This document shows positions 1-40,140 of a DNA stretch of 40,140 nt, piece by piece. The translations under genes and the position numbers were made by a program. This DNA comes from Ignavibacteriaceae bacterium (GTDB taxonomy: Bacteria > Bacteroidota > Ignavibacteria > Ignavibacteriales > Ignavibacteriaceae): assembly GCA_013359345.1 (NCBI GenBank), contig JABWCA010000016.1, positions 1-40,140 of the forward strand. The letters are read 5' to 3'. Position 1 is the first letter of the stretch; each line of letters begins with the position of its first letter. Under the pieces are notes generated by a model. It had not been told where the DNA came from, did not search any database, and saw nothing but the letters and a program-made list of their open reading frames with translations.

Positions 1-30
1 TTGCTGAAAACACTCTTAAAATCAGGACAA

Positions 31-266
31 ATCTGGTATAAAAAGAATTACGCCACAATGACTGTAACGCCTCCCGATTTTTTCGGGATGTCGGTACATT
101 TATGCTGAAACGAGCAATCCGCCACAGGCGGACAGGCTGGCAACGGCGGCAGGTTTAAAACCAACGGCAAGAGAGGATCGGCAGTTGTGCTTTTATACGA
201 GGGTAGTGCTTACACGGGAATCTTTGATTTTTCACGGGATGCGAGCATCGCATCCCTAACAGATGC
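31..266 (-). repeat. Left copy of flanking repeat (inverted relative to 9700-10076)
   Basis: This segment matches the reverse complement of 9700-10076 by eye over most of its length. Shared blocks include CTGGTATAAAA, ACTGTAACGCC, GTCGGTACATTT, GCTGAAACGAGCAATCCGCC, AACCAACGGCAAGA, GGATCGGCAGTTGTGC and TTTCACGGGATGCGAGCATC. It holds one copy (117-139) of a 23-bp hairpin unit that occurs three times on the right, and lacks about 115 bp that looks like an internal duplication on the right. No credible protein is encoded. The orientation is arbitrary, assigned only to show it is opposite to the right copy. Confidence 0.8.
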
Positions 267-311
267 TGCGCGGGATTTAGCCGCTTATGTCTTGCTGAAA
301 ACGGATGCAGG

Positions 312-383
312 AACGCTGAGGGTTACAGACGTTCCTGATTACCGCCGGGAAACCTGACACCCGGATTTCAAACCCTCAGCGTT
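312..383. repeat. 13-bp perfect inverted repeat
   Basis: AACGCTGAGGGTT at 312-324 is repeated as its exact reverse complement at 371-383, with a 46-base loop. It lies in the gene-free left flank between the long flanking repeat and the two-hairpin element. It could form a stem in RNA or single-stranded DNA; no function is visible. Confidence 0.6.
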
Positions 384-463
384 GTGAAGAAAGACGGGAG
401 CTGCATTAAGGCTACACCCCAGACCCTGCCACACCGCCGCGCACTAAACCCTCCTGCTCCCTT

Positions 464-534
464 AACTCCGGAGGAGTTACACAATACTAGAAAAACGGCA
501 TCCCCACATGCTAACCCAACTCCGGACGGAGTTG
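464..534 (-). repeat. Two-hairpin intergenic element, copy 1
   Basis: Two short palindromes, AACTCCGGAGGAGTT (464-478) and CAACTCCGGACGGAGTTG (517-534), are separated by about 38 bases containing ACACAATACTAG next to the first. The same arrangement in opposite orientation occurs at 39227-39294 and 39920-39986, and a diverged version at 9602-9674. It resembles paired-REP (BIME-like) intergenic repeats. The open reading frames across it (384-614 plus, 368-622 minus) look like repeat translations, not genes. Confidence 0.75.
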
Positions 535-647
535 AACAAAAATGCACCCTTAGGAAAATAAAGGTGTTTGAAAAAAATAACATAATCCCAAAAGTCAGCC
601 CCATCGAAATTTGACTAATCACAAAATATTCACTATTTTGAAATACG

Positions 648-674
648 GAAAAATATTGTCAATGCAATATTTTC
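648..674. promoter_or_regulatory. AT-rich inverted repeat upstream of hsdR
   Basis: AAAATATTG and CAATATTTT form a 9-bp inverted repeat with a 6-base spacer about 50 bases before the hsdR start. Position and symmetry suit an operator or a hairpin in the leader of the restriction-modification operon. No partner regulator gene is present in the window, so the role is a guess. Confidence 0.3.
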
Positions 675-725
675 AATGGTATTGAATAATTACTTAAAGG
701 TTCACTGTATGGGATACGGGGCTGA

Positions 726-3125
726 ATGATCGGGAAAAAAGATTGGTCTGAACGGGACGTAATCACTAAACTTATTATTCCTTCTCTTAAGGATGCCGGC
801 TGGTCTGTTGAGAAGCAGATCCGTGAAGAGGTCTTTTTTACGGACGGGCGTATCCATGTAAACGGCAGCAAAGTAAAACGCGGTGAACGCAAAAGAGCCG
901 ATATCATCCTCTATTACAAACCCAACATTCCTGTTGCAATCATTGAAGTCAAAGACAATAATCACTCCTACGGTGCCGGAATTCAGCAGGCGCTGAATTA
1001 TGCTCAGATTCTTGATATACCCGTGGCTTACAGCACAAACGGTGACATGTTTCTTGAACGACTTCGTATAAAATCCGATCTGAAAATTGAAACCACATTT
1101 GCTCTCTCCCAATTTCCTTCTCCCGCCCAACTCTGGGAGAAATACAAGGAGTATAAAAACATAACCACCCCCAGACAGGAGGAAATAGCCTCTCAGGATT
1201 ATTTTTTCGATTTCAAAGGCAGAACTCCGCGATATTATCAGCAGATAGCTATTAACAGAACGGTTGAAACAATTGCACGGGGACAGAATCGGATACTCCT
1301 CGTTATGGCTACAGGAACAGGAAAAACTTACACCGCATTTCAGATTGTATGGCGCCTCTGGAAAAGCAGGGAGAAAAAACGGATACTTTTTCTTGCCGAT
1401 AGAAATGCTCTGATTGACCAGACCAAACGGGGAGATTTCAGACATTTCAAAGACAAAATGACTATAGTCAAAAAGAAGGTTATTGATCCCTCATTTGAAA
1501 TTTACCTCGCGCTGTATCAGGGACTCACGAATTATGAGGGTGAGAACGACGCTTACAGGGAATTCTCGCCTGATTTCTTTGACCTTGTAATTGTTGATGA
1601 GTGCCACAGAGGAAGTGCAGCTGAAGACAGCGCATGGCGTGAAATTCTCACTTACTTTAGCGCGGCAACACATATCGGACTTACAGCCACTCCCCGTGAA
1701 ACCGATGAAATTTCAAATATTGAATACTTCGGAGAACCTGTTTATGTCTATTCGCTTAGACAAGGTATTGATGACGGTTTTCTTGCACCCTATAAAATTC
1801 TCAGAGTGGGCCTTAATGTTGATCTTGAAGGATGGCGCCCTGAAAAGGATAAAAGAGATCTGGACGGTCTTTTAGTTGAAGACCGTGTGTATAACCAGAG
1901 TGATTATGACCGGAATCTGATCATCAGGGAAAGAACCGAAGCAGTTGCTTCAAGAATTGCAGAATTCCTCAGGAAAAGCAATCCTCTGAGTAAAACAATT
2001 GTATTTTGTGTGGATATTGAACACGCTGAACGGATGAGATCTGCGCTGGTTAATGCACTGCCTGAGGAAGTAAGTAAAAATGAAAAGTATGTAATGAGGA
2101 TAACAGGCGATGACGAAGAAGGTAAACTGCAGATTGATAATTTTATAAACCCTGAAGAAACTTATCCTGTTATTGCTACCACCTCAAAACTGATGACAAC
2201 GGGTATTGATGCACAGACCTGCCGACTGATAGTGCTTGATTCAGTGATAAAATCGATGACTGAGTTTAAACAGATTATTGGCAGGGGTACCCGAATCAAT
2301 GAGGATTTTGGTAAACACTATTTCACTATAATGGACTTCAGAAATGTCACAAATCTGTTTGCAGATCCTGCATTTGACGGTGACCCTGTAAGAGTGAAAG
2401 AAATTCCCGAAGGAGAGGAAATTCCCCCGGACGATGAACCGGATGATGAGCCGACAACTGAAACCGGAACCGGAGAAGATACAGGTACCGGGGAAGGCGA
2501 TGACTCAGGAGATGAAGAGGGTGAGGGTGATACCGGCGGCGGTGGCGGCGGTGAAGGGCGTCAGAAAGTCTACGTTGCCGGAGTTGTGGTTTCAATCCTG
2601 AATGAGCGGAGACAGTTTCTTGATCCTGATGGTAAACTTACAATTGAAACGGTCAGAGAGTACACACAGAAAAGCATCAGGTCAAAATACCGGACACTCG
2701 ATCATTTCCTGAGTGACTGGAACAGTGCTGAAAAGAAAAGAGCAGTGATTGAAGAGCTTGCAAATGAAGGAATACCGATTGATGAACTGAAGGATGAAGT
2801 AAAAAAAGATCTGGATATCTTTGACCTGATCTGCCACATAGCGTGGGATATGCCCCCTCTCACCAGAAGAGAAAGAGCAGCAAATGTCAGAAAAAGAAAT
2901 TACTTCGCAAAGTATGGCGATAAAGCAAGACATATTCTCACAGCTCTCCTTGATAAATATGCCACAGAAGGGATTGAAAATATTGAGGATCCCGGAATAC
3001 TGAGGCTCGAACCTTTCTCCTCATTTGGTACACCGGTTCAGATTATTTCCATGTTCGGGGGAAAAGAAAATTATCTCAAAGCAATTAAAGAACTTGAAAA
3101 CGAAATTTATAACACGGCAGCTTAA
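726..3125 (+). CDS. hsdR: Type I restriction enzyme, R (motor/nuclease) subunit HsdR
   Basis: This is the DNA translocase and endonuclease subunit of a type I restriction-modification complex, cleaving unmodified invading DNA after ATP-driven translocation. An N-terminal PD-(D/E)xK nuclease is visible (D59, then E74-V-K76). The superfamily 2 helicase core follows: Walker A TGTGKT (K200), DECH box (291-294), TATP (320-323) and the motif VI region QIIGRGTR (516-523). A very acidic then glycine-rich linker (about 559-611) joins the core to a helical C-terminal domain that would contact HsdM/HsdS. At 799 residues it is a compact HsdR. Its TAA stop shares one base with the hsdM ATG (TAATG), so the two are translationally coupled. 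The start ATG has only a weak upstream purine run. Family assignment is secure; DNA specificity comes from hsdS and cannot be read. Confidence 0.95.
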   Translation: MIGKKDWSERDVITKLIIPSLKDAGWSVEKQIREEVFFTDGRIHVNGSKVKRGERKRADIILYYKPNIPVAIIEVKDNNHSYGAGIQQALNYAQILDIPVAYSTNGDMFLERLRIKSDLKIETTFALSQFPSPAQLWEKYKEYKNITTPRQEEIASQDYFFDFKGRTPRYYQQIAINRTVETIARGQNRILLVMATGTGKTYTAFQIVWRLWKSREKKRILFLADRNALIDQTKRGDFRHFKDKMTIVKKKVIDPSFEIYLALYQGLTNYEGENDAYREFSPDFFDLVIVDECHRGSAAEDSAWREILTYFSAATHIGLTATPRETDEISNIEYFGEPVYVYSLRQGIDDGFLAPYKILRVGLNVDLEGWRPEKDKRDLDGLLVEDRVYNQSDYDRNLIIRERTEAVASRIAEFLRKSNPLSKTIVFCVDIEHAERMRSALVNALPEEVSKNEKYVMRITGDDEEGKLQIDNFINPEETYPVIATTSKLMTTGIDAQTCRLIVLDSVIKSMTEFKQIIGRGTRINEDFGKHYFTIMDFRNVTNLFADPAFDGDPVRVKEIPEGEEIPPDDEPDDEPTTETGTGEDTGTGEGDDSGDEEGEGDTGGGGGGEGRQKVYVAGVVVSILNERRQFLDPDGKLTIETVREYTQKSIRSKYRTLDHFLSDWNSAEKKRAVIEELANEGIPIDELKDEVKKDLDIFDLICHIAWDMPPLTRRERAANVRKRNYFAKYGDKARHILTALLDKYATEGIENIEDPGILRLEPFSSFGTPVQIISMFGGKENYLKAIKELENEIYNTAA

Positions 3126-4555
3126 TGAAAAATATCGGCAGTATAATTAAAACCCTTCAAAATATATTAAGAAAAGACCAGGGTGTATCAGGTGATGCAC
3201 AAAGAATTGAACAGCTTGGATGGATGATCACTCTTAAAATAATTGACGATAAGGATAAGGAACTTGAAATTGTAAAAGAAAATTACCGGTCTCCTATACC
3301 TGATGAACTGAAATGGAGAAACTGGGCGGAGAATCCCGAAGGAATAACGGGGGATGAACTAAAAGAGTTTATTGACAGGAAACTGTTCCCCGGATTGAAA
3401 AACCTTGAGATTCTGCCGGGTGACAGGCGGGCGCTGATAATCCGTGAAATCTTTGACGGAACAAACAACTACATGAAAAACGGCACTATCATCCGTCAGG
3501 TAGTCAACCAGCTTAATCAGATCGATTTTAACATATCTGAAGACCGTCATGTTTTTGGTGATATTTATGAAACCATTCTCCGTGACCTGCAGAGTGCGGG
3601 CAATTACGGCGAGTTTTATACCCCGAGAGCCCTGACAGAATTTGTGACTGAAATGGTGAACCCGAAACTGGGTGAAAAAATCTATGATCCTGCCTGCGGT
3701 ACCGGAGGATTCCTTACATCGGCAATTGAAAATATCAGAAAAAACGGGATCAGCAATGTTGAAGAGTTTGATACTCTTCAGGAGAATATCTTAGGGTCTG
3801 AACTTAAACCCCTTCCTTTTATGCTTGCCGTCACCAATCTGATTCTGCATGATATTGAAGTTCCAAAAATTGAATATGCAGACAGCCTCAACCGTGAGTA
3901 CACATCCATCTCTGCAAAAGACAGGGTGGACGTCATTCTTGCAAATCCACCGTTTGGCGCCACTGTTGCGGATAGCATTGAAACTAATTTCCCCCTTTCG
4001 TACCGTACAAAAGAGAGCGCAGATCTTTTTCTGGTGATGATGATCAGATATCTTAAAGACGGGGGCAGGGCTGGTATCGTTCTTCCTGACGGGTCGCTTA
4101 CGGGTGACGGTGTTAAGGAGAGAATACGTCAGCATCTTCTTGAAACCTGTAATCTCCATACCATTATCCGCCTCCCAAATTCTGTGTTTCAGCCTTATGC
4201 AAGTGTTGCCACAAATTTGTTGTTTTTCACAAAGGGTACCCCGACAACCGAAATCTGGTACCGTGAACACAAGCTACCCGAAGGCATGAAGGCCTATTCA
4301 AAAACAAAACCGATTCAGAAACATGAATTTGAACCGATCCGTGAATGGTGGAACAACCGTGAGGAAAATGAACTGTCATGGAAAGTGCCTGTTGAAACAC
4401 TTAGGGAGACAGGCTATAATCTTGATATTAAAAATCCCCACTTTCAGGAAACTGAACATGAATACACAAGTGCTGAACTGATTGAACTATTGCACCAGTC
4501 ATTCAGACGAAGTGAACAACTGCTTCTGGAGTTGAAAAGGGAGTTGGGGAATTGA
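3125..4555 (+). CDS. hsdM: Type I DNA methyltransferase, M subunit HsdM
   Basis: This is the adenine-N6 DNA methyltransferase subunit, which uses S-adenosylmethionine and works with HsdS to protect host DNA; with HsdR it completes the restriction complex. An N-terminal helical HsdM_N domain covers about residues 1-140. The SAM-binding motif I DPACGTGGF starts at D188 and the catalytic NPPF motif at N274, the usual order for N6-adenine gamma-class enzymes. The length of 476 residues is normal for the family and no break is seen. The start overlaps the hsdR stop by one base and the end overlaps the hsdS start by four, so the three subunits are encoded as one coupled transcript. Base composition is close to that of hsdR and higher in GC than the genes that follow. 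Confidence 0.96.
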   Translation: MKNIGSIIKTLQNILRKDQGVSGDAQRIEQLGWMITLKIIDDKDKELEIVKENYRSPIPDELKWRNWAENPEGITGDELKEFIDRKLFPGLKNLEILPGDRRALIIREIFDGTNNYMKNGTIIRQVVNQLNQIDFNISEDRHVFGDIYETILRDLQSAGNYGEFYTPRALTEFVTEMVNPKLGEKIYDPACGTGGFLTSAIENIRKNGISNVEEFDTLQENILGSELKPLPFMLAVTNLILHDIEVPKIEYADSLNREYTSISAKDRVDVILANPPFGATVADSIETNFPLSYRTKESADLFLVMMIRYLKDGGRAGIVLPDGSLTGDGVKERIRQHLLETCNLHTIIRLPNSVFQPYASVATNLLFFTKGTPTTEIWYREHKLPEGMKAYSKTKPIQKHEFEPIREWWNNREENELSWKVPVETLRETGYNLDIKNPHFQETEHEYTSAELIELLHQSFRRSEQLLLELKRELGN

Positions 4556-5856
4556 ATTCCATCGAACAAATTTATCGCTTGGGCGAATTGTGTGATTTTG
4601 AAAAAGGTAAAACAGGGATTGCTTCTGCGATTCCCGGAGATTATCCTTTAATTACAACAGGCCAATATCAAAAGACGGCGTCTAATTTTGACTTTGACAG
4701 TGAAGCCGTTTGTGTCCCTTTGGTATCATCAACCGGACACGGAAAGAAGTCTTTGAATTATATCCATTATATTAATGGAAAATTTGCGCTAGGTACAATT
4801 TTAGTTGCTGTTACAAGTAAAGATAAGGATGTTTTGTTACCGGAGTATTTACATATCTATCTTCTTAGAAATAAAGACAATCTTATTGTGCCACTTATGC
4901 GCGGCGCTGCAAACGTTTCTTTGTCAATTAAAGATTTAGCTAATATTGAAATTAAATTGCCTGAGATATCTGAACAGAAAAGAATTATAAAACAATCTAA
5001 AACAGTCGATGGATTTAAGAAAAAAATAACCATCGAAACGGAATTACAAGGTAATCTGCTAGCCCAACTCCGTCAATCCATTCTTCAGGAAGCAATTGAG
5101 GGAAAATTAACCGCAGAATGGCGTAAAAATAATCCTGTTATTAAAGGTGATCCTGATTATGATGCTGCCGCTCTCCTTGAGAAAATCAAAGAGGAAAAGG
5201 AACGGTTGATTAAGGAGGGGAAAATTAAACGGGAGAAACCACTCCCTCCAATTAAACCTGAAGAAATTCCGTTTCCACTTCCTGAAGGCTGGGTTTGGAC
5301 AAGACTGGGGGAGGTGGCATTAACAATTAATAGAGGTATTTCTCCATTATATTCTGGAAAAAGTTATAAGAAAATATTGAATCAAAAATGTGTGCGCTTA
5401 GGTTATTTAGACCAATCCTTTGCTAAAACCGTTGAGGACCACTGGGAACAGTCAATAGATGTTTCATTTAGAATAGCGAATTTTGATCTTTTGGTTAATT
5501 CAACCGGAGACGGAACGATTGGTAGATGTGCGATCGCAAGTATTAATGAAGAGGGATTATTGTTTGACTCACATATACTGCGTGTAAGATTTTTTACAAA
5601 CCATATATCAAGCCTTTATGTACAAATAATTAATTCAGGTTTTGTGCAAGATCAAATCAAGAAAAAAAAGCGAGCAACTACGACCAAACAAACTGAGCTT
5701 GGGGTTAATAATCTTTCCAGTTTTTTATTCCCTTTGCTTGGTTTAAAGGAAATATCACAATTAGATTTTAAACTCAACCAAATGTTTTCTGTTCTAGTCA
5801 ATTCACAAAAAGAATTACAAAAACAGATTGACGCTATTAAATTATTAAAAACATAA
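4552..5856 (+). CDS. hsdS: Type I restriction-modification specificity subunit HsdS
   Basis: HsdS recognises the bipartite DNA target and holds the two HsdM subunits. Two target-recognition domains are visible. The first covers about residues 5-145 and ends in LPEISEQKRIIKQ. A conserved helical region follows at about 150-235, including LRQSILQEAIEGKLTAEW. The second runs from about 243 (PLPEGWVWTRLGEV) to 405, with a final helix. The best start is a TTG whose first four bases (TTGA) overlap the hsdM stop, with no better in-frame ATG nearby; the protein then begins at the first recognition domain with no missing sequence. At 434 residues it is full length. The gene is visibly more AT-rich than hsdR and hsdM, as often happens when specificity genes are exchanged by recombination. 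The sequence recognised cannot be predicted by eye. Confidence 0.93.
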   Translation: MNSIEQIYRLGELCDFEKGKTGIASAIPGDYPLITTGQYQKTASNFDFDSEAVCVPLVSSTGHGKKSLNYIHYINGKFALGTILVAVTSKDKDVLLPEYLHIYLLRNKDNLIVPLMRGAANVSLSIKDLANIEIKLPEISEQKRIIKQSKTVDGFKKKITIETELQGNLLAQLRQSILQEAIEGKLTAEWRKNNPVIKGDPDYDAAALLEKIKEEKERLIKEGKIKREKPLPPIKPEEIPFPLPEGWVWTRLGEVALTINRGISPLYSGKSYKKILNQKCVRLGYLDQSFAKTVEDHWEQSIDVSFRIANFDLLVNSTGDGTIGRCAIASINEEGLLFDSHILRVRFFTNHISSLYVQIINSGFVQDQIKKKKRATTTKQTELGVNNLSSFLFPLLGLKEISQLDFKLNQMFSVLVNSQKELQKQIDAIKLLKT

Positions 5857-5868
5857 AAGTTGGTATTT

Positions 5869-7203
5869 ATGTCAAAATCTATTTTTACAATTTTGTCAGC
5901 AATTGGTGAAGGCGGTTTTGCCACAGTATATAAATGCAAATTAAGTGATACTAACACTGAATATGCTGTTAAGGTGTTACACTCTAATTCTTCAGAGGAA
6001 GACAGAAAACGCTTTATTAATGAAATAGAGTACCTTAAAATACTTAAAGATCACCAAGGTATTGTTAAATTGATAAGGGAGTGTGAACCAAATGATCAAC
6101 AACCTTGGTACATCATGGAATTAGCTGATGAAAATTTAAAGGAATATATCATCAAGAATTTTTCAAGATTAAAAAAGGGTGATTTATATGAGATTATTTT
6201 GGATATCTTGGATGCCGTTAAATTCGCTCATGATAGAGAGATTCTACACAGAGATATCTCCTATTCAAATATTCTCGTTTTTAATACTGCAACAGTAAAA
6301 AAAATTAAGGTGGCTGATTTTGGATTAGGTAAAGATCTTAATACACAGAGTGAGCTAACTAGATCAGATGAACGTGAATTGGGTCAGGCATATTTTATAT
6401 CTCCAGAGCAAAAAGTAAAACTTAAATCTGCAACAATACAAAGCGATATCTATTCGTTAGGTAAATTGATTTTATTTATTTTGACTCAAAATATCTTCGG
6501 AAATCATACCGAATTGGAATCAGCTGAACGATATCTAGTCGGAAAGGCTACACAATTTGACCCTTCTCTAAGATTTCGATCTGTTCAAGAAATGATTGAT
6601 TATCTTGAAATACTGTCGAGGCAACTAACAAATCAATGCGCACTCTGGGATAAAAGTTTGAAGAATGTTTTGAGTACCAATTTAATTTCTGTTACTGATG
6701 ATGATTTTTTTAATTTTCTCCTTCAGAATCACTCCTTAGTCAATTTCCTCGATGATTTTCTAATACCATTCTGCAATCTTGTTTTAAATACTTCATATTT
6801 AAATACAATTCCGAGTTTTGGAAGAAATAAGATCTTCATATTAATTTCTCATGTAGATAAAATGTTTGAGAATTTTTCAAGAGAACACAATTTTGACTTT
6901 AGGCAAATAGATTTAATTACAGATTGCTACATAAAAATTCTCAATTATACTGATGATTCACAAACTAAATTAATATTATTAAAACGACTATGGCGTTTTG
7001 CTTTCTTCTATAATCGTTATTATACACAAGATCTTATAAAGTTAAACTTAAATTCAAAAAACATTACATCAGAAATTGAGAATGATTTCGCCTTTTTTAT
7101 CGAAGCAAATATGAATTATAGTGGTGTTCCTGTCGTATTAAATGGGATACGTCTACCTCCCACTATAGAAAACATAATAAATAAATTTAAAGCATTGGTT
7201 TGA
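5869..7203 (+). CDS. Eukaryotic-like Ser/Thr protein kinase in the R-M operon
   Basis: The N-terminal half (about 1-260, counted from the ATG at 5869) is a Hanks-type kinase: glycine loop GEGGFATVY (13-21), ATP lysine K35 in AVKVL, catalytic HRD (127-129) with N134, DFG (150-152) and SPEQ in place of APE. The usual lysine after HRD is serine (HRDISYSN). The C-terminal half (about 265-444) is an AT-rich, mostly helical unknown domain with no obvious membrane segment. An upstream in-frame TTG at 5860 would add three residues; ATG 5869 is preferred. It begins 12 bases after hsdS and ends 7 bases before the next gene, so it is probably co-transcribed with the R-M genes. Such kinases act in some phage-defence systems, for example Stk2 and PglW; here a role as sensor or effector is inference. 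Substrate unknown. Confidence 0.88.
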   Translation: MSKSIFTILSAIGEGGFATVYKCKLSDTNTEYAVKVLHSNSSEEDRKRFINEIEYLKILKDHQGIVKLIRECEPNDQQPWYIMELADENLKEYIIKNFSRLKKGDLYEIILDILDAVKFAHDREILHRDISYSNILVFNTATVKKIKVADFGLGKDLNTQSELTRSDERELGQAYFISPEQKVKLKSATIQSDIYSLGKLILFILTQNIFGNHTELESAERYLVGKATQFDPSLRFRSVQEMIDYLEILSRQLTNQCALWDKSLKNVLSTNLISVTDDDFFNFLLQNHSLVNFLDDFLIPFCNLVLNTSYLNTIPSFGRNKIFILISHVDKMFENFSREHNFDFRQIDLITDCYIKILNYTDDSQTKLILLKRLWRFAFFYNRYYTQDLIKLNLNSKNITSEIENDFAFFIEANMNYSGVPVVLNGIRLPPTIENIINKFKALV

Positions 7204-7210
7204 TCTAAAT

Positions 7211-7978
7211 ATGAAAGATGATGAAATAAAATATCTAATTGAGGCCAAGGTCAAGGAAGCAGAGCTTGCAACTTCCGAAAAGCGGATTAATTACATTCTA
7301 TTGATTGCTGGTGTCTTTGTAACTGTATTTGGTGTTGTTTTACCACTTTTGTTCGCTATATCAAACAATGATAAGGTAGATCAGGCAGTTGAACGGCTGA
7401 ATATGGAAATTAAGGAGTTACAAAAAAGTAATCAGGAATTTGTTATTCAATCACTTGATCGTACTGACAAGTTACAAGAAAAACAAATGGCGCAGTATGA
7501 AAAATATGAAGAAATTCTAAACGCAAAAAGCAGGGAGTTGGATGAAAAATTTAATCAACTGGCTGGGAACCAACTCAGAAAACCAAAATTAGTTTGCAAC
7601 GTGAAAGGTACAAGTGAAAATGGGATTTTAATATTAGGAGAGAATGAGAGACCCTCCATTGAAATCAGGAATGTTGGAGATAAAATTGCCAATGATGTCA
7701 AGTTTAAAATATATTTTAAGGAAGAGGATGGATACGATATATTAGGGGAAATGATGAGACGATTGAGTTCTTATGATGAGCCTTTATACAATCGTTCATA
7801 TATTGATGACCGATTATTTTCAATTGCTCCGAAGGAATCCATATATTTTTCATTTACTCAAAATCGGACTCCAAACCTCTTAGTCGAAGTACCTGTTCTG
7901 ATCAAAGTATATTATGATGAGCCTGAACCGTTAAGATATTCATTCGTTATTAAATACATTGAAAGTAAAATAAATTGA
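7211..7978 (+). CDS. Membrane-anchored coiled-coil protein with C-terminal beta domain
   Basis: I do not recognise a named family. A short charged N-terminus (1-26) is followed by one hydrophobic segment (about 27-50). Residues about 55-120 are rich in E, K, Q and L with heptad spacing and should form a coiled coil. The C-terminal region (about 125-255) contains IEIRNVGDKIANDVKFKIYF, a pattern seen in small Ig-like or CARDB-like beta sandwiches. The gene lies 7 bases after the kinase and 7 bases before the next membrane protein, so the three appear to be one functional unit. The topology suggests an oligomeric membrane anchor or sensor partner for the kinase. That role is inferred only from position and architecture. 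Confidence 0.8.
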   Translation: MKDDEIKYLIEAKVKEAELATSEKRINYILLIAGVFVTVFGVVLPLLFAISNNDKVDQAVERLNMEIKELQKSNQEFVIQSLDRTDKLQEKQMAQYEKYEEILNAKSRELDEKFNQLAGNQLRKPKLVCNVKGTSENGILILGENERPSIEIRNVGDKIANDVKFKIYFKEEDGYDILGEMMRRLSSYDEPLYNRSYIDDRLFSIAPKESIYFSFTQNRTPNLLVEVPVLIKVYYDEPEPLRYSFVIKYIESKIN

Positions 7979-7985
7979 GATTTAT

Positions 7986-8306
7986 ATGGAAAAAATCGTA
8001 ATAATAATCGGAGTGATACTCGGAATTTCAATCATGGTATTATTTATAAAGCAGCTTCAATTTTTTCTTGCGGCAAACAAAACATTTGAAAAGATACTTG
8101 CCAGGCAGGATATAATGATAAATCTGTTATTAGATATCAGAGACAAAAGCAGAAGATATTCTGATAAGGATATAAGCAAAATTTTGTCTGGTGGGGATGT
8201 GGCTTCCCAGAATGAAAGTGAATCACTCAAATATATTTGCGACAACTGTGAAAAAGAAGTTTCAAAAGATGCGGTAAAATGTCCTCATTGCGGAGAAAAG
8301 TTGTAG
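7986..8306 (+). CDS. Small membrane protein with C-terminal zinc ribbon
   Basis: The protein has 106 residues. An N-terminal transmembrane helix (about 4-28) is followed by a helical charged stretch, then a C-terminal zinc ribbon with two Cys pairs (CDNC and CPHC) of the zinc-ribbon type that usually folds as an independent domain. It is the last gene of the tightly spaced series running from hsdR, and 248 bases without a gene follow it. Zinc ribbons at the end of single-pass membrane proteins often bind proteins or nucleic acids. What this one binds is unknown. A functional link to the kinase and coiled-coil protein is inferred from the 7-base spacing. Confidence 0.8.
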   Translation: MEKIVIIIGVILGISIMVLFIKQLQFFLAANKTFEKILARQDIMINLLLDIRDKSRRYSDKDISKILSGGDVASQNESESLKYICDNCEKEVSKDAVKCPHCGEKL

Positions 8307-8554
8307 AGCTAATGGGGAACGAACCCACAACTTTCTGATTAGTAATTTTTCATGTCTACTTTTATGAGTATATAGTTTTGTATTAGAATATTTCAAGACT
8401 CAGGAACGTTTTGATTTAAAATTGCACTATAGTTGTTTTATTAAGTTTACATGATTACTGTCTGACATTTATAATACATGACTGTCATTAAGTATTTTGA
8501 TAAGTTTATAACCAAGTGATAATTTCTTGAAATGATAACCGAAAATAAAATACC
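8307..8554. other. AT-rich gap between the kinase module and the Abi-like gene
   Basis: This 248-base intergenic stretch has no credible reading frame and no clear T-tailed hairpin. It is long enough to hold a separate promoter for the Abi-like gene, though no convincing -35/-10 pair could be identified. Confidence 0.6.
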
Positions 8555-9481
8555 ATGCCTAACCAAATAACCTTAAGAACTCGTCGTAAAATTGCAGATG
8601 CTTTAAAGGTAAAAAGACTATATTACAGTGGGGGTTTAGATGAGCCATCATTTTTATCTCGTTTGTATAACCTTTCTGAAATGACTTCAAACGACCATCG
8701 CTTCAAAAATGCTCACGGCGATATACATAAACACACGGTTCTGAACACTGATTGGAATTTGGACTGGGTGTTCTATGATGATAGATTCAATCTTCTGCAT
8801 TGCCCGGATGAAAAATATTTGACGTTTTTATCAGAAACTTTACATCCTGCGGTTCAAACAGATGATGACAGAATGGAAGAACTACTTTCTATCTACAATT
8901 CTGAGTTAAAAAGTGATGGTTATGAGATTTTGCAAGTTTCGGAAATGTCCGGTATGCCAATATTTGAAGGAAGGAGAATTCAACCAGGGGCTCAGAAGGT
9001 TTTTCAACAGCAAGTTGTTATTAAACAATATTTAAATACTTCATACATTGAACAAAAAATCAAAATAATTAATGATTCACTCGAGAATAATACAGATTTA
9101 GCGATCGGCTTAGCGAAAGAATTAATTGAAACAGTTTGTAAATCAATATTAAAAGGGAAGAATGTTCCATTTGAGAAAGATTGGGATGTCCTTAAATTAA
9201 TTAAAGAAACAAATACTGTGATTAATTTTAAAAATACAGATTTACATGATCCGGATGGAGCAGAAAAATCCATCAAAATGATATTGGGAGGAATAAGTGC
9301 GATTGTACATGGGGTTGCAGAATTGAGAAATGCTTATGGTACCGGTCATGGAAAAGAAGCAAATTTTAAAATGCTTGAGCCAAAGTATGCTAAACTAATT
9401 GTTGGATTAGTTCATGACCTTATTCTTTTTTATTTATCGTTTCTCGGTGAAGGAACAGAAGTGATTGATGATAAAAGTTAA
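8555..9481 (+). CDS. Abortive-infection family protein (AbiJ-type N-terminus, Abi_C C-terminus)
   Basis: The N-terminal region (about 1-140) has the pattern of the AbiJ N-terminal domain 3 family: TRRKIADAL near the start, FLSRLYNL, HGDIHKH, DWVFYDDRFNLL and FLSETLHPAVQ. The C-terminal part (about 175-305) matches the Abi_C domain: paired helices with LAIGLAKELIETVCKSIL, then the characteristic ELRNAYGTGHG and a hydrophobic final helix. Proteins with this architecture are linked to abortive infection, where an infected cell stops growth before phage release; Abi_C has been discussed as a possible RNA-binding or HEPN-like helical domain. The biochemical activity here is not visible. It follows the R-M and kinase genes after 248 bases, and the right boundary repeats begin about 120 bases after its stop. 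It looks full length. Confidence 0.82.
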   Translation: MPNQITLRTRRKIADALKVKRLYYSGGLDEPSFLSRLYNLSEMTSNDHRFKNAHGDIHKHTVLNTDWNLDWVFYDDRFNLLHCPDEKYLTFLSETLHPAVQTDDDRMEELLSIYNSELKSDGYEILQVSEMSGMPIFEGRRIQPGAQKVFQQQVVIKQYLNTSYIEQKIKIINDSLENNTDLAIGLAKELIETVCKSILKGKNVPFEKDWDVLKLIKETNTVINFKNTDLHDPDGAEKSIKMILGGISAIVHGVAELRNAYGTGHGKEANFKMLEPKYAKLIVGLVHDLILFYLSFLGEGTEVIDDKS

Positions 9482-9601
9482 GGTTCAAAACGAGCAGATA
9501 AGAATCAATAAATTAACTGGTGTTTTATCTTTATATTTTCTGGATTGCTATAATTAGAATTTATGAATTAGCGATTTTTGTCATCCTCTTTCATTTTTGT
9601 T

Positions 9602-9674
9602 CAACCCCGTCGGGGGTTGAGGGTTTTTATTGTGTAATTTTTTTCTACAGATGTTCAACCCGTCCCGGGTTGAT
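9602..9674 (+). repeat. Two-hairpin intergenic element, diverged copy 2
   Basis: CAACCCCGTCGGGGGTTG (9602-9619) and CAACCCGTCCCGGGTTG (9658-9674) are separated by a T-rich spacer with ATTGTGTAA. It is in the opposite orientation to the copy at 464-534, so it forms part of the mirror-image boundary of the defence island. The hairpin stems have changed in a compensated way (GGAG/CTCC replaced by GGGG/CCCC), which suggests selection or copying at the level of the fold. Confidence 0.6.
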
Positions 9675-9699
9675 CCTGTGTTTTCCCGGCGGCATCTGT

Positions 9700-10076
9700 C
9701 AGGGATGCGATGCTCGCATCCCGTGAAAAATCACAGAATCTCCCGTAAGCACCAACTTCACATAAAAGCACAACTGCCGATCCTTTCTTGCCGTTGGTTT
9801 TAACCCTACGACGTTGCCAGCCTGTCCGCCCGTGGCGGATCGCCCGTTACCAGCCTGTCCGCCCGTGGCGGATTGCCAGCAGCCTGTCCGCCCGTGGCGG
9901 ATTGCTCGTTTCAGCTCAAATGTACCGACATGAATGTCGGCGTTACAGTCTGGCACATGTAATTCTATTTTATCATGATTGAGATTATTGCAGGTTATTT
10001 TGCAGCTCAAATGTTCCGCCAATCCCGGGAAACCGGGAGGCGTTACAGTTATTGCAGTGTTTTTCATTTTATACCA
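9700..10076 (+). repeat. Right copy of flanking repeat (inverted relative to 31-266)
   Basis: The reverse complement of this segment matches the left flank, as described for 31-266. It contains three copies of a 23-bp unit (9818-9840, 9851-9873, 9880-9902) whose core TCCGCCCGTGGCGGA is a hairpin. It also has two versions of a block that runs from ACTGTAACGCC through a small hairpin to ACATTTGAGCTG on the minus strand, where the left flank has one. The minus-strand reading frame of 122 codons across it is low-complexity repeat translation and is not called as a gene. Confidence 0.8.
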
Positions 10077-10119
10077 GGTACGAAGCTTTTATCTGGCTAG
10101 TAATCCTGCGATTCAATTT

Positions 10120-10177
10120 GTGAAATTGGCGGGAAGAAAAAAACGGGTGTGAAATTGGCGGGAAGAAAAAAACGGGT
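10120..10177. repeat. Two perfect 29-bp tandem repeats
   Basis: A 29-bp unit beginning GTGAAATTGGCGGGAAG occupies 10120-10148 and is repeated exactly at 10149-10177. It lies just outside the right boundary of the defence island. No reading frame or recognisable site spans it. Confidence 0.9.
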
Positions 10178-10463
10178 GCAGGTTAAGTTTAAAGAAGTGG
10201 ATTTATAAGTTCTTGTATCAGATTAGTTGATAAGCATCCTCTGTTATGCGGAGTAATAATCTTATTCTGATAAATTTAATTAGTGTTATTAGTGAAATTC
10301 GTGTGTCCAAAGTTTTTAAGTTCAAAGTGCGAGGTTCAAAGTTCGATGTTCGAAGTTCAAGGATGGATCCATACAATCATACAATCATACAATCTCCGCC
10401 GGGGCGGACAATCATACAATCATACCTTTTCATTCTGTCTCCAAAGGGGCGGAGAATCAAAAC
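10178..10463. other. Repeat-rich gap downstream of the P450 operon
   Basis: This stretch holds no credible gene. It carries low-complexity runs: GTTCAAAGT/GTTCGA variants at about 10318-10362 and repeated ACAATCATAC units at about 10370-10430. These are interrupted by TCCGCCGGGGCGGA, a small hairpin that could help end transcription from the minus-strand operon. Confidence 0.5.
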
Positions 10464-11681
10464 TCATAACTTCTGAAACGTCATTTTATAGAACCCGATA
10501 TCACGGTTCATAAATCCAAGCTGCATCATTATCATGCCAAGTTTCTGGATTCTGTATGTCTCCTCGCTGCACTTATCGAGAATTGCGGGGTATAGCTGTT
10601 CCAGCCGCTCTATCCATTTTTTTGATGTGTACTGATACCCGGAGGTGACATCATCATAAACAGTGAGCTTAAAACCTGCTTTGTTTGCGGCATTGAGTAT
10701 CACCTCAGGATGTACGAGCTCATAATCAGGCATGAAGTATTTTCTTCCGAAAGCACTGGGCTCAATTTTTTTGCCGGGGTAGCCGGTTATGGTGAGGAGA
10801 AACAGTTTGCCTCCGGGATTCAGTAGATAATGGCAGATACTGAAAAATCCGGGGATGTTTTCTTTGCTGACATGATGAAGCATCTCAATGCTGGAGATTC
10901 TGTCAAATGCTGAGTCGCGGGACAGATCGCGGTAATCTGACAGCTTTACGGTGATGTTATTCTGAAGACCTGCCGCCGCAACTCTCCGGGAAGCAAATTC
11001 AGCCTGCTCTTTGCTGAGGGTCACTCCGGTTCCATGAACACCGAAGTTTTCTGCCGCGTAAATCAGGAAGCTGCCCCAGCCGCATCCGATATCAAGCAGG
11101 GTCATTTCACGCCTGAGATCAAGATCTGAACATATTGTGTTTAACTTCTCCTCCTGTGCCTTATCAAGATCAGTGATCTCATCTGTTGCGAAAGTCCCCG
11201 AATAAACCATTCTCTTATCAAGCCATGAAGCAAAAAAATCATTAGAAATATCATAGTGGCTTGCTACAGCTTCACGGTCACGTTCAACTGAGCCGGGTTT
11301 TTTTGTGCTGAAAAACCCCTTTGCGGTATCAATAGTTTTAGATAATATAACCTTTGTGCCCGCTGAAAAGAGTTTCATTCTGCTGAACTGAGAGAGATCA
11401 GCATGCCGGGTGCGGTCTGCCACTTTTATCAGATGTTCATAATCGCCCTGAAAATCGAAAACATTAAAGATATAGCCTTCAGTGAGGCTGAGCTCATCAG
11501 GGGGAATAATGATATCCCGGAATTTCCGCTCGTCATTAATCACCACTGTAATTACGGGTTCCTCTCCGGGCTTAATATCCGTAACCGACCCGTCACTGAA
11601 CCTGAATCTGATGTTTTTTTCAGAAAGCGGCTGCAGTGTGAGTTTTAAAAGATCGCTTAAAGATGAAATCAGATCATTCAT
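10464..11681 (-). CDS. CFA-synthase-family SAM-dependent methyltransferase
   Basis: The fold and motifs are those of cyclopropane-fatty-acyl-phospholipid synthases: HYDISNDFF (142-150), the SAM-binding LDIGCGWGS (196-204) and GVTLSKEQ. The family transfers a methyl group to double bonds of membrane lipid acyl chains. Residues that hold the carbonate ion in E. coli Cfa appear changed here: YSCAY is YSGTF, FEHVG is LHHVS and LLHTIG is LLTITG. A classic cyclopropanation is therefore doubtful, and another SAM-dependent methylation is possible. At 405 residues it is typical in length, including the N-terminal domain. Its start overlaps the stop of the upstream P450 by four bases (ATGA), so the two are translationally coupled. 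Family confident; reaction uncertain. Confidence 0.85.
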   Translation of the reverse strand: MNDLISSLSDLLKLTLQPLSEKNIRFRFSDGSVTDIKPGEEPVITVVINDERKFRDIIIPPDELSLTEGYIFNVFDFQGDYEHLIKVADRTRHADLSQFSRMKLFSAGTKVILSKTIDTAKGFFSTKKPGSVERDREAVASHYDISNDFFASWLDKRMVYSGTFATDEITDLDKAQEEKLNTICSDLDLRREMTLLDIGCGWGSFLIYAAENFGVHGTGVTLSKEQAEFASRRVAAAGLQNNITVKLSDYRDLSRDSAFDRISSIEMLHHVSKENIPGFFSICHYLLNPGGKLFLLTITGYPGKKIEPSAFGRKYFMPDYELVHPEVILNAANKAGFKLTVYDDVTSGYQYTSKKWIERLEQLYPAILDKCSEETYRIQKLGMIMMQLGFMNRDIGFYKMTFQKL

Positions 11682-13027
11682 TTTCTCTCCCTGATTATTG
11701 CTTTTAAGGGTTTATCCGCTTTAAGGCCTATTCCGCTGGTAAAACCTGTTATCTTTTTATTTCTGAATTCAATCCTGAATTTCGGTAAAAGATATGCCAG
11801 TGAATATATAAGCTGAAAATTAGCAAGTGAGTTGCCGATACACACATGGGGGCCATTGCCAAAGGGGATATAATCAAATCTGGTTGTTTCAGAATTTTCC
11901 TCTTTCTCAAAACGTTCCGGATAAAAATCATCGGGATTATCCCAGTATTCAGGATTCCGGTGCATTAAAAAAGGGGAGATAAAAATCCATGAATTGGCAG
12001 GTATATGATAACTGCCGGCTTCAAAATCTTCTGTGCTGATTCTGTGGAAGACCCATGCCGGGGGATAAAGGCGCAAAGTCTCTTTTATCACCATTTTTGA
12101 GTATTCAAGCCGGGTGACATTCTGATAGTCGGGAACTCCGGTTGAGGCAATTTCAGACAATACTTTTTCTTCAATGCCCGGATTTACCGAAACTGAATAA
12201 ATCAGCCACGTCAGTGCAGATGCAGTGGTGTCATAACCAGCAAAAATAATATTCTTCATTTCGGTGATTATATCTTCACGCGATATCCTCCCCTCAAAAA
12301 ACTCATTGAGGAGAATATTCAGATAGGTGCCGCACTCTTCAGGGTTATTAATTGCCCAATCGAGTATCCCGGCTGTAAATTTATCTATGACCCTGCCGGC
12401 TTCAAGAATCTCCTCTCTGCTTTTGTCTTTCATTCCCGATATTCTGAGATACTGTTTCTTCACGACTCTGAATGTGTGCTGCGGTATGCCGGGATATGCG
12501 AGAATTTTATTGAGTGCCTGAATAACAGGTTCAGTATCTGCGCTGATTTTACCGGCAAAAAGGTTTCTTATTGTGGCGCTGAAAAGCATTTTCTGAAATT
12601 CTGCCTCGGGTTCAAACGGGGTTCCCCCGGATGCAAATTCCTGAAATTTCAGAGTGGTTTTCTGCAGTTCTTCTTTCAGTACATTTTCAAGTTTATGGAA
12701 AATGCTGCTGTGAAATGCGGGCTTAAGCAGTCTTCTTCTTACCGACCACAACTCATGTTCAGAGGCAAAAATACCGTTACCGAGCAGGAATTTAATCTCG
12801 TCAAGAGTTCTCCCTCTGGGGAATTTAATATAATCGGTCTTCAGAATCTGCCTGATAATCTCTTTGTCATTAATTATATAAGAATAGTTGCCGGCAATTC
12901 CGAGTTTAATTACCGGACCGTATTTTTTGCAGACTGCATTAAGTTTCACCACCGGATTCAGTAACAAACCGGGGAGCATAATGATAAAACCGAAAGGGGA
13001 GGGCCCGGGCGGCGCTTTAAGACTCAC
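11678..13027 (-). CDS. Cytochrome P450 (downstream copy)
   Basis: This is a heme-thiolate monooxygenase, inserting oxygen into an unidentified hydrophobic substrate with electrons from a redox partner not encoded here. The heme-binding loop FGNGPHVCIGN carries the axial cysteine C396. The K-helix ExxR is E316/R319 (KETLRLYPP), and the I-helix oxygen-activation motif is AGYDTT (263-268). There is no N-terminal membrane anchor; the protein starts MSLKAPPGP, the proline-rich hinge typical of soluble bacterial P450s. It resembles the neighbouring P450 along its whole length, with C396, E316 and R319 at identical positions, so they are tandem duplicates. The coupled methyltransferase downstream suggests that both act on a lipid or fatty-acid-derived compound; this is inference. 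Confidence 0.93.
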   Translation of the reverse strand: MSLKAPPGPSPFGFIIMLPGLLLNPVVKLNAVCKKYGPVIKLGIAGNYSYIINDKEIIRQILKTDYIKFPRGRTLDEIKFLLGNGIFASEHELWSVRRRLLKPAFHSSIFHKLENVLKEELQKTTLKFQEFASGGTPFEPEAEFQKMLFSATIRNLFAGKISADTEPVIQALNKILAYPGIPQHTFRVVKKQYLRISGMKDKSREEILEAGRVIDKFTAGILDWAINNPEECGTYLNILLNEFFEGRISREDIITEMKNIIFAGYDTTASALTWLIYSVSVNPGIEEKVLSEIASTGVPDYQNVTRLEYSKMVIKETLRLYPPAWVFHRISTEDFEAGSYHIPANSWIFISPFLMHRNPEYWDNPDDFYPERFEKEENSETTRFDYIPFGNGPHVCIGNSLANFQLIYSLAYLLPKFRIEFRNKKITGFTSGIGLKADKPLKAIIRERK

Positions 13028-13146
13028 GGCATCTCCCCGGCGGGGTCTGCATTTCCGGATGAAAAAAAGAAAAAAAACTTTGAGGGTATCTCCTTTTCGT
13101 GAGAAAAGATGATCCGGGACAGGCTGCAGTTAATAACTTACTCATA

Positions 13147-14493
13147 TCAGACCTTTCTGACCTGCGCCATCACCGGTTTTGATGACCTTATGATTATTCC
13201 CGAAACAAGGCGGGGCGGCTTTTTATCAGCAAATGTAAAATTATATTCAGGCACAAGGGAGGCAATCATGTAAAGAAGCTCAAAATTTGCGATCCCGTTG
13301 CCTATGCAGACGTGCGGCCCGTTACCGAAAGGGATGTATTCAAATCTGATTCCCTGGGATCTTTCTTCATCATTGAACCTCCCGGGATTGAACTCTTCAG
13401 GATTATTCCAGAAGAGGCTGCTTCGGTGTATGAGCCAGGGTGAAATAAAAAGCCATGAGTTAACCGGAAGGGTGTATCCCGAGAGTACCGATTCAGCAGT
13501 GGTGATTCTGTGAAAAGCCCATGCAGGCGGGAACAGTCTGAGAGTCTCCTTAACCACGTTCTGTGTGTATGGAAGCCTGAAAACATTTTTATAATCGGGT
13601 GGTTCTTTTCCTTCGACTTCCTCTCTTGTTTTCATCAGGATGCCGGGGTGATTAAATATTGAAAAGAATGACCATGTGAGAGCTTCGGCAGTTGTGTCAA
13701 ACCCCGCAAAGATAATATTTTTCATTTCGTCAACTACCTGCCGGCGGGGGATTCTGCCGGCCTGTGCTTCGTTAATCAGTATGTTCAGGAAAGTGCCGCA
13801 TTGCTCCGGGTAATTATACACATTATTCAGGATGCGGTTAACTAAATCTTCAATAACCTGACCAGCGCGGAGAATTTTTGCCGGAGTACGGTATTTTTTT
13901 CCGAGTGAAGAATACAGAGTCTTTTTAATAATGGTCATTGTATGCGAACCAAAACTTGCGTAGCCTGTTATGATATCAAGCGCTTCAATTATTTCATCCG
14001 GATCTGCTTTAATATCACCGCTGAACAGATTTCTGACTGTTATCCTGAACATCAGCCTTTTCATCATCCGCTCAAAATCAAACGACTCTCCGGTGGCCGC
14101 AAATCTGTCAAGTTGTTCTCTGAGGGCAGTAAGCTCATCTCTGATTACTTTTTCAAGCAGGGGAAAGGCTTCGCTGTGGAAAGCGGGCTTAATCAGTTTT
14201 CTTTGAGTCGACCAGATTTCATGGTCGGCTGCAAAAAGTCCTTCACCGAGAAGAAATCTCACATCATCCAGTGTTTTTCCGCGGGGGAATCTGAGATAAT
14301 CAGATTTGAGTATTTCTTTTAGTGCAGAGGCATCATTTACAAGATACACCCGGTCATTTCCAAACCCCAGCCTCACAAATGAACCATATTTCTCACAAAT
14401 TCTGTTAAGAGTGGTAAGAGGATCATACAGCAAACCCGGGAAGTACATCAGGAACTCTGATGCCGAGGGACCGGGGGGAGTTTTAAGGGACAT
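13147..14493 (-). CDS. Cytochrome P450 (upstream copy)
   Basis: This is a second cytochrome P450 monooxygenase of 448 residues. The heme loop FGNGPHVCIGNG has C396, the ExxR motif is E316/R319 (KETLRLFPP), and the I-helix reads AGFDTTAE near 263-270. It starts MSLKTPPGP like its neighbour, and long stretches align, such as FPRGKTLDDVRFLLGEGLFA against the corresponding part of the other copy. It is the first gene of the minus-strand operon; 119 bases without a gene separate it from the next P450. Transcription should start in the 140-base gap at 14494-14633, which it shares with the divergent STAS gene. Substrate and redox partner are unknown. Confidence 0.93.
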   Translation of the reverse strand: MSLKTPPGPSASEFLMYFPGLLYDPLTTLNRICEKYGSFVRLGFGNDRVYLVNDASALKEILKSDYLRFPRGKTLDDVRFLLGEGLFAADHEIWSTQRKLIKPAFHSEAFPLLEKVIRDELTALREQLDRFAATGESFDFERMMKRLMFRITVRNLFSGDIKADPDEIIEALDIITGYASFGSHTMTIIKKTLYSSLGKKYRTPAKILRAGQVIEDLVNRILNNVYNYPEQCGTFLNILINEAQAGRIPRRQVVDEMKNIIFAGFDTTAEALTWSFFSIFNHPGILMKTREEVEGKEPPDYKNVFRLPYTQNVVKETLRLFPPAWAFHRITTAESVLSGYTLPVNSWLFISPWLIHRSSLFWNNPEEFNPGRFNDEERSQGIRFEYIPFGNGPHVCIGNGIANFELLYMIASLVPEYNFTFADKKPPRLVSGIIIRSSKPVMAQVRKV

Positions 14494-14633
14494 TTTTCAG
14501 AATCCGGTAATAGTTAAGCTTCAAAAATACAAATTTAACATGATTCAACTATTACCATCTGTTTGTTTAAGTTAATCATTGCCTTTAAATTGAGTTTATA
14601 ATTTCTATCCTTAATCTAAACCGGAGTTTAAAT

Positions 14634-14966
14634 ATGTACTTTACCATTGACTCGCTTCCATACGGTGTGGTGGTTAAATGCGACGGCAAGCTTAACGCCG
14701 CTTCCGTAACTGATTTCAGAGATACGGTTGAGTCTTTTATAATTAATTACAAAGGCACGGTCTTTGTTGATCTTGCCATGGTTGATTTTGTTTCATCAGC
14801 CGGAATAAGGGCATTCCTTCTTATGTACAGAACAGCAGATGAAACAGCAAAAAAATACAAAGTGAATATTAATGACGTGGTGAAACTGATCAATATGAGG
14901 CCCGAGATCAAAGAGGTGCTTGATATGTCGGGTCTGACTGACACCATTGATAATATGACCGAATAA
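14634..14966 (+). CDS. STAS-domain anti-sigma-factor antagonist
   Basis: At 110 residues this is a stand-alone STAS domain of the SpoIIAA/RsbV type. Such proteins bind an anti-sigma-factor kinase and are switched off by phosphorylation of a serine at the start of the second helix. The expected motif is VDFVSSAGIRAF, with S54/S55 as the candidate site. The surrounding pattern (GKLNAASVTDFRDTV, then VFVDLAMV) is standard. No HATPase_c-type anti-sigma kinase, phosphatase or sigma factor gene is next to it, so its partners must be elsewhere. The gene is divergent from the P450 operon and 26 bases upstream of the peptidase gene, possibly in the same transcript. Confidence 0.88.
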   Translation: MYFTIDSLPYGVVVKCDGKLNAASVTDFRDTVESFIINYKGTVFVDLAMVDFVSSAGIRAFLLMYRTADETAKKYKVNINDVVKLINMRPEIKEVLDMSGLTDTIDNMTE

Positions 14967-14992
14967 CTCACACAAACGAGGGAGATACCGTT

Positions 14993-17161
14993 TTGAGAAA
15001 AATTCTGATCGCCGCTTTTTTATTTTTGACAGGGATTATTTCAGCGCAGAAACAGCTTACAGTTGAGGCTGTGTACCGTGATAAAGCATTTACACCATTT
15101 TCACTTCAGGGAACTGAATGGATTCCGGCTGCTCACGGAGCTTCTGAGTTTTCATATCTCAGGGAAGCCTCAAACGGCAGGGAGCTTGTGCTCATCAATG
15201 CCGTTAACGGCGTTGAAAAGAAGGTGCTTGATGAAAATATCCTTAAGAGCGGTGACGGAAACAGTCTCAGAATAAAAGGATATGAATGGTCTTACGGGGG
15301 TGAATATCTCCTGTTTTATGATCTTCTTTCTGCGCGCAGTAAAAAAAGCGGCGGATCATTTCATCTTTACAGCACTGCCGATGAAAAAGTGAAATCATCA
15401 TTCAACCCCGCGGGAGAGACAGTGAATATTCATTTTTCTCCCGGAGGGAAATATATCTCCTATGTGAATAACAATGATCTTTATTTGCTTGAAACAGGCA
15501 CAGGCAGAGAGATCCGGGTAACGAAAGATGGCAGCGAGTCAATTCTGAACGGAGTTTTTGACTGGGTTTATGAGGAGGAATTCAGCATAATCAGAGCTTA
15601 TGAGTGGAGCAGGGACGACCGTTATCTTGCATTCTGGAAAACTGATCAGAGCAGTGTGCCGCTGCTCAGTATCGCCAAATGGGATTCTGTTAATTTTAAT
15701 TTCATGAATCTGAGATACCCTAAAGCAGGCTTTGCCCCGGCAGTGGTGTCAGTTTATGTGTACGATACCAAATCGGGCGAGCTCACCGGACCCGTTCCGG
15801 TGCCGATGAAGGCAGATGACTATATACCGCGGATAAAATTTGATTACACGGGTGAAAATCTCCTGATCCAGTATCTTTCGAGATCACAAAAGGAATTTAA
15901 GATTTTCAGCTATAATGCCGCTTCGCGTTCTCTTTCAGAATTATACTCTGAAAAAGCAGATGTGTGGACAGAGATTAATAATGATATGACCCCTCTTCCT
16001 GACGGTTCGGTTTTGCTGACATCAGATAAAGACGGACACAATCATATTTATCAGCTTGGTAAAGATCTCACTCTTAAACAGATTACCAGAGGGGACTATG
16101 ATGTTGAGAAAATTGAAGCCTTCAACAAGCTTGAAAACACGGTGATTTATTCATCAAAGGAGTTCGGGAAACAGTATCAGAATATATTTTCTGTAGAACT
16201 CGCCTCAGGAAAGAAAACCACGCTCACTCCCAAAAAAGGATGGAATGCGGGAAATTTTTCTCCGGACGGCATAGCTTTTATCAACACATATTCTGCCTCA
16301 GACAAAATGCCTGCATCTGTAGTAATGCATTCGGGCGGGAAAGTGATAAAGCGCTTTGAGCATGAAGATGATTTAAAGAGCACGGGTTACAGTTTTCAGC
16401 CGCTTGAATTCAGCAATTTCACAACTTCTGACGGCGTTACACTGAATTACTATCTGATAAAGCCTCAGAATTTTGATGCGGGCAAAAAATACCCTGTGCT
16501 GATTTATAATTACAGCGGGCCGCTCTCACAGGTGGTTACCGACAGGTGGGGAGGCACAACATATTTATGGCACCAGCTTCTGGTTTCAAAGGGGTATATC
16601 ATTGCTGCAATGGATCACCGCGGAACGGCAGGGAATATGAGGGCTGCCAAAAAGTATATGCAGAATAAACTCGGATATTATGAAATTGAAGATCAGAAGG
16701 CGTTTATAAACCATCTTTCATCCCTTGGATTTGCTGATCTCAGCAGAATCGGGATATGGGGGTGGAGTTACGGCGGTTATACATCTGCTCTGGCTCTGGT
16801 TAAAGCCCCTGAGCACTTCAAAGCGGCTATATCCGTAGCGCCGGTAACCGACTGGAAGTTTTATGACAATATCTATACAGAAAGATTTATGTCAACCCCA
16901 GAATTGAACCCGGCAGGTTATAAATCAGGTTCTGTTATCGAAAACGCAGAAAACCTCAAAGGAAATCTTCTCCTGGTTCACGGCACTGCTGATGATAATG
17001 TCCATTTCCAGAATGCAGTTAAGCTCGCGGAGAAACTTATTGAGCTTGAAAAACCGTTTGAGACCATGTTTTATCCTGAAAAAGAACACGGAATAAGAGG
17101 AACATCTGCAAGAATACATCTGTTTAATATGATGACTAAGTTTATTCTCAATAATTTATAA
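14993..17161 (+). CDS. Secreted dipeptidyl peptidase IV (family S9B)
   Basis: This serine exopeptidase removes N-terminal X-Pro or X-Ala dipeptides, probably in the periplasm or at the cell surface. An N-terminal signal peptide (hydrophobic core LIAAFLFLTGIISA, cleavage near residue 19) precedes a beta-propeller domain (about 30-470) and an alpha/beta hydrolase domain (about 480-722). The catalytic triad is S592 in GWSYGG, D667 in GTADDNVHF and H699 in EKEHG. The substrate-amine-binding glutamate pair is present in DWVYEEEF (190-197), which separates true DPP IV from other prolyl peptidases. The start is a TTG preceded by GAGGGAGA at suitable spacing, and it gives a complete signal peptide. 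It is a full-length, apparently active enzyme. Confidence 0.93.
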   Translation: MRKILIAAFLFLTGIISAQKQLTVEAVYRDKAFTPFSLQGTEWIPAAHGASEFSYLREASNGRELVLINAVNGVEKKVLDENILKSGDGNSLRIKGYEWSYGGEYLLFYDLLSARSKKSGGSFHLYSTADEKVKSSFNPAGETVNIHFSPGGKYISYVNNNDLYLLETGTGREIRVTKDGSESILNGVFDWVYEEEFSIIRAYEWSRDDRYLAFWKTDQSSVPLLSIAKWDSVNFNFMNLRYPKAGFAPAVVSVYVYDTKSGELTGPVPVPMKADDYIPRIKFDYTGENLLIQYLSRSQKEFKIFSYNAASRSLSELYSEKADVWTEINNDMTPLPDGSVLLTSDKDGHNHIYQLGKDLTLKQITRGDYDVEKIEAFNKLENTVIYSSKEFGKQYQNIFSVELASGKKTTLTPKKGWNAGNFSPDGIAFINTYSASDKMPASVVMHSGGKVIKRFEHEDDLKSTGYSFQPLEFSNFTTSDGVTLNYYLIKPQNFDAGKKYPVLIYNYSGPLSQVVTDRWGGTTYLWHQLLVSKGYIIAAMDHRGTAGNMRAAKKYMQNKLGYYEIEDQKAFINHLSSLGFADLSRIGIWGWSYGGYTSALALVKAPEHFKAAISVAPVTDWKFYDNIYTERFMSTPELNPAGYKSGSVIENAENLKGNLLLVHGTADDNVHFQNAVKLAEKLIELEKPFETMFYPEKEHGIRGTSARIHLFNMMTKFILNNL

Positions 17162-17176
17162 CTGATTGGCTGTTTA

Positions 17177-17503
17177 ATGGAAAGAAGTCTCGTTTATAAA
17201 AGTAAACCACTCCGTATTCTCTACATAATTCTTGGTTTTCTGTGCATTATTCTGGGCGTTATCGGGTTTGTTGTGCCTTTGATGCCCGGCGTGGTTTTTA
17301 TTATCCTTTCTGTGTACTTCTTTTCAAGAAGCTCAAAAAGACTGCATGACTGGATCATGGAGCATAAATATTTCGGGAAATATGCGCAGTATTATTACGG
17401 CGACCTGAAAATGCCCCTGAAGGCAAAAATTATAACCGCGGGCATGATACTGGTTTCGGTGAGTGTCAGTGTCTGGCTGGTGTTTTTCAGAGCAAAAGGC
17501 TGA
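17177..17503 (+). CDS. YbaN-family (DUF454) inner membrane protein
   Basis: This 108-residue protein has two adjacent N-terminal hydrophobic helices (about 13-48, with the family-typical LGxIGFVVPLMPGVVFIIL), a basic amphipathic middle (FFSRSSKRLHDWI, then HKYFGKY) and a third hydrophobic helix near the C-terminus (about 84-103). This is the pattern of E. coli YbaN and relatives, whose function is unknown. It starts 15 bases after the peptidase stop and is probably co-transcribed with it. No functional relation to the peptidase is evident. Confidence 0.85.
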   Translation: MERSLVYKSKPLRILYIILGFLCIILGVIGFVVPLMPGVVFIILSVYFFSRSSKRLHDWIMEHKYFGKYAQYYYGDLKMPLKAKIITAGMILVSVSVSVWLVFFRAKG

Positions 17504-17611
17504 TATTCAGTCCAAAAATATCTCCCTGAACAAAGAAAAAATTGCAGTCCGTTTTGATAAATAAAATCTGTTTATTACATTTGTAGTCCAGTTTTAACTG
17601 GTTAATGATAA

Positions 17612-17684
17612 TGCCCTGTGGTGTAATTGGCAACACGTCTGACTCTGGATCAGAAGAGTCTAGGTTCGACCCCTGGCAGGGCAG
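17612..17684 (+). tRNA. tRNA-Gln (CTG)
   Basis: A cloverleaf can be drawn: acceptor TGCCCTG pairs with CAGGGCA, the anticodon stem TCTGA/TCAGA encloses the loop CTCTGGA with anticodon CTG, and the T-arm contains GGTTCGACC. The discriminator is G, and the CCA end is not encoded. A strong terminator follows within 10 bases. Confidence 0.93.
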
Positions 17685-17690
17685 CACATA

Positions 17691-17722
17691 AAAAGCCTGA
17701 GAAAAATCTCAGGCTTTTTTTA
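17691..17722 (+). terminator. Intrinsic terminator after tRNA-Gln
   Basis: AAAAGCCTGAGA and TCTCAGGCTTTT form a long stem with a short A-rich loop, followed by a T run. It ends the tRNA transcript on the plus strand. Confidence 0.9.
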
Positions 17723-17988
17723 TTTCCACGCATTCTGTTTATCCCCCGGATATGATTTTACTTTTCATCTCATTCATTACCTTCGCCGTTGTTGAGGGGT
17801 GTGAAGAGTTGCTGAAAACCGGGAGAAAAGCAGTCGGTTCAAGTTATGACACCTGCTTTTGAATATTGCCTGCCTGAATCCCCTGAAATATTTTTTCATA
17901 ACGCATTTTTCTTTAAACCATTCTGTTACATCGAGACTCAAAATTTATTGAGAGGGGAGATTCTTTAATCTTCAAAAAGGAGTGTGTG

Positions 17989-19299
17989 ATGAAACAAGAA
18001 AGAAGTTCAGATGAATGGTCAAATAATGTCCACTCCGGAACCCGATATTATGCCCCGGTAATATTAACTGCTCTGTTATTATCATTTATTTTAGTTTGTT
18101 CGGGCTGCACGGAGGAGAACCCAACCACAGCAACCGTAACTCCTCAGGCTGTGCGCTACACAATCTCACAAAGCATTTCTGATGAAGCGCAGAAAAACAC
18201 AATATCTTTTGATGCGCTTGCTTTTCTGACCGGCAGCGTTGGCTCTCAATCATTTTTGCCTCCCGGCAAAGTAGCTGATTACAGCGGATTCCAGTATCTG
18301 CGGGATAATGACCCCACCAATCTTGGTCACAATACAGATTTTGTGACTATTATTGCCTTTAACGTTCTTAATATTCTTAACAGCAGCCAGATTAATATGT
18401 ATGTCGCCGCTGCACAAAAGCAGATTGATGATATCAATGATTTTGCCTATATGCGTTTTCCATTGTTACAAGCTTTCAGGCGACTCAAGGAAAGTGATTT
18501 CCCTGCCGGAACTTCTGTGCTGGATAACCAGGCTGTTGAGCAGTTTACAGCCTCACTTTACAACCTGGATGGTAAAATCAGCTATGAAAGGGCGAAACTT
18601 TTCGGGGAGGTGATTGCTTCGCTCAGTGCGGATCAGAGAATAAAACTTGACGCCCTGAAAAATCTGAACGGCGCAGGAAACTGGAACAGAACTCTTCAGG
18701 ATCCGCTGCGTGATCTTCATCTGAACAAAGATGTTAACGTGGCAGTCATGACTTATGCCAGTGAAATGTATTCATGGTATGCCGGTAGTGTGATATCCGA
18801 TGTTTATTTTTGTCCGGAGCGGCATGGTACATATTTCGGTTCATTTTATCTGAAAGACTGGCCTGCAATGGGGAATCCGAACTATACAATAAATGAACAG
18901 CTTACGGCCAGCGCCGGGACGGATTTTCTTTCTGTGCTGAGTGCTGATCAGAGCGCGAAAATTGATCTCCTGCTGAATAATCAACGGGCAGCATTAAATG
19001 AAATGGTTCAGACCAGGGAACCGATATCTTCTGAGCTCAGAAAATTGATGAACGGATCTCAGCCTGATTCATTACTCATCATATCACTTTCTGAGAAGTA
19101 CGGTGAACTGGACGGGAGAATAAGTTACCTGTACGCAACGGTGTTCACAGAGATTTTCAACACTCTTACAACAGGGCAAAAAGACCGGCTTTCATCGCTT
19201 GTGCAGAATCTGGGATATCAGCAACCCGCAGGAGCATTTTTATACTCACAGCCCATAACAATGCCGGTTATTAACTCCGGTTTTCAGTTTTTCAGGTGA
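17989..19299 (+). CDS. Predicted lipoprotein with two related LTxxQ-like helical halves
   Basis: I do not recognise a named family. ATG at 17989 is chosen over the GTG one codon earlier because AGGAG lies six bases upstream. A hydrophobic segment (about 25-40) ends in LVCSGC, a lipobox-like site, so the protein is probably lipid-anchored in the envelope after an unusually long, charged N-region. The mature part appears duplicated: GKISYERAKLFGEVIASLS followed by ADQRIKLDAL resembles GRISYLYATVFTEIFNTLT followed by TGQKDRLSSL. The LSxxQ/LTxxQ turns recall the Spy/CpxP family of periplasmic chaperones and metal-response proteins, but that link is tentative. It is monocistronic between the tRNA-Gln terminator and the convergent response regulator. 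Confidence 0.7.
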   Translation: MKQERSSDEWSNNVHSGTRYYAPVILTALLLSFILVCSGCTEENPTTATVTPQAVRYTISQSISDEAQKNTISFDALAFLTGSVGSQSFLPPGKVADYSGFQYLRDNDPTNLGHNTDFVTIIAFNVLNILNSSQINMYVAAAQKQIDDINDFAYMRFPLLQAFRRLKESDFPAGTSVLDNQAVEQFTASLYNLDGKISYERAKLFGEVIASLSADQRIKLDALKNLNGAGNWNRTLQDPLRDLHLNKDVNVAVMTYASEMYSWYAGSVISDVYFCPERHGTYFGSFYLKDWPAMGNPNYTINEQLTASAGTDFLSVLSADQSAKIDLLLNNQRAALNEMVQTREPISSELRKLMNGSQPDSLLIISLSEKYGELDGRISYLYATVFTEIFNTLTTGQKDRLSSLVQNLGYQQPAGAFLYSQPITMPVINSGFQFFR

Positions 19300-19403
19300 C
19301 AAAATCAGTGAAGTCACATGCCTGAGAACAATATTGCATCGGGCACCTGAAGAGAACAGACTTATAAGTGTTATTATTTTATACTATTAATTTTGGTTAG
19401 TGG

Positions 19404-19435
19404 TTACCGGCCGGCAGCCTTGATCCGGCCGGTAA
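19404..19435 (-). terminator. GC-rich hairpin overlapping the response-regulator stop codon
   Basis: TTACCGGCCGG and CCGGCCGGTAA form a perfect 11-bp stem with a 10-base loop, and the TAA stop is part of the stem. It is not followed by a good T run on either strand, so it may stabilise the mRNA 3' end or end transcription only weakly. Confidence 0.45.
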
Positions 19436-19811
19436 TCTCTGAAAGCATCTGCAGCAGTTCAACATGTCTGAAAGGCTTGGGGAGGTAATAGTCAATGCCG
19501 TTTGCAAGGAATTCTTCTTTATCGCCCGACATTGCGTAAGCGGTGACAGCCACAATGGGTGTGTCTTTGTAATTTTCAGATTCCCTGATCTTTTTGGTAA
19601 GGGAAATTCCGTCATATCCCTTCCTCAGGTTAATATCAATCAGGAGAATATCGTATCGGGTTTCCTGAATCTTTGTAAGTGCCTCTTCGCCGTTAACGGC
19701 AGAAGTGAAATAATATTCAGGTCTGACGATAAGCTCTACGTACTCCGTGGCAATATTATCATCCTCAACGTAAAGCAGGCTTAACCCGGTGTGAACCCTT
19801 TCCCGTTTCAT
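19404..19811 (-). CDS. Single-domain response regulator (receiver only)
   Basis: This 135-residue CheY-like receiver has no output domain. The acidic pair is in LLYVEDD, the phosphoacceptor is D59 in LIDINL, the switch threonine is in AVTAY and the conserved lysine is in PKPF. It lies 36 bases downstream of the large sensor kinase on the same strand, so the two almost certainly form a phosphorelay pair. Its nearest visible relative is the receiver domain fused to the end of the other large kinase (30974-35248), which shares YVEDD, MDINLxxGxDG-type and KKPF-type motifs. The gene end overlaps a perfect 11-bp hairpin that includes the stop codon. Confidence 0.92.
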   Translation of the reverse strand: MKRERVHTGLSLLYVEDDNIATEYVELIVRPEYYFTSAVNGEEALTKIQETRYDILLIDINLRKGYDGISLTKKIRESENYKDTPIVAVTAYAMSGDKEEFLANGIDYYLPKPFRHVELLQMLSEITGRIKAAGR

Positions 19812-19847
19812 TTTTGATATCCTGTTCTTTCCGGAATCATGTATCAG

Positions 19848-22800
19848 TTATGTTTTGGAAACCGAAAAACATACTTCAAAAGTGCTCCCTTTACCGTAAA
19901 CGCTTTCTGCTGAGATGGTGCCCCCCATAAGCTCGGTGTATTTTTTGGCAATGCTCAGCCCGAGCCCGGTGCCTTCATAATTCCTGCTCATACCCTCGCT
20001 AGCCTGTCTGAAATCCTCCCAGATGAAAGACATTTCTTCTTCGCTTATCCCTATTCCAGTATCAGTCACTCTTACATAAGCTTTTTCATCAATGATTCCT
20101 GCAGAAACCGACACTCCGCCTGTCGAGGTGAACTTAACCGCGTTGTTTAAGATGTTATTCAGAATATTATGAACTATCGCCGGGTCAAGAATGCAGATTA
20201 TTTTATTGGTCTCGAGCTGAAGAGTGTAATCGAGCCCTTTCCGTGATGCAGCCGGCCTGAATAATGCAAATGCTTCTTCAATAACAGTTATAAGATTTAC
20301 CTGTGAAAGCTTAATATCAACTTTTTCGGCTTCAAGTTTGGAAATATTAAGAATCATGTTGAGGGTTTCAAGCAGCCTCTGCCCGCTTGAATTTATTGTC
20401 CTGGTCATATTCACGAGATTTTGATCATCGAGTGATTCTTCAAGCACTTCTGAATAACCGAGAATACCAATAAGGGGAGTTCTCAATTCATGGCTCATAT
20501 TTGCAAAAAATGATGACTTGGCCCTGTTCATGGTTTCGGCCTCATCTTTAGCTCTTGTCAGTTCAGATATCATTTCCTTAATTTTTGTGATATCCTCTTT
20601 TACTGCCACAAAATTGGTGATTTCTCCGTTGTCGTTCAGCAGGGGGGAAACTGATACATCCTCCCAGAAAAGTTCTCCGTTTTTCTTCTTGTTCAGAAAC
20701 TCACCGCGCCATTCCCTGCCCGATTTAATAGTCTGCCAGAACTCACGGTAAACCTCATTGCTAATGAGTCCGGATCTTACAACATTAGGGTTTTTCCCGA
20801 TCACTTCATCAAGAGTGTAACCCGTAATCTCAGTGAATTTGGGATTTACAAACTCTATATTTCCTTCTGTATCCGTTATTACAACCGATGCAGGGCTTTG
20901 TATCACGGCCTTTGAAAGTTTAAGGAGTTCGCTTTCGGCATCACGTTTTTCAAGGAAAATGTTGAGCTGCTTGGCAACGATCTCCAGGGTCCTGAGATCT
21001 GATGCATCATAGATAACATTCTCATCGTAAGACTGAACCACAACCGCACCCACCGGCTCTTCCCTCACAAAAAGAGGTACTCCGGCCCATGAAACAGGCA
21101 GAGATCCTATCTGAAGAATTTTTTTTCTCTTTACAATATCTTCTATCTCATTTTTATTATACAGGCATGATACATTATTTCTTATAATATAATCTGTCAT
21201 AGAGCCTTCTGCAGGCCATTCAAGAATTTCATCTTTTTCATCGGTGCAGAATTCAGTGTAAATCGTCCCTTTTTTCCTGTCTGTGAAAGCGATGTAAAAG
21301 TTTTCGGTATAGAGAAGAGATGAAAGCTGATTTCTGATTTCAGCCCCTATCCTCCCGAAATTTGTTTCCTTAAGCAGAATATTATTTATGTTGAGCATTG
21401 TTTCCCGGAACAATTCTGCTCTTTTTTGCTCTGTTATGTCATTCATGATTATAATCAGTGCAAACAGCTTTCCCGATTTGTCAAAAACGGGTGAGGCAAG
21501 TGTGCTTATCCAGGTGGCATCGCCATGATAGTTTAAAATTATTGACTGTTCATCTTTAATTGTTTCGCCGCATGCAACTGCTTTGTGTATGATATAATCA
21601 CTGAATGTGACATCCTCGTTCTTGCTTGTTCTTACATCCCATCTGAGTTCAGAGGTGTTAATATCATATGCTTTAATTTCTTCAGGTGAGAGGCTGCTGA
21701 GTTTAAGTGCAACCTCATTTATAAAGCGTATTCTGAAATCGGGGTAATTCATGATAATAATGCCTGCAGGCGACTGAGAAAGAGAGGATGTAAGGAAAGT
21801 CTGAAATTCAGCGAGCTCGTTTTCTGTCTGCTTCTGATTAGTGATATCAAGCACCGTGCCGGTCACTTTTACTATCCGCCCGTTTTCAGATATCATTTTT
21901 GCCCGGGTGAGAGTGTGATTAAAAGAGCCGTCGGGTTTTTTGTGTCTCAGCTCAATTTCATAAGGATTACCTGATCTGAAACTCTCTTCAAGGGTTGTAT
22001 GAAACAGCTCCCGGTCATCAGGATGAATTGTGTTAAAATATTCTTCGGGTGAGGGGTTGGTGAAAGGTTCAGACATGCCTGCAATCCTGAACACTTCATC
22101 AGACCATTCAAGCCTGTTTTCATCAACATAGAAAATCCAGTTGCCGAGATGAGCGGTTTCCTGCGCTTCGCGAAGCCTCTCTTCGCTTCTTTCAAGTATT
22201 TCAGTTTCTATTTTTCTGTGTGTTATATCTGCAGCGGTGCCAATCAGTTTTGTAACCCTGCCATCAACTCTCTCAAATATTTTTTCGCTGCCCCTGAACC
22301 AGCACCATCCTCCGTTATTTGATTTCAGTCTGTATTCAAAATAGAAAACAAAATCATCACTCCAGTTATTAACTTCATTATAGAAATAGTCAAACTGCGG
22401 CCGGTCATCCGGATGAATAAATTCATTGAAGAACTCAACGGTCCCTTCTTCGGGTCCGTAATCAGTGCTGTAACCGAGAGCCGCTTTAACAGATTTATTC
22501 TGATAAATATTACGGTCTTCATCAATGCTGAAGATGTAGATGAAATCAGGAGAGGCTGAGGTGATTTCCGTCAGCATTGACCGGGCTGAACTTAATTCGG
22601 CCTCAGATTTCTTTTTTTCAGTTGTATCACGGAAATTAAGTACAAAAGCATTAACTGATGGTTCATCAAGCAGATTTGAAAATGTTGCTTCAACCCATCT
22701 CCATTCGCCGGCTGCCGCTTTGAACCTGTATTCAAGCGAAGGGGTAAGCTCAGGATCATTCTTTATAAGATTAAAGGTTTCCATTACCAAAGGCAGATCA

Positions 22801-23744
22801 TCAGGATGAGTAAGTTCGGAAGGTTCAGAGGATTTAAGGGACTCGTAACTGTAGCCGAAAAGTTTTAATGCAGCGGGACTTGCATAAGTCATTTTACCCG
22901 TCGCGTCAAGCAGTACGACTCCATCTGCAGCCCGTTCAGTCAGTGCCCTGTAATGCCTTTCAGTATCCAGAAGCTTTTGTTCGGCTTCTTTACGGGAGGT
23001 TATATCATAAATAATGGCAATGTGTTTCAGCAGATCATCACCGGCACGTGATGCGGCCGAAACCGTCAGATGTACCCAAACTGTCTCCCCGTTTTTGCGG
23101 ATGTACCTTTTGTTAATCGTAAAGCTCTGAATGCTGTTGAGGCGCAGTTGCTGCATTCGTTCAAGATCCTGATTAAGATCATCCGGATGTGTGATCTGCA
23201 TAAAGACGATATCAAGCAATTCTTCCTGAGTATATCCTGTGATCAGACAGTATTTTTCATTAACCCTGAGGAATCTGCCGGTCCGGGAATCAAATAAGCC
23301 CACGCCCACAATATCCTGATTAAACAGTGCTGATGATATTTTTTCAAAATCATGGATATCTTTTTCTTTATTTTCCTTAAGGAGATACTTTCTGACTAAA
23401 CGGGGGAGTGCCGATTTATATTCATCAAGTGTGATGAATTCATCAGCCCCGTGTGAAAGATAGAATTCCTCAAGCAGTTCAGAATTGTGATGACTTAAAA
23501 CAATGAGAGGTTTGCCCGATTCAAACAGGTCAGGCGGTAAGCTATTAAGGTCAGGCGGATCAGGTTTATCTGTCTCGAAAACTATGAGGCTTATTCGCGC
23601 ATTATTTTCCCGGAGAAAAGCGGCGGTATCGATTGCAGTATCGGACTGCAGAATTTCATACTGACCATTGTACGCAAGACACTCTGATGCAGCCGGGTAA
23701 CCTGAACCCGTCTCAACAAACAACAGGATTTGCCTTAATGACAT
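19848..23744 (-). CDS. Multi-PAS/GAF sensor histidine kinase with degenerate receiver-like N-terminus
   Basis: This cytosolic kinase has 1298 residues and no membrane segment. The domain order is a receiver-like domain (about 1-125), five PAS domains (about 130-775), one GAF (about 780-930), a sixth PAS (about 935-1060), HisKA with phosphoacceptor H1085 in MSHELRTPL, and a C-terminal HATPase_c with the G-box GTGLGLSIAKKY. In the N-terminal domain the phosphorylatable Asp position is E57 (FETDKP) and the conserved Lys is lost, so it cannot be a normal receiver. The start at 23744 is preferred over one eight codons upstream because GGAG lies five bases before it. It should phosphorylate the receiver gene 36 bases downstream. 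The several PAS and GAF domains suggest small-molecule, redox or light input; ligands are unknown. Confidence 0.9.
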   Translation of the reverse strand: MSLRQILLFVETGSGYPAASECLAYNGQYEILQSDTAIDTAAFLRENNARISLIVFETDKPDPPDLNSLPPDLFESGKPLIVLSHHNSELLEEFYLSHGADEFITLDEYKSALPRLVRKYLLKENKEKDIHDFEKISSALFNQDIVGVGLFDSRTGRFLRVNEKYCLITGYTQEELLDIVFMQITHPDDLNQDLERMQQLRLNSIQSFTINKRYIRKNGETVWVHLTVSAASRAGDDLLKHIAIIYDITSRKEAEQKLLDTERHYRALTERAADGVVLLDATGKMTYASPAALKLFGYSYESLKSSEPSELTHPDDLPLVMETFNLIKNDPELTPSLEYRFKAAAGEWRWVEATFSNLLDEPSVNAFVLNFRDTTEKKKSEAELSSARSMLTEITSASPDFIYIFSIDEDRNIYQNKSVKAALGYSTDYGPEEGTVEFFNEFIHPDDRPQFDYFYNEVNNWSDDFVFYFEYRLKSNNGGWCWFRGSEKIFERVDGRVTKLIGTAADITHRKIETEILERSEERLREAQETAHLGNWIFYVDENRLEWSDEVFRIAGMSEPFTNPSPEEYFNTIHPDDRELFHTTLEESFRSGNPYEIELRHKKPDGSFNHTLTRAKMISENGRIVKVTGTVLDITNQKQTENELAEFQTFLTSSLSQSPAGIIIMNYPDFRIRFINEVALKLSSLSPEEIKAYDINTSELRWDVRTSKNEDVTFSDYIIHKAVACGETIKDEQSIILNYHGDATWISTLASPVFDKSGKLFALIIIMNDITEQKRAELFRETMLNINNILLKETNFGRIGAEIRNQLSSLLYTENFYIAFTDRKKGTIYTEFCTDEKDEILEWPAEGSMTDYIIRNNVSCLYNKNEIEDIVKRKKILQIGSLPVSWAGVPLFVREEPVGAVVVQSYDENVIYDASDLRTLEIVAKQLNIFLEKRDAESELLKLSKAVIQSPASVVITDTEGNIEFVNPKFTEITGYTLDEVIGKNPNVVRSGLISNEVYREFWQTIKSGREWRGEFLNKKKNGELFWEDVSVSPLLNDNGEITNFVAVKEDITKIKEMISELTRAKDEAETMNRAKSSFFANMSHELRTPLIGILGYSEVLEESLDDQNLVNMTRTINSSGQRLLETLNMILNISKLEAEKVDIKLSQVNLITVIEEAFALFRPAASRKGLDYTLQLETNKIICILDPAIVHNILNNILNNAVKFTSTGGVSVSAGIIDEKAYVRVTDTGIGISEEEMSFIWEDFRQASEGMSRNYEGTGLGLSIAKKYTELMGGTISAESVYGKGSTFEVCFSVSKT

Positions 23745-23983
23745 ACAAACTCCGCCTCTCAGCCGCACTAATTAGTAAAGCAGCCTGAAATCTGCTCCTT
23801 AAAGGATGAATGAATTCCGCTCAGAATATTCTGATACGATTCAGAACTCAAATTATAAAAGATTCATCAGAAAAAAAATAAGTTGCTCTCTTAAAACTGA
23901 ATTTTATCGAAATATACCTTTGAATGTGAAGTAAATCAAGCATCCAAAGGAAATTTGAACTCAAAAGGGAAAAGCGGTGATGG
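23745..23983. other. Gap between the acyltransferase and sensor-kinase genes
   Basis: This 239-base stretch between two minus-strand genes has an AT-rich centre and would hold the sensor-kinase promoter. GGAG at about 23749-23752 on the minus strand is the kinase ribosome binding site. I see no clear terminator. Confidence 0.5.
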
Positions 23984-25726
23984 TCAGGCAGCGCCTGATT
24001 TTCTTAAGGTTTTGAAATACCGGGCTCTTTTCTCAGGCTTTATTCTGGTAAGATCTATAAGAATGAAGCCGTCTATACAATTGCCAAAGTCAGGATCAAT
24101 CCCGAAATCAAGAAAGCGCACCCCATCAGGTTCACACAGATTTGTGTATTGTCTGAAAAGAGGGGGAACTGAAAGATTGAACTGCTGAAGTTTACTCTTG
24201 AGAATCTGCCAGTCGGATGCAGCATCTGCTGAATTAAGAATTGCAGAAATTTCCCGGTTCAGTTCACTGCTGAGCAGGTACCGGTTTTTTGAGACGGCCA
24301 GTTCCTCATCAGCCGAATACCATTTTTTGAAGTAATAAATTATGAGGGCGGCTGCTTCGGGGGGGTATGCTCCGCTAAGACTTACACCCCCCATAAGGTA
24401 TCTTATATGAGGATTCAGACTGAGCCATGCTCCCAGCCCCTGCCAGAGGTAATCAAGCGCATTTGTATTCCAGTAGTGTGATCGGATAAAACTTCTGCCA
24501 AGTTCCGCTGTTTCATTCAGAAGCGGAATGAAATCATCGGAAAAGTTAAACAAAGTTCCGGTATAAAGATTGCTGATGCCATGGTTTTCAATTATCTTTC
24601 TGCAGTCACCCATTCTGTATGCCCCGATTATATCCTGTCCGGTAGGATCCCACAGAACGAGGTGTGAATAATAATTGTCTGAAATATCATTGTCAAGTTT
24701 TCTGCCGGTGCCTTCACCAATTTTCCTGAACGTAATCTCCCTCAGCCTTGCTATTTCTTTAATCACAGCAGTTGAATTGTCACCCTTCACAAGCCGCAGC
24801 TCCTTTCCGTCGTGCATGCTTCCGAGCAGAAGGCTGGTTGAGAGCTGTTTAACAACTTCCTTATGGTCAGGGGGTTGAATAATGCTTTTTTCTGTTTTGT
24901 AAACACCATTTTTGTTGCTGCCGATTCGGTAAAGATGTTTCTTCAGAAGTTTCAGCTGCATTTTAGCAGTATCAATCGAATTGAAAATAGTTGACTGGCA
25001 AATAGGTTCGCCAATTCTGATGAGTATGTTACGGTGCCGTTTATTAAATAACTGAGCCGGAAGCAGGAACACGGATGCTCTTTTATGAATCATTGAAAAG
25101 AGATAAAATAAAACTGAGTTGCGTGCTGAGACATGAACGGGGAGTATATCAGCGTTAAATTTTTTGGCGAATGTAAGGATTCCCTTGTTCCACTTCCCGT
25201 CTTTTACACCTCCGGGAGTCAGTCTTGAAACCTCACCTGCCGGGAAGATGATAACGGCCTCCTCATTCTTTAGGGCCATTCCTATTTTCAGGTAATTCTC
25301 TCTTTGAATCTCAGAATTAAAAACATTTACAGGCAGAAAATGATCACTGAGGTTTGTGATATGAGTGAGAACGTCATTGACAACTATTCTTACATCTTTT
25401 CTCACTTCAGATACAAGTTTGAGGAGTGCGAGCCCGTCAAGCCCGCCCAGCGGGTGATTTGATATAATTATCAGCCTGCCTTCAGAGGGAATCCGGTCTC
25501 TTTCCTTTTTTGAAATTATATATGAAAAATCAAGGTATTCAAAAAATTCGTCAATAAAATCAATGCCCCTCAGATTCCGGTTCTTTTCAAGAAACATATT
25601 TATCTCATTAAGTTTCAGGAATTTTTCAATCAGGCTGAAGGCAAGATTCCTTACAAATTGAGGGAAACTGCTTAGAAATCCGGGATTTTTGGCGAGTATT
25701 ATATTTCTGATCTCAATTTTCTTCAT
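23984..25726 (-). CDS. olsF: OlsF-type bifunctional acyltransferase (PlsC-like plus OlsB-like domains)
   Basis: The N-terminal half (about 60-270) is a lysophospholipid acyltransferase-like domain with the NHPLGGLDG motif (H91, D97) and the downstream FPAGEVSR block. The C-terminal half (about 300-560) resembles the GNAT-like OlsB/hemolysin acyltransferases, with IIGAYRMG, AELGRSFIRSHYW and LMGGVSLSGAYP. This order matches OlsF of Serratia and Flavobacterium, where the C-terminal part N-acylates ornithine and the N-terminal part O-acylates the product to make ornithine lipids. Ornithine as substrate is taken from the family; glycine or another amino acid is possible. The protein is 580 residues long, as expected for the fusion. 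It is divergent from the ABC exporter operon. No lipid-modifying hydroxylase is adjacent. Confidence 0.78.
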   Translation of the reverse strand: MKKIEIRNIILAKNPGFLSSFPQFVRNLAFSLIEKFLKLNEINMFLEKNRNLRGIDFIDEFFEYLDFSYIISKKERDRIPSEGRLIIISNHPLGGLDGLALLKLVSEVRKDVRIVVNDVLTHITNLSDHFLPVNVFNSEIQRENYLKIGMALKNEEAVIIFPAGEVSRLTPGGVKDGKWNKGILTFAKKFNADILPVHVSARNSVLFYLFSMIHKRASVFLLPAQLFNKRHRNILIRIGEPICQSTIFNSIDTAKMQLKLLKKHLYRIGSNKNGVYKTEKSIIQPPDHKEVVKQLSTSLLLGSMHDGKELRLVKGDNSTAVIKEIARLREITFRKIGEGTGRKLDNDISDNYYSHLVLWDPTGQDIIGAYRMGDCRKIIENHGISNLYTGTLFNFSDDFIPLLNETAELGRSFIRSHYWNTNALDYLWQGLGAWLSLNPHIRYLMGGVSLSGAYPPEAAALIIYYFKKWYSADEELAVSKNRYLLSSELNREISAILNSADAASDWQILKSKLQQFNLSVPPLFRQYTNLCEPDGVRFLDFGIDPDFGNCIDGFILIDLTRIKPEKRARYFKTLRKSGAA

Positions 25727-26151
25727 AATGCACCGTTGTATTTAATTGGCTGCACAAATTTATGAAAGAGAAATTAAGGCTACATTAACAGAGAATTAAA
25801 GAATTATTAAGAAGAAATAAACCGGTGTAATCATGAACGGGGAAATGAACACAAAGAGAGTTGAATGCTGAGTTCTTTCAGGAGGCAGCTGTAATATGGC
25901 CTGAATTTATAATATCGAATAGTTATGCCCCATGCAGTTTTAATATTATTATTTTTTTTAACTTAAGAGCTATCAGTAAGAGTCCCTGATTTATTATTGC
26001 AGAAGGATCATATAAAGGATAAATGATTTAAATCATAAAATAATTTTTCTTAGTTTTGCTCTCAGTTTAATCCTCTTTACTTCTTATTGCTATAATGACG
26101 AACATATCATTTTAATATCAGAATCATTCCTAAATAAATTAAGACTGACAC
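25727..26151. other. Divergent intergenic region (acyltransferase / ABC operon)
   Basis: These 425 bases are AT-rich and hold no credible gene. They separate the divergently transcribed acyltransferase and ABC operon, and must contain promoters for both. The only promoter element I can support is listed separately at 26088-26096. Confidence 0.6.
26088..26096 (+). promoter_or_regulatory. Possible extended -10 promoter for the ABC operon
   Basis: TGCTATAAT is a perfect extended -10 (TGnTATAAT) about 55 bases before the first ATG of the exporter operon. No good -35 is seen, which extended -10 promoters can tolerate. If the organism uses the Bacteroidota-type promoter, this match may be chance. 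Confidence 0.35.
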
Positions 26152-27336
26152 ATGACCGAACAGGAAACAGATCTTTCATCTTTGCGGATAGACCGCAGCA
26201 AAAGAAAAAATCCCGAAAACAAGGGTAAGGCAATCAAATATGTAATATATGCAGTTATAATTATTGCTGCAGCATATTTTATATACAATCTGATGTCTGA
26301 TATTTTTAATCCTCCGCCTGAGGTTAAACTGACAACCGCAATAATACAGACCCCCACAGAATCAGAGGCATTGCTCACCGGCAATGGTTACGTTGTTGCT
26401 CAGAGAAAAGCAGCCATAGCCTCAAAAGCCACAGGACGGCTGGTTTTTCTGGGGGTGGTTGAGGGTGATAAGGTCAGGAAGGATGAAGTCATTGCCAGGC
26501 TTGAGGATAATGACGTTAAAGCACAGATTGAGCAGGCTGAGTCAAACTTAAAGTTAGCCGAAGCTGATCTGAAAGAAGCCGAAAATAATTACAGGCGTGT
26601 TAAAACATTAGTTGAAAAGGGGATGGAAACAGAAACCGCACTTGAGACTGCGGAAAGCAGGCTGAACAGAGTGAAAGCCACAATTGATCTTGCGAGATCG
26701 GATATAAAAACCCTTAAGGTCAATCTGGAGAACACTCTCATAAGAGCTCCTTTTGACGGTACCGTGCTTACAAAAAATGCGGAAATTGGCGAGGTAGTTG
26801 CCCCCCTTGCAGGAGGAGCAAATTCAAGGGCTGCGGTGGTGACAATTGCAGATATGAAATCACTGCAGGTTGAAGCTGATGTGTCTGAATCAAATATTGA
26901 TAAAGTTGCTCTTAACATGGAATGCCAGATATATCTTGATGCTTACCCTGAAAAAGGTTATCCGGGATTTGTGGCAAAGATTGTCCCCACGGCCGACAGG
27001 TCAAAAGCAACAGTGCTCGTGAAAATAGGATTCAGGGATTATGATGATAAAGTATTACCTGAAATGCGCGCAAGAGTTTCATTTCTGGCAGGTGAGGTTA
27101 AAGTTACTGATGAAAAATCATTTCTTTCTGTTCCCCTGGGGTCTGTGCTTGAAAAAGGCGGAAAGAAGTATGTTTACAAGGTTAAGGATGAGAAAATAAC
27201 CGAAACCGAAGTGACTACGGGCAAGGAATACGGTTTCAATGTGGAAATCACTTCAGGATTGGCAGAAGGGGATCAGGTGGTAGAAAAAATAACTCCGGAT
27301 ATCACCCCGGGACTTAAAGTCAGGATAAAAAAATAA
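26152..27336 (+). CDS. Periplasmic adaptor (membrane fusion protein) of an ABC export system
   Basis: This 394-residue protein has a basic cytosolic N-terminus (about 1-27), one transmembrane helix (about 28-47) and a periplasmic HlyD/MacA-type adaptor. The first half of the biotinyl-lipoyl-like domain is KAAIASKATGRL; a coiled-coil hairpin follows (about 120-190), then the second lipoyl half with NTLIRAPFDGTV, and beta-barrel and membrane-proximal domains. It would link the inner-membrane FtsX-type permeases encoded downstream to an outer-membrane channel. No TolC-like gene is in the window. It is the first gene of a four-gene operon; the ATPase gene starts 9 bases after its stop. Substrate unknown. 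Confidence 0.92.
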   Translation: MTEQETDLSSLRIDRSKRKNPENKGKAIKYVIYAVIIIAAAYFIYNLMSDIFNPPPEVKLTTAIIQTPTESEALLTGNGYVVAQRKAAIASKATGRLVFLGVVEGDKVRKDEVIARLEDNDVKAQIEQAESNLKLAEADLKEAENNYRRVKTLVEKGMETETALETAESRLNRVKATIDLARSDIKTLKVNLENTLIRAPFDGTVLTKNAEIGEVVAPLAGGANSRAAVVTIADMKSLQVEADVSESNIDKVALNMECQIYLDAYPEKGYPGFVAKIVPTADRSKATVLVKIGFRDYDDKVLPEMRARVSFLAGEVKVTDEKSFLSVPLGSVLEKGGKKYVYKVKDEKITETEVTTGKEYGFNVEITSGLAEGDQVVEKITPDITPGLKVRIKK

Positions 27337-27345
27337 AGGTGAGAG

Positions 27346-28029
27346 ATGTCAGCTATCATACAAATAAAAGAGCTTCATAAATCATACTGGAGAAATAACC
27401 TTGAGATACCTGTTCTCAGCGGGCTGAATCTTGAGGTTGAAAAGGGAGAATTCCTTGCGCTCATGGGTCCTTCGGGATCGGGGAAAACCACACTGCTTAA
27501 CATCATTGCCGGAATAGACCGGCCCAGTGACGGTCATGTCATCATAGATAACAATGATATTGCCGGCATGGGTGAATCTGATCTGGCAAAGTGGAGATCT
27601 GCAAATATCGGGTTCATATTTCAGTTCTATAACCTTATACCGGTACTCACCGCTTTTGAAAATGTTGAACTGCCCCTGCTGCTGACAAAACTTAATAAGG
27701 CTGAAAGGAAGAAGCATGTTGAAACAGCCCTTACAATTGTGGGGCTTGGCGACAGGATGCATCACTCACCCAAGCAGCTATCGGGGGGGCAGGAGCAGAG
27801 AGTTGCAATTGCAAGGGCAATAGTAACAGATCCCCTAATCATTGTTGCTGATGAGCCCACAGGTGATCTTGACAAGAATTCTGCCGAAGAGATCCTCAAT
27901 CTGATGGGAAAACTGAATAAAGATTTTCATAAAACAATTGTAATGGTTACACATGATCCTCATGCCGCCGCACGAGCCAGCAGGATTCTGCATCTTGAAA
28001 AAGGGGAGCTTGTGAAGGAGGTTGCATGA
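27346..28029 (+). CDS. ABC transporter ATPase (MacB/LolD type)
   Basis: This 227-residue nucleotide-binding subunit has Walker [10 protein letters not shown] (41-49, K47), the Q-loop FQFYN near Q93, signature LSGGQEQRV (145-153), Walker B IIVADEP with E170, and the H-loop VTHD near the end. It belongs to the family that powers mechanotransmission-type exporters such as MacB and LolCDE rather than classical substrate-translocating importers. The stop overlaps the next ATG by four bases (ATGA), so ATPase and first permease are translationally coupled. Confidence 0.95.
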
Positions 28030-29186
28030 AAATCCTTAAAATCATGATTAAAAATGCTCTCAGGCATAAACTGAGAACATCTCTTACAATTCTGGGCATA
28101 TCTGTGGCGGTCATTGCCTTCATAGTTATGAGAACAATCATCACTGCCTGGAATATTGGTGTTGAAGCCGCATCAGCCGACCGGCTGATCGTAAGAAATT
28201 CCGTTTCCTTCATTTTCCCCCTGCCGGTAGCTTACCGTGAAAAAATCGGCAAAGTTGACGGTGTGAACGTAGTTTCATACGCTAACTGGTTTCAGGGCGT
28301 GTATAAAGACAAATCGAATTTTTTTGCAAGGCTTGCCGTTGATCACAAGACCTTTTTTGAAGTTTATCCGGAGTACATGATCACAAACGATGAGAAGGCT
28401 GAGCTTGCCAAAGAAATATCAGGCTGTGTGATTGGCAGAGCTACTGCAGAGCAGTTCGGGATCAAAAAAGGGGATATAGTAACCCTTGAAGGGGATATCT
28501 ACCCCGGAATCTGGGATTTTAAGGTTGTTGCAATTTATCAGCCCCGTGATAAGATCACAGATGCCACAGGAATGCTCTTCAGATGGGATTACGTTAATCA
28601 GCGCCTTGAAAAAGAAGATCCCATAAGGGCAAATGAAATTGGCTGGTACATTGTACAGGTTAATGATGTTAACAAAACGGCAGCAATATCAGCCAAAATT
28701 GATTCATATTTTAAGAACAGCACAAACGAAACAAAGACAGAGACCGAAAAATCTTTTAACCAGGGCTTTCTAGCATCAACCGATGCCATTATCACTGCCA
28801 TGAATGTAGTTTCATATGTGATAATCGGGATAATCATACTTGTCCTCGGCAATACAATGATAATGGCCGCCAGAGAAAGAACGCGCGAATACTCTGTACT
28901 CAAAACTCTTGGCTTTTCAGGCAAGCACCTTACCGGTCTGATACTGGGTGAATCAATGGTTATTGCCTCAATCGGGGCTGTTGTTGGTCTCCTGCTGGCG
29001 CTCCAGCTTGTTGCGGGGCTCAATCAGGTTGTGCCCAAAACAATTTTCCCGGTTCTTGAAGTTAAGACAATAACTATCGTATTTGCCATTGCAGCAGCAC
29101 TTCTTGTGGGTGTGATTGCGTCGGTATTTCCAATCCATAAAGCCATCAACACTAAGATTGTTGAGGGCTTAAGGTTTGTCGGGTAA
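28026..29186 (+). CDS. FtsX/MacB-type ABC permease, first copy
   Basis: The 386-residue permease has the classic layout: TM1 (about 15-38), a large periplasmic MacB_PCD-like domain (about 40-255), then three C-terminal helices (about 262-285, 310-340 and 352-375). The loop after TM2 contains ARERTREYSVLKTLGFS, typical of the coupling region that contacts the ATPase. It would pair with the second permease as a heterodimer and connect ATP hydrolysis to movements in the periplasmic adaptor. The gene is coupled to the ATPase and lies 11 bases upstream of the second permease. Confidence 0.92.
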   Translation: MKILKIMIKNALRHKLRTSLTILGISVAVIAFIVMRTIITAWNIGVEAASADRLIVRNSVSFIFPLPVAYREKIGKVDGVNVVSYANWFQGVYKDKSNFFARLAVDHKTFFEVYPEYMITNDEKAELAKEISGCVIGRATAEQFGIKKGDIVTLEGDIYPGIWDFKVVAIYQPRDKITDATGMLFRWDYVNQRLEKEDPIRANEIGWYIVQVNDVNKTAAISAKIDSYFKNSTNETKTETEKSFNQGFLASTDAIITAMNVVSYVIIGIIILVLGNTMIMAARERTREYSVLKTLGFSGKHLTGLILGESMVIASIGAVVGLLLALQLVAGLNQVVPKTIFPVLEVKTITIVFAIAAALLVGVIASVFPIHKAINTKIVEGLRFVG

Positions 29187-29197
29187 AGGAGACGGAT

Positions 29198-30364
29198 ATG
29201 ATACCAATAAAATATACTGTTAAAAGTCTTGAAAGAAGAAAACTCACAACACTTATCACTGTTTTTGGCATTGCGCTCGTTGCTTTCGTTTTTGCTGCAG
29301 TTTTAATGATGGCTTACGGTATTCAGAAGACCTTAAAGGCAACCGGTGAGCCCGATAATATAAAAATAATGAGAAAATCGGCGCAGGGTGAAATATCAAG
29401 CATTATTGACGGAGATGCCCAGCAGATAATTGCCACTTCCAGGTTCGTGGTGAGAACAGCCGGCGGCAAGCCTCTGGTCTCAAATGAGCCTGTTGTTATA
29501 ATAAATCTTCAGCGTGATGACGGCGCTATGGGTAATCTTACTGTACGCGGCGTTAATGAAACTTATAAGCTGTTAAGGCCGACCATGAAGATCACCGGCG
29601 GACGGGAATTCCGTTTCGGGGTTAATGAGCTTATAGTCGGAGAGGCAATTCTGAGGAAGTTTCCCGATGCCGGAGTTGGTAAGAAAATTAAATTTGCCGG
29701 TGGTGAATGGACGATAGTGGGTGTTTTCTCAACCGACGGAAGCGGTTTCGATTCTGAATTCTGGGCTGATGCTAAACAGGTGCTCTCTGCATTTAACCGA
29801 GGCAGCGCAGTAAGCACGATCACCACTAAACTCACGTCGCCTGATCAGCTTGATGCGTTCAATCTTTTCCTGGCAAAAGACAAGCGGCTTAACCAGTTTG
29901 AGGCAAAGCTTGAACAGCAGTATTATGAGGAACTCTCTGAAGCTCTTTCCACTTTCATCAATATCGTGGGCATTTTTGTGACCGTGATATTCAGTTTCGG
30001 TGCAACAATAGGGGCAGCAATAACAATGTATGCCGCAGTTGCCAACCGTACTGTTGAGATAGGCACTATGCGTGCTCTTGGTTTTTCACGACGGAGCATA
30101 TTATCTGCATTCCTGATTGAATCACTTTTGCTCTCAATCATAGGCGGGGCTTCAGGGCTGATTCTTGCATCGTTTCTTTCATTTGTGAAGATTTCAACTC
30201 TGAATTTCTCTTCATTTTCAGAGATTACGTTCAGTTTTGCAATGTCACCTCAGATAATCATCTCGTCAATGATGTTTGCGCTCATCATGGGTTTTATCGG
30301 CGGGTTTCTCCCCTCAGTGAGAGCCGCAAGACTCAATATTGTGAATGCGCTGAGAGGACTTTGA
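29198..30364 (+). CDS. FtsX/MacB-type ABC permease, second copy
   Basis: This 388-residue protein has the same topology as the preceding gene: TM1 near 13-37, a periplasmic domain to about 245, and three C-terminal helices. The coupling segment reads NRTVEIGTMRALGFSRRSI. The two permeases are related but clearly diverged, which suits a fixed heterodimer such as LolC/LolE rather than a recent duplication. AGGAG lies upstream of the ATG. It is the last gene of the operon, and a hairpin terminator follows within 25 bases. Confidence 0.92.
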   Translation: MIPIKYTVKSLERRKLTTLITVFGIALVAFVFAAVLMMAYGIQKTLKATGEPDNIKIMRKSAQGEISSIIDGDAQQIIATSRFVVRTAGGKPLVSNEPVVIINLQRDDGAMGNLTVRGVNETYKLLRPTMKITGGREFRFGVNELIVGEAILRKFPDAGVGKKIKFAGGEWTIVGVFSTDGSGFDSEFWADAKQVLSAFNRGSAVSTITTKLTSPDQLDAFNLFLAKDKRLNQFEAKLEQQYYEELSEALSTFINIVGIFVTVIFSFGATIGAAITMYAAVANRTVEIGTMRALGFSRRSILSAFLIESLLLSIIGGASGLILASFLSFVKISTLNFSSFSEITFSFAMSPQIIISSMMFALIMGFIGGFLPSVRAARLNIVNALRGL

Positions 30365-30385
30365 GAATTATCTGAAAATTTAATC

Positions 30386-30457
30386 CCCCTGATGAAAAGC
30401 GGCCGCCGGAGCTGTCTTTTGGCAGCAAAAATGTTTTTCATCAGGGGTGACTTTTTT
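30386..30457 (+). terminator. Terminator of the ABC export operon
   Basis: CCCTGATGAAAA (from 30387) and TTTTCATCAGGG (to 30446) form a perfect stem, which encloses a smaller stem (GCTG with CAGC). A T run (30452-30457) follows. It is placed 22 bases after the last permease stop. Confidence 0.75.
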
Positions 30458-30973
30458 ATAAGCCCGGCACAGCCGGCTCTGATCATGAAATCTGCTTCGT
30501 TTTACCCACCTTTAACTGCTTTGCTTTATTCCGCACAAAATGACTCTGAACCGCATATGAATTCACCCCTCTTTTCTGAGCAGCAGCCTTCACTGACTTA
30601 AACAAGTTTACGATATCTGAACGGCATTATTGATTATCAGTGACTGAGGAGAAATATTTACAGACTATAAAAGAAAGGGCTGAATTCATCCTGTCAATCC
30701 GTCTTTCAGAAACGACTGAAAACACAGGCCGTTATGAATGAAACAACCGGCAGATAATAACCCGCACAGCCTTTAATATGGTATCAAAAGTCCTTTCGCC
30801 AGTATAAGTGAGTATTCTGTAAGTCATTAAAACAGAAAGTGCTTATCGGTGATCCTTTAATGCAATCATTGGTCTCAAATATTTTGTCTCCTGAAACGGA
30901 TTTTCGTTTATTAGCATTTATTATTTTGTGATTCATCCCCGTGCAAGTAAAAACTTAAGCTGAAAAATTTAAT
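30458..30973. other. Gene-free stretch before the hybrid kinase
   Basis: About 516 bases contain no credible gene: the single short frame present lacks coding character and a start signal. I see no repeat or RNA motif. It presumably carries the promoter and leader of the hybrid sensor kinase. Confidence 0.5.
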
Positions 30974-33900
30974 ATGCAGATATCATTTAACAGTTCACAG
31001 TACCTGAATGAAATGCTGAAATACAGCATGGAGGTATCAGCACTCGATTCGGTCAGTAAGATGCTCTTAAGAACATCAGAACTGCTGAGGATTATACTGC
31101 CTGAGTTTACCTCCGATTTTATTTATGATATCTGTTTAATACAGAAAAATCACATCCTCATTGCCTCAAATCATCATGATCAGCCAATGATTATCATCAA
31201 TGCACAGCCCGGCGATAATTCAAACAGCATGATTGCTCCCGGAGCAGGAACCATAATTGATCCTGTAAATTTCTCATTTACCGAAATAAGCCCCGGTGCG
31301 GCAGTTTTTATTAACGGTGAAATAAAATGCTCCAGAACTGACATTGATGAATCATTTTTTAACAATTTTCCTTACATCTGCCGCTTTCTTGGCAATCCTG
31401 TAAAAGGAGCCATTTATTGTGCTGTTGTGAGGGAGCAGGGGAGCAGTTCACCTGGATTTATACAAGTCATTGATAAATCAGGAGAGGCGGATTCTGATGA
31501 ATTGATGAAGGTAATGGCAATGACCGCTTCCATTTTAAATCTTGCTCTGGTAAAAACCACCGGCAGTATAAACCGGAATGAATCACCGGCTGATAATGAT
31601 ACTTCATCTTCAGAAAAAGAAATTCCAATGATGTCGGTTGAAAGTGTCCGCGATGAAAAAAGTAAACAAAATATACTGACAATAACGGGTGTTAATAAAT
31701 CTTTTGCCGCAATAACCGGATACAGAGGCGATTATAAAACTCTTGCAGGATTACCGCTGGCAGTGCTGAGCGATAAATTAAAAGAAGAACCTGCAAAAAT
31801 AGCAGAACTGATTCAAAAAAACGGGATGCCGTTCAGGAGCAATCATCTCCATTCATACAAAGGGGTTAATTATGAATTGTTCTGCTATCCTGCAGATCAG
31901 CACAAACTGAATTTCACACTGACCGAAGCCGGGCAGAGTTCAGAAACGGTGAATAAAGAAGATGAGAACGGACTTAAATATAAAGCGCTTCTTGAAACAT
32001 CTCATGAAGGTATAATTCTTATTGCGCCTGACGGAAAATTCAATTTTGCCAACCTGAGATGCGCAGAGTTGCTTGGTTACAATCATGCCGATGAGCTGAA
32101 AGGGACAAATGTTTTTGACTTTTTAACTGAGGCTGATAAACGGGAGATATTAAAATTTATCCCGTTGCTGATAAACGGAGAAAAGGTATCTTATTACAAA
32201 ACTAAAATAAAGCGAAGGGATAACACATTTTTTGATGCCGCTGTTAATATAAGTCTGCTGAAAAACAGGAAAGACGATCCTCTTTATTTCATGATAGTGA
32301 TAAGAGATATTACTTCCGAATCTGAAATGATGGCTACCATCAGGAAGATCACGAGCTTTAAAGAGCTGATGCTTTCTCTGGCAGTGGAGTTCAATAATAT
32401 TCTGATCGAAAATTATGACTATTTCCTTGGGATTGCCCTTCAGGTTATAGGTGAATTCACAGGGGTTGACCGCGCCTATATTTTCGATTATAATCATCAT
32501 GATAAAACCATAAGCAGCACACATGAGTGGTGCAGAGACGGCATCATTTCATACAAAGAGCAGCTTCAGAATATTAATATGAGTGCCATATCTCCTCTGG
32601 TTTTTCCGCACCTGGAAGGTTTGATGATAGACTCGGGCGATGTGCTGCTCATGGATAAGGATGATCCTGTAAGGCGGCATCTTGAGAAAGAGGGGATAAG
32701 AAATCTGCTCACCCTGCCGCTTATGTATGAAGGATTCTGCACAGGATGCATCGGCTTTGATTCAGTGACCAGTTACAGGAACTGGGATGAGGAAGAAATC
32801 AACATACTGAAATTTGTTGCTCAGCTTGTAAGCAATTCAAAGGAAAAAAACAGACGTGAAAAAGAACTGCGAGCAGAAATAAGCAGGCGCTCAGCCATTA
32901 TGAACGGTTCGCTTGACGGAATTGCAGTTATAGACTGCAATCACAAAGTTATTGAAGCCAACCGGCAATTCTGTGATATGCTCGGGTACACAAAGGAAGA
33001 AATAAGTTCTCTGCACACCTGGGATTTTGAAGCCTTGTGCTCCAGGGAAGAGATAATTTCAACATTCAGTGAAATACTGGATGTCAATATGATTGTTGAA
33101 AGCAGGCACAGAAGAAAGGATGGCACAGAATACGATGCCGAAGTGAGCATAAGCGGTGCAATAGTCGGAGATGAACCTGTTTTAATAACTTCAACCCGTG
33201 ATATATCTGCCCGTAAAAAGGCTGAGTTGACAGCGGATATTCAGTATAATCTGGCTGAAACCCTGGTTCAGGTTAAAAGCATTGAAATGCTGATGTTAAA
33301 GGTATACTCAGAATTATCCGGAACTCTTCCGGTTGAAAAAATTCAGCTTGCCGAGTATAACCCGAAAGATGATACGTTTATTCTGACTTTTGACAGTTCG
33401 GTCAATCCGCACGCAGGAAAGATTACAGATGACACTGCTCTGTTCAGCAGAGAAGTTGCGGCGGCAGGTGTGCCGCTTATCTCATCCGGTGGTGATATAT
33501 TCTCTTTAAGCAGTATTATGAAAAAAGAAATGGGTGAAAAACCTTCTTTTAACCGGACCGGTCTGCCCGTTTTTGCGGGTGACTTTCTTACCGGTGTTTT
33601 AATTCTGCACAATCGCCCGCAGATAAATTATACTGTTGAAGATCTGGATATGCTTATAATTATATCTAACCAGATAGGGCTTTTTCTTGAAAAGAAACGA
33701 TCAGAAAAGAAGGTTCAGACTCTTCTTGCAGCAGTTACAAATAATCCTGCAATGATAGCAATTGCTGACTCATCGGGTAAAATTGAGTATGCCAATACAA
33801 AATTTTCTGAAGTAACCGGGTACAGTGAAACAGAGAGCCTGAATCTCTCATTGCGTGATCTCCTTAACTGTGATGATGACCATCGGTTCCTTATGGATAT

Positions 33901-35248
33901 CAGAGAGAATACACCTGCCGGATCAGCGTGGGAGGAAGAGATTATAAGGAAGAAAAAGAATGGCGACTCATTCTGGCAGAAAACATCAGTCACCCCGGTA
34001 TTCTCAGATAAGAATGAGATCAGCAACTACATAATAATTATGGAAGACGTAACGCAGAGAAAAGAACTGGTTGAACAGATTATTCTTGCCAAAGAAAAAG
34101 CATTTGAAATAAACAGAATAAAAAATTCATTCTTCTCTAATATGAGCCATGAACTGAGAACGCCGCTGATCGGGATACTTGGATATGCAGAACTGCTTGC
34201 TGAAGAACTGAATGAGAATGATGAATTTCGTGAGATGATAAAAGTTATTCTTAACAGCGGCACCAGACTGAAGGATACCCTTGACTATATTCTGACTATG
34301 GCCAAGCTTGAATCAAGTGCTGAAGCCCTGAAGGCCGAGTGTGTTAATATTGTTCCGAAACTCAGGGAGGTGTTCAGCCTATATTCTGCGACAGCAGCCC
34401 TTAAAGGACTGAAGTATACCTTTGAGCAGACTTCTGATGAGGTTATATGCTGTATTGATATGAATTATTTCCCGAACATAATTAACAACATTGTGAATAA
34501 TGCATTAAAGTTCACTGAAAAAGGGCAGGTAAACATTTCGGTAAACTCAGAGAATAATTATGCAGTGATAAGGATCAGTGACTCAGGACAGGGAATTAAA
34601 CCTGAACATATTCCTCTTATCTGGGAAGAATTCAGGCAGGTGAGCGAAGGGTATGAACGAACACATGAAGGTACAGGGCTTGGGCTCCCCATAGCTAAAC
34701 GGTACACAGAACTTATGGGGGGAAAAATTGAGGTTGAAAGCGAACCGGGGACCGGCACTACCTTTATTGTCAGTTTTCCGCAAAAAAACAGCCGCAGCAG
34801 TGTTGAGGGTATTGCTTCTCCCGAAATGCAGGCAATGAAATCTGATGAAGATGAAAAAGGTGATTCATTATCCGGAAAGAAAATACTGTATGTGGAAGAT
34901 GATCATTTTGCCACCACTTTTGCTGATCTTATACTGAAGAGCGAGTATGACATGAGTTATGCAGTAAATTCTGAAGAGGCACTCATCACCATTGAAAGAA
35001 GAAAGTTTGATCTGATACTTATGGATATAAACCTGGGCAGGGGGATGGACGGTATGAAACTGGCTAAAATAATTAAATCAAAAAAGGGTTATGAAAATGT
35101 TCCTGTTATAGCCATATCATCTTATGATTATGACCAGTTTGAGAATAATCCGCAGAACCCGGTGGTTGATTCATATATCAAAAAGCCTTTTCAGAGGGCC
35201 GCACTTTTAAGACTTATTGATAAATATCTGAAGGCGCCTGATATGTAA
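30974..35248 (+). CDS. Hybrid sensor histidine kinase with PAS/GAF domains and fused receiver
   Basis: This soluble kinase has 1424 residues. The order is an N-terminal unknown region (about 1-215), a degenerate PAS-like stretch (about 220-320), PAS (330-455), GAF (460-635), PAS (640-760), a second GAF-like domain (765-910), PAS (915-1040), HisKA with H1059 in MSHELRTPL, HATPase_c with GTGLGLPIAKRY, and a C-terminal receiver with D1351 in LMDINLG and lysine in KKPF. The kinase core closely resembles that of the kinase at 19848-23744 (SFFxNMSHELRTPLIGILGY in both), so the two are paralogues; here the receiver is fused. No membrane helix is seen. The phosphate probably passes to a downstream histidine phosphotransferase or regulator not encoded nearby. 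Confidence 0.93.
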   Translation: MQISFNSSQYLNEMLKYSMEVSALDSVSKMLLRTSELLRIILPEFTSDFIYDICLIQKNHILIASNHHDQPMIIINAQPGDNSNSMIAPGAGTIIDPVNFSFTEISPGAAVFINGEIKCSRTDIDESFFNNFPYICRFLGNPVKGAIYCAVVREQGSSSPGFIQVIDKSGEADSDELMKVMAMTASILNLALVKTTGSINRNESPADNDTSSSEKEIPMMSVESVRDEKSKQNILTITGVNKSFAAITGYRGDYKTLAGLPLAVLSDKLKEEPAKIAELIQKNGMPFRSNHLHSYKGVNYELFCYPADQHKLNFTLTEAGQSSETVNKEDENGLKYKALLETSHEGIILIAPDGKFNFANLRCAELLGYNHADELKGTNVFDFLTEADKREILKFIPLLINGEKVSYYKTKIKRRDNTFFDAAVNISLLKNRKDDPLYFMIVIRDITSESEMMATIRKITSFKELMLSLAVEFNNILIENYDYFLGIALQVIGEFTGVDRAYIFDYNHHDKTISSTHEWCRDGIISYKEQLQNINMSAISPLVFPHLEGLMIDSGDVLLMDKDDPVRRHLEKEGIRNLLTLPLMYEGFCTGCIGFDSVTSYRNWDEEEINILKFVAQLVSNSKEKNRREKELRAEISRRSAIMNGSLDGIAVIDCNHKVIEANRQFCDMLGYTKEEISSLHTWDFEALCSREEIISTFSEILDVNMIVESRHRRKDGTEYDAEVSISGAIVGDEPVLITSTRDISARKKAELTADIQYNLAETLVQVKSIEMLMLKVYSELSGTLPVEKIQLAEYNPKDDTFILTFDSSVNPHAGKITDDTALFSREVAAAGVPLISSGGDIFSLSSIMKKEMGEKPSFNRTGLPVFAGDFLTGVLILHNRPQINYTVEDLDMLIIISNQIGLFLEKKRSEKKVQTLLAAVTNNPAMIAIADSSGKIEYANTKFSEVTGYSETESLNLSLRDLLNCDDDHRFLMDIRENTPAGSAWEEEIIRKKKNGDSFWQKTSVTPVFSDKNEISNYIIIMEDVTQRKELVEQIILAKEKAFEINRIKNSFFSNMSHELRTPLIGILGYAELLAEELNENDEFREMIKVILNSGTRLKDTLDYILTMAKLESSAEALKAECVNIVPKLREVFSLYSATAALKGLKYTFEQTSDEVICCIDMNYFPNIINNIVNNALKFTEKGQVNISVNSENNYAVIRISDSGQGIKPEHIPLIWEEFRQVSEGYERTHEGTGLGLPIAKRYTELMGGKIEVESEPGTGTTFIVSFPQKNSRSSVEGIASPEMQAMKSDEDEKGDSLSGKKILYVEDDHFATTFADLILKSEYDMSYAVNSEEALITIERRKFDLILMDINLGRGMDGMKLAKIIKSKKGYENVPVIAISSYDYDQFENNPQNPVVDSYIKKPFQRAALLRLIDKYLKAPDM

Positions 35249-35662
35249 GCGCATTATTTACTCAGGGGATTTCACAATGAGATTGTCAAAGTTATCCTCT
35301 GACTAATATTTTGAACAGACTGACGGCATATTGAATAAGTATGAGAACAGGATTTGAACTCCTGCTGTGTGATTCAACAAATACAAGTAATTATGAACAA
35401 AATCTTTGAATATTCTGAAATCTTTGCTCAGCAAAAAACGATCTCCGAATTGCTTCTTAACACTTTCCGGTATATATCCGCCCATTTTCTTATCCGGTTC
35501 CCGGTCTTCTGCGCAAAAGCAGATTCTGATTATTACACGGTCACTGACGCAGGAGTCTGCAAGACCAAAGAATGTGAAAAAGAAAAAACTTTTTTCCTGT
35601 AAGTGATGACTTGAATCTGATCTTTCTTTTTACCAAATTCCGTTAAAAAGAGATTATTATTT
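35249..35662. other. Gap after the hybrid kinase
   Basis: This stretch of 414 bases has no convincing gene. A plus-strand frame at 35354-35602 (82 codons) has no recognisable domain, an atypical composition and an overlapping alternative frame, so it is not called. No clear terminator was seen. Confidence 0.5.
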
Positions 35663-35929
35663 ATGATATCCGAAGATGATGATGATTTTCTGACTGAATT
35701 TGAGTCAGAGTATGAAAGCGATGAGGAAAGGACCATGCAGACTGATGAAGAGTTTGACTGGTACTGCCATTATTGTGGAGAGCCTAACGTGGTCTGGGTT
35801 GATCTGACTGTGCCCGGCAAGCAGGATTTTGTTGAAGACTGTTCTGTGTGCTGCAGGCCAAACAGAATTATTCTGACAAGTGATTACGACGGGAATTATT
35901 TCCTTGATGTAAGGCAGCTTGATGAATAA
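35663..35929 (+). CDS. CPXCG-motif cysteine-rich zinc-binding protein
   Basis: This small protein has 88 residues. A very acidic N-terminus (D/E-rich, about 1-30) precedes a compact domain with two cysteine pairs, CHYCG and CSVCCRP, joined by VDLTVPGKQDFVEDC. This is the pattern of the CPXCG family (CPYCGE...DCxVCCRP), taken to be a zinc-ribbon fold of unknown function. The acidic tail is unusual in length for the family. The gene stands alone. Confidence 0.85.
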   Translation: MISEDDDDFLTEFESEYESDEERTMQTDEEFDWYCHYCGEPNVVWVDLTVPGKQDFVEDCSVCCRPNRIILTSDYDGNYFLDVRQLDE

Positions 35930-36012
35930 AAAGCGGGGCTGAAGGCGGGTGTTCCCCCCTGAAAATCAGGGAAGATATGATTTTCATTATTGCTGAAGAG
36001 TGAAAAGTGTCT

Positions 36013-36479
36013 CTACGGCATTCCTTTATAGACCCAGACAATATAATCTGTGAGTTCCGGTGTGCCTTCAAGTTCCCTGAAACGTGCCGCATTCTGCCCC
36101 CGGTGATAATGAGTGTGCATGGTGATCTGAATAAGTGTATCCTGAACAGAAAAGCCGTTAACGGCATCTTTAAACCACGGGATCATTACTCTGCTGTTAA
36201 GAATAGTCTCATCCGCCTCATCAATAAACTCAAGAAGCTGTTTGCCGTTTTCCTCTGATAAAATTCTTAATTGATCAGCCGTGAAGTCAGCCGGTGATTT
36301 GCGGGTAAGGGGTTCGCTTCTCAGAGCCTCAGAAAAGCGGACTGCACAAAATGGATGTGAAAAAGTCTGTTAAAAAGAGCCTCATCTTTCAGAACCTCAG
36401 GTTTTTTGCTGAACATTTGCCAGTGGATGCTGTCGGCCCAGCGCATGTGCCTTATCAGATTCTTAAGATGTTCTTTCAT
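36013..36479 (-). pseudogene. DinB-family protein gene interrupted by a one-base frameshift
   Basis: Read on the minus strand from ATG at 36479, the first frame gives MKEHLKNLIRHMRWADSI and continues to HFVQSAFLRL, then meets TGA. The adjacent frame continues seamlessly with EALRSEPLTRKSPADF and ends HTHYHRGQNAARFRELEG, then DYIVWVYKGMP and stop. These are typical DinB/YfiT-family sequences, helical-bundle metal-binding proteins; the metal-ligand-type histidines (HIHF and HTHYHRG) are split between the frames. One extra base in the four-base homopolymer at 36333-36336 would restore a 155-residue protein. It is therefore either a recent pseudogene or a sequencing or assembly error. Neither half is long enough to be called alone, which is why the gene is easy to miss. 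Confidence 0.85.
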
Positions 36480-36530
36480 TTTGTGCAGTCCCGTTAAAAT
36501 AATATAAAACTTAAATACAACGCTGCAGAA

Positions 36531-37205
36531 TTACTTCAGATTAAGAAATTTCTGAGCTTCCTTTTTTCTTTTATAGATTACAAAAAGAACAACAGATAAT
36601 CCAATAAGGGGTACTGTGATAAAGAATGCAAGAACAACTGGTGAAAGGAGAAGCTGCACCGGGTTAATCATATCCGAAAGAGAAAGTATATCATTTTTTG
36701 CTCCCGGAAGCTTTACTTTCTGAGAATCTGACATTGCTGCTTTAAGGTCAATTCCGCCTTTTTCGCCTACCGCATTAATATAAACATTGTAATAAAGCTG
36801 AAAAACGGCAGGACCTGTGTAGTCATCATCCTTTTCAAGATTCAGCATCTCGGAAACGTAGCTGACTGCAGGCGGCATCTGGTCGGCATCAGGATTATAA
36901 AGGCTTAACTCCTGAATAACCTTGTTCAGGTCTGTCTTCGCCGGATCAAAGCCGATAACATAAAGCTGTGCATAAAATGAATAAGGTGAAAATCTCACGT
37001 TGCCATCTTCCGATAGTCTTGTAAGAGTTTCGACATCAAATCTTTTTTCGACTGTACGGTATTCAACTGTGTAAAACTCATAATTATCAACAGAACTGCC
37101 GCCGAGTTTTACAAAGTACTCAAATTTGACTGCTTCAGACGGATCATTAATCACATCGGCTTTAATAACAAAAGCCAGAAGCAGCAAAAAGACAAACGAT
37201 TTCAT
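36531..37205 (-). CDS. Secreted single-pass membrane protein of unknown function
   Basis: I do not recognise the family. An N-terminal signal peptide (MKSFVFLLLLAFVIKA, about 1-17) leads to a periplasmic domain of about 165 residues with mixed alpha/beta character and no cysteines or catalytic motif. A C-terminal transmembrane helix follows (about 186-210), then a short basic tail (YKRKKEAQKF). The topology is type I, with most of the protein outside the inner membrane. The gene lies about 50 bases upstream of the broken DinB gene and 66 bases downstream of the aldo/keto reductase on the same strand; shared transcription is possible. Confidence 0.72.
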   Translation of the reverse strand: MKSFVFLLLLAFVIKADVINDPSEAVKFEYFVKLGGSSVDNYEFYTVEYRTVEKRFDVETLTRLSEDGNVRFSPYSFYAQLYVIGFDPAKTDLNKVIQELSLYNPDADQMPPAVSYVSEMLNLEKDDDYTGPAVFQLYYNVYINAVGEKGGIDLKAAMSDSQKVKLPGAKNDILSLSDMINPVQLLLSPVVLAFFITVPLIGLSVVLFVIYKRKKEAQKFLNLK

Positions 37206-37271
37206 CAGTACCTCATTAATTTATTTATTTTATTGAATTAAACATTCTTATCCTGAAAATGTTTCATCCCT

Positions 37272-38156
37272 TTACACTAGAGAATACCAGTCAGAACCAT
37301 GTTCGTTGAATTTATTTCTGATCTGCTGATACAGATCGTCAGGCAGTTTGCCTTTCCCGACAATGGCGATATTTTGTTTAAGGTGCTCAATATTGGTAGT
37401 GCCCACGATAACAGAATCAACTCCGTAAGTATATGCAGCAAAACGGAGGGCTGCTTCATGAACCGGCATACCGAAATCTGTATCCATCTGTTTCAGGCGG
37501 TAAAAATACTGCTCAATGTAGTCACCTACAGGTGCTTCGTTATATTTCCATACTGAGTTTGCCGAAGGTCTCTTGGCAATCACACCCATATAATTTTTCT
37601 TGGCGGGATATAAAATATCGTTTATGGCTTTCTGATCAGTGATATTTATTGAAGCCTGCATTCCGCCGAACCTGCCGGAGTAAACAGCATAATTAAGAGC
37701 GTCATTATCACCGGAATATGCCGGCACCCTTACTTTGCCCTCCTGCACCGTTCTGATAAGCGCTTCAGTTACCGCGCCTTCCTGCAGTTTATCAAGATTG
37801 CATGAATGGAGATGCACAATATCAATGTAATCGGTCTTAAGAATTTTCAGTGCCTTATCAACACCGGCAATTATACAGTCATAGGTCCAGTCTTCGTAAC
37901 CCTCAACGTCATAACCCACTTTTGTGGAGAGAACAAACTCGCTTCTTCTTTTTGAAAGATGTTTCCCGATCCGTTCTTCCGAAAGTCCGTAAGACCTGGC
38001 AGTGTCTATAAGATTTATGCCGTTATCTAAAACTGAATTAAGCAGATATTTGGCTTCTTTATCGGTTAGGGAATCAGTTCCGGTCATTCCGGCACCGAAA
38101 CCAAGGGCAGTGACTTTCAGGCCTGTCATTCCGAAATCCCTGATATCCAGACTCAT
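37272..38156 (-). CDS. Aldo/keto reductase
   Basis: This NAD(P)H-dependent oxidoreductase of the AKR (TIM-barrel) superfamily has 294 residues and reduces an aldehyde or ketone that cannot be named from sequence. The catalytic residues are visible: D51 and Y56 in LIDTARSYG, K79 in STKVGYD and H117 in VHLHS. The C-terminal SVIVGTTNIEHLKQNI is the usual cofactor-phosphate-binding region. The N-terminus MSLDIRDFGMTGLKVTALGFG is typical for the family, so the start is sound. It is somewhat shorter than many bacterial AKRs but within range. There is no neighbouring pathway gene to suggest a substrate. Confidence 0.93.
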   Translation of the reverse strand: MSLDIRDFGMTGLKVTALGFGAGMTGTDSLTDKEAKYLLNSVLDNGINLIDTARSYGLSEERIGKHLSKRRSEFVLSTKVGYDVEGYEDWTYDCIIAGVDKALKILKTDYIDIVHLHSCNLDKLQEGAVTEALIRTVQEGKVRVPAYSGDNDALNYAVYSGRFGGMQASINITDQKAINDILYPAKKNYMGVIAKRPSANSVWKYNEAPVGDYIEQYFYRLKQMDTDFGMPVHEAALRFAAYTYGVDSVIVGTTNIEHLKQNIAIVGKGKLPDDLYQQIRNKFNEHGSDWYSLV

Positions 38157-38257
38157 TTTTACCTCATATTTTTATTGAGCAAAATTAATGAAAATATGCA
38201 TAAACACCTAACTTAAACAGGCTCTGTTTTAAGGCGGAGAATGAGATAAATTATAAA

Positions 38258-38283
38258 CGGGGAGACCGCCGGCGGTCTGCCCG
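38258..38283 (-). terminator. 26-bp near-perfect palindrome after the small gene
   Basis: CGGGGAGACCGCC abuts GGCGGTCTGCCCG, complementary except for one pair. On the minus strand it begins 18 bases past the stop of the gene at 38301-38603 and is followed by TTTATAATTT, so it probably acts as that gene's terminator. A loopless palindrome could also bind a dimeric regulator for the aldo/keto reductase downstream. Confidence 0.5.
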
Positions 38284-38300
38284 GCAAACTTCTGAAAGAA

Positions 38301-38603
38301 TCAGTTCATTGACGGCTGCGGAAATGAAAGGCTGAGTGCATTGTGAAATGCGAGCTCGTGTATTGTGTAGTTCACAAATGAAATAATAGGAAAACCTGCT
38401 ATGATACTTTCAGCTTCAAACCGTGATTTTGCGAGCACAGTCACCCACACCTTCGACCTGTCAGCGGAAAGGGAATAGCTGGTCAGTTTTCTTGCAAGCA
38501 TCAGTTCATTGACTTTATGTATCTGTCTTGGTATCAGTTCAACAAAATCAGGCGTAAACATTTTGGGCAGAATAATTTCCACCATGTAATCATTCATAGT
38601 CAT
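38301..38603 (-). CDS. Small protein, possibly of the muconolactone-isomerase-like alpha/beta barrel fold
   Basis: This 100-residue soluble protein starts MTMNDYMVEIILPKMF; a second in-frame ATG lies two codons in. The pattern of a short beta strand, a charged helix (LIPRQIHKVNELMLARKL), strands (SYSLSADRSKVWVTVLA), a second helix (SRFEAESIIAGFPI) and a last strand (NYTIHELAF) is that of a ferredoxin-like dimeric alpha/beta barrel, as in muconolactone delta-isomerases and YciI-like proteins. No catalytic signature is clear and no aromatic degradation genes are nearby, so an enzymatic role should not be assumed. The gene is monocistronic with a hairpin downstream. Confidence 0.65.
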   Translation of the reverse strand: MTMNDYMVEIILPKMFTPDFVELIPRQIHKVNELMLARKLTSYSLSADRSKVWVTVLAKSRFEAESIIAGFPIISFVNYTIHELAFHNALSLSFPQPSMN

Positions 38604-38722
38604 TTTCCATTTTTCGTCTGTTAAATGAGTAACACATTATAAAAAGGGACAGTTCAAATCACGGCGTGCGCCCGTTGTTTTGAAAATATGGCGGAAAGAG
38701 TTAATTTTGGAGACAAAATTAA

Positions 38723-38799
38723 GGCGCGTTCGTCTAGCGGTTCAGGACGCTGCCCTCTCAAGGCAGAGATCACGGGTTCGAATCCCGTACGCGCTACCA
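38723..38799 (+). tRNA. tRNA-Glu (CTC)
   Basis: Acceptor GGCGCGT pairs with ACGCGCT (one G-T wobble), the D-arm is TCTAGCGGTTCAGGA, the anticodon stem CTGCC/GGCAG encloses CTCTCAA with anticodon CTC, and the T-arm has GGGTTCGAATCCC. The 3' CCA is encoded here, unlike in the tRNA-Gln of this window. Confidence 0.95.
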
Positions 38800-38840
38800 A
38801 ATCAGTATCAACAGCCCGCCGCGGCGGGACAGTGCCAGAA

Positions 38841-38969
38841 GTGCCAACAAGGCAGCATAAATGGGATAGAACACTATTCCACCCCACCAGATCAGTGGCA
38901 TCAGTGCCAGCAGTGTCATCAGTGCCAACAAGGCAGCATAAATGGGATAGAACGCTATTCCACCCCACC
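38841..38969. repeat. 48-bp direct repeat downstream of tRNA-Glu
   Basis: A 48-bp unit (38841-38888, starting GTGCCAACAAGGCAGCATAA) recurs at 38922-38969 with one mismatch. The 33 bases between carry shorter ATCAGTGCCAGCAGTG-like units. Overlapping frames on both strands are translations of the tRNA and repeat and are not genes. Confidence 0.9.
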
Positions 38970-39076
38970 GGAACAGATTACATAGAAAAACTCAGATTGA
39001 TTTAGTTTAAAGGTTTATTCTTTTTTATTCCTGCTTCCTGTTTTCCTGAATCCTGTTTCCTGAATCCTGTTTCCTG

Positions 39077-39148
39077 TTGGAGACGCAAGCATTGGAGACG
39101 CAGGCATTGGAGACGCAAGCATTGGAGACGCAAGCATTGCGTCTCTAC
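39077..39148. repeat. Four tandem 15-bp units ending in an inverted half-unit
   Basis: TTGGAGACGCAAGCA occurs four times head to tail (39077-39136; the second copy differs by one base), then TTGCGTCTC follows as the inverse of GAGACGCAA. Upstream is a run of CCTGTTTCCTGAAT-type units (about 39031-39077). The period of 15 would give a five-residue repeat if translated, but no credible gene spans it. Confidence 0.9.
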
Positions 39149-39214
39149 TGATTTCCTGCCTGTTGTTTTATTATTGCCTTTGGTTTTTATGACGGAAAAG
39201 ATGTAGCCATCATC

Positions 39215-39449
39215 ATGAGATTGTGCGACTCCGTCCGGAGTCGGCAATGTTATCTTTCCTGGTTTTGCTAGTATTGTGTGACTCCTCCGGAGTCAGAATA
39301 TGGCAGAACTTTCACTGTACGAATTTCATGAGTGATGGCGGAATAATAAAATGCCTGGTCACGGGAATCCTCAAAAACGAGTGCCAACGACCCGGCTGGT
39401 TTTATCTGAATGAGGCAGATACAACCATAATACGCAAACACTTACAGTA
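39215..39449 (+). repeat. Long direct repeat, copy A (contains two-hairpin element)
   Basis: It aligns with 39908-40140 over its whole length, nearly identical in the last 100 bases. The two hairpins are GACTCCGTCCGGAGTC (39227-39242) and GACTCCTCCGGAGTC (39280-39294), joined by a spacer with CTAGTATTGTGT. The last 36 bases (GAGGCAGATACAACCATAAT and onward) are repeated once more at 39452-39489. The frame of 75 codons across it is not considered a gene. Confidence 0.9.
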
Positions 39450-39552
39450 ATGAGGCAGATACAACCATAATACGCAAACACTTACAGTCATAACCTGCCG
39501 GGTCTTAATTTTATGCCACCTTACGACTACGCAAAGTTGTCAAAAAATTTAA

Positions 39553-39629
39553 AACCCGGAATGTCTTTTTATTCAAAGCACCTGGCAATTTTAAATCCCC
39601 TTCCATTTTCAAATAGGACATTCCGGGTT
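39553..39629. repeat. 13-bp inverted repeat in the right-end gap
   Basis: AACCCGGAATGTC (39553-39565) and its exact complement GACATTCCGGGTT (39617-39629) flank a 51-base loop. It sits between the two long direct repeats, in a stretch (39490-39907) that otherwise shows only GC-rich fragments of AACGGGTGC type and no gene. Confidence 0.8.
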
Positions 39630-39907
39630 CAGCTCAAACGGAGAACGGGCCTTGTAATGAAAAACGGGTGCCGGTGACCTCACGGGTTTTACCGGTAACA
39701 AGGTTTTAACCCGGCGATCGTACCATCCCTGCAATCTGAACCCGCGAGGTTTTAACGGGTGCAGGTGAATCAACAAAATGCAATTTCAGGAAACGGATGT
39801 CAGTTGGCTACCGTAATGCCATAAAACCGCGTAGTGGTTTCCTGTTTGTAGCCATACGTTACCCCAAACATCTTTATCCCCTTTGGGGGATTCCCGTAAA
39901 AAGATAC

Positions 39908-40140
39908 ATGAGATTGTGCGACTCCGTCCGGAGTCGTGGTGATTATGTCTTGTGTTTTTCTAGTATTGTGTGACTCCTCCGGAGTCAGAGGAGGGTACAA
40001 CTCTCTCTGTACGAATTTCATAAGTGATGGCGTAATAATGGAATGCCTGGTCACGGGAATCCTCAAAAACGAGTGCCAACGACCCGGCTGGTTTTATCTG
40101 AATGAGGCAGATACAACCATAATACGCAAACACTTACAGT
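39908..40140 (+). repeat. Long direct repeat, copy B, at the window end
   Basis: This is the second copy of the segment at 39215-39449, with hairpins GACTCCGTCCGGAGTC (39920-39935) and GACTCCTCCGGAGTC (39972-39986). It ends at the last base of the window, at exactly the same point (ACACTTACAGT) where copy A ends. Just before it, ATCCCCTTTGGGGGAT (39876-39891) is a further small hairpin. Confidence 0.9.

Follow-up and report, generated by a model that had tools for sequence, protein, structure and literature searches.

Which reaction is catalysed by a CFA synthase homologue that has lost side chains holding the bicarbonate in E. coli Cfa, and what might the two cytochromes P450 encoded next to it contribute? 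The question arises from a locus on contig JABWCA010000016.1 of an Ignavibacteriaceae bacterium. We analysed a stretch of 40,140 nucleotides of this contig (the window), in which three neighbouring genes are read from the minus strand:

10464-11681, minus strand: CMAS-family methyltransferase, HH variant, 405 aa (open reading frame, PF02353 match and clade membership)
11678-13027, minus strand: cytochrome P450, the partner gene (PF00067, 236 bits; haem motif FGNGPHVCIG)
13147-14493, minus strand: second P450 of the same type, a tandem duplicate 48% identical to the first (PF00067 and motifs)

The reading frame of the methyltransferase is intact over its 405 codons. Its product matches PF02353, the Pfam CMAS profile, with 221 bits against a curated cut-off of 27, which places it in the CMAS family. 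The same profile is matched at E 0.001 or better by 10/10 members, included in the profile set, of the group of genes to which the window gene belongs (the HH clade, see below). An N-terminal DUF7884 domain was found in nine of these ten, the window protein lying narrowly over the Pfam threshold. The scores of the window protein stay far below the curated cut-offs of the NCBIfam models for true CFA synthases, PRK11705 (202 vs. 400 bits) and CfaB (216 vs. 650 bits). The original prediction of an intact SAM site was borne out. The motif is complete in the context LLDIGCGWG, and GCGWG is invariant across the alignment of HH-clade members:

11073-11087, minus strand: SAM-binding motif GCGWG, residues 199-203 (from the sequence)

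The side-chain ligands of bicarbonate in E. coli Cfa are given as Glu239, His266, and Tyr317 in passages of PMC11387697. We mapped the corresponding positions with MAFFT, aligning the window protein with E. coli Cfa (from the K-12 genome) and about 100 relatives:

11196-11198, minus strand: Gly162, at E. coli Cfa Cys139 (alignment)
10884-10886, minus strand: Glu266, a new carboxylate, at Gly236 (alignment)
10875-10877, minus strand: His269, at Glu239 (alignment and profile)
10872-10874, minus strand: His270, at His240, kept (alignment)
10794-10796, minus strand: Leu296, at His266 (MAFFT and profile; Thr297 is the next codon, 10791-10793)
10635-10637, minus strand: Tyr349, at Tyr317, kept (alignment)

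Cys139, Glu239, and His266 had been predicted to correspond to Gly, His, and Thr. The first two assignments agree with the alignment (Gly162 and His269, the latter being His in 12/12 clade members). At the third position the imidazole is gone in every alignment, but the column holds Leu296, not Thr297. Thr297 appears there only in pairwise alignments of the window protein with E. coli or Aquifex Cfa, through a one-residue gap; Leu296 is found in the pairwise alignment with CmaA1, in the MAFFT alignment with E. coli Cfa, and in a ten-member subfamily profile compared with 5z9o and 6bqc. The column is Ile in three HH-clade members and Leu in the others. In the HH clade Glu239 is absent in 12/12 members, His266 is absent in 12/12, and Tyr317 is present in 12/12. 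The earlier account of the site was thus right that two side-chain ligands are gone, and it overlooked the retained Tyr317 and His240 and the G236E change. The return of acidic, His, and Cys residues to the site had been named as evidence against that account, and half of this was observed: the clade gains Glu at 236 and His at 239, so the pocket appears to have been rebuilt, not emptied. Loss of Cys139 carries little diagnostic weight, because three of the 12 members keep Cys, and Ser stands in this column in two rows whose site is otherwise of the ordinary GEHH type.

Relatives were searched in the window's family f1 (80 genomes), order (164), class (391 sampled), and phylum (395 sampled). 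Matches at E 1e-60 or better were present in 84 of the 391 class genomes (note that below 243 bits the site residues were read for only a minority of matches). The HH clade comprises 12 genes in 12 genomes (the window gene, L113-L121, L153, and L154), which score at least 544 bits with the clade profile, against 417-482 bits for the nearest ordinary synthases. The set of E239H, H266L/I, and G236E occurs in 12/12 clade members and in 0/106 other aligned relatives, and for this reason is not due to chance. A 100-row tree, computed without the seven site columns, splits off the twelve genes by one branch with support of 100 and nests them inside ordinary CFA synthases. The tree was built by a quick method with SH-aLRT support from 100 of the 118 aligned rows, near-copies being omitted. 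Ten loci with mis-called (wrong frame or strand) or short reading frames were excluded from the 118-row alignment (L013-L016, L020, L023, L025, L026, L029, and L093). L165, outside the alignment and read from its translation only, has an ordinary site.

The window gene is a member of this subfamily, not a lone decayed copy. Its branch is the longest of the clade (1.31) and some clade-wide residues are missing from it (e.g., REHY is replaced by TSGY), as might be expected of a decaying, non-catalytic Cfa copy. Such decay is nevertheless very improbable, as 12 genes of 12 genomes agree in their site residues, have a complete SAM motif, and have been kept together with a P450.

The substitutions are linked to one another. 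Within the 118-row alignment Glu236 is present in 22/22 rows without His266 and in 1/96 rows with His266. Of the 22 rows, 12 belong to the HH clade, seven to a Glu236/Gln266 clade, and three to a second Gln266 group; HH rows and Gln266 rows are separate in the tree, and the three labels require three changes. The coupling of Glu236 to loss of His266 is consistent with a built-in carboxylate replacing the ion. Phe286, present in 104 of the 106 other relatives, is Met in 11/12 HH-clade members, and Gly289 is Tyr in 11/12. Judged from these substitutions, a protein carboxylate may stand in for the ion and the acceptor channel may have been rebuilt. The third group without His266 (L167-L169) carries Glu236, Glu239, His240, and Gln266 and lies on a long branch.

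The coupling to two P450s proposed for the locus was also found. Both genes lie directly upstream of the methyltransferase on the same strand, the first overlapping its start by 4 nt, and 10/12 clade members have a P450 as their immediate neighbour on the same strand. The P450 precedes the methyltransferase in nine of these, with gaps of -14 to +6 nt; the order is reversed in L154, where the two genes are 12 nt apart. The flanks of the pair differ, with at least six surroundings (the window, G053/G054, G056, G058/G059, G074-G076, and G358), and no constant neighbour other than the P450 was found across the HH loci examined. The matching P450 of G001 sits on a separate contig; in G342 the P450 runs off a contig end and the methyltransferase begins another contig. 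Subgroups of P450 and methyltransferase match across the two trees, including the split cases G001 and G342, and in family f1 this type of P450 is present in 10/10 genomes with the methyltransferase gene vs. 6/70 without it. It was detected in 0/9 genomes carrying the nearest ordinary synthases. The haem motif FxxGxxxCxG and the I-helix motif AGxDT are complete in 12/12 complete P450s checked, both window copies included. G342 belongs to the same class as the window but has another family and order code, yet both halves of its pair (L200, L153), apparently split by a contig break, are nearest to G058/G059, which suggests that the pair may have been transferred as a unit. Among the loci read, the tandem P450 duplication beside the methyltransferase was seen in the window only.

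On the other side of the methyltransferase, positions 726-9481 of the window form a defence island with type I restriction enzyme, methylase, and specificity genes, an Stk2/PD-T4-6-like kinase, a 255-aa protein, and an AbiJ-like gene. The 255-aa protein (7211-7978, between the kinase and the AbiJ-like gene) gave no Pfam or PADLOC match. Short tandem repeats occupy 9812-10178 and 10318-10394 (periods of 29-33, 14-21, and 8), in the interval that separates the methyltransferase from the defence genes; an open reading frame at 9699-10067 that overlaps some of them is probably not a gene.

The nature of the P450s could point away from lipids. Their nearest solved structure is the plant carotenoid hydroxylase CYP97A3 (256 bits by profile), as would fit a small-molecule pathway, e.g., a carotenoid or terpenoid one, in which the P450 would hydroxylate a ring and the HH enzyme would act as O-methyltransferase. 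CYP3A, CYP4B1, CYP46A1, and CYP102 score close behind, so the CYP97A3 match says little, and no other biosynthetic gene is constant near the pair. Around the P450 paralogs of G032 and G009, no biosynthetic genes were recognised. The 80 f1 genomes mostly have two adjacent PF00494 (SQS_PSY) genes. A third copy was counted by eye in 7/10 pair-bearing vs. 24/70 other genomes (Fisher p 0.04, relatedness ignored). G059 (99% complete) and G056 (89% complete) carry the pair, yet their SQS_PSY genes number only two; these are adjacent and of the squalene type. We consider a small-molecule pathway improbable. A carotenoid link as a requirement, suggested by the CYP97 match, was rejected since the third PF00494 copy is absent in G059 and G056.

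An AlphaFold2 model of the window protein (mean pLDDT 85.7) was compared with solved structures; the comparisons (VIA, Foldseek) refer to aligned ranges. Model residues 7-405 matched full-length Aquifex Cfa (7qos) with Z 38.5 (341 aligned, rmsd 2.9) and E. coli Cfa with Z 34.4 (328 aligned, rmsd 3.5). Plant N-methyltransferases and AtmM gave Z of about 29-31 (CNMT 30.2; AtmM, 6uv6, 29.2). The modelled fold is thus near both CFA synthases and small-molecule O- and N-methyltransferases, and a shared fold shows no function. The retained CFA-type N-terminal domain speaks for, not against, a membrane lipid as substrate. Compared with Cfa (6bqc, 5z9o, 7qos), the HH clade shares the fold over residues 7-405, the SAM motif, the N-domain, Tyr317, and His240; it differs in E239H, H266L/I, G236E, the altered F286 and G289, and the adjacent P450.

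Two kinds of enzyme outside the CFA synthases resemble the HH clade in part. RebM/AtmM-type O-methyltransferases have a similar fold by comparison with our model, and RebM has a His pair (His140/141) in its catalytic loop. Enzymes of this type are not known to have a lipid N-domain, and the Asp partner in the active site of RebM is matched by Leu or Ile in the HH clade. The plant enzymes CNMT, PavNMT, and TNMT (6gkv, 5kn4, 6p3m) have a CFA-like fold without bicarbonate chemistry, and we take their Glu204, Glu207, and His208 to be equivalent to Cfa columns 236, 239, and 240. These three are the loop residues named for plant N-methyltransferases in passages of PMC6730481. The plant proteins differ in their identity of only ~16-20%, their alkaloid amine substrates, and a Glu in place of the first His of the HH clade.

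Could the HH enzymes still form cyclopropanes? Other CMAS genes of at least 100 bits were found in 0/10 genomes with the HH gene vs. 27/70 other f1 genomes, so the HH gene could fill the Cfa role, and Tyr317, His240, and the N-domain are all kept. Glu266 or His269 would then act as the base, and the substrate of the P450 would be either the chain that bears the ring or an unrelated lipid. Mutations of the bicarbonate ligands lower Cfa activity, however, in experiments described in part of PMC11387697, the channel motif is altered in 11/12 members at both F286 (to Met) and G289 (to Tyr), and a constant P450 partner is unexpected for plain ring formation. Persisting cyclopropanation is the less likely outcome, and we regard it as unlikely.

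The second carbonate-less CMAS clade bears on the choice between the remaining reactions. Its seven rows (L092, L100, L104-L107, and L122:10019-11284) have Glu236, Glu239, Ala240, and Gln266 at the site. The L122 protein, from G057 of the same family group as the window, is 60% identical to the L106 protein, which comes from an Ignavibacteriota record. The clade adjoins DUF1365 in 7/7 loci and an FAD amine-oxidase-like gene in 6/7 (the reference locus L122 included in both counts), the layout found in the furan fatty acid operon ufaD-ufaO. Pairing of a carbonate-less relative with an oxidative enzyme is thus seen in more than one clade. The ufaD-ufaO operon of R. palustris also contains ufaM, and its CFA-like enzyme performs C-methylation coupled to oxygen chemistry on phospholipid chains, according to sections of PMC7380195. 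The partners there are DUF1365 and the FAD oxidase, whereas the HH clade has a P450. UfaO-like DUF1365 and UfaD-like FAD oxidase genes were found beside 0/11 HH loci outside the window by BLAST at E 1e-8; the window's own flanks carry P450s in their place.

These operons lend weight to C-methylation without ring closure, in which a phospholipid acyl double bond would be methylated and the cation would lose a different proton to give a branched alkene. The P450 would oxygenate the product or prepare the substrate (compare UfaM acting before UfaD and UfaO). The family acts on double bonds, and its seven-row subgroup with Glu236 and without His266 has neighbours like those of ufaD-ufaO. The neighbours in question are missing from the 11 HH loci tested, and the likeness to UfaM rests on operon layout, not on the site residues (Glu236/Gln266) of UfaM. 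BfaB and TmpB also count against this reading. These 10-methylene-forming enzymes were chosen for their kept bicarbonate-site residues, a feature that the HH clade does not share, and like the HH pair they consist of a CFA-family methyltransferase with an oxidoreductase in a two-gene unit, the partner being a flavoprotein there and a P450 in the HH clade (PMC7791843, in part). Since BfaB and TmpB methylate with these residues in place, site loss alone cannot tell C- from O-methylation, and it is no general marker of plain methylation. On balance we regard C-methylation without ring closure as possible, though less likely than not.

We tentatively prefer, at somewhat less than even confidence, a membrane-lipid methyltransferase with a rebuilt bicarbonate site that makes a methoxy lipid together with the P450. 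The side chains of Glu266, His269, His270, and Tyr349 would replace bicarbonate, which would no longer be bound, and the methyltransferase and the adjacent P450 would work on the same lipid. The P450 would first oxygenate the acyl chain (or another membrane lipid). The hydroxyl thus formed would then be methylated by the methyltransferase, His269 serving as base, to yield the methoxy lipid. Methylation of a P450-made hydroxyl in this manner is the simplest coupling of the two enzymes, and we slightly favour it over C-methylation without ring closure. Several points count against the methoxy lipid. Tyr317 and His240 are kept, so the ion could still bind in the altered pocket, and no acidic partner for His269 is conserved at column 266, which is Leu or Ile. 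In mycobacteria, the methoxymycolate synthase MmaA3 retains the ordinary site and is an O-methyltransferase, which means that O-methylation does not require the site change. The other carbonate-less subgroup, in its furan-fatty-acid-like operons, by analogy favours C-methylation.

In a literature search no description of such a P450-methyltransferase pair was recognised, most subscription journals being outside its scope. The pair probably oxygenates and methylates a lipid by a route so far undescribed. The need of Cfa for bicarbonate, and the choice between methylation and ring closure, are today probed mainly with Cfa mutants; nature seems to have run this experiment in the HH and Glu236/Gln266 clades, where one and the same change arose and persisted. 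We suggest, with some reserve, that a bicarbonate-dependent CFA synthase may have become a bicarbonate-free lipid methylase at least twice, through the linked G236E and loss of His266 and each time with an oxidative partner, and that the P450-methyltransferase pair of the window may represent a new two-enzyme route by which a membrane lipid is both oxygenated and methylated (to a methoxy or branched-oxygenated acyl chain). Should the products indeed be chains of either kind, they would be membrane lipids not yet reported, and their genes would already be known.
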